Shown here: piece by piece, positions 1-64,000 of the stretch
How the letters are laid out: every line of letters starts with the position of its first letter
Numbering within the stretch: the first letter of the stretch is position 1
Source: Kutzneria chonburiensis
GTDB lineage: Bacteria; Actinomycetota; Actinomycetes; Mycobacteriales; Pseudonocardiaceae
Assembly: GCF_028622115.1 (NCBI RefSeq)
Contig: NZ_CP097263.1
Span: 5,084,001-5,148,000 of the forward strand
Length of the DNA: 64,000 nucleotides
Reading direction: 5' to 3'
Made by a program: the position numbers and the translations under genes
Notes under the pieces: generated by a model
Told to the model about the DNA's origin: nothing
What the model saw: the letters and a program-made list of their open reading frames with translations, nothing else
Database searches by the model: none

Positions 1-1
1 C

Positions 2-352
2 GCGGGCGCCAAGCTTGGCGACGGCGCGTCGTTCACACTTCCCGTCGGTGGTGGTGGCGCAGGCGGCGGTATCGGCGGTGGCGGCGGTGTTTCCGGTTCC
101 GTGCCGACCAGCATGGTCTCCAGCCCCGGCAGTCCCACCGCCGATCTCGCCGGCGGCGCGCTCGGCGCTGCCGTCGCCGATGCCGCTGGTAGCAAGGCAA
201 TGGGGCCGATGATGCCCATGATGCCGATGAACGGGGCCGGGGCCAACGACATGGGTGGTGGGCGGCGGATCCCGCCGTGGCTGGTCGAGACCGAGGACGT
301 GTGGGGCGAGTCGTCCGCCGTCGCGCCGTCCGTGATCGGTGAGGACTTCTGA
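2..352 (+). CDS. PPE-like type VII secretion-associated protein, C-terminal fragment
   Basis: This reading frame is open from the left edge, so only the C-terminal 116 residues are present. It is a low-complexity Gly/Ala/Met-rich linker followed by the tail IPPWLVETEDVWGE and VIGEDF. That Pro-Pro-Trp-Leu-Val-Glu...Trp-Gly tail is characteristic of long WXG100/PPE-like proteins of Pseudonocardiales that are linked to ESX-type secretion; the N-terminal helical domain would lie upstream of the window. The stop lies 3 bases before the next GTG start, so the two genes are probably co-transcribed and co-secreted. Family assignment rests on the tail alone. Confidence 0.6.
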   Translation, partial: AGAKLGDGASFTLPVGGGGAGGGIGGGGGVSGSVPTSMVSSPGSPTADLAGGALGAAVADAAGSKAMGPMMPMMPMNGAGANDMGGGRRIPPWLVETEDVWGESSAVAPSVIGEDF

Positions 353-355
353 CCC

Positions 356-1075
356 GTGCCGACCATCAGCGCCCAGCAGATCGCCCAGCACGCCTACAAC
401 GCCGGTTTCCGGGGCGACGCCCTGACCACCGCCGTCGCCGTCGCATTGGCCGAATCCCATGGCGACACCGGCATCCACGGCGACGTCAACCTTCAGACCG
501 GCACGTGGGGGCCTTCCGTCGGCCTGTGGCAGATCCGCTCCCTCAACCCCGGTCACGGCACCGCCGCCGAGCAGGCCCTTCGCAACGCCGCCGCCAACGC
601 CGATCCCGCGACCAACGCCCGGCATGCTTACGCGATTTCCCACCACGGCAGCAATTTCCGGCCGTGGTCCACGTACACCAACGGCGCCTACCGGAGTTAC
701 CTCTCCCAGGCGCGGACCGCCAGTCGCGGGGTGACCGGCGGTGCTCCCTCCGGCGGCGCCACCCCCACCTCGTTCCGGGCCGCTCCTCGCGCCTTGGACC
801 TGGTGGCCGCCGAGCTCGCCGCCCAGGCCCAGCGGTTGCGGTCCCTTGAGGGCGAGGTCCGCTCCCCCGGGCCGACCCCGTCCGCCTTCGGCGGCCTGCC
901 GCAGTCGCAGCAGGCCGCCGAAGTGCACGCCTCGCTCCTCGAGTCCCTCGCCGCTCGCATCGCCGCCCAGCAGTCCCGCGCTTCCGCGCTGTCCACCGGC
1001 GTTCGGTCCAGCTCCGCCAACTACCAGCAGGGCGACGACCAGGCCGCCCGCGCGTACCTGTCGCTCATGCCCTGA
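356..1075 (+). CDS. Lysozyme-like transglycosylase with helical type VII secretion-type tail
   Basis: The first about 115 residues resemble a phage/soluble-lytic-transglycosylase fold: the glutamate in VALAESHGDTG is the likely catalytic acid, followed by a GLWQIRSL segment and a C-terminal WSTYTNGAY block, the usual order in this family. It would cleave peptidoglycan glycan strands. After a Gly/Thr-rich linker, residues about 145-239 form two predicted amphipathic helices ending in YQQGDDQAARAYL, similar to small ESX-secreted helical hairpin proteins. There is no Sec signal peptide. The GTG start is 3 bases after the preceding PPE-like stop, which suggests translational coupling. A secreted wall-cutting effector or secretion accessory is inferred. 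Confidence 0.65.
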   Translation: MPTISAQQIAQHAYNAGFRGDALTTAVAVALAESHGDTGIHGDVNLQTGTWGPSVGLWQIRSLNPGHGTAAEQALRNAAANADPATNARHAYAISHHGSNFRPWSTYTNGAYRSYLSQARTASRGVTGGAPSGGATPTSFRAAPRALDLVAAELAAQAQRLRSLEGEVRSPGPTPSAFGGLPQSQQAAEVHASLLESLAARIAAQQSRASALSTGVRSSSANYQQGDDQAARAYLSLMP

Positions 1076-1095
1076 CGCCCCACCCGTCACATTCG

Positions 1096-1153
1096 AATGT
1101 CACATGCGCGTCGTTGTTGCCTCTATTCGGCACATCCGGACCGCATGTGCCAG
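1096..1153. repeat. 58-bp dispersed repeat, copy 1
   Basis: This intergenic segment matches 63218-63275 at 52 of 58 positions with no gaps (hand alignment). The ends carry an inverted CACATG/CATGTG pair, so it can fold back. It sits between two convergent gene ends, where it could act as a terminator. Confidence 0.7.
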
Positions 1154-1158
1154 GGAAA

Positions 1159-1602
1159 TCAGGCTGGGGTGGTGGTGCGGCCGTAGCCCTTGCGGCCGGT
1201 CTGGTCGGTGCCGTGGGCGGCGAAGCTGTAGAGGTGGATCTCGGTGCCGTCGGGGTCGTGGAAGACCAGGATCCAGCCGATGGTGGCGTCGATGACGGGC
1301 GAGTGGTCGATGCCGAGCGTGTCGAGGTGGGCGGCCCACTGCTCGGCGGCGGCCTTGTCCGCGATGCCGAAGCTGACCGGGTCGAAGCCCTGGATGCCGG
1401 CGGCTGCGGCGGGGTTCTCGCGCAGGGCGAGGCCGACGTCGCCGAGACCGGGGGCGAAGCCGGCGAGGCCGCGGACGACGCCCTGCTCGTCGGGGAACTC
1501 CATGGTGACCTCGAATCCGAACACCTGCTCGTACCAGGCGCGGCTGGCCGCCAGGTCGCTGACCGGGAACTTCACGTGGTGGATGCCGGTGAGCTGTGGC
1601 AT
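1159..1602 (-). CDS. VOC (glyoxalase/bleomycin resistance) family protein
   Basis: A single-domain vicinal oxygen chelate protein of 147 residues. It begins with GIHHVKFPVSDL, where the His is the usual first metal-ligand position, and ends with the paired beta-alpha-beta-beta unit containing FHDPDGTEIHLYSF, where the Glu/His region supplies the second metal site. Substrate cannot be deduced; members include glyoxalases, dioxygenases and antibiotic-binding proteins. I chose the ATG at 1602 over an upstream in-frame ATG because a GGAGGGGG ribosome-binding site lies just upstream. It is divergent from a TetR gene, with a palindromic operator between them, so it is probably the TetR target. Confidence 0.85.
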   Translation of the reverse strand: MPQLTGIHHVKFPVSDLAASRAWYEQVFGFEVTMEFPDEQGVVRGLAGFAPGLGDVGLALRENPAAAAGIQGFDPVSFGIADKAAAEQWAAHLDTLGIDHSPVIDATIGWILVFHDPDGTEIHLYSFAAHGTDQTGRKGYGRTTTPA

Positions 1603-1619
1603 GGCCCCCTCCATTTCAG

Positions 1620-1634
1620 TGCAGTGGTACTGCA
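1620..1634. promoter_or_regulatory. Palindromic operator between VOC and TetR genes
   Basis: A perfect 6-3-6 palindrome TGCAGT-ggt-ACTGCA lies in the 56-bp gap between the divergent starts. Size, symmetry and location fit a TetR-family operator controlling both genes; binding itself is inferred. Confidence 0.6.
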
Positions 1635-1658
1635 TTCACAGCTGATAGAGTGCGCTCG

Positions 1659-2297
1659 ATGAGTGACGACGTCAAGCGCCCCTACCGGTCCCGCCGCCGC
1701 GCGGAGTCGGCCGAACAGACGAGGGGCCTGATCCGAGCGGCCGCGGCGCGCCTGTTCGTGGCGCGCGGCGTGAGTGCGACGACCATGCGCCAGGTCGCGG
1801 CGGAGGCGGGCGTCGCGGAACGGACGGTCTACACGGCCTTTCCGACCAAAACGGCGCTGTTCAACGAGGTGGTGAACATTGCGACGGTCGGCGACGACCT
1901 GCCGGTGCCGGTGGCCGAGCGCACGTCCTTCACCGACCTGTTCACGGAGACCGACCCCCGCCGCGCGGCCACGCTCTGCGTCACGTACGGCACGGCGCTG
2001 TTCGAACGGGCCGGTGACCTGATCATGGCGGCCATCGAGTCGGCCGGCGCGGACGCCGACATGCGTGAGTTCTGTGACCGCAGCGCCGCGGCCAACCGGG
2101 CCAACATGGGCGCGCTGGCCCAGGCCTGGTCGGAGAACGGCCTGCTACGGCAGGATGCCGACACCGCCGCCGACCTGCTGCACACCCTCTGTTCGCCGCA
2201 TGTGCACCACCTGCTCTGCCGGCAACAGGGCTGGTCGGCCGAGCGTTACCGCGACTGGCTCATCGACACCTTGCTGACCACGGTGTTCAGGGACTGA
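1659..2297 (+). CDS. TetR/AcrR family transcriptional regulator
   Basis: A 212-residue regulator. The N-terminal HTH spans about residues 20-65, including the typical FVARGVSATTMRQVAAEAGV segment and the recognition helix ending TVYTAFPTKTALF. The C-terminal domain (about 80-212) is all-helical and binds an unknown ligand. The ATG at 1659 gives a short basic arm before the HTH; a longer in-frame extension overlaps the divergent promoter and is unlikely. It probably represses itself and the neighbouring VOC gene through the palindrome in the shared promoter. Its 3' end overlaps the convergent mycosin-like gene by 11 bases. Confidence 0.85.
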   Translation: MSDDVKRPYRSRRRAESAEQTRGLIRAAAARLFVARGVSATTMRQVAAEAGVAERTVYTAFPTKTALFNEVVNIATVGDDLPVPVAERTSFTDLFTETDPRRAATLCVTYGTALFERAGDLIMAAIESAGADADMREFCDRSAAANRANMGALAQAWSENGLLRQDADTAADLLHTLCSPHVHHLLCRQQGWSAERYRDWLIDTLLTTVFRD

Positions 2298-3453
2298 CCC
2301 GCCAGCCCCGCGCCCGGCCGCGCCGGATGGTCACGGTGATCAACCCGGCCAGAGCCGCCAATCCCACTCCGCCCAGGGCCAATCCACCGACGAGGACGTT
2401 GATCGGAGCCTCCGCCGGGGCGGCAGCCGGGACCAAGGCCGGTGGCGTGGCGGCGGTCGGCGAAGCGCCGGGACCGGCGGCGGTGAGAGGCAGCTGCGAG
2501 GTCACGGCGGTGTAGGCATCGACCACACCCCAGCCGAGACGGGGATCGCGGCCGCCGCCGGCGGCACGCGAAGCGGTGAGCGTCAACCGGTTCACGATCT
2601 GCGCGGGCGTGGCGGACGGCTGATGTGCGCGCAGCAGAGCGACCGTGGCGGCGACGTAGGCGGCGGCAGCGGAAGGATCCTTGATGGGCCAAGAATGTCC
2701 GTAGCCGCCGGCCGAGGTGCCGACAAGGTCGGCACCGGGTGCGGCGATGTCGATGTAGTCGCCGGATTCGGTAGTAACGGCATTGCCGTTACGGTCGACA
2801 GCACCCACTGAGAGCACGCCGGGCAGGGCCGTGGGATAGCTGATCGCGCCCTGTTGGCTGCCGACGGCCGGTGACACGATGACGGCACCGTCGGAGATCG
2901 CGGAGCGGACGGCGTCGTCGAGGGCCGGACTGTCCACAGTGGTCGGAACATCGACGAGAATGGTGCCGACACCGGCATGTGCGGCTGCGGTGATCGCGGC
3001 GGCGAGACGGCCGGGATCACCGGGATTGGTCTCGCCGGAGCCGGCGGTGTAGCGGATGGGCAGCAGCCGAACGCCAGGTGCCAGGCCGACGAACGTGGTC
3101 TGGTCACTGGCCTGAGCACCGATGATGCCGGCGGCGAAGGTGCCACGGCCGTCGCAGTCGGCGACACCGCCGGGCGCCGGCACGAGGTCGCTCGACGCCA
3201 ACACCTGACCGCGACCGAACTGCGGATTGCCACCGTCGACCCCGGCACCGACGATGGCGACGGTCTGCCCAGTGCCCTTGCTGAGCAGCCAGATCCGCGC
3301 GGGATCGAGCAGCTTCTGGGCCCACGGCGGCGAATCCTGGTACACCTCGGTCGATTTGGCGCAGCCGGCGGCGTATCCATCAGGCACGTCGACGAGCAGG
3401 GCCAGCACGAGCGCCACGAACAGCGCGGCGGCAACCCTCACCGCGGCACCCAC
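2287..3453 (-). CDS. Mycosin-like S8 (subtilisin) protein, probably catalytically inactive
   Basis: It has the mycosin layout: a signal peptide (1-29), a subtilisin-fold domain (about 40-310), a Pro/Ala-rich linker and a C-terminal membrane helix (about 350-378) ending in a basic tail. Mycosins are membrane-anchored proteases of ESX type VII secretion. The catalytic positions are substituted. The Asp of the D-T-G motif is Gly69 in AIVGAGVD, the His of the H-G-T motif is Arg103 in DCDGRGTFAAG, and the oxyanion Asn is absent from GAVIVSPAVG. Only the Ser (S261 in KDPSAAAAYV) remains. It is therefore likely a pseudoprotease with a structural role. Its start overlaps the upstream kinase by 16 bases, indicating co-transcription. 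Confidence 0.75.
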   Translation of the reverse strand: MGAAVRVAAALFVALVLALLVDVPDGYAAGCAKSTEVYQDSPPWAQKLLDPARIWLLSKGTGQTVAIVGAGVDGGNPQFGRGQVLASSDLVPAPGGVADCDGRGTFAAGIIGAQASDQTTFVGLAPGVRLLPIRYTAGSGETNPGDPGRLAAAITAAAHAGVGTILVDVPTTVDSPALDDAVRSAISDGAVIVSPAVGSQQGAISYPTALPGVLSVGAVDRNGNAVTTESGDYIDIAAPGADLVGTSAGGYGHSWPIKDPSAAAAYVAATVALLRAHQPSATPAQIVNRLTLTASRAAGGGRDPRLGWGVVDAYTAVTSQLPLTAAGPGASPTAATPPALVPAAAPAEAPINVLVGGLALGGVGLAALAGLITVTIRRGRARGWRVSP

Positions 3454-4718
3454 AGCGTCACCCGTGTTCCCCGGCCCGGCTGGGAATCGACGTGCGAGTG
3501 CCCGCCGACCTCGGCCAGCCGCGCGGCGATCGACTCGCTGATACCGAACCCGGCCGGCCGATCGGCGTCGCTGAAGCCGCTGCCGTGATCACGGGCGATC
3601 ACGGCGATGCCGCCGTCCCGCTCCTCGACCCGCAGCACGGCTTCATTGGTGCCGGAATGCTTCATGGTGTTACGCAAGGCTTCCCGCGCCGCTTCACGCA
3701 CGGCTCGCCGCCGTGCCTCCGGCATCGCGCTGTCGTCGATCTCCGCGAACACCAGCTGCGCCCGCAGCCCCTCCCGGGCCATTTCCGTGGCCAGCAGGGT
3801 GAGGTCCTCGCCGATGGTGGTCGGATGCGGCAGGTCGAGCTCCCCCGCGAGGCCGCGGCGGAGCTCCATGGCCTGGGCACGGGCGATGCCACGCAGCTCG
3901 GCCAGCCGCTCAGCGGCGTGCCGGTCGTCGCCGGGCGCAGGCAAGGCCATGACCTCCAACGCCTGCAACACGGTGTCGTGCAGCTCGCGCCGAACCTTGG
4001 CCGCCTCGGCCTCGCGTCCCCGCCGGATTCCCAGCCCCAGAGCCAACCTCGTGCCAAGGCCCACCATCAACAGCGCGCCGGTCGAGGTCACGATGGTGAC
4101 GCCGAGCAGCAAGGTGTTGCCGGCCAAGGTGATCGCGTTCACCGACAGTGCCAGCTGCAACGGCACGCTCAGCGCGGCCAACAACAGTCCAAAGGGGATG
4201 CCCCATGCGACCGTCCACAATGCCACCGAGCCGGTCAGGTGGGTCCAGGTCAACGCCGAGGCGGACGGATCAAGGTAGCCAACGACGAGATTGGCCACGA
4301 AGGCGACGGACGCATCGGTGATCAGCAGGCCGCGCATGGAATCGCTCAGCACACCGGGAACCCGCAACGCCCACACGATCGTCGCCGCGTTCAGCACGAA
4401 AAGCAGCAGTCCCACCGCGACGCCGACGCCGACGTGACCGGCGGCGAGCACCGGCAGCAGCATCGCCGGCAGCACGACGAAGCGGTACACCATCGGCACC
4501 AGCACCACGTACTTGCAGGCCCGGACCATCAGCGAATCGGGCTCGGACTGGCTCTCGGCCGAGCACATCGCCGAGATCCGCTGCCAGCCCGGCACCGGCG
4601 CCGGATCCACCACCTGGTCGGGCACGTCCCGCGGGGTCAACGCGATCACCGGCGCACCCCGGCGCAGCAGCTGCCCCAGGAAACTCGGCACCCGCGCCGG
4701 GTATCCGGCCAACGACAT
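3438..4718 (-). CDS. NarL-type sensor histidine kinase
   Basis: A 426-residue membrane kinase. Several hydrophobic segments between about residues 70 and 225 form the membrane domain. These are followed by a HisKA_3 dimerisation helix with the phospho-acceptor His247 in RRELHDTVLQALEV and an HATPase_c domain with N-box EALRNTMKH and G-box DHGSGFSDADRPAGFGI. A GGAGGGG site 6 bases upstream supports the ATG at 4718. No response regulator gene adjoins it: the next gene, overlapping by 16 bases, encodes the mycosin-like protein. The partner regulator must be elsewhere or just outside the locus. The signal is unknown. Confidence 0.85.
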   Translation of the reverse strand: MSLAGYPARVPSFLGQLLRRGAPVIALTPRDVPDQVVDPAPVPGWQRISAMCSAESQSEPDSLMVRACKYVVLVPMVYRFVVLPAMLLPVLAAGHVGVGVAVGLLLFVLNAATIVWALRVPGVLSDSMRGLLITDASVAFVANLVVGYLDPSASALTWTHLTGSVALWTVAWGIPFGLLLAALSVPLQLALSVNAITLAGNTLLLGVTIVTSTGALLMVGLGTRLALGLGIRRGREAEAAKVRRELHDTVLQALEVMALPAPGDDRHAAERLAELRGIARAQAMELRRGLAGELDLPHPTTIGEDLTLLATEMAREGLRAQLVFAEIDDSAMPEARRRAVREAAREALRNTMKHSGTNEAVLRVEERDGGIAVIARDHGSGFSDADRPAGFGISESIAARLAEVGGHSHVDSQPGRGTRVTLWVPR

Positions 4719-4783
4719 CAGGACCCCTCCGATGCGCCTCGGCTACCCCAGCACCGTACCGGGGCCGGGCCGGGCCTTCGAGG

Positions 4784-4829
4784 GGCTCAAGGAAGTCGCC
4801 CTGGTGCGCGAAGGCACTTCCCTTGAGCC
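4784..4829 (-). terminator. Inverted repeat downstream of the HEAT-like gene
   Basis: Arms GGCTCAAGG-AAGT and ACTTCCCTTGAGCC pair with one bulged base around a 19-nt loop. It lies just past the stop of the minus-strand gene ending at 4846 and upstream of the next minus-strand start, so it probably ends that transcript. Confidence 0.5.
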
Positions 4830-4845
4830 GATCAGAGCAGGATGA

Positions 4846-7383
4846 TCAGGTCACGCGCACCGCGCCGGCCAGCTCTCGGATGTCGATGTCCTCGTGCGCC
4901 CGCAACTCGGCCAGCCGCTCCCGCCACGGCGGCGTCCACTCGCTTTGCCGGCCGCCGAATCCCACCAGCCACACCTCGAGGCGTGCGCCGACATAGCCGC
5001 CGATTCCGGCCAGCTCGGCCAGGATCTCGACGGCGGCCGTCTCGTTCCAGCCGCTGGATGACAGGAAAACCGGGCCGGGCAAGCGATCCGGTCGATCGCC
5101 GACGACCGTGACCAGTTCACGCCACCAGGACACGTCGAGGGTCTGGACCGCTTGGGAGAACAGGAGATCCGCCGCCGCCCTCGGCATGCCGACCCGCAGG
5201 TAGGCATCCACGAGCCTTCGGCACAACAACGCCGAGCCAACGGCGATCTGGTGGTGGTCGGCGAGCCACTGCCGCACGTCGACACCGACCCCGACAACCC
5301 GTTCCAGCAGGGACAATGCCACCCGTTCGCCGATCTCCGTGTCCGCGACACGCGCTATCGCGTTGGTGACGGCCGCCGAAATCGCGGCGTCGTAAGGGCC
5401 GCCGGCTCGCTCGACCACGCGATCGAAGCCCTCGGGGGCGAGCCGCCAGCACAGCGCATAGGTATCGATGACGTCCCGCTGCCCGCTTCGAATCGCTTCG
5501 ACGATCAGCCGTGCCCTCGTCACGAGCTGGTCCCGGGTCAAGGTGGATGGCCTCTTCCACACCGCTTGTCGAACCGTCGAATCCTCATCGGACATGGCCT
5601 CGGCGACGGCGACGGCCGCCCGCGGATCCTCGCCGAGGAAAGTCAGCAGCGAGGCGGCGGCAACGGCTTTGATGTCACGGTGATGACTGCGCCACAGGCC
5701 CAGCAGCCTGTCCACGGCGTCCGGCGGTCGGATCTCGGCCAGCAGGCGGGCCTGTTCCTTCAACCCGCCAACGGATGCGGCGGTCCAGCGGCCGTCGTCA
5801 AGATCCGCGAGCACGCGACTGGCCGCCTGGGCAACGGGACCGGGCCGGGACTCGATGCAGCGCACCAGCACCGATTGCGTGCGCGTACCACGGATCGCCG
5901 CCACGGCAAGCGATTGCGGCGCGGTGTCGACCAGGGTGGCCAGCACCTGCTGATCACGGATCATGGTCACCGCCCTGGCCCGCACACCGATCTCGGCCAT
6001 CTCGTCCATCGCCAGCCTGATCGCCTGGGCCTCGTATCGGGCCTGCTGGGCCGCGTTCCAACGGCCGGTCCGGCGAGTCGGCCCGGGCCAGCCGGCGTCC
6101 AGCACGGCGTCGACAAGATCGGTCCTGCTGCCGGCGATGTGTTCCCACACCTCGGGTTTGAGGCCGTTACGACGATCGCGCGTCACCAGTTCGACCGCCC
6201 GAGTGGCGGTCATCGGCCGGATGCGGTCCACCAGCCGGCGCAGCGCCCGCCGCGACGCCCGCGAGTTGTCGAGCTGGGCGGAAATCGTGTCGATCATTCG
6301 CTGCCACAACGCTTCCGGGACCGCATCGAGCAGCCGTCGCGGTGCCGACGCCAGCTGGTTGAGCACCACCGTCCGCACGTAGTGCGCGTCCCGCCACGCT
6401 CGATCCGTGTACGCCACTGCGCCGGCGAACACCGAGGCGTCACTGCTTCGCGCGGCGCAGGCTAGAAAGTCGTGCCAGGCCCGCGCGCGAAGGCGGAGCT
6501 GGGGACGCATCGTGGCCGGCAGCAGCTGCTCGGACACTTCCTCGAACGGCAACGCCGCGAGCAGGTATTTCCGTTCGGCGGCATGGATTCGACGGTCCTC
6601 GATCGGGAGTGTGGCGACCTCATCGACCGAGCTGTGCTGGTCGACAAGACGCCGCCGCTGCGGCAACGGAAGTGCCGCCAGCACCTGGACCCGCTCGGCG
6701 CCCCTCAGCCGCGCGATCAGTGGCTCGATGTCCGATGTGGACGGCAGCGCGGCCAGCGCCAGCCGCGCCGACCGACACAGTTCGGGGTGTCGCGCCACAA
6801 GTTGGCCGACGGCCTCGGGTTCTCGTGCCACCAACGCTTCCAACAGGATCGGGCGGGACTCGTCGGAGATCAACCCCAGCACGACCTTGGGTACCGTCTT
6901 GACCAGTTGCCGCTGCACCGACAGGTCAGCACCGGTTCGTGGCAGCCATTCCGCCACCACAGCCGGCGAGCACGCCGGCAGCAGCCGCGATGCCTCCACC
7001 CGTCCTCGAAGCGAGAACACCTTGGGCAGCAAGGAATCGGCCAGCTCGCGCCGCCGGGATCGTTTCAGCAGACCGTAGACCAGCAGCCGGTCCCGGCGTG
7101 GCACAACATCGATCAACGAGGCCAACGCCTCGTCCGGCACGGGCACCCGCATCGCCGCCGACAGCGCGCGGCGTCTCAACACGGGGTCGTGCAGCGCCCG
7201 GACGAGCTCGGGAATGTCCCGCCGAACCGTTGCATAGTGCAACGCGAGGTGGCGGTGATAGCTGGAGCCGGCGTCCAGTTCCCGGTGCACGGAACGGTAC
7301 TCGGCTTCGGACAACAACAGTGCGTGCTCCGCCAGCGCGCGCATCCGCGCCGCAAAGGGGAGCCGGTCGACAGGCGCGCTCAC
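4846..7383 (-). CDS. Large HEAT-repeat-like protein of unknown function
   Basis: An 845-residue soluble protein made almost entirely of short amphipathic helices rich in Leu, Ala, Arg and Asp. Repeated segments such as DPVLRRRALSAAM, EDPRAAVAVAEAM and DEDSTVRQAVWKR resemble HEAT/ARM alpha-solenoid units. I see no signal peptide, membrane segment, nucleotide-binding motif or catalytic signature. Such solenoids usually act as protein- or nucleic-acid-binding scaffolds, but no partner is evident. It starts with GTG, stands alone on its strand with gaps on both sides, and has a hairpin after its stop. Function is not recognised. Confidence 0.7.
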   Translation of the reverse strand: MSAPVDRLPFAARMRALAEHALLLSEAEYRSVHRELDAGSSYHRHLALHYATVRRDIPELVRALHDPVLRRRALSAAMRVPVPDEALASLIDVVPRRDRLLVYGLLKRSRRRELADSLLPKVFSLRGRVEASRLLPACSPAVVAEWLPRTGADLSVQRQLVKTVPKVVLGLISDESRPILLEALVAREPEAVGQLVARHPELCRSARLALAALPSTSDIEPLIARLRGAERVQVLAALPLPQRRRLVDQHSSVDEVATLPIEDRRIHAAERKYLLAALPFEEVSEQLLPATMRPQLRLRARAWHDFLACAARSSDASVFAGAVAYTDRAWRDAHYVRTVVLNQLASAPRRLLDAVPEALWQRMIDTISAQLDNSRASRRALRRLVDRIRPMTATRAVELVTRDRRNGLKPEVWEHIAGSRTDLVDAVLDAGWPGPTRRTGRWNAAQQARYEAQAIRLAMDEMAEIGVRARAVTMIRDQQVLATLVDTAPQSLAVAAIRGTRTQSVLVRCIESRPGPVAQAASRVLADLDDGRWTAASVGGLKEQARLLAEIRPPDAVDRLLGLWRSHHRDIKAVAAASLLTFLGEDPRAAVAVAEAMSDEDSTVRQAVWKRPSTLTRDQLVTRARLIVEAIRSGQRDVIDTYALCWRLAPEGFDRVVERAGGPYDAAISAAVTNAIARVADTEIGERVALSLLERVVGVGVDVRQWLADHHQIAVGSALLCRRLVDAYLRVGMPRAAADLLFSQAVQTLDVSWWRELVTVVGDRPDRLPGPVFLSSSGWNETAAVEILAELAGIGGYVGARLEVWLVGFGGRQSEWTPPWRERLAELRAHEDIDIRELAGAVRVT

Positions 7384-7450
7384 CGGATGGCGGTGGCGTC
7401 GTCCTTCCTGGAGATCATGGATGCATGATGCCCCGCCGCCGGGACGAGCG

Positions 7451-8491
7451 TCAACCGAGCGGCTCGGCGAAGGTCGCCCGCTGCCGCAGGGTCTGCTCGG
7501 CGATCTTCAGCGCCAGCTCCACCCGCTGCTCCAAGCTGCCGGTCAACAACGCCCAGGCGTGCCCGGACTCCTGGAGGGCCGAGGTGAACCACGCGGTCAT
7601 CGAGGCCCGGACGGCAAGATCGCCTTCACGGAGGCCGTCGTCCAGCCACGGCACGCCGACATGGTCGGTGAGCAGGTAGAAATCGCCGACGCCCGCTCGC
7701 GGCCGCCACGACCCGATGTACCGGCGCTCCCACACGGCCGTCGCGAACGCGTCGGTGTCGCACACCAGCAACGGCGAACCGGAGGCAGCCGCGGTGTCTT
7801 CGCGGCGACGCTGTTCGACGGCGATGCGGTCGAAGTCGTCCTGCACCCACACCAGATCGTCCAGTTCACCACCCTCGGCGCGCCACTTCACGTGCGTGTA
7901 CTCGCGGCCGTATTCCTCGACCCACCGCGTGCGCCCCCACACGCCGCCCCGCGCCTGAAACGCCTCCGCGACCAGCCGGGACACGGTGGTCGTGCCGGTC
8001 GACTCTGCGCCGACGAACACCAGCCGGGTGGCCAGCCCGGCCCGGACCACCGGATCCAGGAAGTCCCACTGCCCAGCCAGATCCGCCCGGATCGCGGTGG
8101 CCGACACCGGCACGGCCAAGCGGGTCGGATCCACCAGCACGTGCTCGGCCCCGAAGCGACGGGCCAGCTCGTCGCCGTACTTCTCGGACGTGAACACCGC
8201 GTCGATCGAGGTGTCGCCGAGGGCCGCGCGCATCACCGCGACCTGGGCCGCCCAGATCGGCTCGTCGGCCATGTCCACCGGCACGTCGCAGCGGGTGCCG
8301 ACCACCTGTACTCCGGGGTGCACTTGACGCAGCCACGAGACCCGATCGGCCAGCGGGATGGACTCCACGCTCGCCGCCTCGACCAGCACCGTCAGCCGGC
8401 GGCAACGGGCGGCCGCGGTCCGTACGAGATGGTGGTGCCCGAGATGCGGCGGATAGAACTTGCCCAGCACCAGGCCGTGGTCGTAGGTCAT
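7451..8491 (-). CDS. nadR: NadR-like nicotinamide riboside kinase / NMN adenylyltransferase
   Basis: A bifunctional protein of 346 residues. The N-terminal nucleotidyltransferase has the GKFYPPHLGHHHLV motif (10-23) and an SATAIR motif (130-135), and transfers AMP to nicotinamide mononucleotide. The C-terminal P-loop kinase domain (about 156-340) corresponds to ribosylnicotinamide kinase, making NMN from nicotinamide riboside. Its Walker A reads GAESTGTTT, with Thr167 where Lys is standard, so kinase chemistry is less certain. The start ATG at 8491 overlaps the pnuC stop as ATGA, placing both in one operon for uptake and conversion of nicotinamide riboside to NAD. Longer in-frame extension into pnuC was rejected. 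Confidence 0.85.
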   Translation of the reverse strand: MTYDHGLVLGKFYPPHLGHHHLVRTAAARCRRLTVLVEAASVESIPLADRVSWLRQVHPGVQVVGTRCDVPVDMADEPIWAAQVAVMRAALGDTSIDAVFTSEKYGDELARRFGAEHVLVDPTRLAVPVSATAIRADLAGQWDFLDPVVRAGLATRLVFVGAESTGTTTVSRLVAEAFQARGGVWGRTRWVEEYGREYTHVKWRAEGGELDDLVWVQDDFDRIAVEQRRREDTAAASGSPLLVCDTDAFATAVWERRYIGSWRPRAGVGDFYLLTDHVGVPWLDDGLREGDLAVRASMTAWFTSALQESGHAWALLTGSLEQRVELALKIAEQTLRQRATFAEPLG

Positions 8492-9093
8492 GCCGGCACC
8501 AGCGTTCGCCGCCACTGGCGCAGCCCCAGCACGCACAGCCCGAGGAACAGCACGTACACGATTGCCGTCAGATCGAGCCGTTTGACCAGGTAGAACGGCA
8601 CATAGATGACGTCGGCGGCGATCCAGAACCACCAGCTCTCGATCTTCTTGGCGTTCAGCAGGAACTGCGCGGCGAGCGAGATCGCGGTGGTCAGGGCGTC
8701 CCAGAAGGGCGCGGCGTCGTCCACGGCGGTCAGCAGGACGGTCAGACCGGCGGTGCCGACCACCACGAAGGCGACGCAGCCCGCAAGCAACGTAGGAGTT
8801 GCTTGCGTCGGCTCAAGGGCCGTTCGCCGCGGCCCGCCGCGCACCCACTGCCACCAGCCGATGAAGCCCAGCACGATGTAGATCACCTGGAGCCCGGCGT
8901 CGGCGTAGAACTGGGCCGACACGAACAACACAAGAAAGAAGGCGCTGTTGGCGATGCCGACCGGGAAGTTGGCCACGTGGGCCAGCACGGTCAGCAGCAC
9001 GCAGGCGCCGCCGGTGACGAAGCCGAGCAGCTCGGCCACCGACACCTGGTCGTCGCCGAGCACGAAGAGCACCTGGTTGAGCCAGTCGATCAT
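8488..9093 (-). CDS. pnuC: Nicotinamide riboside transporter PnuC
   Basis: A 201-residue integral membrane protein with about seven hydrophobic helices. The PnuC signature is clear: the helix GFIGWWQWVRGG with its clustered tryptophans, followed later by ADVIYVPFYLVKRL. PnuC imports nicotinamide riboside by facilitated diffusion, with intracellular phosphorylation trapping the substrate. The coupled downstream gene encodes the NadR-like enzyme that would do this, overlapping by 4 bases. The start at 9093 lies 45 bases from the divergent peptidase gene. An unusual perfect 10-bp hairpin lies inside the coding sequence at 8782-8807. Confidence 0.9.
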   Translation of the reverse strand: MIDWLNQVLFVLGDDQVSVAELLGFVTGGACVLLTVLAHVANFPVGIANSAFFLVLFVSAQFYADAGLQVIYIVLGFIGWWQWVRGGPRRTALEPTQATPTLLAGCVAFVVVGTAGLTVLLTAVDDAAPFWDALTTAISLAAQFLLNAKKIESWWFWIAADVIYVPFYLVKRLDLTAIVYVLFLGLCVLGLRQWRRTLVPA

Positions 9094-9138
9094 GGTCGTT
9101 CCCCTCCCCCGCGAGCCGGCTCACGCTACCTTTTTCCG

Positions 9139-9855
9139 GTGCCGCTGTTCACCGCAACCTGCCCGGTGAATCCCCGGGAACAGCAGTGGATCGAGGAGTC
9201 GCTGGCCTGGCTCCGCACCGCCTTCGGCCCACCACGCGCCGTGATCACCGAGCTGGGCGACGAGGTCTTCGGTCGGCTCTGCCAGCTCATGGACATCGAC
9301 CCGAAGACGATCACCGTGGAGCTGTACGGCGACTCGAACGAGGACGACCTGGCCCGCGCCGCCGGGCTCACCGTTCGGTCGAAGGGCGCCGCCGGGCACT
9401 ACCGGCGCGAGAACGGCCGCCCGGTGATCGCCCTCGACCGCACGCTCACCTCGAACCGGCTGGTCGCCACGGTCGCGCACGAACTCGGCCACGTCCTCCT
9501 TGACGGCCGCTACGACCACGACGACCACGAGCCGCTCACCGACCTGCTGACGGTCCACTTCGGACTGGGCATCTTCGCCGCCAACGCCTGCTTCGACGTC
9601 AGCCAGGACCACCAGCGCCGCCAGGTCCGCCGCCTCGGCTACCTGACCGAGCCGATGTACGGCTACGCCCTCGCGTGCCACGCCCACAGCCGCGGCGAGC
9701 ACCGCCCGGACTGGGCCGCCCACCTTGACGTGAACCCCCGGGTCTACCTGAAGCGGGGCTGCGCCACCTGCGCCGGACGCCATGAAAGCGACGTTGCTTG
9801 CGGACGTGAACGGCCTCACTGTTCCACTTCCGCCGGGATAGTTGTACGCTCATAA
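9139..9855 (+). CDS. ImmA/IrrE-type zinc metallopeptidase-like protein
   Basis: A 238-residue protein with the zinc-binding motif VAHELGHVLLDGRYDHDDHE (about residues 113-132), where two His and the Glu form an HExxH site. This pattern is shared by the M78 ImmA/IrrE peptidases that cleave repressors. An N-terminal helical part (1-75) may be a recognition domain, and the C-terminal region has Cys pairs (RGCATCAG) that could bind a second metal. No XRE repressor gene adjoins it. The GTG at 9139 is the first plausible start but lacks a strong ribosome-binding site, so the N-terminus is uncertain. The 3' end runs into the regulatory region of the next gene. Confidence 0.65.
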   Translation: MPLFTATCPVNPREQQWIEESLAWLRTAFGPPRAVITELGDEVFGRLCQLMDIDPKTITVELYGDSNEDDLARAAGLTVRSKGAAGHYRRENGRPVIALDRTLTSNRLVATVAHELGHVLLDGRYDHDDHEPLTDLLTVHFGLGIFAANACFDVSQDHQRRQVRRLGYLTEPMYGYALACHAHSRGEHRPDWAAHLDVNPRVYLKRGCATCAGRHESDVACGRERPHCSTSAGIVVRS

Positions 9856-9875
9856 CTATTACAGTCGTAGAACTA
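9839..9875. promoter_or_regulatory. Candidate MarR operator upstream of the MFS exporter
   Basis: TAGTTGTACG (9839-9848) and CGTAGAACTA (9866-9875) form an inverted repeat matching at 9 of 10 positions, with another AACTA half-site at 9854-9858. The segment is AT-rich for this genome and ends 15 bases before the exporter start. It is the likely binding site of the MarR protein encoded downstream. Confidence 0.55.
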
Positions 9876-9890
9876 CCCCGAGGGGGACGT

Positions 9891-11336
9891 GTGCCGGAGC
9901 TCAGCCGTCGCCGGCGGCAGCTCGTGTTGGCGATCTGCTGCATGAGCCTGTTCATCGTGGGCCTGGACAACACGATCGTGAACCTGGCCCTGCCGGCCAT
10001 CCAGCGCGACCTACAGGCCTCGGTGTCCAGCCTGCAGTGGACCATCGACGCCTACGTGCTCGTGCTGGCCAGCCTGCTGATGCTGGCCGGCTCGACCGGC
10101 GACCGGATCGGCCGCCGCCGCACCTTCCAGACCGGTCTCACCCTGTTCGGCCTCGGCTCGCTGCTGTGCAGCGTGGCCCCGAACGCCGGCCTGCTGATCG
10201 CCTTCCGGATGGTCCAGGCGGTCGGCGGCTCGATGCTCAACCCGGTGGCGATGTCGATCATCACCAACACCTTCACCGAGCCCCGCGAGCGGGCCAGGGC
10301 CATCGGCGTCTGGGGCGGCGTGGTCGGCCTGAGCATGGCGCTGGGCCCGCTGGTCGGCGGCGCGCTGGTCGAGTCCGCCGGCTGGCAGTCCATCTTCTGG
10401 ATCAACGTGCCGGTCTGCCTGCTGGCGATCGTCCTGGCCGCCAGGTTCGTGCCGGAGTCCCGCGCGGCGAAGGCCCGCAAACTGGACCCGGTAGGACAGT
10501 TGCTGGTGATCATCCTGTTCGCCGGACTGACCTACGGCATCATCGAGGGCCCGGGCCACGGCTGGGGCTCGCCCGAGATCATCTCCTGCTTCGCGCTGGC
10601 CGCACTGGCCGTGATCGGCCTGGCCGTGTACGAGCCGCGCCGCCAGGAACCCCTGCTCGACCTGCGGTTCTTCCGCAGCATCCCGTTCTCCGGCACCACC
10701 CTGATCGCGATCAGCGGCTTCGCCGCGCTGGCCGGCTACCTGTTCCTCAACGCGCTCTACCTCCAGCAGGTCCGCGGCCTGACGGCGATGGAAGCCGGCC
10801 TGTTCTCGCTGCCGTCCGCCGCCATCACCGCGGTGCTGGCCCCGATCACCGGCCGGGTGGTTGCCCAGCGCGGCGCCCGATTGCCGCTGGTCATCGCCGG
10901 TATCGGCTTCATCGTCAGCGGGCTGCTGCTCACCCAGCTCACGGCCGACTGGCCGCTGCCGCTGCTGTTCCTGCCGTACGTGGCGTTCGGCATCGCCTTC
11001 GGCACGCTGAACGCGCCGATCACCAACACGGCGGTGTCCGGCATGCCCCGCGCCCAGGCCGGCGTGGCCGCGGCGGTGGCGTCGACCAGCCGACAGCTCG
11101 GCGTGGCGCTGGGCGTGGCGATCATCGGCTCGGTGGTGACCTCGCACGTGACCGGCCCGTTTGCAACCGGTTTCACGCCGGCCAGCCACCTCGGCTGGTG
11201 GATCATGGTCGGCTGCGGCGTGATCGTTCTGGCCATGGGTATCCTGACCACGAGCCGATGGGCTCGGCGCACCGCCGACACCGCGGCGGCGACCTTCGAG
11301 ACCGACGAGCCCAGGATTCCGGTGACCACCTCATGA
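9891..11336 (+). CDS. MFS drug exporter, DHA2 (EmrB/QacA) family
   Basis: A 481-residue transporter with 14 predicted membrane helices. Diagnostic family features are LDNTIVNLALPAIQRDL in helix 1, the GDRIGRRR loop between helices 2 and 3, and motif C-like WGGVVGLSMALGPLVGG in helix 5. Members export drugs or metabolites by proton antiport. The GTG start at 9891 is preceded by a GAGGGGG ribosome-binding site. The downstream marR-type gene overlaps its stop by 4 bases, so the pair is an autoregulated exporter/repressor operon with an operator in the promoter. The transported compound is unknown. Confidence 0.9.
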   Translation: MPELSRRRRQLVLAICCMSLFIVGLDNTIVNLALPAIQRDLQASVSSLQWTIDAYVLVLASLLMLAGSTGDRIGRRRTFQTGLTLFGLGSLLCSVAPNAGLLIAFRMVQAVGGSMLNPVAMSIITNTFTEPRERARAIGVWGGVVGLSMALGPLVGGALVESAGWQSIFWINVPVCLLAIVLAARFVPESRAAKARKLDPVGQLLVIILFAGLTYGIIEGPGHGWGSPEIISCFALAALAVIGLAVYEPRRQEPLLDLRFFRSIPFSGTTLIAISGFAALAGYLFLNALYLQQVRGLTAMEAGLFSLPSAAITAVLAPITGRVVAQRGARLPLVIAGIGFIVSGLLLTQLTADWPLPLLFLPYVAFGIAFGTLNAPITNTAVSGMPRAQAGVAAAVASTSRQLGVALGVAIIGSVVTSHVTGPFATGFTPASHLGWWIMVGCGVIVLAMGILTTSRWARRTADTAAATFETDEPRIPVTTS

Positions 11337-11746
11337 CCACAGAGACCGCCGGCCGGGCCTGGCAGGCGATGCGGTCGCTGGTGCTCGAGCAGCACGACCG
11401 CCGGGCCGAGGTCTGCCAGGTGCTGGACATGAGTTTCATCAAGATCAAGGCGCTGTACAAGGTGGCCCGCGGCCCGATGACCATGCGCGAGCTGACCGAC
11501 GCGCTGGCCACCGACAAGCCGTACACCACACTGGTGGTCGACTTCCTCGAGGATCGCGGCCTGGTCGAGCGCACGCGGCACCCCGAGGACCGCCGCTGCA
11601 AGATCGTCACCGTGACCGAGAAGGGCGCGGCCGAGGCGGCCAAGGCCACCGCCATCCTCAACGCGCCGCCGGAGCCCTTCCTGGCGCTGCCGGCCGACGA
11701 TCTCGCCGAGCTGGACCGGATCCTGGCCAAGCTGGCGGTCGACTGA
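11333..11746 (+). CDS. MarR family transcriptional regulator
   Basis: A 137-residue winged-helix regulator. The recognition region GPMTMRELTDALATDKPYTT and the wing segment RTRHPEDRRCKIVTVTEKG match the MarR family; the DxR motif in the wing is intact. N- and C-terminal helices would form the dimer interface. The ATG overlaps the exporter stop (ATGA), so it is translated with the exporter and probably represses the operon until an effector binds. The next gene begins one base after its stop, so the SNF2 gene may also lie on this transcript. Confidence 0.9.
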   Translation: MTTETAGRAWQAMRSLVLEQHDRRAEVCQVLDMSFIKIKALYKVARGPMTMRELTDALATDKPYTTLVVDFLEDRGLVERTRHPEDRRCKIVTVTEKGAAEAAKATAILNAPPEPFLALPADDLAELDRILAKLAVD

Positions 11747-11747
11747 C

Positions 11748-14547
<2,800 letters not shown>

Positions 14548-14555
<8 letters not shown>

Positions 14556-15249
14556 CGGCCTCGGCGGCCAGTTCGTCGCCGTCCTCGAATCCCTGGGCAT
14601 GGCTTCGCGCCTGCGCCAAGGACGTCTGGCCGCCCGCGCCGGGCAGGTGCTCAGCATGTCCTTGTCCACCAGCGTGGTGGTGGCCCAGGTCCAGGACGGG
14701 TCGAAGACGCACCGGTGCCGTATCGGCATCAAGGCGTTCACCAAGCCCGAGTGGAACTCCGTCGAGAAAGCCCTTGCCGCCCAAGCGCTCTACACCGCGC
14801 GGCTGCTGGCCGGCGAGGTGCCGTACGAGATGTTCGCCGACCTCGGTCTGCGGCTGTTCCCGGACGATCTGCGTGAGCTGGCCATGGACTGCACCTGCGA
14901 CACGTGGGACATGCCGTGCACGCATCTCGCCGCGGTCTGCCACCTGCTGGCCGAGATGTTCGACCAGGATCCCTTCCAGGCGCTGGCCTGGCGTGGCCGC
15001 GGCCGGGACGAACTCCTGTCCCGGCTGGGCGAACTCCGCCGCACCACCCGGGAAACCGCCCCGGTCAAGGGTTTCTGGCGACGGCAGCAGCCCGTCACGG
15101 TCGCGGCGGCCGAGCCCGTCGAGCGGCCCGACGCCGTACTGGAAGAGCTCCCCCCGCTGCCACTGGAGCTGCGCGGCGACCGGATCGCCGACCTGCTGCG
15201 CCCGGCCTATCGCCGACTCAGGACACCACCCGGTCCAGCACAGTCCTGA
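14548..15249 (+). CDS. SWIM zinc-finger protein, SNF2 partner
   Basis: A 233-residue protein with a SWIM zinc finger: CTCDTWDMPCTH gives the C-x-C...C-x-H ligand set at about residue 115. SWIM fingers bind DNA or proteins. The finger is flanked by a helical N-terminal region with basic patches and a C-terminal tail rich in Arg and Pro. The GTG start lies inside the end of the SNF2 gene (8-bp overlap), so the two are translationally coupled and their products are likely a complex. An earlier in-frame ATG at 14530 is possible. The 3' end overlaps the convergent J-domain/NERD gene by 32 bases. Confidence 0.85.
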
Positions 15250-16302
15250 ACACGTCACGGTCCACAGTGGACGGATCGGCGGCCAGCCACTGGCCCAGTT
15301 CGGCGACGAAGCGCTGCGGGCTCATCGGCGGCGCAAGGGCGTCATCCGGGTCGCCGGTGGAGATTTCGCCGGCCCGGCTGGGATAGATCAGCACGGCGCC
15401 GCGAACCTCGACGCCCGGCAGCAGCTCCTCGAAGGCGTCGATCGAGTCCTCCAGCCGGACCGCGCCGCCCCGGAACGGGTGGCCGTTGCGCCACATCGCG
15501 CCGACCTCGTCGACCTCGTAGTGCCCGGGCAGCCACAGCTTCGACTCGATCAACACGAGCCGGTGCCCGCACAGCACGGCGTGGTCGACATCGGCGAACA
15601 CGGAGTCGGGCAGACCGAGGCCGTGGAAGATACGCACGCCGGGCAGCCGGGTGAGGTACTTGGCCAGCAGCTCGGCGGTCAGCTTCTCGGCCCGGTCCCC
15701 CGGCAGGCCGAACGACTTGCTGGTGCCGATCTCGGCGGTGAACGACTGGTGCTCGCGCTTGGCGGCCAGTAAACCCCGGCCCATGCGGACCAGCACGACC
15801 ACGGCGGCGGCCAGCAGGAGCAGCACGACGGCCAGTAAAAAGGGGCTCAGGTTGATCGCCAACAGGATGGACAGCAACAGGATCAGGCTGGCCAGCGCCA
15901 CCACGACGGGGGCGTGACCGGGTCCGACCTGCGGCACGAAGCGCACCCGCTCGCGCACGTCGACCAGCTGCCACCAGGGGATGCCCCGCGGATCGAGCCG
16001 CGGCAGTTTCGGCACGTAGTCCGGGTCGTCGCCGAAATCCGCCGCGGCGCCGGTCTTCTGGTCCGCGGCGCGGCGGCCGGCGCGGGCTCGGGCTGGTCGC
16101 CGAGGTCGTAGCGGGCCCGCCGGGTGGGGTCGGTCAGCGTCTCGTACGCGAGCTGGAGCAGCCGGAACGTGCCGGCGGTGCCGCCCGCGTCGGGGTGCAT
16201 GACCTTGGCCAGCGCACGGTAGGCCGACTTCACCTCGGCGGCCGACGCGCCGCGCGGGACTCCGAGCAGTTCGTAGTAGTCGACCTCGGCCACGGCGCAC
16301 AC
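15218..16302 (-). pseudogene. J-domain/NERD membrane protein interrupted by a frameshift
   Basis: The 5' part (16302 to about 16060) encodes an intact DnaJ J-domain with VDYYELLGVPRGASAAEVKS and the HPD motif in KVMHPDAGG. Coding continuity then moves to another frame (about 16060 to 15218), which encodes DPDYVPKLPRLDPRGIPWW, two membrane helices and a NERD-like nuclease-related domain ending DVFRTVLDRVVS. Each half continues in its wrong frame as Arg/Pro-rich nonsense. Adding one base in the GC-rich tract near 16050-16070 would join them. The intact protein would be about 360 residues and membrane-anchored. This is either a genuine frameshift or a one-base sequence error; GTG at 16293 is an alternative start. 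Confidence 0.7.
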
Positions 16303-16375
16303 CCTAGTGCAGCCCGGAAAATGTTGATCATGCAGGCTTCAGGCCAGGTTCAGCCTGATGCCACACAGTGGTGTC

Positions 16376-16813
16376 ATGACACCCAGAACCAGGACGGCAC
16401 TGATCACCGGCGCCGCGGTGGTGGCCCTGGTGGCGAGCGGCGGCGTGGCCTACGCCGTGAGCAGCACACCGACCAGCAGCCCGACCGCGTCGTCCTCCTC
16501 CGCACCCGCGAAGGCCAAGGCCAAGCACCGGCCGCTGCTCGGCCACGTCGCGCACGGCGAGGTCACGCTGAACGGCAAGGACCACAAGGTCGTGGACGTG
16601 CAGCGCGGCGAGGTGCAGGCGGTCAGCGCCACGTCGATCAGCGTGAAGAGCGACGACGGCTTCACCGCCACGTACACGATCACCAGCGACACCAAGGTCC
16701 GCAAGGGCGGCAAGCAGTCCGCGATCGGCGACGTGCACACCGGCGACAAGGTCGGCATCGTCGCCACCAAGGCCAACGGAACGAGCACGGCGACCCGCGT
16801 GGCCGAGAAGTAG
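16376..16813 (+). CDS. Small secreted or lipid-linked beta-rich protein (DUF5666-like)
   Basis: A 145-residue protein with an N-terminal signal peptide or anchor (TALITGAAVVALVASGGVAYA), a Ser/Thr/Pro/Ala linker, then a compact domain of alternating beta strands (GEVTLNGKDHKVVDV, GEVQAVSATSISVKS, ATYTITSDTKV, GDVHTGDKVGIVATK). This strand pattern resembles DUF5666/OB-like extracytoplasmic domains. No catalytic residues are evident. The ATG at 16376 gives the best signal peptide; another in-frame ATG lies at 16358. A perfect 14-bp palindrome, GGTGTCATGACACC (16370-16383), spans the start codon and might affect initiation or bind a regulator. Confidence 0.7.
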   Translation: MTPRTRTALITGAAVVALVASGGVAYAVSSTPTSSPTASSSSAPAKAKAKHRPLLGHVAHGEVTLNGKDHKVVDVQRGEVQAVSATSISVKSDDGFTATYTITSDTKVRKGGKQSAIGDVHTGDKVGIVATKANGTSTATRVAEK

Positions 16814-16838
16814 TCAACCCGTCCCGGCGGGCCGGACC

Positions 16839-17324
16839 TCAGCCCTGGGTCGCCAGGACCTCGTCGCAGAACTCCAGGCAGCGGTCGCAGATTCGCACGC
16901 CCGCCTGCTCGGCCAGCCAGCCGTCCTCAGCGGCCGGCCGGTCGCAGAACGAGCACTCGGCCGTGCTGGACGTCAGCGGCGGCTGCGCGCGGAACCGCCG
17001 CACGCAGCCGTCGCAGACGAAGACGCCCGGGCCGGCGATGAGCCGGTCGACCTCGTCGGCGGTCGAGGCGCAGAACGAGCAGTCGCCGACCTTGAGCCGC
17101 GGCTTCCAGCCCTCGGTGCCGCCGGCCTCGTCGATCATCTGGTGCACCCGCTGGTGGCTGATGTCCAGCGCGTCGGCGATCTCGCGCAGCGAGGCGCCGG
17201 CCAGGTGCAGCCGCCGCACCGCATGGTGGTAGTCGGCCTTGGCGAGTTCGGTACGATCCTGCGCCTCGGCCCACGCGTCGGCGGCGGCGCGGGCATCGCG
17301 CAGCAGGTCACGGTCAACCGGCAT
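16839..17324 (-). CDS. HTH protein with two ClpX-type C4 zinc fingers
   Basis: A 161-residue protein. Residues about 35-60 form an HTH (AGASLREIADALDISHQRVH) like sigma-70 region 4. Two zinc-binding modules follow. The first, CSFCASTADEVDRLIAGPGV with VCDGC, closely matches the N-terminal zinc domain of the ClpX unfoldase, including the LIAGPGV signature. The second, CSFCDRP...ICDRC, is a degenerate repeat. ClpX zinc domains recruit adaptors and substrates, so this protein might link DNA binding to ClpXP recognition, although that is inference. The ATG at 17324 was preferred to an upstream ATG overlapping the divergent gene. GTCTA/TAGAC half-sites lie in the promoter. Confidence 0.75.
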   Translation of the reverse strand: MPVDRDLLRDARAAADAWAEAQDRTELAKADYHHAVRRLHLAGASLREIADALDISHQRVHQMIDEAGGTEGWKPRLKVGDCSFCASTADEVDRLIAGPGVFVCDGCVRRFRAQPPLTSSTAECSFCDRPAAEDGWLAEQAGVRICDRCLEFCDEVLATQG

Positions 17325-17326
17325 CC

Positions 17327-17359
17327 GTCTACCGTACCTAGACACCTCAGATCCGTCTA
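17327..17359. promoter_or_regulatory. Half-site cluster in the divergent promoter
   Basis: GTCTA (17327-17331) and TAGAC (17339-17343) form a perfect 5-7-5 inverted repeat, with a third GTCTA at 17355-17359, all in the 47-bp gap between divergent starts. They are candidate sites for the adjacent HTH/zinc-finger protein. Confidence 0.35.
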
Positions 17360-17371
17360 GTATCACTGGAC

Positions 17372-17836
17372 ATGTGGGGGAAGTTGGCGGCGTGCTGGTG
17401 CGCGCTGTTCGCGGCATTGCACGTCTACTGGGCAGTCGGCGGGGGCATCGGCCTCGCCGCCTCGGCCGGCGCTTCGCTGGCCGCCGAGCGGCCGACCTGG
17501 TTCGTCCTGTTCGGACTGTGGGGCGTGGCCGCGGTGTTGGTTGCCGGCGCGGCGTTCTGCCTGCTCCGGCACCCGTGGCAGCGGGTCGGCCAGTTCGCCG
17601 GGGCCATCCTGGTGGCCCGCGGCGTGCTGGTCGAAGTCACGCTGCTGACCGGGATTTCCGAGGTCAGTGCGGACGAGCGATTCTGGAGCCTGGTGCTGTG
17701 GAACCCGTGGTTCGTGCTCGGCGGCGGTTTGTGGCTGGCGGCCTTCAACCAATCGCCTCGACGGCGTCGGCGAGCGCGAGCAGCCGGCGGGCGTCGTCGA
17801 CGTGCAGGTTCTCGATCATCCGCCCGTCAACGGTGA
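17372..17836 (+). CDS. DUF3995 family integral membrane protein
   Basis: A 154-residue protein with about four membrane helices. The opening KLAACWCALFAALHVYWAVGG and the later [19 protein letters not shown] are typical of the DUF3995 family, whose function is unknown. The last about 30 residues are an Arg-rich tail encoded antisense to the end of the convergent CoA lyase gene (92-bp overlap). That tail probably reflects loss of an earlier stop rather than a functional domain. It is divergent from the HTH/zinc-finger gene and may share its control. Confidence 0.75.
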   Translation: MWGKLAACWCALFAALHVYWAVGGGIGLAASAGASLAAERPTWFVLFGLWGVAAVLVAGAAFCLLRHPWQRVGQFAGAILVARGVLVEVTLLTGISEVSADERFWSLVLWNPWFVLGGGLWLAAFNQSPRRRRRARAAGGRRRRAGSRSSARQR

Positions 17837-18614
17837 CCACGCCGTCGCCTCGCCCGGTCGCCTCCTCGAAGGCGGCGATGATCCGCCGGGAGCGGTCGAC
17901 CTCCTGCTCGGACGGCGCGAACGCCTGGTTGCACGGCGCGAGCTGGCTCGGGTGGATCAGCGTCTTGCCGTCGAAGCCGAACTCGCGGCCCTGCCGGCAC
18001 TCCGCCGCGAAACCGTCGAGATCCTGCACGTCGTTGTAGACGCCGTCGAGGATCTGCTTGCCGTACGCCCGCGCGGCCAGCAGGCACAGCGACAGGCCGG
18101 TCAGCAGCGGCGCACGGCCGGGAACGTGCTGCGCGTGCAGCTCCTTGGCCAGGTCGTTGGTGCCCATGACCAGCACCGTCAGCCGGCTGCTGGCGGCGGC
18201 GATCTCCTTGACGTGCAGGATCGCCACCGGCGTCTCCACCATGGCCCAGATCTTGGTCCGCTCCGGGGCGCCGGCCTGCTCCAGCATCCGTTCGACGGCA
18301 TGCACGTCGGCGGCGGAGTTGACCTTCGGCACGACCACGGCATCCGGGCCGGCCTTGGCCGCGGCCCGCACGTCCTCCTCGTGCCAGACCGTGTCGCAGG
18401 CGTTGACCCGGACCGTCAGCTCGCGCCGCCCGTACTCCCCGGACGCGACGGCGGCGCAAACCCGCTCGCGCGCGGCCGGCTTGGCGTCGGGGGCGACGGC
18501 GTCCTCCAGGTCGAGGATCAGCGCGTCGGCCGGCAGCGTCTTGGCCTTCTCCAGGGCACGCTCGTTGGCACCCGGCATGTACAGCGCCGACCGGCGCGGC
18601 CGCAGGTCACTCAT
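17745..18614 (-). CDS. CoA ester lyase, CitE/HpcH-HpaI family
   Basis: A 289-residue TIM-barrel enzyme of the CitE-like group. Motifs include [17 protein letters not shown] near the N-terminus, LDLEDAV with acidic metal-ligand residues, VRVNA, VVPKV and IWAMVETP. These enzymes cleave or form C-C bonds in citryl-, malyl- or related CoA thioesters with Mg2+. The ATG at 18614 overlaps the upstream gene's stop by 8 bases. It lies in a run of minus-strand genes with a second lyase and a citrate synthase, suggesting one operon acting on C4-C6 acids. The exact substrate is not shown. Confidence 0.85.
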
Positions 18615-19668
18615 GGGACGCCTCCGCGTACGCCTTGGCGAGTTCGGGATCACGCGCCGCAAGGGCGTCGGCCAGCTCGGCGACGACGCGGCACTGCTTG
18701 ACCGTGGCGTCGTCCTGCATCTTGCCGTCGATCATGACCGCGCCGGTGCCGTCGCCCATCGCGGCGATCACCTTTCGCGCCCACGCCACGTCTTCCGGCG
18801 ACGGCGAGAACACCCGGCGGGCGATGTCGACCTGCACGGGGTGCAGGCTCCACGCGCCGACGCAGCCGAGCAGGAAGGCGTTGCGGAACTGGTCCTCGCA
18901 GGCCACGACGTCACGGATGTCGCCGAACGGCCCGTAGTACGGCAGGATCCCGTGCGCCGCGCAGGCGTCGACCATGCGCGCGACGGTGTAGTGCCACAGG
19001 TCCTGCTGGTAGGTCTGCCGGCCGGCGGTCAGGTCGTCGCCAACCGGATCCGTGCGCACGAGGTAGCCGGGGTGGCCGCCGCCGACCCGCGTGGTCTTCA
19101 TGCGGCGGCTGGCCGCGAGGTCGGCCGGGCCCAGCGACAGGCCCTGCATGCGGGGACTCGCGCCGGCGATCTCCTCGACGTTGGCCACGCCGCGGGCCGT
19201 CTCCAGGATGGCGTGCACCAGGATCGGCCTGGTCAGGCCGGCCTTGGCCTCCAGCTGGGCCAGCAACCGGTCGACGTAGTGGATGTCCTCGGCGCCCTCC
19301 ACCTTCGGCACCATGATCACGTCCAGCTTGTCGCCGACCTCGGTGACCAGCGTGAGCAGGTCGTCGAGACCCCACGGCGAGTCAAGGCTGTTCACCCTGG
19401 TCCACAGCTGCGTGTCGCCGAAGTCGGTGGCCTTGGCCACGGCCACCAGCCCGGCCCGGGAGGCCTCCTTGCGGTCCGCCCGCACGGCGTCCTCGAGGTT
19501 GCCGAGCAGCACGTCCACCTTGGGCACGAGGTCGGGCACCTTGGCGGCCATCTTCTCGTTGCCCGGGTCGAAGAAGTGGATCATCCGGGACGGCCGGAAC
19601 GGGATCTCCCGCAGCGGCTGCGGCGCGCCGACCGCGAGCGGCCGGAAGAAGTCCTTGGCGGAACGCAT
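18607..19668 (-). CDS. Malyl-CoA lyase-like HpcH/HpaI aldolase
   Basis: A 353-residue enzyme longer than CitE, resembling L-malyl-CoA/beta-methylmalyl-CoA lyases. Features are [27 protein letters not shown] with acidic metal ligands, [38 protein letters not shown], and the loop [17 protein letters not shown]. It would split malyl-CoA-type thioesters into acetyl- or propionyl-CoA and glyoxylate. It sits between a citrate synthase upstream (6-bp gap) and a CitE-like lyase downstream (8-bp overlap), so all three are probably co-expressed. The cluster may handle glyoxylate or propionate-derived acids; this is inferred from family. Confidence 0.85.
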
Positions 19669-19674
19669 GGCCGA

Positions 19675-20859
19675 TCATCGCTCCGGGCGGACGCCGCTGT
19701 ACACGCCGAGTGGCCGAAACCTCAGTCCCGGCTCGCCGTACTCCTCGACGGCGTGGGCCAGCCAGCCGGCCGTGCGGGCCAGGGCGAAGATCGTCTCGCC
19801 GGCGTCGGGACGCATGCCGTAGGCGTGCATCAAGGCGGCCAACGCCAGGTCGACGTTGGGAAAGGTGTCGGCGGCGACGATCACCGCGTCGACGGTGCCC
19901 ATCACGTCGGCGGCGTCCGGATGGTTGCGGAGCAGGCCGAGCAGCACGTCGGCGCGGGGGTCGTGGGCGCGGTAGATGCGGTGTCCGAAGCCGGGGATGC
20001 CGCCGGCGCGCTGCCGCTCGGCGACGGCGCGCAGCGGGTTGTCCATCGCCTCGGCGAGGAACCGGTAGGCGAGGGTGCTCTGCACGCCGTGGTAGCGGCC
20101 GTCCACCGCGCCGAGCCCGGCGGACACCACGGCGTACGGGTGCGCGCGGGCGCTGGCCGCGACGCGGGCGGCGACCGTCGAGACGGCGAGGTCGTGGTCG
20201 GCGAGCAGCACCAGGGCGATGTTGAGCAGGCCGATGTCGACCGGGCGGCCGCCGAGTTTGTTGACGAGACGCTGGGCGATCAACGTGCCGGTGGCTTCGC
20301 CGTCGCCCGGGAGGGCGTCGGCCAGCACGCCGATGATCTTCTGCCCGGCCCGGACGACGGCCGGCGTGGACAGGTCGAGCCGGAGCGGGTCGACCGCGCC
20401 GAGCACCGCGACGGCGACCTTCATCGCGTCGACCGTGCCGGTCCTGGCCGGCAGCGCGGCCAGTGCCGTTCGTACGACCTGGACCAGTGAGTCATATCGG
20501 GGGAAATTTCGAGTTTGGTCGAGTTCGCCGGTCCAGAGCAGTCCGGCAACCGCCTCGAAACTGACGGTCAGGGCGAGTTCGCCGGCGTTGCGGCCGCGGT
20601 AGAAGAGCAGGTCGTCGTCGAGCAGCGTGAGTTCGGTGCGGATCCGCTCTACCGCGCCGGACGCCTGCCGGGTGTCACGGCCCTTCGCGACGAAATCGTC
20701 GATCTCGTCCTGTCGGAAGAAGCTACCGCGACGACCGTCCAGCCTGTGGCTGCGCAGCAGGCCACGGCTGGCGTAGGCGTAGACCGTCGTCTCCTTCACG
20801 CCCAACCGGTGCGCCACCTGGGCAGTGGTCAGGTAACGCTCGTCACTCGCGCCGGCCAT
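19675..20859 (-). CDS. Citrate synthase-family enzyme with N-terminal HTH domain
   Basis: A 394-residue fusion. Residues 1-60 are a MerR/excisionase-type HTH: YLTTAQVAHRLGVKETTVYA, followed by a wing with RGSFFRQDEIDDF. The rest is a citrate synthase fold with active-site blocks DHDLAVSTVAAR (His), GIPGFGHRIYRAHDPRAD (His) and the Asp-containing segment FPNVDLALAAL. It may condense acetyl- or propionyl-CoA with oxaloacetate, or may have become a ligand-sensing regulator that retains the fold. It diverges from a second citrate synthase, and the shared promoter carries two perfect inverted repeats that this HTH could bind. It leads a three-gene minus-strand operon. Confidence 0.8.
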   Translation of the reverse strand: MAGASDERYLTTAQVAHRLGVKETTVYAYASRGLLRSHRLDGRRGSFFRQDEIDDFVAKGRDTRQASGAVERIRTELTLLDDDLLFYRGRNAGELALTVSFEAVAGLLWTGELDQTRNFPRYDSLVQVVRTALAALPARTGTVDAMKVAVAVLGAVDPLRLDLSTPAVVRAGQKIIGVLADALPGDGEATGTLIAQRLVNKLGGRPVDIGLLNIALVLLADHDLAVSTVAARVAASARAHPYAVVSAGLGAVDGRYHGVQSTLAYRFLAEAMDNPLRAVAERQRAGGIPGFGHRIYRAHDPRADVLLGLLRNHPDAADVMGTVDAVIVAADTFPNVDLALAALMHAYGMRPDAGETIFALARTAGWLAHAVEEYGEPGLRFRPLGVYSGVRPER

Positions 20860-20880
20860 GACCTGCGACTCCTCATTTTA

Positions 20881-20918
20881 TGTTGACTGTATCAACATTG
20901 ACAATAGTGGATTGTCAA
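20881..20918. promoter_or_regulatory. Two adjacent perfect operators between divergent citrate synthases
   Basis: TGTTGA-ctgta-TCAACA (20881-20897) and TTGACAAT-agtgg-ATTGTCAA (20898-20918) are perfect inverted repeats with 5-nt spacers, abutting each other in an AT-rich island in the 93-bp gap. They likely bind the HTH-citrate synthase and include promoter elements. Confidence 0.65.
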
Positions 20919-20952
20919 ATCAACAGTGGATCCAGTCGAGATGGAGGTCGAG

Positions 20953-22101
20953 ATGGACGTACCGGCTGGTCTGCGCGACGTCGTGGTCACCACCACCGAG
21001 CTGGGTGACGTGCGCGGCGCCGAGGGCTTCTACCACTACCGCGGCTACCCCGCGATCGAGCTGGCCCGGACCAGGACGCTGGAGGACGTCTGGTTCCTGT
21101 TCGTGGAGGGCCGACTGCCCGAGGCCGACGAACGAGTCGACTTTGCAAAAAAGGTCGCCGCGCTACGACCGCTGCCGGACGAGGTGCGTGAGGTGTTGCC
21201 GGCGATTGCCAAAGCCGGCGAGAAGTTCAATCCACTGGCCGGACTGCGCACGGCGTTGTCGCTGATCGGCGCGGCTCGTGACCTGCCACCGGTGTGGGAC
21301 GCGACGCCCGCGCGCCGACGGGCCGACGCACTGCTGGTCAGCGCCGTGACGCCGACCATCCTGGCCGCGCTGTACCGACTGCGGTCCGGTTTGCCGGCGC
21401 TGGAGCCTCGTGCGGATTTGTCCGCGGCGGCGAACTGGCTCTATCTCGTCACCGGCGAGGTCCCGGACGAAAACCAGGAATCGGCAATTCAGAGCTATCT
21501 CGTCTCGACCGTGGACCACGGCTTCAACGCGTCCACGTTCACCGCCCGGGTCGTGGCGTCGACCGGCTCGGACGTCGTCTCCGCGGTGTCCGCCGCGATC
21601 GGCGCGTTCGTCGGTCCGCTGCACGGCGGCGCCCCGGACCGCGCGCTGGACAGCCTCGACGAGATCGGCACCCCGGACAAGATCGACGCGTGGGCCCGTG
21701 ACAAGGTGGCGGCCGACGACCGGATCATGGGCTTCGGCCATGCCGTCTACCGCACCGAGGACCCGCGGGCCCGGATGCTGCGGGAGATCGCGCTGAACCT
21801 GGCGGCCCGGGGCTTCGCGCCCGAGCTGGCCGACTTCGCCGTCACCGTCGAGCGGCGGATCGTCGAGATCCTGGCCGAGTTGAAACCCGGCCGGCAGTTG
21901 TACGCCAACGTCGAGTTCTACGCCGGCGTCGTGATGGAGCAGTGCGGTCTGCCGCGCTCCATGTTCACGCCGACGTTCGCCGCCAGCCGGGTCATCGGCT
22001 GGTCCGCGAACGTGCTCGAGCAGGCCGGCGGCGGCAAGGTCATCCGACCCGCCGCCCGCTACGTCGGCCCGCCGGCACCCCAACCGGTGCCGGCGGCCTA
22101 G
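20953..22101 (+). CDS. Citrate synthase family protein
   Basis: A 382-residue citrate/2-methylcitrate synthase without the HTH. Active-site blocks are STVDHGFNASTFTARV (His), IMGFGHAVYRTEDPRARML (His) and LYANVEFYAGVVM (Asp); the GPLHGGAPDRAL loop is present. It condenses an acyl-CoA with oxaloacetate. I chose ATG 20953, preceded by GGAGG with a 5-base spacer, over GTG 20926 and ATG 20941; the resulting VPAGLRDVVVTTTELGDVRG start matches actinobacterial homologues. It is divergent from the HTH-citrate synthase and probably controlled by it through the shared operators. Confidence 0.9.
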   Translation: MDVPAGLRDVVVTTTELGDVRGAEGFYHYRGYPAIELARTRTLEDVWFLFVEGRLPEADERVDFAKKVAALRPLPDEVREVLPAIAKAGEKFNPLAGLRTALSLIGAARDLPPVWDATPARRRADALLVSAVTPTILAALYRLRSGLPALEPRADLSAAANWLYLVTGEVPDENQESAIQSYLVSTVDHGFNASTFTARVVASTGSDVVSAVSAAIGAFVGPLHGGAPDRALDSLDEIGTPDKIDAWARDKVAADDRIMGFGHAVYRTEDPRARMLREIALNLAARGFAPELADFAVTVERRIVEILAELKPGRQLYANVEFYAGVVMEQCGLPRSMFTPTFAASRVIGWSANVLEQAGGGKVIRPAARYVGPPAPQPVPAA

Positions 22102-22116
22102 TCGACACCGGCTGAC

Positions 22117-23115
22117 TCATCTGGCCCGCTGGGTCAGGATCACGCAGCCGAGCACGACGAGCGCCACCACCACCGTGACGACGTCGATGTGCTCGCCCAG
22201 CAACAAGGCCGACCAGGCCAGGGTCAGCACCGGCTGGATGGCCTGGATCTGGCCGATCCGGGCCACGCCACCGCGGCCCAGGCCCGCGTACCAGGCGAAG
22301 AAGCCCAGGAACTGGGAGATCACCGCCACGTAGGCGAAGCCGGCCCAGGCCAGGGCCGGGGCGGCGGCCAGGCCGTGGGCGCTGACGACGGCGACCGGAA
22401 TCGTCACCGGCAGCGCCAGAACCAGCGCCCACGAGATCGTCCGAGCGCCACCGAGGTCACGGGAGAGGACGCCGCCCTCGGCGTAGCCCAGTGCGCACAC
22501 CACTACGGCGGCAAGGAACCACAGGTCGGCGGCCCGAAAGCCGCCGGCCATGCCGCCGGAGACGGCGACGAACGTCAGCACCGCCGCGAAGCCCGCGCCG
22601 GCGGCCAGCCAGAACTTCGGCGACGGCCGCTCGCCGCCACGCACCACGGCGAACACGGCGGTGGCCGCCGGCAGCAACGCGATGACCACGGCCCCGTGGG
22701 CAGCGGTCGCCTGGGTCAGGGCAATGGAAGTCAACGTCGGGAAGCCGATCACCACGCCGAACGCCACCACGACCAGTCGCCGCAGCTGGGCGGCGGTCGG
22801 CCACTGAAAGCCGACCGCTGGCCGCCTGACCAGCACGGATACCGACTGACCGGCAGCCGACCGGGACGCGGGGAAGGCTGCTCGAGCACCGGACCGGGTC
22901 CACGCGAGGCGCGGCACGCCGGATAACACCAGGTAGCCGATAGCCAACCCACCGGCGACCGCGGCCCGGCCGAACGACATGAACCACGGGTCGAGGAAGG
23001 CAACGGAGTACCTGGTGACGGGCAGGGTGAGGCTGAAGGCCAGCACCCCGAGCGCGCCGAGCGCGATGCCGGACGTTACCCGACCGGGGGCAGTAACGTT
23101 ATCCTTGGCTCTCAT
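22117..23115 (-). CDS. EamA/DMT family transporter
   Basis: A 332-residue membrane protein with about ten hydrophobic helices in two EamA repeats, typical of the drug/metabolite transporter superfamily. The second repeat is clear in WAGFAYVAVISQFLGFFAWY and LTLAWSALLLGEHIDVVTVV. Members export amino acids, nucleosides or small metabolites. The ATG at 23115 overlaps, on the opposite strand, the start codon of the divergent MocR regulator, and GTTATCC/GGATAAC repeats span that site. The regulator therefore very probably controls this transporter; a B6-vitamer or amino-acid substrate would fit MocR biology but is not demonstrated. Confidence 0.85.
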   Translation of the reverse strand: MRAKDNVTAPGRVTSGIALGALGVLAFSLTLPVTRYSVAFLDPWFMSFGRAAVAGGLAIGYLVLSGVPRLAWTRSGARAAFPASRSAAGQSVSVLVRRPAVGFQWPTAAQLRRLVVVAFGVVIGFPTLTSIALTQATAAHGAVVIALLPAATAVFAVVRGGERPSPKFWLAAGAGFAAVLTFVAVSGGMAGGFRAADLWFLAAVVVCALGYAEGGVLSRDLGGARTISWALVLALPVTIPVAVVSAHGLAAAPALAWAGFAYVAVISQFLGFFAWYAGLGRGGVARIGQIQAIQPVLTLAWSALLLGEHIDVVTVVVALVVLGCVILTQRAR

Positions 23116-23147
23116 GAATGAGGATAACGCAGAGCAGGGTGTTATCC
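23098..23147. promoter_or_regulatory. GTTATCC/GGATAAC repeats over the divergent starts
   Basis: Three copies of the same heptamer occur: GTTATCC (23098-23104), GGATAAC (23122-23128) and GTTATCC (23141-23147). The first two extend to a perfect 8-17-8 inverted repeat. They flank both overlapping start codons and are likely MocR binding sites. Confidence 0.6.
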
Positions 23148-24523
23148 GACTCCTGCGCACCGCCGTCCACCAGGTGGGACCGGGCGGACGGCTGCCGTCG
23201 GTCCGGAAGATCATGGCTGAGCTGCGGGTGTCGCCGGTGACCGTGCAGCACGCGATGCGCCGGCTGACCGCCGAGGGTGTTATCGAGGTCCGGGCCAGCA
23301 AGGGGGCCTACGCGGCGGCCAGGCGGCCGACGGCGGTGGTGCCGGACCTGGAGTGGCAGTCGGTGGCGCTGGGGGCGAAGCCGCCGGGCGACGAGTCGTT
23401 GCGTGACCTGCTGGCCCTGCCGGAGCTCGACAAGGTGCCGATGTCGGGCGGTTATCTCGATCCGGAGCTGCAACCGGTAGCAGCGCTAGGGGCTGCATTG
23501 GGCCGGGTGTCGAGGCGGCCCGAAGCCTGGGCGCGCGGTCCGGTCGAGGGCCGGGAAGAGCTGCGGGCGTGGTTCGCCCGTGAGGCCGGCGGCGCGTTCC
23601 GGGCCGGCGACATGGTCGTGTGCCCCGGCGGCCAGGCGGCGTTGTCGACGGCCTTCCGGGCGTTGACCGGTCCCGGCGACCCGGTCCTGGTCGAGGCTCC
23701 GACCTATCTCGGCGCAATCGCGACAGCCCGAAGCGCCGGCCTTCGCGTAGTGCCGGTGCCGGCCGACGCCGACGGTGTCCGGCCGGATCTGCTGGCCGCG
23801 ACGTTCGAGCGCACCGGCGCGAAGGTCTTCTACTGCCAGCCGCTGTACGCCAATCCGCACGGGGCCGTGCTGTCCCGTGAGCGGCGACCGGAGGTGCTAG
23901 CGGTGCTAGCGAAGTTCGGGGCGTTCCTCATCGAGGACGACTATGCCCGCGACCTGGTCATCGACGGCACCGCGCCGCCCCCGCTGGCCGCCGACGACGT
24001 GCACGGACACGTCATCTACCTGCGCTCGCTGACCAAGACCGCCGCCCCCGGACTACGGGTGGCCGCCATCGGCGCCCGCGGCGCCGCCGGCGCCCGGTTG
24101 CGCTCGGCCCGAGTCATGGACGACTTCTTCGTCGCCGGACCCCTACAGCTAGCAGCACTAGAATTCCTGTCATCGCCAGCGTGGCAGCGCCACCTGACCT
24201 CCCTGCGCCCCGCCCTCAAAGCCCGGCGCGACGCCCTCCTCACCGCCGTCGCCACCGAGCTCCCCCAGTTTCACCCCGTCACCGTTCCTCGGGGCGGCAT
24301 GCAGGCGTGGCTTCGCCTCCCCGACGGCGTCGACGACCTCGCCCTGACCACCGCCGCTGCTGCCCAGGGCGTCGTCGTCTCCGCCGGCCGTCCTTGGTAC
24401 GCCGCCGACCCACCCGCCCCACACCTGCGCCTCACCTTCGCCGGCGCACCCCCCGAGGTGCTCACCGACGGCATCCGTCGCCTGGCCCACGCCGCCCGCG
24501 CGATCGGCATACCTCCCGGCTAG
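23114..24523 (+). CDS. MocR-type GntR regulator with aminotransferase domain
   Basis: A 469-residue fusion regulator. The N-terminal winged helix has LPSVRKIMAELRVSPVTVQH. The remainder is a fold-type I PLP aminotransferase-like domain with the cofactor Lys in YLRSLTKTAAPGLRVAAIG and the Asp of IEDDYARDL. MocR proteins sense PLP or PLP-amino acid adducts and regulate a neighbouring gene, here the divergent EamA transporter. Its coding sequence contains three CTAGC-N3-GCTAG-like palindromes (near 23477, 23897 and 24149), encoded with rare CTA leucine or GTA valine codons. The start overlaps the divergent start codon, implying leaderless or very short-leader transcripts, or an alternative downstream start. 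Confidence 0.85.
   Translation: MNEDNAEQGVIRLLRTAVHQVGPGGRLPSVRKIMAELRVSPVTVQHAMRRLTAEGVIEVRASKGAYAAARRPTAVVPDLEWQSVALGAKPPGDESLRDLLALPELDKVPMSGGYLDPELQPVAALGAALGRVSRRPEAWARGPVEGREELRAWFAREAGGAFRAGDMVVCPGGQAALSTAFRALTGPGDPVLVEAPTYLGAIATARSAGLRVVPVPADADGVRPDLLAATFERTGAKVFYCQPLYANPHGAVLSRERRPEVLAVLAKFGAFLIEDDYARDLVIDGTAPPPLAADDVHGHVIYLRSLTKTAAPGLRVAAIGARGAAGARLRSARVMDDFFVAGPLQLAALEFLSSPAWQRHLTSLRPALKARRDALLTAVATELPQFHPVTVPRGGMQAWLRLPDGVDDLALTTAAAAQGVVVSAGRPWYAADPPAPHLRLTFAGAPPEVLTDGIRRLAHAARAIGIPPG
23897..23909. repeat. CTAGC-N3-GCTAG palindrome in the MocR gene
   Basis: A perfect 5-3-5 copy with spacer GGT. One-mismatch relatives lie at 23477-23489 and 24149-24161 in the same gene. In frame, the copies encode Leu-Ala-x-Leu or Val-Ala-Ala-Leu. 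Confidence 0.7.
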
Positions 24524-24880
24524 CCGCCCCGTCACCTCTCCGCGGGCGAGCCACCAGCGGCGCTGACCAACCCGGTACGCCGGCCGGCCCACGTCACCTG
24601 GCTGCCGGCACACCCCTGGGTGGCCGGTCTTGGCCGACCGCGGCGGCCGCCGCGAAAGTCGCGGTCGGCCGCCCCGGTACGCCGCCGGCCCGCCACGCCG
24701 GCGCGCTCACCAGGTGCTGATCGACAGCTTCGACCGACGGCGGCCCGGCCACCGCGGCTGTCGGGATACCGGCCGAATAGTCAATCTGCCGCCGATTTCC
24801 GGATGTAACACCTGCTCACCGGTGAACCGGCGGGCCGAGCCGACACGTACTCATCACCGGAAACGAGCAGGGAGGACCCG
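24524..24880. other. Intergenic region, 357 bp
   Basis: No credible gene is seen. It holds the stem-loop at 24632-24670, two loosely similar GC-rich segments starting CCGGTACGCCG near 24570 and 24675, and the leader of the SET-domain gene with GGAGG at 24871-24875. Confidence 0.5.
24632..24670. terminator. Inverted repeat downstream of the MocR gene
   Basis: GGCCGACCGCG and CGCGGTCGGCC form a perfect 11-bp stem with a 17-nt loop, about 110 bases after the MocR stop. A terminator role is likely but no T-run follows. Confidence 0.45.
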
Positions 24881-25366
24881 GTGATGACAGCCACGGACGG
24901 ATTTGCGGTCGTACGGGCGGACAGCGAATTCAAACTTGTCGCGCTCCGCGATTTCCCGGCCGGCAGCCGGCTATTCGCGGTGGAGGGGCAGATCACCGAG
25001 GAGCCGACCCGCTATTCGGTGCAGGTGGGCGCGGGCATCCACCTCGACCTGCCCGGCGGGCACGCCCCCGAGGAGCTGATGGACCGCTTCTTCTGGCGGT
25101 TCACCAACCACAGCTGCGCGCCCAACGCCCAGCTGCGCGGCCGGGACTTCTTCGCGCTGCGGCCGATCGAGCCGTGGCAGGAGATCACGTTCCACTACGA
25201 GAGCACCGAGTACGAGATGGCCGAGCCGTTCGACTGCCACTGCGGGGAAAGCGCCTGCCGCGGCCGGATCGAGGGCTTCCGGTACCGCACCGAGGACGAG
25301 CGCGAGCAGCTGCGCCCGATGCTGGCGGACCACCTGCTGTCCATGCTCAATGTCGTCCACCGCTGA
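24881..25366 (+). CDS. SET-domain protein (putative lysine methyltransferase)
   Basis: A 161-residue compact SET-domain protein. The core motif RFTNHSCAPNAQLRGRDFF matches the NHSCxPN S-adenosylmethionine/pseudoknot signature. ITFHYESTEYEM supplies the aromatic residues around the lysine channel, and CHCGESACRG is a post-SET Cys cluster. Family members transfer methyl groups to lysine amines. GGAGG at 24871-24875 serves GTG 24881 (5-base spacing) or ATG 24884 (8-base spacing). The 3' end overlaps the membrane peptide synthetase gene by 17 bases, so the two are coupled. Methylation of that enzyme's lysine-type product, or of the enzyme itself, is an attractive inference without direct evidence. 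Confidence 0.8.
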   Translation: MMTATDGFAVVRADSEFKLVALRDFPAGSRLFAVEGQITEEPTRYSVQVGAGIHLDLPGGHAPEELMDRFFWRFTNHSCAPNAQLRGRDFFALRPIEPWQEITFHYESTEYEMAEPFDCHCGESACRGRIEGFRYRTEDEREQLRPMLADHLLSMLNVVHR

Positions 25367-28300
25367 GCGCCCGACCGTCCTGCACGAGTTCTTCGCGCAG
25401 GCAGCGGTGCGCTGGGGAGACGCCGTCGCGGTGGACGTGCCGCCGGCGGCGTCCCGACCGGCCCGCGACACGCTGACCTACGCGGAGCTCAAGCACGAGT
25501 CGGAGCTGCTGGCCGGCGTGGTGCACCTGGCGGTCGGCCGCGGCGCGGTCGCGGCGATCATGCTGGGGCGCACCACGCCGCGCCTGTACGTGGCCCAGCT
25601 GGCGGTGCTGCGCTCGGCCGCCGCCTACGTGTGCATCGACCCGGCGTTCCCGGACGACCAGGTCACGCACATCCTCAGCGACTCGAGGGCCCGGGCGCTG
25701 CTGACCGACGCGGCCGGCGCGGAGCGGGCGAGCCAGATCGGCTATCCCGGCCCGATCATCCGCGTCGACCTGCCGCTGACCACGCCGGCGCTGCCGCTGC
25801 CCGAACCGCCGTCGCCCGACGACGTCGCGTACATCATCTACACCTCGGGCAGCACCGGCCGCCCCAAGGGCGTGATGATCCAGCACCGGGGCGCCGCCAA
25901 CCTGGTCGGCGGGGACGTCGAGGAGTTCGACCTCGGGCCGGGAGACCGTGTGGCGCAAGGGTCTTCGCCGGCCTACGACTCCTCGATCGAGGAGATCTGG
26001 ATGGCGCTGGCCACCGGCGCCACGGTGGTCTCGATGGACGACGAGACGGCCCGCCTTGGCCCGGATCTGGTGCCCTGGCTGCGCAATGAGCGGATCACCG
26101 TGCTCTGCCCGCCGCCGACCCTGTTGCGCGCCACCGGTTGTGCCGATCCGCGCACGGAGTTGTTGCACCTGCGACTGTTGTACGTCGGCGGCGAGGCGCT
26201 GCCGGATGATGTGGCGGAACGCTGGTCGCGCGGCCGCCGGATGGTCAACGGCTACGGCCCGACCGAGTGCACGGTCACGTGCATGCGGCAGGACATCGCG
26301 CCCGGTGAGGCGGTGGCGATCGGCCGTCCGGTGCCGGGCATGCGCGCCCACGCCCTCGACGAACAGCTGAAACCCGTTGCCCCGGGCGACAAGGGCGAGC
26401 TGTGCATGAGCGGCCCCGGGCTGGCGCTCGGCTATCTCAACCAGCCGGAGCTGACCAAGACGAAGTTCGTCGACCACCCGGAGCTGGGCCGGATCTACCG
26501 CACCGGCGACCTCGTGCACGCCGACCCGGACGGCACCTTCTTCTATCACGGCCGCATCGACTCGCAGGTCAAGCTGCGGGGTTACCGGATCGAGCTGGAA
26601 GCCATCGAGGCCGTGCTGGCCCAGTGCCCCGGCATCCGCGAAGCGGCCTGCCGCGTGCAGGGCGAAGGTGCCACGGAAATGCTTGCCGCGCACGTGGTTC
26701 CGGACGATCCGCGCAAGCCGCCGCATGTCGAGACGCTCAAGGCCGAACTGCGCAAGGCACTTCCGACCTACATGATGCCGGGCGCATTCGGCATCATCGA
26801 CGACCTTCCCCGCACGGCCGGCGGAAAGCTCCGCCGCACCGAGCTGCCCGTGCTCAAATCGCAGCGCACGACCAGCACGCAACCGGCGCCGACCGATCCG
26901 ATTGCCTTGTTCATCGCGGAATCCGTGCAGGCCGTGCTACAACTTCCCGGACTGCCCGGCACCAACGACGACTTCTTCACCGACCTCGGCGGCAGCTCGC
27001 TCAACGGCGCCATGCTGATCACCAAGCTGCGCACCAATTCCGCCACCGCGTCGATCACCGTGCGCGACCTGTACGAGACGCGCACGATCGGCCAGCTGAT
27101 CGGCCGGGCCGTGCCGGACACGGAAATCGTTGGCAATCAACGGGAACGACACACCGTCGACGTGATCGGCGCGACCATCGCGCAGGCGCTGTGGCTGCTG
27201 CTCGAGCTCGCCTTCGGCTCGATCATCGCCTACTTCGTCACGTTCCAGGCGCTGCCGTGGGTGGCCACGCAGATCACGCTGACCGGCATGATCTTCCTCG
27301 CGCCGGTGGTGCTCAGCGTGGTGCGGCTGGCCATCACGCCGCTGTCCATCGAGATCGCGGTGCGGGCCAAGAAGGTCCTGATCGGACAGTACAAAGCGGT
27401 GCGCACGCCGGTGTGGAGCCCGTTCCACGTCCGGATCTGGCTGGTCCGGCAGTTCATGCGGTTCATCCCGTGGGGCACCATCGCCGGCACCGAGTACACG
27501 TCGGTCGTGCTGCGCAAGCTGGGCGCCAAGATCGGCGAGCGGGTGCACATCCACCGCGGCGTCAACCTCCAGCAGGGCGGCTGGGACCTGCTGGAGATCG
27601 GCGACGACGTCACGATCAGCCAGGACGCCTCGCTCGGCCTCGTGCATCTGGAACAGGGCCAGGTGGTGATCGGCCCGGTGACGGTCGACAGCGGCGCGGT
27701 GATCGACATCCGGGCCGGCGTCGACCCGCACACCCGGGTCGGCCGCAACGCCTGGCTGTCACCGTTGTCCCATCTGTCAAAGGGAAGCACCGTGCCCGAT
27801 GGCGAACGCTGGGACGGCGCACCGGCCAGGCCGGCCGGCCTGGCCGGCGAACCGCCGACCGTGAGCGGTCGCACGCTCTCGCCGCGCGGCCACGGCCTGG
27901 CGATGATCCTCTGCCGCAACCTGCTCGGTCTGGCGCTGTCGATCCCGTTCGTCTTCGTCGCCGGCTTCCTCGTGGCCAAACTGGGCCTGACCTACGACAG
28001 TCTCCTTACGGCGCTGAAGAATCCGCTCGATCACATCGCGCTGCTCGCCATACTCGGCGTCTGCGCGTGCCTCTCGCTGGTGTACGAAGTCGCGCTGGAG
28101 GCCATCGCCGCCCGGGCGCTCGGACCCGTCCTGCCCGGCGCGATCAGCCGGTACAGCCTCGGCTACATCCGCGTGTGGCTGAAGACCGGCCTGGTCGACT
28201 CGGCCGGGAAATGGCTGTCCGGCGGCATCTTCTGGCCGGTGTGGCTGCGCGCCGCCGGCATGAGGGTCGGCTCCGGCTGCGAGATCAGCACGATCATCGA

Positions 28301-29411
28301 CGTGGTCCCGGAGCTGGTCACCATCGGCCCCGACACGTTCTTCGCCGACGGCATCTACCTGTGCGGGCCGCGGATCCAGCGCGGCACGGTCGTGCTGGAC
28401 GAGGTCGAGCTGGGCGCCAACACCTTCCTCGGCAACCACGCCGTGATCGCCGCCGGCCAGCAGCTGCCGTCGGACATCCTGATCGGCATCTCCACGGTGG
28501 CCGACGACCGGCTCATCCGGCCCGGCACCTCCTGGTTCGGCCATCCGCCGTTCGAGCTGCCGCAGCGCGAGATCGTCAGCGTCGACCGGTCGCTGACCCA
28601 CGAGCCGTCACTGATCCGCGTGATCAACCGGAACTTCTGGGAGTGGCTCCGGTTCACCCTGCCGCTGGTCCCGCTGGCCGCCGTGGCACTGTGGACGGCC
28701 GGCATCGACAAGGCCGACGAACTCCTTGACACGCCGGCGTTTCTGCTGCTCGGTGTGCCGGCGGTCAGCTTCCTGACCGGCGCCTTCCTGTGCCTGACCG
28801 TGCTGGTGATGAAGTGGGCCCTGCTCGGCCGGGTCAAGGAGGGCATCCACCCGCTGTGGTCGTGCTGGTGCAGCCGCTGGGACTTCCTCTATGTGGCTTG
28901 GGGTTTCATCGCCGGCAAGCCGCTGTCGGCGATGGAGGGCACACTGCTGCTGCCGATCTACCTGCGGTGGATCGGCGTGAAGATCGGCAAGAAGGTGGCG
29001 CTGGGCGAGGGTTTCGCCCAGATCGTCGACCCGGACATGCTGGAGTTCGGCGACGGCGCGACGGTGAACGCCATGTTCCAGGCGCACACCTTCGAGGACC
29101 GCGTGCTCAAGATCGGTCACGTCAAGGTCGGCGCACATTCCACCCTCGGCGACGCCACGGTTCCGTTGTACGGGGCGGTGGTCGGCGAGCACACCACGGT
29201 CGCCCCGCACAGCGTGATCATGAAGCATGAGCACCTGCTGCCCGGACTGCGTTACGAGGGCGCGCCGACCCGGCGACGCGGCGACGACGACGTCGAACCG
29301 GTCGACATCGGCCGCCAGGAGCTCGAAGGTCCACTGTGGAGCGTGCAGCCGGTGGTGGTCGGCGTGGCCCGGCACCGGATCCCGCGGCCGAAGGCACGCA
29401 AGTCCGGGTAA
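25350..29411 (+). CDS. Pls/PosA-type membrane non-ribosomal peptide synthetase
   Basis: A 1353-residue enzyme. An adenylation domain (about 1-510) has YTSGSTGRPKG, NGYGPTECTV, YRTGD, KLRGYRIE and the A10 Lys in RTAGGKLRR. A carrier domain follows (about 525-600) with LGGSS and phosphopantetheine Ser550. Three left-handed beta-helix hexapeptide domains (about 720-815, 975-1060 and 1215-1310) alternate with pairs of membrane helices. This matches epsilon-poly-lysine synthetase and relatives, where the tandem C-terminal domains link amino acids iteratively into homopolymers. The specificity region reads AYDSSIEEIW: Asp210 would hold the amino group, and the nearby acidic residues favour a basic side chain. 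It overlaps the SET gene, and an MFS gene follows 40 bases downstream. The actual monomer is unknown. Confidence 0.85.
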   Translation: MSSTAERPTVLHEFFAQAAVRWGDAVAVDVPPAASRPARDTLTYAELKHESELLAGVVHLAVGRGAVAAIMLGRTTPRLYVAQLAVLRSAAAYVCIDPAFPDDQVTHILSDSRARALLTDAAGAERASQIGYPGPIIRVDLPLTTPALPLPEPPSPDDVAYIIYTSGSTGRPKGVMIQHRGAANLVGGDVEEFDLGPGDRVAQGSSPAYDSSIEEIWMALATGATVVSMDDETARLGPDLVPWLRNERITVLCPPPTLLRATGCADPRTELLHLRLLYVGGEALPDDVAERWSRGRRMVNGYGPTECTVTCMRQDIAPGEAVAIGRPVPGMRAHALDEQLKPVAPGDKGELCMSGPGLALGYLNQPELTKTKFVDHPELGRIYRTGDLVHADPDGTFFYHGRIDSQVKLRGYRIELEAIEAVLAQCPGIREAACRVQGEGATEMLAAHVVPDDPRKPPHVETLKAELRKALPTYMMPGAFGIIDDLPRTAGGKLRRTELPVLKSQRTTSTQPAPTDPIALFIAESVQAVLQLPGLPGTNDDFFTDLGGSSLNGAMLITKLRTNSATASITVRDLYETRTIGQLIGRAVPDTEIVGNQRERHTVDVIGATIAQALWLLLELAFGSIIAYFVTFQALPWVATQITLTGMIFLAPVVLSVVRLAITPLSIEIAVRAKKVLIGQYKAVRTPVWSPFHVRIWLVRQFMRFIPWGTIAGTEYTSVVLRKLGAKIGERVHIHRGVNLQQGGWDLLEIGDDVTISQDASLGLVHLEQGQVVIGPVTVDSGAVIDIRAGVDPHTRVGRNAWLSPLSHLSKGSTVPDGERWDGAPARPAGLAGEPPTVSGRTLSPRGHGLAMILCRNLLGLALSIPFVFVAGFLVAKLGLTYDSLLTALKNPLDHIALLAILGVCACLSLVYEVALEAIAARALGPVLPGAISRYSLGYIRVWLKTGLVDSAGKWLSGGIFWPVWLRAAGMRVGSGCEISTIIDVVPELVTIGPDTFFADGIYLCGPRIQRGTVVLDEVELGANTFLGNHAVIAAGQQLPSDILIGISTVADDRLIRPGTSWFGHPPFELPQREIVSVDRSLTHEPSLIRVINRNFWEWLRFTLPLVPLAAVALWTAGIDKADELLDTPAFLLLGVPAVSFLTGAFLCLTVLVMKWALLGRVKEGIHPLWSCWCSRWDFLYVAWGFIAGKPLSAMEGTLLLPIYLRWIGVKIGKKVALGEGFAQIVDPDMLEFGDGATVNAMFQAHTFEDRVLKIGHVKVGAHSTLGDATVPLYGAVVGEHTTVAPHSVIMKHEHLLPGLRYEGAPTRRRGDDDVEPVDIGRQELEGPLWSVQPVVVGVARHRIPRPKARKSG

Positions 29412-29451
29412 TGGCGAGACGGGTGGCCGACCGACGATCTAAGGTCACCCT

Positions 29452-30651
29452 GTGTCGCAACGGAGAACGCTCGCTGTGCTGGTGGCCGCGCAGATCACCG
29501 GCAGCATCGGGATCGGCGCGTCGGTGTCGGTCGGCGCGGTGCTGGCCGCCGACCTGTCCGGCTCCGCCGCGTGGTCGGGCAGCGCGTCCACCATGACCAC
29601 GCTCGGCGCGGCCGTGTGGGCATTACCCCTGGCCAGGGTGGCCGCCGCGCGCGGACGGCGGCTCGCGCTCAGCCTCGGCTGGGCGGTGTCCATGCTCGGC
29701 GCGCTGCTGGTCATCCTGGCGGCCTCCATCCACTCGTTTCCGTTGACGCTGCCGGCAATGCTGTTGATGGGCGCCGGCACCGCGGCCAATCTCCAGTCCC
29801 GGTTCGCCGCCACAGACCTGGCCGATCCCCGCCACCGCGGCCGGTCGCTGGCGCTGGTCGTGTGGTCGTCCACCATCGGCGCGGTCGGCGGCCCCAACCT
29901 GACCAAGCCCGGCGCGTCGGTCGCCGAGGTGCTCGGTATTCCCCCGCTGGCCGGCCCGTTCGTCTTCTCCGCGGTCGCGGCCGCCGGCGCCGTGATCGTA
30001 CTTTTTGTCCTGCTACGGCCCGATCCGTTGGCCCGCAACGGCTCCGCCGGCCGCAACCTCCGTGTCGGCTGGGAGGTCATCAAATCCTCGCCCCAGGCCC
30101 GATTCGGCGTCGCCACATTGGCCTTCTCGCACACCACCATGGTGTCGCTGATGGCCATGACCCCGGTTCACATGCAGGAGCACGGTTCCACGCTGACCAT
30201 CATCGGCCTGACCATCAGCCTGCACATCGCCGGCATGTACGCGCTGTCACCGGTCATGGGCTGGATCGCCGACCGTTGGGGCCGCGTCCGCACCGTCCTG
30301 GCCGGCCAGGCCGTCCTCGTGCTCGCCGTGGTCCTGGCCGCCACCGCCGGCGACTCCATGACCATGGTCACCGTCGCCCTGATCACCCTCGGCCTCGGCT
30401 GGTCCATGTCCACCGTGGCCGGCTCCACCCTCGTCGCCGACTCCGTCGAACTGGCCCGCCGGCCCGCCGTGCAGGGCGTCTCCGATCTGCTCATGAGCCT
30501 CGTCGGCGCGACCGGAGCCGCCCTGGCCGGCGTCGTCCTGTCCGTACTGACCTACAGCGGCCTGAGCCTGGCCGCCGGCCTGCTGGTGCTGCCGGTGATC
30601 CTGTTCGGCGTCGCCGCCCGTCAGAACCAGGGGTTGGACCAGCCGAGGTAG
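29452..30651 (+). CDS. MFS transporter
   Basis: A 399-residue protein with 12 hydrophobic helices and typical MFS loops (WIADRWGRVRTVLAG after helix 8, RHRGRSLALVVWSS in the first half). It starts at GTG 29452, 40 bases after the synthetase stop on the same strand, so it probably exports the synthetase product or a related compound; this assignment rests on position. No adjacent regulator is seen. The 3' end overlaps the convergent NlpC/P60-like gene by 31 bases, with no intergenic terminator. Confidence 0.85.
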   Translation: MSQRRTLAVLVAAQITGSIGIGASVSVGAVLAADLSGSAAWSGSASTMTTLGAAVWALPLARVAAARGRRLALSLGWAVSMLGALLVILAASIHSFPLTLPAMLLMGAGTAANLQSRFAATDLADPRHRGRSLALVVWSSTIGAVGGPNLTKPGASVAEVLGIPPLAGPFVFSAVAAAGAVIVLFVLLRPDPLARNGSAGRNLRVGWEVIKSSPQARFGVATLAFSHTTMVSLMAMTPVHMQEHGSTLTIIGLTISLHIAGMYALSPVMGWIADRWGRVRTVLAGQAVLVLAVVLAATAGDSMTMVTVALITLGLGWSMSTVAGSTLVADSVELARRPAVQGVSDLLMSLVGATGAALAGVVLSVLTYSGLSLAAGLLVLPVILFGVAARQNQGLDQPR

Positions 30652-31112
30652 TGGCCGCCCCACTTGCTCTCGATGGTGGCGATGGTGGTCTCGCTGAGCT
30701 TGCCGGCGGCCACGATGTCGTTGGAGACGAACTTGCCGTTGCCGATGGAGATCATCACGTGGCCGGCGGTGCTGTTGGGGATGCTGAAGAAGGCCAGGCC
30801 GCCGGCCGGCACCGTGGTGCCGGAGTGCTTGTACCGGCTGGGCGTGGCCGACCAGTGCGCGGCAGCGCTGTTGTGGCCGCTGGCCGAGCGACCGTAGGCC
30901 AGGGCGACGACGTGGTCACAGCGGTGGTCGTAGTCGGAACTGGTGACACCGACATGGTTCTTGGCCCACGTGACGGCCTGGGCGCAGGTGTGCGGATTGC
31001 TGGTGGCGGGGCTGCCGCAGGTCGCCGCGGCCGGGGCGGCAACGGCGGGCGCGGCGATGGCGACCGGGGCGGTCAGCAGCGCGGCGGCCAGCAGTAAGGC
31101 CTTGACCTTCAT
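30621..31112 (-). CDS. Secreted NlpC/P60-like peptidase
   Basis: A 163-residue secreted protein with a signal peptide (1-26). The mature part carries a papain-like Cys/His arrangement: DHRCDHVVALAYG supplies the likely catalytic Cys, GHVMISIGNGKFVSND supplies the His and a following polar residue, as in NlpC/P60 or CHAP cell-wall peptidases. It ends in KWGGHYLGWSNPWF. Such enzymes cut peptidoglycan stem peptides. The start lies 3 bases after the stop of the upstream PGRP amidase gene, so the two wall hydrolases form an operon. Confidence 0.75.
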   Translation of the reverse strand: MKVKALLLAAALLTAPVAIAAPAVAAPAAATCGSPATSNPHTCAQAVTWAKNHVGVTSSDYDHRCDHVVALAYGRSASGHNSAAAHWSATPSRYKHSGTTVPAGGLAFFSIPNSTAGHVMISIGNGKFVSNDIVAAGKLSETTIATIESKWGGHYLGWSNPWF

Positions 31113-31115
31113 GGA

Positions 31116-31781
31116 TCATCCTCCCAGGTGGCTGGCGACGTCCCGGCGCAGCTGCGGCAGCATGCGGTACAGCACGTCGCCCGGACAGTCGGTGGCGACG
31201 TAGTCGCGGTGGCCCTGAATGGCGTTGGGCGAGATCGAGTACTGGTCGCAGACGTAGGCGCACAGCGTCACCAGCGAGTTCCACAGCTTGGCCGGCGGCT
31301 GGGTGGCCATGTAGTTGCCCTCGTTCTCGATCCCGATGGCGATGTCGTTCTGGCCGGGGCAGTGCGCCGCCCGCACGATCTCCGTGCCGCCGCGCAGCGT
31401 GGACAGGCTGTTGTGCCGGCCCTCCATCACGATGCCGCCGCGGGTGTTGGTGAAGTGCTGGCCGGTGTCGCTCCAGTGGTTGTCGTCCATGTGGTGGTTC
31501 TGGATGGACCGGGCCAGCGCGAAGGCGTGGGCCTGCGAGTAGTCGGTGCTGTTCGGCGTGTCGGTGTGGTGGATGAGGATCCGCACCGCCTTGTGCGGCA
31601 GCACCGTCAGCGGGTCGGCCGGCGGCCGCGCGCCCCAGGCCGAGCAGCCGTAGATCGTCGGCGCGGTCGCCGCCGACGCCGTGCCCATGCCCAGGGCCGC
31701 ACCGCCCAGCGCGATGCCGGTGAGGGCGGCCGACCGCAGCAGGGTCCGCCGGTCAAGGAAGTCGCGCTCCGAGTTCTCCAT
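31116..31781 (-). CDS. PGRP-type N-acetylmuramoyl-L-alanine amidase
   Basis: A 221-residue protein with a twin-arginine signal (DRRTLLRSAALTG, cleavage near AASA at about residue 38), so it is probably exported folded by Tat. The mature domain is a peptidoglycan recognition/amidase_2 fold: CSAWGARPP, the zinc ligand His in ILIHHTDT, IGIENEGNY, and the C-terminal ligands in QGHRDYVATDCPGD. It would cleave the bond between N-acetylmuramic acid and L-Ala. It is followed after 3 bases by the NlpC/P60-like gene, so both are likely expressed together during wall remodelling. Confidence 0.9.
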   Translation of the reverse strand: MENSERDFLDRRTLLRSAALTGIALGGAALGMGTASAATAPTIYGCSAWGARPPADPLTVLPHKAVRILIHHTDTPNSTDYSQAHAFALARSIQNHHMDDNHWSDTGQHFTNTRGGIVMEGRHNSLSTLRGGTEIVRAAHCPGQNDIAIGIENEGNYMATQPPAKLWNSLVTLCAYVCDQYSISPNAIQGHRDYVATDCPGDVLYRMLPQLRRDVASHLGG

Positions 31782-32004
31782 TCCGTCAGGTCACCACAGC
31801 CTTCCGCCGCTTCGACCGGGATTCGGCGAAAGGTCACGCAAAGGCCCGCCTCGACATGTTTGGCCGCGGGTGGACAGGCCGGGCGTCCATCCGGCGGTCA
31901 CCGACCGGACGTTCGGGCAGGTCTGCGGTCACGCCGCCGAGCGGCGCTTCGCACGGCGGCCTCGATCGGACATGCTTGACGGAAAGCGACCGGAAGGACA
32001 CGCG

Positions 32005-33273
32005 ATGGCAACGGTGGAACAGCGGCATCGGCTGCCGGTGCGGGTGCTGGTCGCGGCCAGTGTCGGCAACGCGATCGAGTGGTACGACTGGACGATCTAC
32101 GCGACGTTCAGCATCTACTTCGCGAAGGTGTTCTTCCCGGCCGGCAACGACGTGCTGGCCCAGCTGAACACGGCGGCGACGTACGCGCTGGCGTTCTTCT
32201 TCCGGCCGCTGGGCGGGTACCTGCTGGGCCGGTGGGCCGACAGCCGGGGCCGCAAGCCGGCGATGATCGGCACGATCCTGCTGATGGCCGGCGGCTCGCT
32301 GGTGATCGCGGTGCTGCCGGGCTTCGAGCAGGCGGGCTGGCTGGCGCCGATACTGCTGCTGCTGGCACGAATCGCCCAAGGGCTGTCCCTGGGCGGTGAA
32401 GTGTCGAACGCCTCGGCCTACCTGGGTGAGATAGCCCCGCCGGAGCGCCGCGGCAGGTACTCGGCTTTCTTCTACATCTCAACGGGTTCGGCGGTGCTGC
32501 TGGCCTCGATCCTGGGCTTCACGTTGGCCCACACCATGTCGGCGGCGACGCTGACCGCCTACGGCTGGCGCATACCGTTCGTCGTGGGCGGCGTGCTCGG
32601 CCTGGTGGGGCTGGTGCTGCGTAGCACGCTGAAGGAGACGGAACCGTTCGCGCAGAACAAGGTCCGGGTGAAGGACCCGCTGCGCACGACGCTGCGCGAA
32701 CACCCGAAGGCGGTGGGCTGGCTGGTCGGCACGACGGCGGTGTCGACGCTGGTCTACTACACGTACTTCAGCGCCCTGACGCCGTTCGCGGTGAACAGCC
32801 GGCACGCGGCGGCGCAAGACGTCTTCCTGGCGCTGTCGATCGGCACGGCGCTGTTCGTCGCGCTCCAGTACCCGTTGGGCGCACTGGCTGATCGGTTCGG
32901 CCGTAGGCCGCAGATGCTCGTCTTCACCGGGGCGACGGCGGTGCTGAGCGTGCCGCTGTCCACGCTGATCGGCCCGGGCCTGGCCGGCCTGACGCTGGTG
33001 TTCTGCGTCGGCCTCGGCCTGTACACGGCGCAGACCTCGATCGCGCCGGCGCTGCTGAGCGAGCTGTTCCCGACGAAGGTCCGGGCCGCCGGCATCGGCG
33101 CCTGGTACAACATCACGGTCGCGGTGCTCGGCGGCACGGCGCCGCTGGTGATCAACGCGCTGGCCGCGGCCGGGCTGTCCACGCTGTTCTTCTGGTATCT
33201 GACGGCGATCGCGGTGATCGGCTTCCTCGTGGTGCTCACGCTGCCGGAGACCAAGGGCAAGACCCTGACCTAG
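32005..33273 (+). CDS. MFS transporter, metabolite:H+ symporter (MHS) family
   Basis: A 422-residue transporter with 12 helices. The MHS signature is evident: SVGNAIEWYDWTIYATFSIYF at helix 1, the GRWADSRGRKPAM loop, and GEVSNASAYLGEIAPPERRGRY between helices 4 and 5. Members import carboxylates such as alpha-ketoglutarate, citrate or shikimate, or osmolytes such as proline/betaine. The ATG at 32005 has GGAAGG upstream; a much longer open frame 5' of it covers the amidase promoter and was rejected. No linked metabolic gene indicates the substrate. Confidence 0.9.
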   Translation: MATVEQRHRLPVRVLVAASVGNAIEWYDWTIYATFSIYFAKVFFPAGNDVLAQLNTAATYALAFFFRPLGGYLLGRWADSRGRKPAMIGTILLMAGGSLVIAVLPGFEQAGWLAPILLLLARIAQGLSLGGEVSNASAYLGEIAPPERRGRYSAFFYISTGSAVLLASILGFTLAHTMSAATLTAYGWRIPFVVGGVLGLVGLVLRSTLKETEPFAQNKVRVKDPLRTTLREHPKAVGWLVGTTAVSTLVYYTYFSALTPFAVNSRHAAAQDVFLALSIGTALFVALQYPLGALADRFGRRPQMLVFTGATAVLSVPLSTLIGPGLAGLTLVFCVGLGLYTAQTSIAPALLSELFPTKVRAAGIGAWYNITVAVLGGTAPLVINALAAAGLSTLFFWYLTAIAVIGFLVVLTLPETKGKTLT

Positions 33274-33611
33274 ATTTCACCCTGGCGTCGGCGGTCGATA
33301 TGCGCACGGTAGCCGGTCGTCTCGGCGCGATAACGGCGTCAGCCAGCGCAGACGCCGCACAGTGGGCCGTTCGGGCTATTGCCGACAAAATCACCCGGAC
33401 AGCCAAGAGACCCCCTGCCGGCCCAACGGTTGCCGCCGAACCGACTACCGTGCGCAGCGCCCGGCGGCGATCACCGTGGCAACCGGACCGGCGCTGTGCC
33501 AATCGAAGTCGCCGAACTCCGTCGGTTCAACAGGATTTCGCGTGAAAGTCGCGTCTTCCTGGCCCGGGTACGCTGCCGGGCGGGTGGATCGTCGGCACGA
33601 GGAGGCTCACC
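33274..33611. other. Intergenic region, 338 bp
   Basis: No convincing gene or repeat. Short open frames on both strands have no ribosome-binding site or recognisable domain. The Uma2 gene leader with GAGGAGG lies at its right end. Confidence 0.4.
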
Positions 33612-34172
33612 ATGGGAGATGTTCCTGCATTTCCCCACGGTAGGCCGCTGACGCGGGCGGACCTGGAGGCGATGCCAGATGATGGGCACCGCTACGAACT
33701 CGTGGACGGGACGCTCGTCATGAGCCCGTCGCCCCGTCCACTGCACCAGCGCATCGTCGCGCGGCTGCTGATCGCGCTGACGATGAACTGCCCGGCGCAC
33801 CTGGAGGTGCTGCCGGCCCCCGTCGATGTCGTGCTGGCCGACGACACCGTGTTCATCCCGGACGTGGTGGTCGGCCGGCGCGAGGACTTCACCCCGACGC
33901 ATCTGGCCGGCGTGCCCGAGCTGGTGGTCGAGGTGCTGTCGCCGAGCACGCGGCTGGTCGACCTGAAACTCAAGCGGGCCAAGTACCAGGAGGCCGGCTG
34001 CCCGAACTACTGGCTGGTCGATCCGGGCCTGCCGGAGCTGCGCTGCCTCGCCCTGCGCGACGGGGTGTACACCCAGATCCTGACCGCGGTCGGCGACGAG
34101 ATCGTCGAGGTGACCGAGCCGTTCACCGCCCTGCTCAGTCCCGCCCAGTTGGTCGCGCCGCACGGTCGGTGA
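33612..34172 (+). CDS. Uma2 family (DUF820) restriction endonuclease-like protein
   Basis: A 186-residue PD-(D/E)XK-fold protein. Family hallmarks are LEAMPDDGHRYELVDGTLVM near the N-terminus, FIPDVVVGRREDF providing the Asp, and PELVVEVLSPSTR followed by DLKLKRAKYQEAGCPNYWLVDP with the Glu and Lys of the nuclease-like core. Uma2 proteins are abundant in cyanobacteria and actinomycetes, and their biological role is unsettled. A GAGGAGG ribosome-binding site precedes the ATG. It stands alone; a possible small antisense gene overlaps its 3' end. Confidence 0.85.
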   Translation: MGDVPAFPHGRPLTRADLEAMPDDGHRYELVDGTLVMSPSPRPLHQRIVARLLIALTMNCPAHLEVLPAPVDVVLADDTVFIPDVVVGRREDFTPTHLAGVPELVVEVLSPSTRLVDLKLKRAKYQEAGCPNYWLVDPGLPELRCLALRDGVYTQILTAVGDEIVEVTEPFTALLSPAQLVAPHGR

Positions 34173-34380
34173 CGGCCTCGTCGTCGACGCGACGCTGTTC
34201 CCGTTGCGCCGCATCGGTTTTGCGGTCGAACAGGCGGTGAAGGTGGATGATCTTGCGCGCCGGTTTCTCGGCGTCGCGCTGTGCTGGCATGGCCTCCATG
34301 ATGCCAATGACGATCTTCGATTCCGGCCGGTTCGGCCCCCGGCGCGACGACCGGCGGTCGACGGTCGCCGAATGGCCCAT
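34135..34380 (-). CDS. Possible small charged protein
   Basis: An 81-codon frame with high third-position GC and a highly charged product: the second half KPARKIIHLHRLFDRKTDAA is rich in Arg, Lys, Asp and Glu, predicted helical, with no signal or membrane segment. A shorter form could begin at Met28. I do not recognise it. It overlaps the Uma2 3' end by 38 bases on the opposite strand, and it may be spurious. Confidence 0.3.
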   Translation of the reverse strand: MGHSATVDRRSSRRGPNRPESKIVIGIMEAMPAQRDAEKPARKIIHLHRLFDRKTDAAQREQRRVDDEAVTDRAARPTGRD

Positions 34381-34489
34381 GCCCGGTTAGGCCGGACCGA
34401 TCACCCCGGTCACGTGCGTGAATTGGTCTGAACATCGGATGTCGACGCCCGGTTTGCCCGGTGTGGTGGTGACCTACGGCCACCTTCCC

Positions 34490-34519
34490 TTGACGCATCG
34501 ACGCTGCCTCTCGTAGAAG
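34490..34519 (+). promoter_or_regulatory. Candidate promoter of the sedolisin-like gene
   Basis: TTGACG (34490-34495) and TAGAAG (34514-34519), 18 bases apart, resemble housekeeping sigma -35 and -10 elements about 70 bases upstream of the GTG start. Confidence 0.45.
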
Positions 34520-34590
34520 TGAGAGCGGCTCGCCAGCGGCTTCCGCCCCGCCCGAGCGGTCATGACACCGCCCCAGGACGGAGTTCACGC

Positions 34591-37533
34591 GTGCGCTCTA
34601 CCGGACGCCGGCTGACTGCCGGCTTCGCCGTCGCCCCATTGGTTCTCGCGGCCGCCGCCGTGATCACACCGGCCGCGCAGGCCGCGACGCCGTCGGTTCG
34701 GCCGGGCGTCTACGCCCTGCCCACCGGTGATCACGTGCGGATTCACGGCGGCCGCGCCGACTTCCTACCCGCGCCGGGCCACGGCGCGGCCGCGATCACG
34801 ACGTGGCTGGACGGCCGGCCGACGGTCGTGCCGGCGGCCGCGCTCAAGCACCTCAGCTCGTTGGACGCCTTCGAGATCGGCGGCACTGCGCCGGCCGCTC
34901 ATCCGAACTACGTGATGGCCCCGCTGCACATCACCGCCACCGATCACGAGGGCAAGCCGGTGCAGGCGGCCGAGGTCGTCGTGATCAACACCGACGACCC
35001 GGGCCGGGCCACCTGGGACGGCATCATGCTGACCGGCGACTCGCGGATCGCCGTGCCGGCCGGGCACTACAGCGTCGCCGTCGCCGCGTTCGAGACCGAC
35101 GCGCAGGACAACCCGACCGAGACGGAACTGCTGACCGCCACCGACGTCACCGTGCCGACGGCCGGCAGCACGGTGGCCATCGACGGCCGCAAGGCGTCCC
35201 CGGTGTCGTTCACGACGCCGCTGCCCAGCGTGGACGGCGCGACCGTCGTCGGCTGGAGCCGTGGCGTCGGAAACAAGCTGGCCACCCTGGACATCGGGGC
35301 GCTGGCCGGCACCCGCTTCTACGTCGGCCAGGCGGCCAAGGCGCAGTACGGCACGCTCCAGTACTCGGTTGCCGGCCGCCGCAACTCCCCCGTCGGCACC
35401 GTTGCGCCGTACACCTACGCGTTAGCCACGCCGAAGACGGATTCCATTGGCGCGAACCAGACCTACGCGGTGAAGGCGTCATCGCTGGCCACGATCGACA
35501 ACACCTACGTGACCGATCAGCCCAGCCAGCGCGCCATCATGTTCGACGACTTCGCGCTGCACTCCCAGGGGCCCGGCAACCCGGCGCTGCCCGTCGTCCC
35601 GTACCTCGACGTGACGGCCCCCGCTGCCGACCGGCACTACGTGTCCACGGACCCGTCCTTCGACTACGAGGGCACGTTCAACCCCAACGGCAGCCCGTTC
35701 ACCAACCTTGACCGCATACTGCCGCTCAAGGGCGGCCAGCACACGGCGCTGACCTGGCGGGGCGGCGTGATCACGCCGTCACCGTCGACTGTGGACGGTC
35801 CGTGCTTCCTGTGCCGTGACGGCGACACCCTGCACGGCGTCGGCGTGATGGACACCGACTTCGCCGGCAACATCGGGCAGTGGAGCGACGGCCCGACCAC
35901 GCTGGCCGAGGACGGCAAGCAGATCTACAGCGGCGGCACCGAGGGCTACCAGTTCGACCAGAAGCTGGCCGCCGGCAAGCACCACTACCTCTACAAGATC
36001 GACGCCACGCACGACACCAACACCACCGCGCTGTCCACGCACACTCAGATCGCCTGGGGCTTCGACTCCACGACGTCGAACGGTCCGGTGCCGATCCTGT
36101 ACGCCGGCGCGGGTTTCAACCAGGACAGCCACGACAACATCGCGCCCGGCAAGGCGACCGTGTCGCTGGCGTTCCACCACCAGACCGGCGCGGCCGACCC
36201 GGACGTCAGCGCCGCGACGGCCGATATCTCCTTTGATGACGGCAAAACATGGCAGCCGACGACCGTCACGCTCAAGGACGGCCATCACGCGACCGGCGCC
36301 TTCACCGTGCCGGCCGGCAAGCCCGGCTACCTGGCGCTGCGTTTCCACGCCGTTGACAAGTCCGGCAGCACGCTGGACGAGACCGTGCACAATGCCGCCC
36401 TGGTCAACGCCCCGAACGGCATCGCCACTGCACCGTCCAATGAGGACGCACAGCCGACTGTCGACGCGCATCCGGTGTGCGCCAAGGCCGTGAGCGGCCA
36501 CGCCCGGTGCCTCGCGCTGTCGGCCACGGCCAAGTGGCAGCCGAGCGCGGCCAAGCTGCCGGACGGCCTGGCGCCGGCCGACATCAAGTCCGCGTACAGC
36601 ATTCCGTCCGATGCCAAGGGCGGCACCGTCGCGATCGTGGACGCCAACGGCGATGCCACCGCCGAGCAGGATCTGGCCGTCTACCGCAAGACGTTCGGCC
36701 TGCCGGCGTGCACCACGGCCAATGGCTGCCTGACCATCCTCAACCAGGACGGCAAGACCGCGCCACTGCCGCCGGTCAACCCGGACGACGACTGGACCGA
36801 CGAGATCTCGCTCGACCTGGACATGGTCAGCGCGGTCTGCCCGGCGTGCCGCATCGTGCTGGTCGAGTCGAACAGCTCCAGCACCGCCGATCTGTCGAAG
36901 GCCGAGACGGCCGCCACCGGCTCCGGCGCGGTGGCCGTGTCGAACAGCTTCGGCGGCGACGAGAACACCGAGTCCATGGCCCACGCCAAGGACTTCACCA
37001 AGCCCGGGGTGGCGATCACCGCGTCCAGCGGCGACGCCGGCTTCCTCGAGGCCAGCTGGCCGGCCTCGCTGAGCACGGTGATCGCGGTCGGCGGCACCAC
37101 GCTGACCAAGGACAGCAGCGCCCGCGGCTGGACCGAGTCGGCGTGGAAGAAGGCCGGCTCGGGCTGTTCCGGTTACGTGACCAAGCCTTCGTGGCAGACC
37201 GACAAGAACTGTCCCAACCGGACGATCGCCGACATCTCCGCGGTCGCCGACCCGGCGACCGGTCCGGCCGTGTACTCGGCCGGCGACTGGTTCGTGGTCG
37301 GCGGCACCAGCGCGTCGTCGCCGATCATCGCGGCCATGATCGCACTGGCCGGCAACTCGGCCAAGCTGGGCAACGCCAAGTACATCTACCAGCACACGAG
37401 CGCGCTGCACGACGTCACGACGGGCAGCAACAAGCAGCACTGGGACTGCGGCGGCGACTACCTGTGCACCGCCGGCAAGGGCTACGACGGCCCGACCGGC
37501 CTCGGCACACCCAACGGACTCGGTGCCCTGTAA
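34591..37533 (+). CDS. Large secreted sedolisin (S53)-like serine peptidase
   Basis: A 980-residue secreted protein with a signal peptide (1-34). The C-terminal about 320 residues form an S53 domain: Glu738 and Asp742 in TDEISLDLDM give the E-x3-D pair, Asp815 in ASSGDAGF is the oxyanion acid, and Ser907 in VVGGTSASSP is the nucleophile, so it should be active. GYDGPTGLGTPNG near the end belongs to the calcium-site region. The N-terminal about 630 residues are beta-rich and contain a CFLCRDGDTLHG segment; I do not recognise a standard sedolisin propeptide there. GTG 34591 follows AGGACGGAG. A strong terminator follows the stop. Confidence 0.85.
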   Translation: MRSTGRRLTAGFAVAPLVLAAAAVITPAAQAATPSVRPGVYALPTGDHVRIHGGRADFLPAPGHGAAAITTWLDGRPTVVPAAALKHLSSLDAFEIGGTAPAAHPNYVMAPLHITATDHEGKPVQAAEVVVINTDDPGRATWDGIMLTGDSRIAVPAGHYSVAVAAFETDAQDNPTETELLTATDVTVPTAGSTVAIDGRKASPVSFTTPLPSVDGATVVGWSRGVGNKLATLDIGALAGTRFYVGQAAKAQYGTLQYSVAGRRNSPVGTVAPYTYALATPKTDSIGANQTYAVKASSLATIDNTYVTDQPSQRAIMFDDFALHSQGPGNPALPVVPYLDVTAPAADRHYVSTDPSFDYEGTFNPNGSPFTNLDRILPLKGGQHTALTWRGGVITPSPSTVDGPCFLCRDGDTLHGVGVMDTDFAGNIGQWSDGPTTLAEDGKQIYSGGTEGYQFDQKLAAGKHHYLYKIDATHDTNTTALSTHTQIAWGFDSTTSNGPVPILYAGAGFNQDSHDNIAPGKATVSLAFHHQTGAADPDVSAATADISFDDGKTWQPTTVTLKDGHHATGAFTVPAGKPGYLALRFHAVDKSGSTLDETVHNAALVNAPNGIATAPSNEDAQPTVDAHPVCAKAVSGHARCLALSATAKWQPSAAKLPDGLAPADIKSAYSIPSDAKGGTVAIVDANGDATAEQDLAVYRKTFGLPACTTANGCLTILNQDGKTAPLPPVNPDDDWTDEISLDLDMVSAVCPACRIVLVESNSSSTADLSKAETAATGSGAVAVSNSFGGDENTESMAHAKDFTKPGVAITASSGDAGFLEASWPASLSTVIAVGGTTLTKDSSARGWTESAWKKAGSGCSGYVTKPSWQTDKNCPNRTIADISAVADPATGPAVYSAGDWFVVGGTSASSPIIAAMIALAGNSAKLGNAKYIYQHTSALHDVTTGSNKQHWDCGGDYLCTAGKGYDGPTGLGTPNGLGAL

Positions 37534-37539
37534 CGAAAA

Positions 37540-37572
37540 ACGCGGGTGACGCCGGTTCGGCGTCACCCGCGT
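37540..37572. terminator. Bidirectional terminator
   Basis: A perfect stem CGCGGGTGACGCCG / CGGCGTCACCCGCG with a GTT loop, extended by A-T pairs and preceded by AAAA. It separates the convergent sedolisin and L,D-transpeptidase genes and can serve both. Confidence 0.85.
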
Positions 37573-37580
37573 TCTTGTCG

Positions 37581-38021
37581 TTATCGGACCACCTGGACCA
37601 CGTCGCCCGGCTTCAGGCTGGTGTAGAACGTGGCAGCCGCGGCGTGCGCGAGGTGCACGCAGCCGTGCGAGGGGTCGGTCAGGCTGCCCTCGTGGAACGC
37701 GTCACCGCCGTTGAAGAACACCGAGTACGGCATCGGCGCGTTGTTGAAGATGGTGCTGCGGTGGTGCAGATCCTTGAACGTCACGCGGAATGTCCCCGGA
37801 TCCGTCGGCGCACTCGCCATGCCGGGCATCGCCGGCACCGGTCCGTAGGTCACGACTCCGCCGCGCATCAGCCACGCCTGGTGCGTCGACAGGTCGACGC
37901 AGGCCCGCGCGGCCGCGGAACACGGGCTCGACGGCGCGGCCTGTGCCGGCGTCGCCAAAGCCCAGACGGCACACCCAGCGGCGATCGCCGCCCCGGCAGC
38001 CAATTTCACTGTGCTGGTCAT
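37581..38021 (-). CDS. Secreted L,D-transpeptidase (YkuD family)
   Basis: A 146-residue protein with a signal peptide ending AQAAP (about residue 29) and a single compact YkuD domain: DLSTHQAWLMRGG at the start and the active-site motif DPSHGCVHLAH with His/Gly/Cys. It would form 3-3 peptidoglycan cross-links or attach proteins to the wall. It lacks the Ig-like or lipobox parts of the larger mycobacterial enzymes. Convergent with the sedolisin-like gene, it shares the terminator; the other side is a 341-bp intergenic region. Confidence 0.9.
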   Translation of the reverse strand: MTSTVKLAAGAAIAAGCAVWALATPAQAAPSSPCSAAARACVDLSTHQAWLMRGGVVTYGPVPAMPGMASAPTDPGTFRVTFKDLHHRSTIFNNAPMPYSVFFNGGDAFHEGSLTDPSHGCVHLAHAAAATFYTSLKPGDVVQVVR

Positions 38022-38362
38022 CAGTCATCGCCTCCGTCCTCGATGGAGGGCGTACCCGTGATCAGCGGAGGCAAACCACAAAACTCCGATCCACCAAGGC
38101 AAGCACGGCGGCATGGGCGCGCACCCCCGACTCTGTGCGCGTCCACACCGCCGTGCTCTTCCCTGTTCCTCTTCCCGCACCCGCAACCAGTGTTCCCACC
38201 GCATCACGTCGTCAAACCAGAAAAATTTCCGAGCGCGGTCAAGTGCTTTGACCACCAGGGTTCAGAGGTCCACAAAGGACACTCACGGCCGACGGCCTGC
38301 GACGACGGTGAGACCGGGCTAGCGTGGCCACTTCAACGCGAACGACGTCGAACGGAGAACAC
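38022..38362. other. Intergenic region, 341 bp
   Basis: This is the divergent promoter region of the L,D-transpeptidase gene and the HesB-like gene. No supported gene is present; a 76-codon minus-strand frame has no ribosome-binding site or family resemblance. No clear operator was found. Confidence 0.4.
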
Positions 38363-38656
38363 ATGCTCACGCTCACGCCGACCGCTGTTGCGGTCGTGCG
38401 CGATCTGACCAGCGACGACGGCGTGCCCGACGGCACCGGCCTGCGGATCGCCAACCAAGACGGCCGACTCGCGCTCGCACTGGCGCCCCAGCCGGACGAG
38501 GCGGACCGGGTGATCGCGGGCGACGGGGCGCGGCTGTTCCTCGACGATGCCGCGGCGACCTACCTTGACGACAAGATCCTGGACGCCAACGTGGACGACC
38601 AGGGCAACCCGACTTTCACGCTGGCCACGCAGCAGCCGCCGACCGCGGCGGTGTGA
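38363..38656 (+). CDS. HesB/IscA-like fold protein lacking cluster cysteines
   Basis: A 97-residue protein resembling the HesB/Fe-S biogenesis domain: MLTLTPTAVAVVRDLTSDDG, GLRIANQDGRLALALAP, and FLDDAAATYLDDKILDANVD follow the IscA strand order. The cysteines that hold iron or Fe-S clusters in IscA/ErpA are missing, as in a common actinobacterial paralogue group, so the function is probably not cluster assembly. GGAG upstream supports the ATG. A long perfect inverted repeat follows the stop. Confidence 0.75.
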   Translation: MLTLTPTAVAVVRDLTSDDGVPDGTGLRIANQDGRLALALAPQPDEADRVIAGDGARLFLDDAAATYLDDKILDANVDDQGNPTFTLATQQPPTAAV

Positions 38657-38666
38657 CCCGCTGAAC

Positions 38667-38719
38667 GTGGAAACGCCACGTGCGCGGCCAACGAGAGCCG
38701 CCGCACGTGGCGTTTCCAC
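38667..38719. terminator. 18-bp perfect inverted repeat at a convergent junction
   Basis: Arms GTGGAAACGCCACGTGCG and CGCACGTGGCGTTTCCAC flank a 17-nt loop between the HesB-like gene and the convergent DUF4383-like gene. Probably a bidirectional terminator. Confidence 0.75.
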
Positions 38720-38729
38720 AGGTCGGAAA

Positions 38730-39152
38730 TCAGTGCCGGTCGGAGCCCATGAACGGGGCGGCCACCAGCAGCGCGCAGACGGCGCTGACGGTCAGCACCA
38801 CCAGGTGCAGGATGTGGTCGGCCAGGTTCAGGCCGAGCGAGTCCGGCACGGCGACGCCGTAGGCGAAGAAGCCGGAGAACACCGCGAACTGGAGCATCGC
38901 CCACGGCGCGGTCAGCCGGCGCACGAACGACGACAGCGCGCCGATCACACCGAAGATCACCAGCAGCAGGCTGTGCAGGGGGCTCAGCGCCAGGCCGATG
39001 ACGTGCGCGGTCGGCGTGACATCGCCGAGCGAGCCGCCGCCCCCGGAAACCAGCCCTACGACGCCGATGACGGCGACGAGCACGCCCACCACCGCGAAGA
39101 TCAGTCGCGGCACGCGCGAGTGGTCGACCATCTCCTCCGCCTTTCGGGACAC
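38730..39152 (-). CDS. DUF4383-like membrane protein
   Basis: A 140-residue protein with four hydrophobic helices: LIFAVVGVLVAVIGVVGLVSG, a central HVIGLALSPLHSLLLVIFGVIGAL segment, MLQFAVFSGFFAYGVA, and LHLVVLTVSAVCALLVAAPFMG. The helix 2 motif resembles the DUF4383 family; function unknown. The GTG at 39152 is the first start; an ATG at 39131 is an alternative, and the purine-rich GGAGGAG is directly before it. It is divergent from the ABC transporter genes. Confidence 0.7.
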   Translation of the reverse strand: MSRKAEEMVDHSRVPRLIFAVVGVLVAVIGVVGLVSGGGGSLGDVTPTAHVIGLALSPLHSLLLVIFGVIGALSSFVRRLTAPWAMLQFAVFSGFFAYGVAVPDSLGLNLADHILHLVVLTVSAVCALLVAAPFMGSDRH

Positions 39153-39286
39153 CTGTGGATCTCAGGCGGGATCCTCGCACAGTCGGCTCGGCCGCTCGTG
39201 CCGACCCCGCCATCCACCGATCGGTTGACCCCGGGCTGATCGCCCGGTCGATGCCGGCGAAGTGCCTGGACGGCGACGCTGGGGCC

Positions 39287-40189
39287 ATGGCGGTCATCGA
39301 GGTGGAGCACCTCCACAAACGTTATCGGGATCACGTCGCCGTGCACGACGTGTCGTTCACCGTCGAACGAGGCGAGATCTTCGGCGTGCTCGGCCCGAAC
39401 GGGGCCGGCAAGACCACGACGGTGGAATGCGTCGAGGGCCTGCGGACGCCGGACGCCGGCGCCGTACGGGTCCTCGGTTTGGACCCGCGCCGCGACCACG
39501 ACACCCTGCGCACCCGCATCGGCGTGCAGTTCCAGGAGAGCCAGCTGCCCGAGAAGATGCGCGTTCGGGAAGCGCTGCGGCTCTACAGCTCCTTCTACGC
39601 CGACCCGATGGACTGGCGGACACTGCTGGACGACTGGGGCCTGGCCGACAAGGCGAACACGCCGTTCGGCAAGCTGTCCGGCGGCCAGAAGCAGCGCCTG
39701 TTCATCGCGCTGGCGCTGGTCGGCAAGCCCGAGATCGCGGTGCTGGACGAGCTGACCACCGGACTGGATCCGCAGGCCCGCCGGGACACCTGGGGCCTGG
39801 TCGAGGACATCCGCGGCCGGGGAGTCACCGTGTTGCTCGTCACGCATTTCATGGCCGAGGCCGAGCGGCTGTGCGACCGGATCGCGGTGATCGACCGCGG
39901 CCGCGTTGTCGCCCTGGACACGCCGGCCGGGCTGGTCTCCAAGGTGGCCGCCGAGCAGCGCATCCGATTCCGGCCGAGCGTGCCCGTGCCGGACGGTCTG
40001 CTCACCGATCTGCCGGAAGTCACGTCGATGCGTCAGGTCGGCCCGCAGCTGGAGATCACCGGCACCGGCGACCTGTTGCAGGCGGTCACGTCCGTGCTGG
40101 CCCGGCACCGAATCGTCGCCGCCGACCTGCGGGTCGAGCAGGCCAGTCTGGACGACGCCTTCGTGGCGCTGACCGGAAAGGACGCATGA
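39287..40189 (+). CDS. ABC transporter ATP-binding protein (DrrA-like)
   Basis: A 300-residue ABC ATPase with Walker A GPNGAGKTTT, Q-loop VQFQESQLPE, signature LSGGQKQRLFIALAL, Walker B EIAVLDELTTGLDP and switch His in LLVTHFM. The C-terminal about 80 residues form the small extra domain of drug-export ATPases. The ATG at 39287 gives the usual short lead before the first strand (MAVIEVEHLHKRY). It overlaps the permease gene (ATGA), which is followed by a kinase and a response regulator, so all four are one operon for export and response to an unknown, perhaps antibiotic, compound. Confidence 0.9.
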   Translation: MAVIEVEHLHKRYRDHVAVHDVSFTVERGEIFGVLGPNGAGKTTTVECVEGLRTPDAGAVRVLGLDPRRDHDTLRTRIGVQFQESQLPEKMRVREALRLYSSFYADPMDWRTLLDDWGLADKANTPFGKLSGGQKQRLFIALALVGKPEIAVLDELTTGLDPQARRDTWGLVEDIRGRGVTVLLVTHFMAEAERLCDRIAVIDRGRVVALDTPAGLVSKVAAEQRIRFRPSVPVPDGLLTDLPEVTSMRQVGPQLEITGTGDLLQAVTSVLARHRIVAADLRVEQASLDDAFVALTGKDA

Positions 40190-40905
40190 TGAGCGCCCAG
40201 CTTCGTATCGCCGGCTCGGAACTGCGCCTGTACCTGCGGGAGCCCGCGGCGGTCGCGGCCACGCTCGGCCTGCCGCTGCTGATCATGGTCTCGTTCGGAC
40301 TGATCATCACCCCGGACGGCGACCCGATCTTCACCTACTTCCCCGGCCTGGCCGTCTCGTTCTCGCTGGCCATCCTGTCGTTGAACCTGCTGCCGACGAT
40401 CCTGGCCGGCTACCGGGAGAAGGGCATCCTGCGCCGCCTCTACACCACGCCGGTGCACCCGTCGAAGGTCCTGATCGGACAGCTGCTGGTCAGCTGTGCC
40501 GTGGCGGCGGCGATGGCGGTCGTGGTGGTGGTCGCGGGCGCGATCATCGGCTTCCCGCTGCCGGCTCAGCCGTTGGGTTTCGTGCTGGCGTTCGTGCTCG
40601 GCGCGCTGGCCCTGTTCGCGGTCGGCCTGCTGGTGGCGGCGATCGCGCCGACGGCCCGGATGGCCACGGCCATCGGCATGCTGCTGTTCTTCGTCAACAT
40701 GTTCACCGGCGGCGTGTTCACGCCGCGCGAGGCGCTGCCCGGATTCCTGACCCGTATCGGCGACTTCATGCCGCTGGGCGCGACCATGCAGGCGGTGCGC
40801 GACGCCTGGGACGGTCACTTCCCGCAGCTGCTGCACCTGGGCGTGCTGGCTACCATCACGGTGGTGTTCGGGCTGGCCGCGGCCCGGCTGTTCCGCTGGG
40901 AGTAG
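40186..40905 (+). CDS. ABC-2 type transporter permease
   Basis: A 239-residue permease with six hydrophobic helices typical of the ABC-2 superfamily: ELRLYLREPAAVAATLGLPLLIM at the N-terminus, GYREKGILRRLYTTPVHPSKVLIG in the cytoplasmic coupling region, and FFVNMFTGGVFTPREALPGFL before the last helices. It pairs with the upstream ATPase as a half-size exporter. The start overlaps the ATPase stop by 4 bases; a second ATG at 40189 is equally possible. The kinase gene begins 6 bases after its stop. Confidence 0.9.
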   Translation: MMSAQLRIAGSELRLYLREPAAVAATLGLPLLIMVSFGLIITPDGDPIFTYFPGLAVSFSLAILSLNLLPTILAGYREKGILRRLYTTPVHPSKVLIGQLLVSCAVAAAMAVVVVVAGAIIGFPLPAQPLGFVLAFVLGALALFAVGLLVAAIAPTARMATAIGMLLFFVNMFTGGVFTPREALPGFLTRIGDFMPLGATMQAVRDAWDGHFPQLLHLGVLATITVVFGLAAARLFRWE

Positions 40906-40911
40906 CGCGCC

Positions 40912-42027
40912 ATGACCGACAAGGACCGGCACATCTTCTGGGTGAGCGGCTACGGGCTGCTGATCCTGTCCACCGTGCTGGCGCTGACGGTCCCGGTCGA
41001 GGGCCAGCCGCCTTGGGTGGTGCTGGCATTGGCCGGGGCCACGGCGATCGCCCTGGCCTTCGCCCGGCAAGGTGTGGCCCGGTGGCCGGTCCCGTACTAC
41101 GTGCTGATGATCGCGTTGATCGTCGCGATGCAGTGGGCCAGTTCGCTGCTCGCGGTGTTCGGGGCGATCGGCTACGGCCTGGCCTTTGCGTTGCTGCCGC
41201 CCCGGTGGATCGCGGTCGGCGTGGCGGCCCAGACCACGCTCAGCGTGGTCGTGCAGGGGCCGGACGCGCAGCCGTGGACGGTGCTGACCAGCGTGGTCGT
41301 GCCGATGGTGTACGCCGGTTTCATGGTCGGCCGGCAGATGGAGAAGTACCGCCGGACCAGCGAGGAGCTGACCGCCGCGTTGGCCGAGAACACCGGCCTG
41401 CACGAGCAGCTCCTGGTGCAGGCGCGGGAGGCCGGTGTGCTGGACGAGCGGCAGCGGATGGCCCGCGAGATCCACGACACGCTGGCCCAGGGCCTGGCCG
41501 GCATCATCACGCAGTTGCAGGCGGCCGAGCAGACCCGGGATCCGTCCCATGTGGAGCGGGCCACCCGGCTGGCTCGGGAGAGCCTCACCCAGGCCCGCCG
41601 GTCGGTGCAGGCGCTGCGGCCGGAACCGTTGGAGGACAACAGATTGGTCGACGCGGTGGCGGAACTGGCGGAGGGCTGGTCGCGGGACAGCGGCGTGCCG
41701 GCGACGATGTCCACGGAGGGGCAGCCGCGGCCCGTGACGCCGGATCGGGAGGTAGCACTGTTCCGGGTGGCCCAGGAAGCGTTGGCCAACGTGGCCAAGC
41801 ACGCCAAGGCTTCCCGGGTCGGCGTCACCCTGTCCTATTTGGACGACCAGGTGGTGTTGGACGTCCGTGACGACGGCCGCGGGTTCAGCGGCGGGCGGGC
41901 AGGCGGCTTCGGACTAACCGTGATGCGGCAGCGGATGGACGGCGTCGGCGGCACGCTGGCCGTCGAATCGGAGCCCGGTGCCGGCACCGCGATCTCGGCG
42001 AGCGTGCCCAGTGAGTGTGCGCGGTGA
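40912..42027 (+). CDS. NarL-type sensor histidine kinase
   Basis: A 371-residue kinase with four or five membrane helices (about 8-145), no large extracytoplasmic domain, a linker helix, and a HisKA_3 domain with phospho-acceptor His188 in MAREIHDTLAQGLAGI. HATPase_c follows with FRVAQEALANVAKHA and DDGRGFSGGRAGGFGL. Compact intramembrane sensing next to an ABC exporter is typical of systems that detect membrane-active compounds. It lies 6 bases after the permease gene and overlaps its response regulator by 4 bases. Confidence 0.9.
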   Translation: MTDKDRHIFWVSGYGLLILSTVLALTVPVEGQPPWVVLALAGATAIALAFARQGVARWPVPYYVLMIALIVAMQWASSLLAVFGAIGYGLAFALLPPRWIAVGVAAQTTLSVVVQGPDAQPWTVLTSVVVPMVYAGFMVGRQMEKYRRTSEELTAALAENTGLHEQLLVQAREAGVLDERQRMAREIHDTLAQGLAGIITQLQAAEQTRDPSHVERATRLARESLTQARRSVQALRPEPLEDNRLVDAVAELAEGWSRDSGVPATMSTEGQPRPVTPDREVALFRVAQEALANVAKHAKASRVGVTLSYLDDQVVLDVRDDGRGFSGGRAGGFGLTVMRQRMDGVGGTLAVESEPGAGTAISASVPSECAR

Positions 42028-42653
42028 GTGACGCGATCCGGCTGCTCATCGTCGACGATCACCCGGTCGTGCGGAACGGGCTGCACGGCATGTTCGCCGG
42101 CGACCCCGAGTTCGACGTGGTCGGCGAGGCCGCCGACGGCGCCGAGGCCGTGGCCTACGCCCAGGCGCTCGACCCCGACGTGGTGCTGATGGACCTGCGC
42201 ATGCCCGGTATGGACGGCGTAGCAGCGATACGAAAGCTAGCAACGCTAGCGATCAGGGCGAAGGTGCTGGTTCTGACCACGTACGACACCGACAGCGACG
42301 TGCTGCCGGCCATCGAGGCCGGCGCCACCGGCTACCTGCTCAAGGACACACCACGAGCGGAGCTCCTCCGCGCCGTCCGGGCCGCCGCCCGCGGCGAGGC
42401 GGTGCTGTCTCCCACCGTGGCGACCAAGCTGCTCGGCCAGGTCCGCGCCCCGGCCAAGGACGACCTCAGCAAGCGGGAGCTGGAAGTCCTAGCACTGATA
42501 GCGAAGGGCGCGACCAACCGCGAGGCCGCGGCGAAGCTGTTCATCAGCGAGGCCACGGTCAAGACCCACCTGCTCCACCTCTACGCCAAGCTCGGCGTCT
42601 CGGACCGGGCCGCCGCCGTGGCAACGGCCTTCGAACGGGGGCTGCTGCGCTGA
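42024..42653 (+). CDS. NarL/LuxR family response regulator
   Basis: A 209-residue regulator. The receiver domain has DDHPVVR acidic residues, phospho-acceptor Asp57 in VVLMDLRMPGMDG and Lys in YLLKDTP. The C-terminal LuxR HTH covers LSKRELEVLALIAKGATNRE and SEATVKTHLLHLYAKLGV. The GTG start overlaps the kinase stop. It likely controls the ABC operon in response to the kinase. The coding sequence carries a perfect CTAGC-N3-GCTAG palindrome (42237-42249) and a one-mismatch copy (42489-42501), both with the rare CTA codon. Confidence 0.9.
   Translation: MSDAIRLLIVDDHPVVRNGLHGMFAGDPEFDVVGEAADGAEAVAYAQALDPDVVLMDLRMPGMDGVAAIRKLATLAIRAKVLVLTTYDTDSDVLPAIEAGATGYLLKDTPRAELLRAVRAAARGEAVLSPTVATKLLGQVRAPAKDDLSKRELEVLALIAKGATNREAAAKLFISEATVKTHLLHLYAKLGVSDRAAAVATAFERGLLR
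42237..42249. repeat. CTAGC-N3-GCTAG palindrome in the response regulator gene
   Basis: A perfect copy with spacer AAC. A degenerate copy starts 18 bases earlier (42219), matching the spacing in the operator array at 63899-63980, and a one-mismatch copy lies at 42489-42501. Confidence 0.7.
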
Positions 42654-42717
42654 CCCCTTGTCGCGCTGAGTGACCGCCCTCTCGCCGGGCGTATAGTCGC
42701 GAGCAGGGGAGGGCGCC

Positions 42718-43119
42718 ATGCCTACGTTGGTCTTCATGCTCACCATCGCCACCGTCGTCCTCTGGGGCGGGGCGGCGATCCGGGTCTGGCTGAAGCTGCC
42801 GCCGCCCAAGCAGCCGCTGGCCGTGGTCTATCTCGCCGTGCCGGTCGCCGGCCTGGCCTTCGTGGCCTTCGGCGGGGCCGTTGGCGACCTGGTGATGGGG
42901 CTGGCCACGATCATGGGCGTGCTGTTCTGGCTGCACACCGGGTTCAAGCCGGAGCAGGCCATGGAGTGGCCCGAGGAGGAGCCCGACCGCATCACGCACC
43001 GCGGCGGCCAGCTGCTGATGCGCCGCCAGCTCAGCACCGTCGGCGCGATGGTGCTACTGATGGTGATCCTGCTCATCACGCTGCCGTGGCTGCGGGACGT
43101 GCAGTGGCTGACCCCCTGA
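42718..43119 (+). CDS. Small membrane protein of unknown function
   Basis: A 133-residue protein with four hydrophobic segments: MLTIATVVLWGGAAI, VVYLAVPVAGLAFVAFGGAV, LVMGLATIMGVLFWL and TVGAMVLLMVILLITLPWL. A charged stretch PEQAMEWPEEEPDRITHRGG lies between the last two. I do not recognise the family. A purine-rich GCAGGGGAGGG precedes the ATG. It lies between the response regulator and FKBP genes on the same strand, with 64- and 45-bp gaps, and may be independently expressed. Confidence 0.65.
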   Translation: MPTLVFMLTIATVVLWGGAAIRVWLKLPPPKQPLAVVYLAVPVAGLAFVAFGGAVGDLVMGLATIMGVLFWLHTGFKPEQAMEWPEEEPDRITHRGGQLLMRRQLSTVGAMVLLMVILLITLPWLRDVQWLTP

Positions 43120-43164
43120 CCGATAGGGTGGGGCGAACCTGAAACACGTGAGGAGAGCTCCGCC

Positions 43165-43539
43165 ATGGCGTTGGAAAAGCCCGTAGTAGAGCCGCATGAC
43201 GGCGGCGCCCCGGCCGACCTGGTCATCGAGGACATCACCGTCGGCGATGGCCCCGAGGCCGTCGCGGGCCAGCTGGTCAACGTGCACTACGTGGGCGTGG
43301 CGCACTCCACCGGCGAGGAGTTCGACGCCTCGTGGAACCGCGGCCAGGCGTTCCAGTTCCCGCTCGGCGGCGGCCGGGTCATCCAGGGCTGGGACCGCGG
43401 CGTGGCCGGCATGAAGGTCGGCGGCCGCCGCAAGCTGGTCATCCCGCCGCACCTGGGCTACGGCGACCGCGGCGCCGGCGGCGTCATCAAGCCCGGCGAG
43501 ACCCTGATCTTCGTGGTCGACCTGCTCGGCGTGAACTGA
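43165..43539 (+). CDS. FKBP-type peptidyl-prolyl isomerase
   Basis: A 124-residue single-domain cytoplasmic FKBP. Conserved elements are VNVHYVGVAHSTGEEFDASW, the FPLGGGRVIQGWDRGVAGMK segment with the active-site Val-Ile-Gln-Gly-Trp, IPPHLGYGDRGAGGVIKPGE, and the closing strand LIFVVDLLGVN. It catalyses cis-trans isomerisation of prolyl bonds in protein folding. AGGAGAG precedes the ATG. A 57-bp near-perfect palindrome immediately follows the gene. Confidence 0.95.
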   Translation: MALEKPVVEPHDGGAPADLVIEDITVGDGPEAVAGQLVNVHYVGVAHSTGEEFDASWNRGQAFQFPLGGGRVIQGWDRGVAGMKVGGRRKLVIPPHLGYGDRGAGGVIKPGETLIFVVDLLGVN

Positions 43540-43549
43540 CCCCAGCTTT

Positions 43550-43606
43550 ATGCAGGGAAGGACGCCTTACCTGCGTTGAACGCAGGTAAGGCGTCCTTCC
43601 CTGCAT
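43550..43606. terminator. 57-bp palindrome with 28-bp arms
   Basis: The two 28-nt arms are perfectly complementary around a single central G (43578). The arm begins ATGCAGGGAAGGACGCC. It fills the gap between the FKBP gene and the convergent HAD-type gene and abuts the latter's stop codon; likely a bidirectional terminator, possibly a mobile repeat-derived element. Confidence 0.85.
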
Positions 43607-44136
43607 CAGCTGGCCCACTTGGCCAGTGCGGCGAAGTCCTCGTCGCGGAGGCCGTGGCGCGGATCCACCCAGTGCAGCAGGGCCGGCCCGGCGTGGTGGT
43701 CGGCGACCCAGGCCCGGTCGGCCGGGGTGAGCTCGTCGTCGACCCAGGCGAACGGCCGCCCGGCGGCCCAGTCGACGATGTGCCGGGTCTTCCAGTGGAT
43801 GCCGTCGGGATCGGCGGCGTGCTCGTGCGGCCAGTCCAGCCACGGCAGCTCGGGCAGGTGCAGCGGCGGCCCGATCCAGTCGTTGGCCTCGTCCTTCCAG
43901 GTCGTGGCCCACACCAGGTCGTAGGGCAGGGCCAGCAGCCGGGCCCCGTGGTCGACGTTGAGCCACACCCGCAGCGGCCGCACGAAGGCGGCGGGTCGCT
44001 GCGGATTGGCGGCGATCCACGATCTGGGTTTGGTCCGATACGTGCTGTAACCGAGGGGCCGCCGGTGCGGCTTGGCCATGTACGGGTTCAGCGGCCCGTC
44101 CACGTCCAGCAGCAAGACCGGCCGGCTGGCGCCCAC
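43606..44136 (-). CDS. HAD-like domain protein
   Basis: A 176-residue protein opening with VLLLDVDGPLNPYM, which matches the DxDG nucleophile motif of the HAD phosphatase fold. LVWATTWKDEANDWI provides the Thr of motif II, and FAWVDDELTPADRAW provides the acidic motif. It matches an actinobacterial family annotated only as HAD domain-containing; the substrate is unknown. GTG is the start. It stands between a palindrome at its 3' end and the end of the large hybrid kinase gene upstream on the same strand. Confidence 0.8.
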   Translation of the reverse strand: MGASRPVLLLDVDGPLNPYMAKPHRRPLGYSTYRTKPRSWIAANPQRPAAFVRPLRVWLNVDHGARLLALPYDLVWATTWKDEANDWIGPPLHLPELPWLDWPHEHAADPDGIHWKTRHIVDWAAGRPFAWVDDELTPADRAWVADHHAGPALLHWVDPRHGLRDEDFAALAKWAS

Positions 44137-44167
44137 GCCACGACCCTAGGCACCCCGCCGTCGGGTG

Positions 44168-48285
<4,118 letters not shown>

Positions 48286-48343
48286 CGAATAGCGTGTCGG
48301 TGACAGCTAGCCTGCCACGAGACCAGCCAGGGAGTGCAGGCGA

Positions 48344-50047
48344 GTGAGCAGCCGAGCGCGCCGGGCTAGTCTGAGAACGTCAACCGGCCAGGAGTCTGGA
48401 GGTGGCGCGGTGGTCGACCGACACTCCGCACCCGGGATTTCTGAGCCGACCAGAGCGGGCGCGACGCGATCGGGGTCGACCGGAACGGGGTTGGACGGAA
48501 TACCGCTGAGCAGGCAGGAAACCGTCGGCGTCGCCGTGTGGCAGGCGCTGCTGGACGCTGCCGACGGGGCGGTGCTCGTCCACGACGCCCGGGGCGTGGT
48601 GCGGGTGGTGAGCCGCCGCGCGGCCGAGCTCTTCCCCGAGTTGCGGCCCGGTGTCGAGCTGGCCGGTGTGGCCGGATTCACCGGTTCGGAGCAGGGCGAG
48701 GTCGAGACCACGTGCCAGGGCCTGCCGTGGCGCTGGGTTTCCACCCGATTGGACGCAGACCATGTGGCGTGGCATGGTGATGCGGCCGAGGCCGACGAGC
48801 CCTGGTGTGAAAAGTGCGCGCAGTCACGGTTTCTGGTCAACAGCAGCCGGCTGTTGGGCAGTTCCCTGCGCCGGGACCAGACTTTGCGCAGTATCGTGCA
48901 GCTGGCCGTGCCGACGCTGGCCGACTGCTGTGCCGTTGTGCTGCCGGCCAAGCGGGGCCGGGTCGAGTGGTGGCGGTACACCCGTGGCGGCGACACCGAG
49001 CACGGGCGGATGGGTCAGCACGTGCTCCGGTCCGTGACGGCGCTGAGTGAGGCTTTCTCGGGTTCGACGACCAAACCCATGCCCGGGCACCCCGTGGCCG
49101 GCGCGCGGCTGGACTGGCTGCTCGGCGGCGATTCCGCCGTGCCGGCCAGCGTCGTGGTCGTGCCGCTGCGGCACGAGGACCTCAACGCCGGCGCTTTGGT
49201 GTTGGCCAGCAACGACTCTCGCGGTGCCGAATCCCTTGGGGATCAACTGGACGTCCTCCGCGACTACGCCGGCCGGGCCGCCGCCGCGTTGAGCTCCGCG
49301 CATTCGTTCAGCGAGCAGGCCCGGGCCACCGAGGCGTTGGAGTCCAGCCTGCTGCCCACGCCGCTGCCCGACATGCCCGGCCTCGCCTGGGCCTCGTGCT
49401 ACCGGCCGGCGCAGAGCACCATCCGCGTCGGCGGCGATTTCTACGATGTGTTCCCGGAATCCGACGGCCGGGCCCTGTTCCTGCTCGGCGACGTCTGCGG
49501 CAACGGCGTCGAGGCCGCGACCCTGGCCGGCCGCATCCGGCACACCGTCGAGGCGCTTCGACTCGTCGAGACCGAGCCCACGAAGCTGTTGCACCTGTTG
49601 AACAAGGCCATCCTGACCAGCTCCGACAACCGCTTCGCCACGCTCGTCGTCGGCGCCCTGGAACGCCTCGACTCCGGCGCCGTGCGTTTGCGGCTGGCCT
49701 CCGGCGGCCATCCCTCGCCCCTCGTCCTTCGGGCCTCCGGCGCCGTCGAGGAGATCGCCGTGCCCGGCACCCTCGTCGGCGTGCTGCCCGATCCCCACTT
49801 CGGCGAGGCCGGCGTCACCCTGTCCGCTGGGGACGTCTGCCTGCTCTACAGCGACGGTGTCACCGAGGCCCGTGGCGGCGGCGACGGCCGGGAGCAGTTC
49901 GGCACCCACCGCCTCACCGAGGCCATCGCCGCCGGCGCCGGCCTACCCGCCGCCGACCTCACCCGGCACGTCGAGCACCGCCTCAACGACTGGCTCACCG
50001 GCCGCGACCACGACGACGTAGCCCTCCTTGCCCTGCAAGCCATCTAG
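48344..50047 (+). CDS. PP2C-type SpoIIE/RsbU serine phosphatase with PAS and GAF regions
   Basis: A 567-residue protein. A disordered Ser/Arg-rich N-terminus is followed by a PAS-like sensor (ALLDAADGAVLVHDARGVVR), a GAF-like domain (about 165-320), and a C-terminal PP2C phosphatase with GGDFYDVF, LGDVCGNGVEAA, ASGGHPSPLVL and LLYSDGVTEAR metal-binding motifs. Such phosphatases activate anti-anti-sigma factors and so control alternative sigma factors. GTG 48344 is the first start; a GTG near 48410 could be used. It is divergent from the HAMP hybrid kinase, suggesting a shared stress pathway. A nested inverted repeat follows the stop. Confidence 0.9.
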   Translation: MSSRARRASLRTSTGQESGGGAVVDRHSAPGISEPTRAGATRSGSTGTGLDGIPLSRQETVGVAVWQALLDAADGAVLVHDARGVVRVVSRRAAELFPELRPGVELAGVAGFTGSEQGEVETTCQGLPWRWVSTRLDADHVAWHGDAAEADEPWCEKCAQSRFLVNSSRLLGSSLRRDQTLRSIVQLAVPTLADCCAVVLPAKRGRVEWWRYTRGGDTEHGRMGQHVLRSVTALSEAFSGSTTKPMPGHPVAGARLDWLLGGDSAVPASVVVVPLRHEDLNAGALVLASNDSRGAESLGDQLDVLRDYAGRAAAALSSAHSFSEQARATEALESSLLPTPLPDMPGLAWASCYRPAQSTIRVGGDFYDVFPESDGRALFLLGDVCGNGVEAATLAGRIRHTVEALRLVETEPTKLLHLLNKAILTSSDNRFATLVVGALERLDSGAVRLRLASGGHPSPLVLRASGAVEEIAVPGTLVGVLPDPHFGEAGVTLSAGDVCLLYSDGVTEARGGGDGREQFGTHRLTEAIAAGAGLPAADLTRHVEHRLNDWLTGRDHDDVALLALQAI

Positions 50048-50049
50048 CC

Positions 50050-50130
50050 CCCGCGAGTCCCGTTCACAGTCACACCGAACTGCTGAATCCGTTTCACGCA
50101 TTCGGTGTGACGCTGGGCGGGACTCGCGGG
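50050..50130. terminator. Nested inverted repeat at a convergent junction
   Basis: Outer arms CCCGCGAGTCCCG / CGGGACTCGCGGG (13 bp) and inner arms TCACACCGAA / TTCGGTGTGA (10 bp) are both perfect. It fills the gap between the phosphatase gene and the convergent carboxypeptidase gene; probably a bidirectional terminator. Confidence 0.75.
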
Positions 50131-50131
50131 G

Positions 50132-51376
50132 TCAGCCGATGCGGCGGCGGCGCATGCCGACGTAGACGACTCCTCCGATGACCAACAGCAGGGCCGCTAC
50201 CGCAACAGCCGTGGCGAAGGAGAAGCCGGAGTCCTCGGACTTGCCGGAGGCGAGGACGTGCTGGGACTCGCCGGGCGGGACGGCGGTGGTGACGGCGGGC
50301 CGGGCGGTGGGGTCGGCGTCGACGAGCTGGCCGACGGGCTGGGCGCCGGAGGACTTGAGGGTGAAGCCGTAGTCCATCATCGGCGCGGACTGGCTGTACA
50401 TCTGCGTCACGGGGCTCATGGTGCCGCGCATGCCGACGAACACGATGCGGGATCCGTTGCGCTGCGCGGCATTGATGTAGGTGTGCAAGGCATCGTCGGT
50501 GTAGCCGGTCTTGCCGCCGAGGTCGCCGTCGTAGTTGTAGAGCAGCGGATTGTCGTTGCCGACGACGAAGCCGGGCTTGTCGCCCCAACCGGGGAACGGG
50601 ATCTGCTGGGTGGCCACGGCGTCGGCGAAACGCTTGTCCTGCATGGCCAAGCGGAACAACACGGCCAGGTCGTAGGCCGACGACACCATGCCGGGCCCGT
50701 CGAGCCCGGCGGGAGTGGCGGTGCGGGTGTCCAACGCGCCGACGCTGTGGGCCAACGCGTTCATCTTGGCCACGGTCTTGTCGACGCCACCCAACTGGGT
50801 GGCGAAGGCGAAGGCGCAGTCGTTGCCGGAATGCATGAGCAGCGCGTGGAAGATCTGGTCGTTGGTGTACTTGCCGTCGGGCCCGATGCCGACGCGGGTG
50901 CCGTCCTGGTTGGCGTCGTCCCAGGTGCCGGTGACGGCGGTGTCCATCTTCAGCTCACGCAGGACGACGAGAGCCAGCAAGACCTTGATCAACGAGGCCG
51001 GGCGCTGCCGGGCGTGCGGGTCGCGAGCGGCCAGCACCTGGCCGGTGTCGAGGTCGGCCAGCACCCACGACTCGAACTGGTTGTTCGGCGGGGCAGCGGC
51101 GCCGGGCGGGATCACGGGGCCGCACTCGGCCATCCGCGAGCCGCCGACGGGCTGGGCCGGCACGGGCAGCGGCGCGGGCGGCTGCTGACCGGGCGCCGGT
51201 TTTTCGGACGAGTCGACGGGCGGCGGCGGCGCGGTGCGGAAGTCACAACCGGCCGGGTCGGCGGCCGCTGTGGGTGCCGCAATCGTGCAGATCAGCACGA
51301 ACAGGGCAACCAGCAGGCGCAGCAGTCGTCGGGGCACACGGCAGCGTAGCCGGAAATCCGGTCGCGTCGGTGTCAA
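50132..51376 (-). CDS. D-alanyl-D-alanine carboxypeptidase (S11)
   Basis: A 414-residue DacA-like low-molecular-weight penicillin-binding protein. It has an N-terminal signal segment, a Pro-rich linker (about 45-75), and the catalytic domain with SLIK (Ser-x-x-Lys), HSGNDCAF (Ser-Gly-Asn) and GGKTGYTD (Lys-Thr-Gly), all intact. A C-terminal helix AVAVAALLLVIGGVVYVG with an Arg-rich end anchors it in the membrane. It removes the terminal D-Ala from peptidoglycan pentapeptides. TTG 51376 overlaps the hydantoinase stop; GTG 51337 is a plausible alternative start directly before the signal helix. Confidence 0.9.
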   Translation of the reverse strand: MTPTRPDFRLRCRVPRRLLRLLVALFVLICTIAAPTAAADPAGCDFRTAPPPPVDSSEKPAPGQQPPAPLPVPAQPVGGSRMAECGPVIPPGAAAPPNNQFESWVLADLDTGQVLAARDPHARQRPASLIKVLLALVVLRELKMDTAVTGTWDDANQDGTRVGIGPDGKYTNDQIFHALLMHSGNDCAFAFATQLGGVDKTVAKMNALAHSVGALDTRTATPAGLDGPGMVSSAYDLAVLFRLAMQDKRFADAVATQQIPFPGWGDKPGFVVGNDNPLLYNYDGDLGGKTGYTDDALHTYINAAQRNGSRIVFVGMRGTMSPVTQMYSQSAPMMDYGFTLKSSGAQPVGQLVDADPTARPAVTTAVPPGESQHVLASGKSEDSGFSFATAVAVAALLLVIGGVVYVGMRRRRIG

Positions 51377-52836
51377 CTCCGCTCGTACGTACGCCGCCAG
51401 CCGACGCGCGGCGGACCCTCGGCACGGGCCCGCAGCAACACCGTCGGCTCGGTGACGTACGGGACGGTCGACTCCTCGAAATCGGTCACCGCAACCGTGA
51501 CCGGATCGGCCCCGGCGTGCACGGCCGCGGCGCGGGCCTGCTCCCTGGTCCGGTGCCGGATGTCGTCGCCGTGCGCGCTGTTGGCGCTGAACATCCGCAC
51601 CGCCTCACCGCTGATCGGCGCGACGGCCACGCCGACCGCCGCGGCGGCGTCGGCCCGCGGCGGGCAGCACACCAACGTCGTCCCCGGCAACGGCCCCGGC
51701 AGCGTGTCGACAAGCTTCTCCGCGCCCGGCCCGATCACCAGCAGCGGCAGGTCACGGGGCGAGCTCTTGGCCCGGTCGACCGCCGCCGCCAGCTGCGGCA
51801 GCCCACAGCCGGAACCACCGATCGGCGGCGTCGTCGGCACGAGCGCCACGGTCCGCAACCCGGTCTGCACGCCGGCGATCGCCGTGGGCCCAGCGGCGAG
51901 CTGCGCCGAGCCGGCGGTCACGGAGCACACGGCCGTCGGCTCGCCGTCAACGTCGGTGAAGGCGACGAGCGCCTCCGGCTCACCAGCCAGCAACGCCGCC
52001 CCGCGCGCACCAAGCGCCGCCGCAGCACCGTGCATGAGCAGCGGCCGGGTCAGGGCGTAGTCCACGGTCATGATGGAGCCGTCGTTACGGGCGAGGAACG
52101 GCTCCGCGTGCGACAGCCCCACGTCGACCAGCGACCGACGCAGCCGGTGCGCCGCGCCCCAGGCCCGACGGATCAGCGCCGCCTGCAACACGGTGGCGTT
52201 CTCCCGCTCCAACAGGCCGGAGCCGCCCATCTCGTGCGACAGCAGGATGGGCACGGAGTCGCCGAGCTCAGCCCGCAGCAACCCGGCCGCGGCCAGCTCG
52301 TGCCCCGGGGCCACGGCGGCGAACACGCTGCTCACCGCGACCGCGTTGACCCGGCCGGAGATCTGCCGCGCGAACGCCACCAGCGCGGCGGTGTCCAGCG
52401 GCTCGAAGTCGGTGCCGTCCAGCCGCGCCCCGCCGGCCACGCACGCCTCGGCGATGGACACCGAGGACCGCAGCTCGGCCGGCCACCCGGCCAGCGGCGG
52501 CAGCGATGTCGTCGCCGCGCCCAGCCGCACCACGGCCACCGGCCCCAGCTGTCCCGGCCACCGCCGCCAGCCGTCCGACGCCCCGGGCAGCCCGGCCAGG
52601 CCGTCGATCTCGCTGACGCCGATCATCACCTGCTGGATGTGCGCGAGGTCGACGCCGCGCGGCCCGGCCTGGGCCATCAGTTCCTCGACGACCACCGGCA
52701 TCACGGTCGAGGCGGCGGCGGTCGTCAGCGGGCGTTCGATCGAGGCCAGCACGGTGCCGTCGCTCTCCACGAGGGCGGCGGCGAACCGGTCACGCTGCAT
52801 CGACAGGCCGAGACGGCAGCTCCGGTCGGGGTTCAT
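51373..52836 (-). CDS. Hydantoinase/oxoprolinase N-terminal family protein
   Basis: A 487-residue protein of the HyuA-like ASKHA fold: RLGLSMQRDRFAAALVESDG at the N-terminus, IGVSEIDGLAGLPG, LLSHEMGGSGLLERENATVL, and a central MTVDYALTRPLLMHGAAAA segment. ATP-dependent hydantoinases and oxoprolinases open five-membered lactams or imides. It is shorter than full HyuA (about 700 residues), as in the group always paired with DUF917 proteins. The ATG overlaps the upstream DUF917 stop (ATGA), indicating coupled synthesis. A substrate such as a hydantoin or thiohydantoin is inferred from the pairing. Confidence 0.8.
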   Translation of the reverse strand: MNPDRSCRLGLSMQRDRFAAALVESDGTVLASIERPLTTAAASTVMPVVVEELMAQAGPRGVDLAHIQQVMIGVSEIDGLAGLPGASDGWRRWPGQLGPVAVVRLGAATTSLPPLAGWPAELRSSVSIAEACVAGGARLDGTDFEPLDTAALVAFARQISGRVNAVAVSSVFAAVAPGHELAAAGLLRAELGDSVPILLSHEMGGSGLLERENATVLQAALIRRAWGAAHRLRRSLVDVGLSHAEPFLARNDGSIMTVDYALTRPLLMHGAAAALGARGAALLAGEPEALVAFTDVDGEPTAVCSVTAGSAQLAAGPTAIAGVQTGLRTVALVPTTPPIGGSGCGLPQLAAAVDRAKSSPRDLPLLVIGPGAEKLVDTLPGPLPGTTLVCCPPRADAAAAVGVAVAPISGEAVRMFSANSAHGDDIRHRTREQARAAAVHAGADPVTVAVTDFEESTVPYVTEPTVLLRARAEGPPRVGWRRTYERS

Positions 52837-53888
52837 GACGCGACCACCGGCCGGTACGGCAGGTCGAGGCCGAACGCCGCCGGCCCGACCAGGTCCAGCC
52901 CGGCCGGCGTGCGCCACACGTCCGGGCACGGCAGCGCGAACGCCACCACGCGCTGCCCGTATCGCAACTCCTCGGCGCCGAGCGCTTCGCCGGTGTACGT
53001 GTCGAACACCGTGATGATGTCCGGCACCGTGGCGAGCACCTGGCCGTCCTCGATCACGGCGAGGTACTCGTGCCCCACTTCCAGCCGCAGCGTGCGGCCC
53101 TCGTCCGCACCGGTGCCCTCGATCGTCGCCGGTGTGTGCCGCCCCGGCTCCGGCAGCGCCGCGGTGACGCGCCCCTCGGCGATGAGCACGCCGTCGAACT
53201 CGGCCACGATCGCCCGCGCGGCGTCCGGCACCGACGCCGCCGCGCCGATCAACTCGCCGATGCGCAGCGCCTTGCTGACCGAGCCGGTGATGACGGCGTC
53301 GGCCACCTGGTCGACCGTCATCACGTACTCGCTGCTGACGCCGCGGTCGCCGAAGCCGACGACCACCGACCGGGCCATCCGCTCGGCCCAGCCGTCGCCG
53401 GCGTGCACGGCGACGACCCGGTCGTGCTCGTCGGCCAGGACAACGGGGTCCGGGGTGACGCCGGCCAGGTGCATGGCCACCCGCGACATGCCGGGAAAGG
53501 CGCGTCCCATGCCGTCCGCGTCCAGCATCGGCAGCCCGGCGTGGGCGGCAAGCGCCACCGACGCGGCCCCGTGGAAGCCGCCGATCTCGTTGCACAGCAT
53601 GGCCACCACCGGCTGGCCGAAGTGCCGCTCCACGTGCCCGCGGATCGTCGCGGCCTCGCGGCAGGTGCCGATCCGCTCGGCCCCGATGGCCGGCGCGCCG
53701 AGGAACGTGCACGGCATGACCAGGCCGTTCGCCGGCAGCTCGGTCGCCGGCACGACCTGAACCGGGCCGTTCAGTTCGACGGCGTGGACGGCCAGCGGCA
53801 GCGCGTAGCGGGCCTGTCCCCCGCCTCCGCCGCCGAGCACGTCGCAGCCCCGCGCGAAGTCGCGCAGACGTCCCCCGGCCAGGTGCAT
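52833..53888 (-). CDS. DUF917 family protein (S-methyl thiohydantoin desulfurase-like)
   Basis: A 351-residue protein with DUF917 signatures: GCDVLGGGGGGQARYAL near the N-terminus, MLCNEIGGFHGAASVALAA, LPMLDADGMGRAFPGM, and GRTLRLEVGHEYLAVIEDG late in the sequence. The family has been linked with S-methyl thiohydantoin desulfurase activity and commonly accompanies hydantoinase-like proteins, as here, where the downstream gene overlaps by 4 bases. The two products are likely subunits or successive steps. No transporter or regulator is adjacent. Confidence 0.85.
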   Translation of the reverse strand: MHLAGGRLRDFARGCDVLGGGGGGQARYALPLAVHAVELNGPVQVVPATELPANGLVMPCTFLGAPAIGAERIGTCREAATIRGHVERHFGQPVVAMLCNEIGGFHGAASVALAAHAGLPMLDADGMGRAFPGMSRVAMHLAGVTPDPVVLADEHDRVVAVHAGDGWAERMARSVVVGFGDRGVSSEYVMTVDQVADAVITGSVSKALRIGELIGAAASVPDAARAIVAEFDGVLIAEGRVTAALPEPGRHTPATIEGTGADEGRTLRLEVGHEYLAVIEDGQVLATVPDIITVFDTYTGEALGAEELRYGQRVVAFALPCPDVWRTPAGLDLVGPAAFGLDLPYRPVVAS

Positions 53889-53925
53889 GCCGCGATCGTA
53901 ATCACCTGGCGACAGCGCGCCAGTG

Positions 53926-54969
53926 TCAGGCGGCCGAACGGGTTGCGGCGGGGCGGCGGCGCAGGGTGGTCTCGCTGATCTCCCGCGGCGTGTAGAAGGA
54001 GTCCTCGGGGTTGATCGCGGTGCCTGGCGCGACCACGGCGTCGATCCGGTCCAAGGTCTCGTCGTCGAGCACGACGTCCGCGCCGGCGAGCAGGTCGTCC
54101 AGCTGCTCCCGGGTGCGCGGGCCGATGATCGCCGAGGTGACGCCGGGGTGCGCGATGGAGAACGCCATCGCCAGGTGGGTCAACGAGATGCCGGCGTCGG
54201 CCGCGATCTTGGCCAGCTCCTCCACCGCCGCCGCCTTGCGCACGTTCGCCGGCGCCGCCGGGTCGTACATCGCCGGCATGATCGCGGCCCGGCCGGTGCT
54301 CATGTCGACGCCGTTGCGGTACTTGCCGGTCAGCCAGCCCATGGCCAGCGGGCTCCACACCAGCACGCCCATGCCGTAGCGCTGGGCCGTCGGCAACACC
54401 GCCGACTCGATGGTGCGGTTGAGAATCGAGTACGGCGGCTGCTCGGTGCGCAGCCGCTCGAAGCCGCGCCGCTGCGAGACCCACTGCGCCTCGACGATCT
54501 GCTCGGCCGGGAAGGTCGACGAGCCGAAGGCCCGGATCTTGCCGGCCCGCACCAGGTCGGTCAGCGCGGACAGCGACTCCTCGATGTCGGTGTCCGGGTC
54601 CGGCCGGTGCATCTGGTAGAGGTCGATGTGGTCGGTGTCCAGGCGCCGCAGGCTGTCCTCGACGGCCCGCACCATCCAGCGGCGCGAGTTGCCCTGCCGG
54701 TTGACGTCCTCGCCCATCGGGCCGTGGAACTTGGTGGCCAGCACGACGTCCTCGCGTCGGCCCTTGATCGCCTGGCCGACGATCCGCTCCGACTCGCCGT
54801 CCGAGTACCGGTCGGCGGTGTCGACGAAGTTCAGACCCGCGTCCAGCGCGGCGTTGATGATCCGTGAGGCCTCCTCACGATCGGTGTTGGCCCAGGTGCC
54901 GAAGTTCATGGCGCCGAAGCAGTACGGGCTGACCTTGATCCCGGTCCCGCCCAATACCCGCATCTGCAT
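53926..54969 (-). CDS. Aldo/keto reductase
   Basis: A 347-residue NADPH-dependent reductase of the AKR superfamily (TIM barrel). Catalytic tetrad residues are visible: Asp and Tyr in FVDTADRYSDGESE, Lys in VVLATKFHG and His in LYQMHRPDPD. The C-terminal SAIIGPRTREQLDDLL motif contributes to cofactor binding. Sequence is closest in style to the AKR11/AKR12-type bacterial enzymes. It is divergent from a TetR gene; GTTGCA-type half-sites lie between, so it is probably the regulator's target. The physiological substrate is unknown. Confidence 0.92.
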   Translation of the reverse strand: MQMRVLGGTGIKVSPYCFGAMNFGTWANTDREEASRIINAALDAGLNFVDTADRYSDGESERIVGQAIKGRREDVVLATKFHGPMGEDVNRQGNSRRWMVRAVEDSLRRLDTDHIDLYQMHRPDPDTDIEESLSALTDLVRAGKIRAFGSSTFPAEQIVEAQWVSQRRGFERLRTEQPPYSILNRTIESAVLPTAQRYGMGVLVWSPLAMGWLTGKYRNGVDMSTGRAAIMPAMYDPAAPANVRKAAAVEELAKIAADAGISLTHLAMAFSIAHPGVTSAIIGPRTREQLDDLLAGADVVLDDETLDRIDAVVAPGTAINPEDSFYTPREISETTLRRRPAATRSAA

Positions 54970-54994
54970 CTCTCACGTCCCCTTTGCGGCTTGA

Positions 54995-55034
54995 GTTGCA
55001 ACACCAATGTAGCGAGTTTTCCCAAAGGTGCAAC
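54995..55034. promoter_or_regulatory. Candidate TetR operator (imperfect inverted repeat)
   Basis: GTTGCAACACC (54995-55005) and GGTGCAAC (55027-55034) are related inverted half-sites in the gap between the divergent reductase and TetR genes. The match is partial, so the exact site is uncertain. Confidence 0.35.
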
Positions 55035-55060
55035 CCCATGTCGCCGCCTACCATGGTCAC

Positions 55061-55615
55061 GTGACCCGACCGCTGCGCGCCGACTCCGAACGGACGATGC
55101 GCGCCATCCTCGACGCCGCCAACGAGGTGCTGTCCACCAACCCGTCGGCCACGCTCCAGCAGATCGCCGACGCCGCCGGCGTCGCCCGCACCACCGTGCA
55201 CCGGCGCTTCGCCAGCCGCGAGGCGCTGATCGACGCGCTGGCCCAGGACATGTTGGAGCAGACCGAGGCCGTGCTCGACGACGCCCGTACCGACACCGCG
55301 CCGCCACTGGTCGCGCTGCACGAGCTCAGCGCCGGCTACATCCGGGTCAAGAGCCGCTGGCGGCTGTCCGAGGCCCGGCCGTCGGACTCCCACGAGTGCA
55401 TCATCGAGCGCATCAAGGCCAAGAACCGCGCCCTGTTCCAGCGGCTGGCCGACTCCGGCACCATCGCCCCCGACGCCGACCTCGACTGGGCGATCCAGGT
55501 CTACTTCGCCCTGCTGCACGAGGCGATCGAACGCCGCGCCGACACCGGCAACGACCCCGACACCCTGGCCGCCCTGGTCACGTCCACCCTGGTCGGCGGC
55601 CTTCGCGGGCTGTGA
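55061..55615 (+). CDS. TetR family transcriptional regulator
   Basis: A 184-residue regulator with the HTH at about residues 10-55: MRAILDAANEVLSTNP, ATLQQIADAAGVARTTVHRR and FASREALIDALAQD. The C-terminal helical domain is about 125 residues. GTG 55061 gives the compact VTRPLRADSERT lead; an upstream in-frame GTG at 55028 would overlap the operator-like half-site. It likely represses the divergent aldo/keto reductase gene. A hairpin terminator follows the stop. Confidence 0.88.
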   Translation: MTRPLRADSERTMRAILDAANEVLSTNPSATLQQIADAAGVARTTVHRRFASREALIDALAQDMLEQTEAVLDDARTDTAPPLVALHELSAGYIRVKSRWRLSEARPSDSHECIIERIKAKNRALFQRLADSGTIAPDADLDWAIQVYFALLHEAIERRADTGNDPDTLAALVTSTLVGGLRGL

Positions 55616-55629
55616 CACCAATGCCAAAA

Positions 55630-55657
55630 TCGCGGCCCTGGCTGACCAGGGCCGCGA
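55630..55657. terminator. Stem-loop terminator
   Basis: CGCGGCCCTGG / CCAGGGCCGCG, a perfect 11-bp stem (12 with the flanking T-A pair) and a 4-nt loop, between the convergent TetR and small secreted protein genes. Confidence 0.8.
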
Positions 55658-55676
55658 CTCGGATTCAATTCAACAA

Positions 55677-55997
55677 TCAGCAACCCAGGTAAACCCACGC
55701 GACCGTGTTGCCGTAGTGGTCACCGCCACGCCCGGACGCGGTGCGAATGTGCCGCCATCCGGAGACGCATTCGTAGGCCCAGACCTGGTCGGAGCCGCTG
55801 ATGTGACCGACGACGTAGGTGTCGCCGACAGGCGCCGCATACATCGTGTAGTCCACATTGGGCGACGCGCCGACCGATGCGAAGTTCTGCGCCGCGGGCG
55901 TTGACGGGCCAGCGTCGGCCGTCGAGGCCGTCAGTGCCGCGGTTGCCGCCACCAACGCCACGCCGCCCAGTGCGACGCCACACTTTCGAAGATCCAC
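55677..55997 (-). CDS. Small secreted protein of unknown function
   Basis: A 106-residue precursor with a signal peptide (CGVALGGVALVAATAALTAS, cleavage near ADAG) and a mature part of about 75 residues. The mature part has beta-strand character, ends in AWVYLGC, and contains a second Cys in WAYECVSGW that could form one disulfide. The size and strand pattern could suit an SH3-like or lectin-like fold, but I do not recognise the family. It is preceded by a purine-rich GGGGGAA leader and ends just after a terminator. Confidence 0.65.
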   Translation of the reverse strand: MDLRKCGVALGGVALVAATAALTASTADAGPSTPAAQNFASVGASPNVDYTMYAAPVGDTYVVGHISGSDQVWAYECVSGWRHIRTASGRGGDHYGNTVAWVYLGC

Positions 55998-56096
55998 AAT
56001 TTCCCCCTGTGAGATGAACCGTCGAACCTCGAATTGATCGTGGCATCGCCCCGACCGGATTCACCAGTTCACGAGTACGACCACGGGCGGCCATAT

Positions 56097-56435
56097 ATGG
56101 CCGATCCGATCGGCCCAGTCGCGGTGCATCCAGGCGCGCCGGTCGCGGTGGCCGCCTTGTCGGCCGGGCTGCTGGCGTCCGGGTTCGGGCTCGGTGTCCA
56201 GGGCGTGTGCATCGGCATGGTGTTCGCCCGCACCGTGCCCCGCGAACTCCAATCCCGGACCCGAGGGGTGTACCAGACCGTCAGCTTCGGCATGCGCCCG
56301 ATCGGCGCGCTCGCCGGCGGCTTCGGGGCCGCGGCGATCGGCGAGCGCCCGGTGCTGCTGGGCGCGGCCGTGCTCGGCGGCCTGGCCTCCCTCTGGCTCC
56401 TCCGGTCCTCGCTGCTGCGCGCTAACCCTGGGTGA
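56097..56435 (+). pseudogene. C-terminal remnant of an MFS transporter
   Basis: The 112-codon frame encodes only the last three or four helices of an MFS exporter. Recognisable pieces are QGVCIGMVFARTVPRELQSR, VYQTVSFGMRPIGALAGGFG and the final helix PVLLGAAVLGGLASLWLLRS. The first about 300 residues and any upstream promoter are missing; the sequence before about 56100 is unrelated. It overlaps the convergent CBS gene by 14 bases. It is probably a decayed gene with no transport function. Confidence 0.65.
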
Positions 56436-56850
56436 TGTACTGCTCCAGCTGGGCCTGCTCCTCCTGGAGCTGGCTGATCTGGCGCTTCACCACGTCGCCG
56501 ATGCTGACGATGCCGGCCAGGCGGCCGTTGTCGACCACCGGCACGTGCCGGATGCGGCGCTCGGTCATGAGCACCGAGAGGGTCTCCACGGTGTCGTCGG
56601 GGGTGCAGGTGAACACCGAGGTGGTCATGATCTCCGACACCGGGCGGTCCAGCACGGCCGCGCCGTGCTCGGCCAGGCGCCGCACCACGTCGCGCTCGGA
56701 GACGATGCCGGCCACCCCCTCGGGAGTCAGCACGACCACCGCGCCGATGTTGTGTTTGGCCAGCTCAGCGACGAGCTCGGTGACCGTGGTCCATGGTGGC
56801 ACGGTGGCCACGCTCGACCCTTTGCTCCGCAGGACGTCCGCGATACGCAT
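56422..56850 (-). CDS. CBS-domain pair protein
   Basis: A 142-residue protein made of two CBS motifs forming one Bateman module: MRIADVLRSKGSSVATVPPW with IGAVVVLTPEGVAGIVSERD, then VSEIMTTSVFTCTPDDTVET with IRHVPVVDNGRLAGIVSIGD. A C-terminal helix (ISQLQEEQAQLEQYI) follows. Such stand-alone modules bind adenine nucleotides or similar ligands and are often stress- or hypoxia-induced in actinobacteria. No fused enzyme is present. It is transcribed away from the NudC gene region. Confidence 0.92.
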   Translation of the reverse strand: MRIADVLRSKGSSVATVPPWTTVTELVAELAKHNIGAVVVLTPEGVAGIVSERDVVRRLAEHGAAVLDRPVSEIMTTSVFTCTPDDTVETLSVLMTERRIRHVPVVDNGRLAGIVSIGDVVKRQISQLQEEQAQLEQYITQG

Positions 56851-56910
56851 CGTGCTCGCCTCCGATCGGCGCAGGGGCTCTGCCTGAAACGTCCACGGTA
56901 GTGGCCGGGG

Positions 56911-57705
56911 TCACAAAGCGCGCGGGGCCGAGAGCCATGTTTCGATCAAGTGAGCGCCGATCGAGTCCAGGAACCGCGGCAGATGCTGGTCGCGGACCTC
57001 CTCCGGGGTCAGCCAGCGGGCCTCGGCCAGCTCGTCACCGTCCACGTTGATCTCCGGGGACAGCGCCTCGGCCCGGAAGGCGATCATCAGGCCGGCCGGG
57101 AACGGCCACGGCTGCGAGCCCACGTAGCGGACCTCGCCGACGGCGACGCCGGCCTCCTCGGCGACCTCGCGCCGCACCGCGTCCTCCAGGCTCTCACCGA
57201 GGTCGACGAAGCCGGCCAGGGTGGAGAACCGGTCCGAGCGCACGTGCCGGCCGAACAGCGCGCGACCCTCGTGTTCGACGAGCACGATCACCGCGGGCTC
57301 GATGCGCGGGAACAGTTCCCGGCGGCAGCCGAGGCAGTCTCGGACGTTGCCGCCGTGCCGGGGCCGGGTCTCGCCGCCGCACGTGCCGCAGAAGTGCTGG
57401 TTGCGGTTCCAGTGCAGCAATGCCTTGGCGTACACCAGCATCGCCGACTCCTGCGCGCTGACGTCGCCGAACAGCGACCGCACGTCCACCGCGGACGGCG
57501 GCTCCTCGGCCAGCTCCACCGCGAACACGCCCGTGTCGCCGTCGAGGCCGAGGAACACCTCCTCGCCGTGCGGCGGGGCGTCCGGCGCATACCGGTCCCG
57601 CCAGAACGGGAGCACACGGGCATCCGTCCGCAGGGAGGCGATCCAGTCCGGGTCGGACCGGCGGTCACTGGCGCGGTCGAGCCGCAGCCCGCTGTAGGGG
57701 ATCAC
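56911..57705 (-). CDS. nudC: NAD+ diphosphatase NudC
   Basis: A 264-residue Nudix hydrolase with the NudC layout: an N-terminal domain, a zinc ribbon (CGTCGG and CLGC pairs), the Nudix box GFVDLGESLEDAVRREVAEEAG with its catalytic acidic residues, and the NADH-specific SQPWPFP array. It hydrolyses NAD(H) to NMN(H) and AMP and can remove NAD caps from RNA. The GTG at 57705 gives the VIPYSGLRLDRASD N-terminus typical of actinobacterial enzymes; a much longer upstream open frame is antisense to the divergent DUF2293 gene. Confidence 0.92.
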   Translation of the reverse strand: MIPYSGLRLDRASDRRSDPDWIASLRTDARVLPFWRDRYAPDAPPHGEEVFLGLDGDTGVFAVELAEEPPSAVDVRSLFGDVSAQESAMLVYAKALLHWNRNQHFCGTCGGETRPRHGGNVRDCLGCRRELFPRIEPAVIVLVEHEGRALFGRHVRSDRFSTLAGFVDLGESLEDAVRREVAEEAGVAVGEVRYVGSQPWPFPAGLMIAFRAEALSPEINVDGDELAEARWLTPEEVRDQHLPRFLDSIGAHLIETWLSAPRAL

Positions 57706-57729
57706 CGGACCGATCGTATGGTCAGTGCC

Positions 57730-58740
57730 ATGCAGCAGAGCACGCGAGTGAGGACCATCGCGGAAACCATCCTGAGCCGCCGTGGCCGGGTGTCCTTCGT
57801 GGAGGTGCTGGTCGAGCTCGGCTGGGTGCACCAGAAGAACGTGGACAGCTGGCGGCGCGGCGAGCTGGACCCGTTGTCCAAGGCCATGTCGGTGAGCGAC
57901 CAGCAGCTGATCGAGGCCGCGGAGACGTTCAACATCTGGGGCGGCCTGCGGTTCAGCCGGGACACCACACCGAACGTCTCGGCCACCCGCGACCGCCGGA
58001 CGCTGCGGATCACCGCCGGCAGCGACACGCAATGGGTGCACCTGCGCTTTCGCAAGACGGAGGACCGGGTGCGGCCCCGCGCCGACGAGAAGGTGCCGGA
58101 CCTGGTCGTGCTGGAGGCTCGTGACGAGTTCGAGTGCGAGGAGTGCGGCGAGCACGACCGGTTCCTGATGATGGAGAGCCAGTCGGCGCTCTGCATGAGC
58201 TGCGCCGACCTGGACCACCTGGTGTTCCTCAAGGCCGGCAACGCCACGCTGAGCCGCCGCGCCCGCAAGGAGAGCGGCCTGGCCGCGATCGTGGTCCGGC
58301 CGGACGCCCGGCAGCGCAACCGGATCTGGCGGCTGGGCATCCTGGTCGAGCCGGACGCGCTGGAGCGGGCCGAGCAGCAGTGCTTCGACGACGAGGAGAT
58401 CCGGGCCCGTCGCCGCGTGAAGGACGCGGAACGCCGCGAACTGCTGGACGAGAAGTTCATGGGGCAGTTCACGATCGAGATCCGGCTGCTGTTCCCGAAG
58501 ATCCCGGCCGAGCGGGCCGAGGCGATCGCCCGGCACGCCGCGCTGCGCGGCAGCGGCCGGGTCGGACGCTCGGCCGCCGGGCAGGCGCTGGACGAGCGGG
58601 CCGTCCGGCACGCCGTCGTCGCCTCCGTACGGCATCTCGACACCGACTACGACGCCCTGCTGATGAAGGGCGTGCCCCGTCAGGAGGCCCGGGACCAGAT
58701 CTGGCAGCGCATCGACCAGGTGCTCACAGGCTGGTCATGA
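57730..58740 (+). CDS. DUF2293 domain protein
   Basis: A 336-residue protein. The C-terminal DUF2293 domain has FTIEIRLLFPKIPAERAEAI and VRHLDTDYDALLMKGVPRQE. A C4 metal site is formed by FECEECGEHD and ALCMSCADLDHL, and the N-terminal region may be a DNA/RNA-binding segment. The molecular role of the family is unknown. Only 24 bases separate its ATG from the divergent NudC start, and its stop overlaps the convergent XRE gene by 17 bases. Confidence 0.85.
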   Translation: MQQSTRVRTIAETILSRRGRVSFVEVLVELGWVHQKNVDSWRRGELDPLSKAMSVSDQQLIEAAETFNIWGGLRFSRDTTPNVSATRDRRTLRITAGSDTQWVHLRFRKTEDRVRPRADEKVPDLVVLEARDEFECEECGEHDRFLMMESQSALCMSCADLDHLVFLKAGNATLSRRARKESGLAAIVVRPDARQRNRIWRLGILVEPDALERAEQQCFDDEEIRARRRVKDAERRELLDEKFMGQFTIEIRLLFPKIPAERAEAIARHAALRGSGRVGRSAAGQALDERAVRHAVVASVRHLDTDYDALLMKGVPRQEARDQIWQRIDQVLTGWS

Positions 58741-59521
58741 ACGCCCGCGTGACCTCGTCGGCCGGGAAGAACGACTCGATCACCAGCTCGGCCACGGTCA
58801 CGTCCAGCGGCGTGCCGAACGTCGCGATCGTGCTGAAGAACGACAGCTCCACGTCGCAGCGCCGGATCCGCAGCGGCACGATCAGGTTGCTCAGGCCGGG
58901 CAGCAGTTCGACGGCCGGCTCCTCGTCGTCGCACGGGTACGACTTCAGCTCCCGGTACAGCTCGACCAACTCCGGATCGGCCACCGCGTCGAGCTGCCGC
59001 CGCAGCTGGCCGAGCAGGTGCGCCCGCCACTCCCCGAGGTTGACGATGTGCGGCGCCATGCCGTCCGGGTGCAGGGCCAGCCGCAGCACGTTGGTCGACG
59101 GCCCGACCAGGTGCTCGGCCGCGCCCGCGGTCAGGAACGACGCGCTGGCGTTGGCGTCCAACAGGTTCCAGTAGCGGTCGACCACCACCGCCGGGTACGG
59201 GTCGTGGCCGGTCAGGATCTGCCGGATCGCCGTGCGGATCTCGGTCAGCTCCGGCGAGTCCAGCGCCGTGCGGGTGTAGACCGGGGCGTAGCCGGCCGCC
59301 ACCAGCAGCGTGTTGCGCTCGCGCAGCGGCACGTCGAGGCGGTCGGCCAGGTGCAGCACCATGTCCCGGCTCGGCGTCGACCGGCCCGTCTCCAGGAAGC
59401 TCAGGTGCCGGGTCGACACCTCGGCCTGGTTGGACAGCTCCAGCTGGCTCAGCCGGCGGTGCTCCCGCCACTGCCGCAGCAGCTCCCCCACCGGCCGCTG
59501 CCTGATCTCCGCCGTCGTCAT
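58724..59521 (-). CDS. XRE-family regulator with MmyB-like sensor domain
   Basis: A 265-residue regulator: an XRE HTH (about 12-67) with WREHRRLSQLELSNQAEVST and LSFLETGRSTPSRDMVLHLA, then the MmyB ligand-binding domain (about 85-265) with YPAVVVDRYWNLLDANASAS and SNLIVPLRIRRCDVELSFF. MmyB-type regulators may bind a fatty-acid or related small molecule. This organisation is common in actinobacteria next to short-chain dehydrogenases; here the neighbours are DUF2293 and GNAT genes, so its target is unclear. Confidence 0.9.
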   Translation of the reverse strand: MTTAEIRQRPVGELLRQWREHRRLSQLELSNQAEVSTRHLSFLETGRSTPSRDMVLHLADRLDVPLRERNTLLVAAGYAPVYTRTALDSPELTEIRTAIRQILTGHDPYPAVVVDRYWNLLDANASASFLTAGAAEHLVGPSTNVLRLALHPDGMAPHIVNLGEWRAHLLGQLRRQLDAVADPELVELYRELKSYPCDDEEPAVELLPGLSNLIVPLRIRRCDVELSFFSTIATFGTPLDVTVAELVIESFFPADEVTRAFMTSL

Positions 59522-59531
59522 GCCGCCGACG

Positions 59532-60020
59532 CTACTCAGCGCGGGTCGTCACGGACATTACCTTCGACGTAAGGGTCACGCGTTCCCCCAGCTCGGACAG
59601 CCATTTCTCGTGCGCGACCAGTCGCGTCAGCTCCGGGCCGGGCTCGATGACCTCGGTGAAACCGCGGGCGGCGTACCAGGGCGCGTTCCACGGGATGTGC
59701 CGGAACGTGGTCAGCGTGACCGCCCGGCCGGCGGCGCGTCGGAAGACGGCCGCCAGCAGGGCGGTGCCCAGACCGCGCCTCTGATGATCCGGATGCACGG
59801 CGAGTTGGTGCAGGTGGAGGCCGTCATCGACGTCGCCGACGTAGGCGAAGCCAACCGCTGGGCGGCCGACTACGAACACGTCCTCGGCGGCCGCGATGTC
59901 CCCGGTCGCCGGGCTCGGTGGGAACACGATCCCGTACGCCTCGAACAACTTGTCGGCCGCGTCCTCGACGGCCAGCAGGCCGGCCAGCTCGCCGGCCTCG
60001 GCCACCCGCACCTCGTCCAT
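59532..60020 (-). CDS. GNAT family N-acetyltransferase
   Basis: A 162-residue acetyltransferase. The acetyl-CoA binding motif A is LHQLAVHPDHQRRGLGTALL, with the Q/R-x-x-G-x-G/A loop intact, followed by TTFRHIPWNAPWYAARGFTE typical of the C-terminal part. Substrate unknown. Its start overlaps the stop of the glycosyltransferase gene (TGATG), so the two are co-translated and may modify the same compound, although this is only a positional argument. Confidence 0.9.
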   Translation of the reverse strand: MDEVRVAEAGELAGLLAVEDAADKLFEAYGIVFPPSPATGDIAAAEDVFVVGRPAVGFAYVGDVDDGLHLHQLAVHPDHQRRGLGTALLAAVFRRAAGRAVTLTTFRHIPWNAPWYAARGFTEVIEPGPELTRLVAHEKWLSELGERVTLTSKVMSVTTRAE

Positions 60021-61090
60021 CAGCCCTCCACTTGGGACTCCACGATGTCGGCGGCCCGCCGAACACCGCCACTGTCGGCGATTTCCTGCTTCACCTTGGC
60101 CAGGTTCGCGGCGATGCCGGCGTCCGTGCTGACATCTAGCAACGCTAGGCGGAGCCGTTCGACCGTGACCTCGTCACGGGGAATATGCCGCCCCAGGCCG
60201 AGTTCTTCGATCCGCGGCCCGGTCAGTAGCTGGTCGACGGCCTGCGGCACGGCGATCAGCGGCACCCCTTGCGCCAGCGCCTCCATCACGCCGCCCATGC
60301 CGGCGTGCGTGATGAACGTACTGGCCCGCGTCAGCATCGACGCTTGCGGAACCCATTGCCGCACAACGAAATTCTCCGGCAGTGGCCCGAGCTCCGCCGG
60401 GTCGGTGAACCGCCCGACCGCCATCTCCACGTGCCAGCCGTTGTCGGCAAACGCCGTGACGCAGTCACGGAAGAAGTCCGGCCGGTCGGTGTAGGACGAC
60501 CCGAGCGAGATCAGCAGCACCGGCCGATCTGCCGGCCCCGGCCACCGCGGCGGCGATCCCATCGGGCCGACGAACGTAAAGTTGCCCGCCACCGTCTCGC
60601 CGGCGAACTGGAACGACCTCGGCATCGCCACCAGGCACGGCCTCGGCACCAGCAGCTCGCTCGGGATCCCATACGCCGCAACGTACTTCGGGAAGTCTTC
60701 GGCGTTCGAGTCCGGCAACGCCACATAGCTGGCCGAGATCTGCACCACCGGGATGCCCCACCGGTCGGCCAGCACCGGTCCTTGGAACGCCCCGATATCG
60801 CAGACGATCAGATCCGGCCGGTCGTCGGCATAAGCCGCCTCGATCTGCGGGATGACGGCCCGGTATTCGGTGACGAACATGCGAGTGCCGGCATCGCCGT
60901 CCTCCGGCATCCGCTCGGGGAACGTCGTCGTGTGCAGCACCGGCGTCGCGCCGGCCTTGGCGACGACATCGGTGAACTGCTCGGTGGTCGCGTAGGTGAC
61001 CCGGTGGCCGCGGGCCACCAGTTCGGTCACCAGGGGCAGGCCGGGCTGGACGTGGCCGTGCTCGGGCACGGCCATGAACGAGATGTGCAT
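60020..61090 (-). CDS. Macrolide-type (GT1) glycosyltransferase
   Basis: A 356-residue enzyme of the GT1/UDP-glycosyltransferase superfamily closest to macrolide glycosyltransferases (OleD/MgtA type). The N-terminal HGHVQPGLPLVTELVARGH holds the catalytic-type His, and the C-terminal nucleotide-sugar box is THAGMGGVMEALAQGVPLIA followed by VPQAVDQ. Family members transfer glucose to macrolides or flavonoids, often for self-resistance. At 356 residues it is about 40-60 residues shorter than usual; the gap is between ADRWGIPVV and PRPCLVAMPRSF in the acceptor-binding region, so activity is uncertain. A CTAGC-N3-GCTAG palindrome lies near its 3' end. Confidence 0.85.
   Translation of the reverse strand: MHISFMAVPEHGHVQPGLPLVTELVARGHRVTYATTEQFTDVVAKAGATPVLHTTTFPERMPEDGDAGTRMFVTEYRAVIPQIEAAYADDRPDLIVCDIGAFQGPVLADRWGIPVVQISASYVALPDSNAEDFPKYVAAYGIPSELLVPRPCLVAMPRSFQFAGETVAGNFTFVGPMGSPPRWPGPADRPVLLISLGSSYTDRPDFFRDCVTAFADNGWHVEMAVGRFTDPAELGPLPENFVVRQWVPQASMLTRASTFITHAGMGGVMEALAQGVPLIAVPQAVDQLLTGPRIEELGLGRHIPRDEVTVERLRLALLDVSTDAGIAANLAKVKQEIADSGGVRRAADIVESQVEG
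60136..60148. repeat. CTAGC-N3-GCTAG palindrome in the glycosyltransferase gene
   Basis: A perfect 5-3-5 copy with spacer AAC, read on the minus strand as Leu-Ala-Leu-Leu codons. It is identical to the copies at 42237 and 63968. Confidence 0.7.
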
Positions 61091-61234
61091 GGCGGAACTC
61101 CTGCTGAGTCAGACAAGTGGGTACGCGAGATCCACTCGGCACTCAGTGGTACAGCGGCAGGTGTCCAAAGCCCATGCGCCCAGCATAGGGATGGGCGCGA
61201 CCGATTTTCGGCCGGGCGACTGCGCTCGCGGCGG

Positions 61235-62098
61235 CTAGGAGACCCAGCTCGGCAGCGGCTCCCGGGCGGCGAGCCAGTCCTGCGGCACGTCGGCGACCAG
61301 GGACACGATGCCGCCGACGATCGCGCCCGTGGTGTCGATGTCGCCGCCGACCTCGACACAGGTCAGCACGGCCCGCCGGTAGTCGTGCACGTTGGTGGCG
61401 GCGGCCCAGGTGGTGAACGGCACCGTGTCCTGGGCCAGCACGCGCGAGCCGTTGCCGAGCTCAAAGGCCACTTCGGCGGCCGTGCGGCCGAGAAGCTGCC
61501 GGGCGCGGTCGACGCGGCGGCGGACCTCGCTGTCGGGCAGGTGGTCCAGCACGAAGTCGAACAACCGGGCGGCGCTCGGGGGCTCGGCGGCGAGCCGGCA
61601 CCAACCCGTATAGGCGGCGGCCAGGGCCACGGCGACGCCGCCGGCCACGCCCTCGGGGTGCAGGTGCGTCACCTGACAGGCCAGCGTGGCCTGCTCGACC
61701 ACACGGTCCGGGTCGTCGGCGTAGAAGGCGCCGAGCGGGGCGATGCGCATCGCCCCGCCGTTGCCGCAGGAGCCGGTGCCGCCGAAGGCGGCGCCGGCCG
61801 CGGTCTGCCACGGCACGCCGTCACGGATCCGGTGCAGGATCACGACCGCACCGGGGCCGTAGCCCCGGTACGGCTCGCACCGGTCCGCGAACAGGCCTGC
61901 CAGCTCGTCCTGGTCGATCTCGCCGCGATCCCGCAGTTCGGTGAACACCGAGCAGGCCATCTCGGTGTCGTCCGTCCACTCCCAGCGGCCGTCCGGTATG
62001 CGCGGCAGGGCATTGCCGGGAACGAAGTACTGCGCGCCGAGGGCGTCCCCGACGGACAGGCCGGCCAGGGCGTCACGGGCGAGGTCGAGCCGGGTCAT
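61235..62098 (-). CDS. ADP-ribosylglycohydrolase (DraG family)
   Basis: A 287-residue DraG/ARH-fold protein. Metal-binding and catalytic motifs are LSVGDALGAQY near the N-terminus, WEWTDDTEMACSVF, CGNGGAMRIAPLG, and the C-terminal GGDIDTTGAIVGGI with Asp ligands for two Mg2+ or Mn2+ ions. Such enzymes remove ADP-ribose from proteins, nucleic acids or small molecules. The ATG overlaps by 4 bases the stop of a 67-residue protein gene upstream. No ADP-ribosyltransferase gene adjoins it. Confidence 0.9.
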   Translation of the reverse strand: MTRLDLARDALAGLSVGDALGAQYFVPGNALPRIPDGRWEWTDDTEMACSVFTELRDRGEIDQDELAGLFADRCEPYRGYGPGAVVILHRIRDGVPWQTAAGAAFGGTGSCGNGGAMRIAPLGAFYADDPDRVVEQATLACQVTHLHPEGVAGGVAVALAAAYTGWCRLAAEPPSAARLFDFVLDHLPDSEVRRRVDRARQLLGRTAAEVAFELGNGSRVLAQDTVPFTTWAAATNVHDYRRAVLTCVEVGGDIDTTGAIVGGIVSLVADVPQDWLAAREPLPSWVS

Positions 62099-62298
62099 CC
62101 CCCGCTGCGACGGTTGGAGTACTGGCGCTGGTGGCCGGTGCTCGCCGTCTTGATGTGGGGGTTGTAGGACACGCCGTTGGTCTTGTTCGCGGCCTTGCCC
62201 TTGTGCCGGCGTTCCGCGCGGTTGGGGCGGACGGCGGCCTCGTCACCGGACTCGGCCTGTTCGGCGGTCGGGTTCTGGTCGGCATGCTGCTCGGGCAT
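62095..62298 (-). CDS. Small basic protein upstream of the DraG gene
   Basis: A 67-residue hydrophilic protein, acidic at the N-terminus (TAEQAESGDEAA) and basic in the middle (PNRAERRHKGKAANKTN). The C-terminal end GHQRQYSNRRSGG resembles a conserved actinobacterial short-protein family of unknown role. A strong AGGAGG site 6 bases before the ATG supports expression. The stop overlaps the DraG start, so the two are coupled. It has no hydrophobic core and is probably disordered or nucleic-acid-binding. Confidence 0.65.
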   Translation of the reverse strand: MPEQHADQNPTAEQAESGDEAAVRPNRAERRHKGKAANKTNGVSYNPHIKTASTGHQRQYSNRRSGG

Positions 62299-62452
62299 GA
62301 GTGTCCTCCTGAGGGTTCGTCACGAAGCTTGGGGATGAAATCGCGAAGGCGCGCTCAGAAGATCATGCCGTTGACGGTACCAGCCGATACCGCTTCGCGG
62401 CACCTGCATTTCAGCGGGTCTCGACCGCACGAACGCGTGACTCTCGAGGTGG

Positions 62453-63184
62453 CTACCCGGCCAGGAACTCCTCGAACGTGCGGCGGCCGACCGCCTGCCC
62501 CGGCGCCAGGTGGTGCCCCTCGCGATAGGCACGGGCGATGGCCCCGGGCACCGGCACCATCGCCAGCTTCCGCCGCTTGCCGGTGAGCATGAGGTAGGTG
62601 TGGGCCAGCTGCCGTATATCCAAGATCTGTGGGCCGCCAAGGTCCGGGACCCGCCCCTGCGGCGGACCAAAAGCTAGCGCTGCTAGCCGGTCGGCGACGT
62701 CGCCGGTGTCGATCGGCTGGAACCGGAATCCGGTCGGCAGCGGCATGATCGGCAGCTTGGCGGCCAGGTCCAGGATCTGCGCCACCAGCTCGTGGAACTG
62801 GGTCGCGCGCACGATCGTCCATGGCAGGCCGGATGCGGCGATCTCCTGCTCCACGGCCAGTTTCGCCCGGTAGTACGGCATCGGCACGCGGTCGACGCCG
62901 ACGATCGAGACGTACACCAGGTGCGGGCCGCCGGCCCGTTTCGCCGCCTCGATCAGGTTGCGCGTGGCCACGATGTCGCCGCGGCCATTGGTGGTCGCGC
63001 AGTGCACGATCGTGGCGGCACCGGCGATCGCCTGGTCGATGTTCGTGCCCTTGCGCAGGTCCACCGAGACCGTGGTGTTGCGACGGCTGATGGACTGCAC
63101 CTCGACGCCCCGTTCGGCCAGCCTCTCCACCACCACCTGCCCCAGCCGGCCGGTGCCGCCGGTAACGACGATCCTGCGCCTCAT
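62453..63184 (-). CDS. NmrA-like NAD(P)-binding protein
   Basis: A 243-residue atypical short-chain dehydrogenase fold with the dinucleotide motif VVTGGTGRLGQVVVERLAER at the N-terminus, IVHCATTNGRGD, LVYVSIVGVDRVPMPYYRAK with Tyr-x-x-x-Lys, and WTIVRATQFHELV. NmrA/YwnB-type proteins act as redox sensors or reductases with unknown substrate. A perfect CTAGC-N3-GCTAG copy lies in the coding sequence. It stands alone between the small protein gene and the TetR gene, all on the minus strand. Confidence 0.88.
   Translation of the reverse strand: MRRRIVVTGGTGRLGQVVVERLAERGVEVQSISRRNTTVSVDLRKGTNIDQAIAGAATIVHCATTNGRGDIVATRNLIEAAKRAGGPHLVYVSIVGVDRVPMPYYRAKLAVEQEIAASGLPWTIVRATQFHELVAQILDLAAKLPIMPLPTGFRFQPIDTGDVADRLAALAFGPPQGRVPDLGGPQILDIRQLAHTYLMLTGKRRKLAMVPVPGAIARAYREGHHLAPGQAVGRRTFEEFLAG
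62674..62686. repeat. CTAGC-N3-GCTAG palindrome in the NmrA-like gene
   Basis: A perfect 5-3-5 copy with spacer GCT, encoding Leu-Ala-Ala-Leu-Ala on the minus strand with GC-poor CTA codons. Confidence 0.7.
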
Positions 63185-63217
63185 CGCTCTCCCAACCCCG
63201 CACCATTCGCCACCGCA

Positions 63218-63275
63218 AATGTCACATGAGCGTCTTACTTGCCTCTATGCGGCACGTCCGGACCGCATGTGCCAG
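63218..63275. repeat. 58-bp dispersed repeat, copy 2
   Basis: Matches 1096-1153 with six substitutions and no gaps. It lies in the gap between the TetR gene's 3' end and the start of the NmrA-like gene, 62 kb from the first copy. Confidence 0.7.
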
Positions 63276-63295
63276 CCTGCCAGCGCGGCGCGGCT

Positions 63296-63327
63296 GGCGG
63301 GCGGGCGGGCGGGCGGGCGGGCGGGCG
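63296..63327. repeat. GGGC tandem microsatellite
   Basis: About eight copies of a 4-bp GGGC unit end exactly at the stop codon of the TetR gene. Slippage here could change the repeat length but not the protein. Confidence 0.8.
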
Positions 63328-63906
63328 TCAGGAGAGCAGGCGGTCGACCAGCATGTCGACCCGGGCGTCGTGCTCGCCGTCGGCCAGCCGGCCGTCCCGG
63401 GTCAGGGTGGCCAAGCCGTGCAGAGCGGCCCAGCCGACCTCGGTGAACGTGCCGATCAGGGCCTGGTCCTCGACCACCGCCTCGAAGGCGGCCACGAACT
63501 GGCCGAACGCCTCCTTCAACACGGCCGGCGAGTCCGGCCGCGCGAAGCGCAGGCCGACGTCGAGGGTGAACATCGCGTGGTAGAGCGCGGGATTGTCGGC
63601 GGCGAAGTCGAGATAGGCGTCGGCCACCGCGCGGAGCAGCGGACGCCGCTCGACGTGCTTGCGCCTGGCCGTCTCGATGGCCGCCGACAGCTCGGCGATG
63701 CCCTGCTCGGCGACGGCGGCGATGATGGCGTCCTTGTTGGCGAAGTGGCTGTACAGCACCGGCTGGCTGTACTCGATCCGCTCCGACAGCCGACGCGTGG
63801 TCACCGCGTCCCAGCCTTCGGCCTCGGCCATCTCCCGCGCCACCCGCAGGATCAGCTCCCGCCGCTCGGCCTTCACCCGTTCCCGCCTACCCGGTTCGCT
63901 AGTCAC
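63328..63906 (-). CDS. TetR family transcriptional regulator
   Basis: A 192-residue regulator. The HTH (about 14-60) reads ILRVAREMAEAEGWDAVTTR, RLSERIEYSQPVLYSHFANK. The C-terminal domain resembles the TetR_C_33/WHG group with the ALYHAMFTLDVGLRF segment. Start is GTG 63906. The 94 bases upstream contain an array of five CTAGC-N3-GCTAG sites and then a GAAGGAG ribosome-binding site facing right, so the target is a divergent gene whose start lies just beyond the window. Autoregulation through this array is likely, since the first site overlaps its own start codon. Confidence 0.88.
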   Translation of the reverse strand: MTSEPGRRERVKAERRELILRVAREMAEAEGWDAVTTRRLSERIEYSQPVLYSHFANKDAIIAAVAEQGIAELSAAIETARRKHVERRPLLRAVADAYLDFAADNPALYHAMFTLDVGLRFARPDSPAVLKEAFGQFVAAFEAVVEDQALIGTFTEVGWAALHGLATLTRDGRLADGEHDARVDMLVDRLLS

Positions 63907-63980
63907 GCTAGAAATCCTAGCACCGCTAGATTTCCTAGCGCAGCTCCTGCTAGCGTTGCTACGAAACCTAGCAACGCTAG
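63899..63980. promoter_or_regulatory. Array of five CTAGC-N3-GCTAG operator sites
   Basis: 13-bp sites begin at 63899 (one mismatch), 63917 (perfect), 63935 (right half degenerate), 63950 (one mismatch) and 63968 (perfect). Start-to-start spacing is 18, 18, 15 and 18 bases. The array overlaps the TetR start codon and ends 8 bases before a GAAGGAG ribosome-binding site for a rightward gene. Confidence 0.75.
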
Positions 63981-64000
63981 ATTCTCGAAGGAGCCACCTC

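Follow-up and report, generated by a model that had tools for sequence, protein, structure and literature searches.

The window, the whole 64,000-nucleotide stretch of DNA analyzed here, contains a locus of three genes whose open reading frames (ORFs) proved exact when their coordinates were rechecked: a SET ORF, a synthetase ORF and an MFS ORF. Together with an upstream regulator gene, the features are as follows.

22979..24523, + strand: MocR-like regulator (GntR plus aminotransferase fold), an upstream local neighbor and possible regulator of the locus
24881..25366, + strand: SET-domain methyltransferase, 161 aa from GTG 24881 or 160 aa from ATG 24884
25350..25366, + strand: 17 bases shared by the SET and synthetase reading frames, from ORF coordinates
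25350..29411, + strand: divergent Pls/PosA-type synthetase, 1353 aa, assigned from Pfam/NCBIfam, hydropathy and tree
25977..26279, + strand: adenylation pocket residues D210, S211, E214, C253, Y278, G280, G301, V309 and T310, with K493 further on (code DSECYGGVTK)
29452..30651, + strand: MFS transporter, 399 aa (MFS_1, 92.4 bits), a neighbor outside the conserved core

Both the overlap and the 40-base gap that separates the synthetase gene from the downstream MFS gene are exact in the ORF coordinates, as originally noted. Because the SET frame opens with GTG-ATG and the SET gene of locus L033 begins at that ATG, ATG 24884 is probably the start codon rather than GTG 24881.

Architecture of the synthetase

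The 1353-residue protein is an A-T-membrane synthetase, as had been proposed: it matches the Pfam families AMP-binding (246.7 bits), PP-binding (27.3 bits) and Hexapep (34.1 bits), and an A domain (residues ~15–493) and a carrier domain (522–585, with a single GGSS motif at 547) are followed by three membrane pairs with left-handed-helix segments. Hydropathy places the membrane-type pairs at ~602–673, 849–929 and 1100–1164, with an extra hydrophobic stretch inside the A domain at 52–75. The C-terminal half aligns with TIGR02353, the Pls/PosA terminal domain, over positions 14–694 of 695, but its score of 369 bits does not reach the curated cut-off of 423.1; the protein is therefore a divergent Pls/PosA relative in a sister clade, not a member of the equivalog. 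A tree built from ORFs picked by profile likewise separates the window clade from canonical Pls (100 SH-aLRT). Two features of the Pls/PosA class are present: the adenylation and carrier domains, and a terminal domain that carries hexapeptide segments and three membrane pairs. Pls, which makes epsilon-poly-L-lysine, and PosA, which makes delta-poly-L-ornithine, share with the window synthetase this A-T layout with hexapeptide/left-handed-helix segments, a one-module design, and the pocket residues D235 and E239. They differ in pocket code, and a dedicated SET partner accompanies only the window type. The system thus appears to be a variant of the poly-cationic-amino-acid synthetase kind.

Co-inheritance of the SET gene and the synthetase

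A survey of 297 genomes from the family found a SET protein of this subfamily in 15 and the divergent synthetase in the same 15, with the two genes adjacent in every case. The subfamily is sharply delimited, its members scoring 254–272 bits and the remaining seven SET matches at E <= 1e-15 scoring 59–85. Only two synthetase candidates were scored per genome, so synthetase absences in this search are no proof. Distribution is patchy within genera: in g16, G639 and G684 carry both genes and G021 neither, and in g27, G578 and G608 carry both and G621 neither. Among 60 relatives, adjacency holds in 8/8 carriers, and among named relatives SET adjoins the synthetase in 21 of 49 readable cases from four phyla, with overlap or abutment possible in all 21. 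Pairwise distances of the two proteins also co-vary (Mantel r 0.92 with 25 pairs, 0.89 with 19; 0/5000 permutations each). The adjacency is beyond chance: with 15/15 co-occurrence, recurrence in four phyla and co-variation against it, and nothing found in its favor, the idea of chance neighbors without a common function is untenable, its probability virtually nil. The SET/Pls-like pair of the original prediction is thus real, conserved and dedicated.

The wider expectation, that an overlapping SET gene is conserved beside Pls homologs, held for part of the divergent clade but failed elsewhere. An adjacent SET gene is missing from the other 28 of the 49 readable divergent-clade synthetases, and an unlinked subfamily SET was found in 2 of 30 genomes or records searched, many of which are metagenome bins. 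None of 59 over-cut-off canonical Pls rows from the 60 relatives (two rows being pieces of one gene) lies beside any of 14 SET matches, by coordinates compared by eye. Judged by title or abstract opening, none of the papers listed in our literature searches deals with the pairing of a SET gene and a Pls-type synthetase, in agreement with the earlier remark that no characterized system of this sort was known.

No third gene is conserved with the pair, as the commonest neighbor family besides synthetase and SET, the response regulators, reaches only 5 of 55 loci. A second MFS family and PucR regulators recur in four each, and amino acid permeases, MocR, MFS and some others in three each, on crude gene calls in which the SET cluster captured 14 of the 21 SET-adjacent loci; one PucR regulator and one permease were confirmed by Pfam. 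In SET-less loci, a single family recurs in three, which are Holophagaceae records. A close MocR-like homolog precedes the pair in 5 of 8 carriers. An MFS gene follows the pair in 5/8 as well, at a gap of ~670–735 bases in two of those five. Found in only part of the genus, it was rejected as an exporter core to the system, the role first assigned to it.

The SET protein and the adenylation pocket

SET methyltransferases are familiar chiefly from histone modification. The window protein scores 37.2 bits against Pfam SET (cut-off 22.4), and its SAM, zinc and tyrosine residues (N76, H77, C79, Y106, C119, C121 and C126) are intact and invariant across 20 sequences. BurB, a SET-domain methionine S-methyltransferase (PDB 9l4t, 9l4v), is the top fold match of its structure model (pLDDT 90.9) and also ranks first among PDB entries by sequence (8.6e-12, versus 2.8e-5 for the runner-up); eukaryotic lysine SETs rank after it in both lists. 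BurB S-methylates free methionine, which it holds through the main chain. The premise that a SET domain implies methylation of lysine amines is therefore unsupported. Like the window protein, BurB is a small stand-alone SET that partners an A-domain enzyme, although its partner is an NRPS-PKS and not a polymer-type synthetase. The two SETs are 28–33% identical, with common zinc cysteines and Y106 matching BurB Y124, but Ser88 of BurB is Trp72 here and its LLLHSC is RFTNHSC. Since the canonical RFxNHSC motif is kept by the pair-SET clade and partly lost in BurB, a lysine-type or protein substrate retains some plausibility.

The pair SETs form one clade (95 SH-aLRT) that takes in two synthetase-unlinked SETs of synthetase-carrying Holophagaceae genomes; tree rows L037, L038 and L039, labeled 'other', belong to the pair SETs and are identical to L111, L117 and L115, respectively. 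Sister SETs (L010, L016) sit among amino-acid or ligase genes. Of six other SET loci inspected by eye, L199 and L200 adjoin an NRPS-like gene and L196 a dehydrogenase gene; no comparable small-molecule genes were seen at L198, L201 and L202. At the window locus itself no decarboxylase was seen beside the SET gene, and the sole aminotransferase fold there is that of the MocR-like regulator.

The pocket code DSECYGGVTK differs at 5/10 positions from canonical DAESIGTVVK; of 52 canonical Pls loci, 46 read DAESIGTVVK or DAESVGTVVK and the other six are partial or misread. Within the divergent clade the window code is identical in 45 of 49 readable relatives, and it is unchanged in 22/22 synthetases with SET and 24/28 without. 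Positions in the pocket and its 34-residue shell are numbered after GrsA, and the ten-residue code agrees with that printed for the homolog in PMC10522769. The pocket matches a printed Arg consensus at 235, 239, 301, 330, 331 and 517; the Arg-typical Asp278 and an aliphatic residue at 299 are missing. Variation in the wider shell falls at positions 238, 243, 329 and 332, and 329 partly tracks SET: it is Thr in all 22 proteins with SET and in the two whose SET is unlinked, and Ala in 17 of 28 without, so the two sets of pockets are not wholly alike.

The cation-type pocket of the original prediction withstood this comparison, as D235 is kept together with E239, the residue that holds the side-chain cation in polycation synthetases (PMC10522769). 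The polylysine-like monomer did not, as the pocket departs from the canonical code and Bdello_A, a Bdellovibrionales CHPA homolog with the identical ten-residue code, is reported not to favor Lys, Orn, Dab or Dap and to have arginine activity that its authors call modest (PMC10522769). A Bdellovibrionales locus in our clade (L141, perhaps the assayed protein itself) lacks an adjacent SET, and elsewhere in its genome a weak match of 34 bits is all that SET yields.

Possible roles of the methyltransferase

We infer a two-gene pathway, probably translationally coupled, in which the synthetase would activate a bulky, positively charged amino acid and load it onto its carrier domain; arginine or a cation of similar size is the likeliest choice, in preference to Lys, Orn, Dab or Dap. 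The membrane domain would join the monomers into an oligomer and perhaps extrude it, and the SET protein would serve as a dedicated methyltransferase for small molecules, decorating the monomer or oligomer. Whether a cationic monomer is polymerized in this way, with SET acting on monomer or oligomer, could in our judgment fall either way. SET appears to be an add-on because same-code synthetases exist without it; since these keep the code, tailoring of the monomer or product is a likelier role for SET than supply of the monomer that is selected. The pairing may hint that the product is methylated.

The possible but doubtful alternative is that SET makes the monomer, converting methionine to S-methylmethionine or methylating a lysine or arginine side chain, that the A domain selects the methylated cation, and that SET-less lineages use another enzyme. 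The occurrence of the same code in clades without SET, the earliest tree branches among them, speaks against it, as does the fact that no replacement methyltransferase was noticed beside SET-less synthetases (13 loci by eye, crude gene calls). It would nonetheless fit the BurB match, the gene order from SET to synthetase, the partial difference at position 329, and a pocket whose one acid, Tyr299 and Gly322 might suit a bulky methylated cation. There are also precedents: methionine S-methyltransferase genes adjoin NRPS genes elsewhere, and the monomer of epsilon-poly-beta-lysine synthetase, an enzyme of the same kind, was found with the help of a neighboring monomer-making gene, although its code is DGESISVVNK and its neighbor a lysine-2,3-aminomutase, not SET. 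Methylation of a protein lysine as regulation, for instance in the synthetase itself, is improbable: the RFxNHSC motif and Tyr are intact and eukaryotic lysine SETs come next after BurB, yet SET-less synthetases retain architecture and code, the basic C-terminal tail of some of the proteins is absent from the SET-bearing protein of L039, and the nearest solved relative works on a free amino acid. N-methyl-polylysine is an unlikely product, and we give very little credence to the original version of it, in which the amines of a polylysine-like polymer are N-methylated before MFS export; the retained E239, the SET fold and the nearby MFS gene would agree with it, but the noncanonical code, the preferences of the identical-code relative and the poor conservation of MFS do not.

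If SET acts on monomer or product, as the two-gene pathway would have it, a peptide polymer would have a SET enzyme of its own, and small-molecule substrates of SET proteins would no longer be confined to methionine. There is an outside chance that it yields a permanently charged amino acid (S-methylmethionine, or methylated Lys or Arg) that the synthetase polymerizes; the result would be a natural polycation bearing methyl groups, perhaps a polysulfonium peptide, in Actinomycetota, Armatimonadota, Verrucomicrobiota and Pseudomonadota. The code DSECYGGVTK, published earlier for an enzyme of unknown substrate with modest arginine activity (PMC10522769), now marks a clade spanning many phyla, and the co-inherited SET methyltransferase offers a direct handle on the chemistry of its synthetases.

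SET gene and synthetase in the window and its family

The predicted three-gene layout was borne out, with a SET-domain gene overlapping a divergent Pls/PosA-type synthetase gene by 17 bases and a gap of 40 bases between the synthetase and an MFS gene:

24881-25366, SET-domain methyltransferase
25350-29411, synthetase
29452-30651, MFS gene

The SET frame begins with a GTG-ATG pair; the SET gene of L033, a locus from another genome, begins at ATG. Third-position GC is 0.92 in all three genes, as expected because the genome (10.4 Mb, one contig) has about 70% GC. By predicted function the synthetase works in the same mode as the Pls/PosA polycation synthetases, but it scores 369 bits against TIGR02353, the curated Pls/PosA terminal domain, short of the cut-off of 423.1, and we therefore do not file it as a member of that equivalog.

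Among 60 relatives, eight carry the SET gene (E <= 1e-49), and exactly the same eight hold TIGR02353 matches that stand apart at 357-377 bits, whole matches over the cut-off scoring 429-804 bits. The two genes are adjacent in 8/8 carriers and overlap by 17 bases in seven and by 4 in the eighth. Across 297 family genomes, the SET profile (A3) found the subfamily in 15 at 254-272 bits; less closely related SETs turned up in seven at 59-85 bits, with nothing between 85 and 254 bits at E <= 1e-15. The synthetase profile (A1; two candidates scored per genome) found the divergent synthetase in 15 genomes at E <= 1e-250; these are the identical 15, and coordinates and tblastn place the two genes next to each other in 15/15. 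Two genera, g16 and g27, each include genomes with both genes and genomes with neither. No SET above 67 bits was found outside the window's own genome among 396 genomes drawn from the phylum. As far as literature searches go, a SET partner is new for the Pls/PosA kind.

A PucR-family regulator, so identified from Pfam, lies immediately upstream of SET at L112:7684-9390, with the same placement in L114, L115 and L159; the upstream regulator is of this family in Lentzea and Kibdelosporangium and MocR-type instead in Kutzneria. Citrate-lyase-like and two citrate-synthase-like genes, identified by eye, lie together at 18607-22101 of the window; one of the latter starts with a MerR-type helix (by eye), and four close relatives retain it in the vicinity of the pair. 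Past the MFS gene lie two secreted cell-wall-type genes (30621-31781, minus strand), an N-acetylmuramoyl-L-alanine amidase and, by eye, a CHAP-like protein.

Reach and history of the association

When named genomes were scanned once with the synthetase alignment, 58 loci came up: 49 of the divergent clade with a readable pocket, 6 partial ones and 3 unrelated adenylation proteins. A subfamily SET gene stands directly upstream in 21 (18 actinobacterial loci, a Gammaproteobacteria bin, L125, a member of the Verrucomicrobiia, L135, and Chthonomonas of the Armatimonadota, L152), and in 21/21 a possible synthetase start lies at most 17 bases inside the SET gene or at most 3 bases beyond its end. 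Sphingomonad, Planctomycetota, Bdellovibrionales, Myxococcales and Holophagaceae loci have no adjacent SET; L134, with only about 40 bases of upstream sequence, is not judgeable. Of the 30 genomes or records with loci of this kind, two Holophagaceae bins carry a subfamily SET elsewhere (193-203 bits), nine have only weak SETs (<50 bits) and 19 have none at all. Beside Pls homologues in general, conservation of the SET gene is not supported, as it is missing next to 28 of the 49 readable synthetases.

In a rooted quick tree with long branches flagged, the divergent synthetases cluster together, apart from canonical Pls (100 SH-aLRT), 20/20 actinobacterial rows have the adjacent SET, SET adjacency requires three changes, and the earliest-branching synthetases (L153, L141 with L142, and L146) are without it. 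The SETs form a single clade (95 SH-aLRT), and their distances track those of the synthetases (r 0.92, 25 pairs; r 0.89, 19 pairs; 0/5000 permutations each). The association is therefore old or moving as a unit, yet it is not universal.

Adenylation pocket and monomer

The pocket of the synthetase (D210 S211 E214 C253 Y278 G280 G301 V309 T310 K493) reads DSECYGGVTK, identical in 45/49 readable relatives, the exceptions being L124, L127, L142 and L149. Canonical Pls of the same phylum read DAESIGTVVK or DAESVGTVVK in 46/52 loci (one per genome), and the remaining six are partial or misread. This comparison sets the enzyme apart from epsilon-polylysine synthetase and speaks against a polylysine-like monomer. 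The window's genome also holds a canonical Pls-type synthetase (G000:C1:2531929-2533968, 748 bits, code DAESIGTVVK).

According to PMC10522769, a Bdellovibrionales homologue carries the identical code; its A domain did not favour the four known diamino acids and showed modest activity with L-arginine, and the authors propose a larger analogue as its substrate. Set against the Arg consensus in PMC12283262, the window code agrees at 235, 239, 301, 330, 331 and 517 and has similarly small residues at 236 and 322, whereas the consensus Asp at 278 is Cys and the aliphatic residue at 299 is Tyr. We infer that the monomer is probably a cation close to arginine in size; the extra pocket room and aromatic ring would also suit a methylated one.

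The SET protein and its counterparts elsewhere

We prefer, with roughly even confidence, to see the SET protein as a putative tailoring enzyme that would act on the monomer or oligomer. The ten-residue code is the same in 22/22 synthetases with an adjacent SET and 24/28 without, and the SET-less lineages branch first; both points favour tailoring over a SET protein that makes the monomer, since a SET-made monomer would require a second source in those lineages. We rank this monomer-making role second and think it rather doubtful, although shell position 329 differs partly with SET presence, being Thr in 22/22 proteins with the adjacent gene and in the two whose SET is unlinked, and Ala in 17/28 without an adjacent SET, mainly sphingomonads. 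That split probably reflects lineage history, yet it counts toward a monomer maker. Action on a putative protein substrate comes third and seems unlikely.

Another amino-acid ligase is tied to SET in L044, where a D-Ala-D-Ala-ligase-type ATP-grasp protein has a C-terminal SET domain and a lysine-2,3-aminomutase-like neighbour (L044:7508-9001, plus strand; L044:5680-6984, minus strand). Also nearby are a gene that looks GNAT-like by eye and another ATP-grasp, a weak match; the SET part had six other matches, all weak (45-54 bits), in 149 genomes of its class. Other SET genes (66-67 bits) in L199 and L200 (genomes G621 and G494) directly adjoin a gene with an NRPS-condensation-domain-like beginning, by eye. 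SET genes at L040:8105-8641 and in L196 adjoin Leu/Glu-dehydrogenase-like genes (by eye), and the former is also near an AMP-ligase and, by eye, a lanthipeptide-synthetase-like protein.
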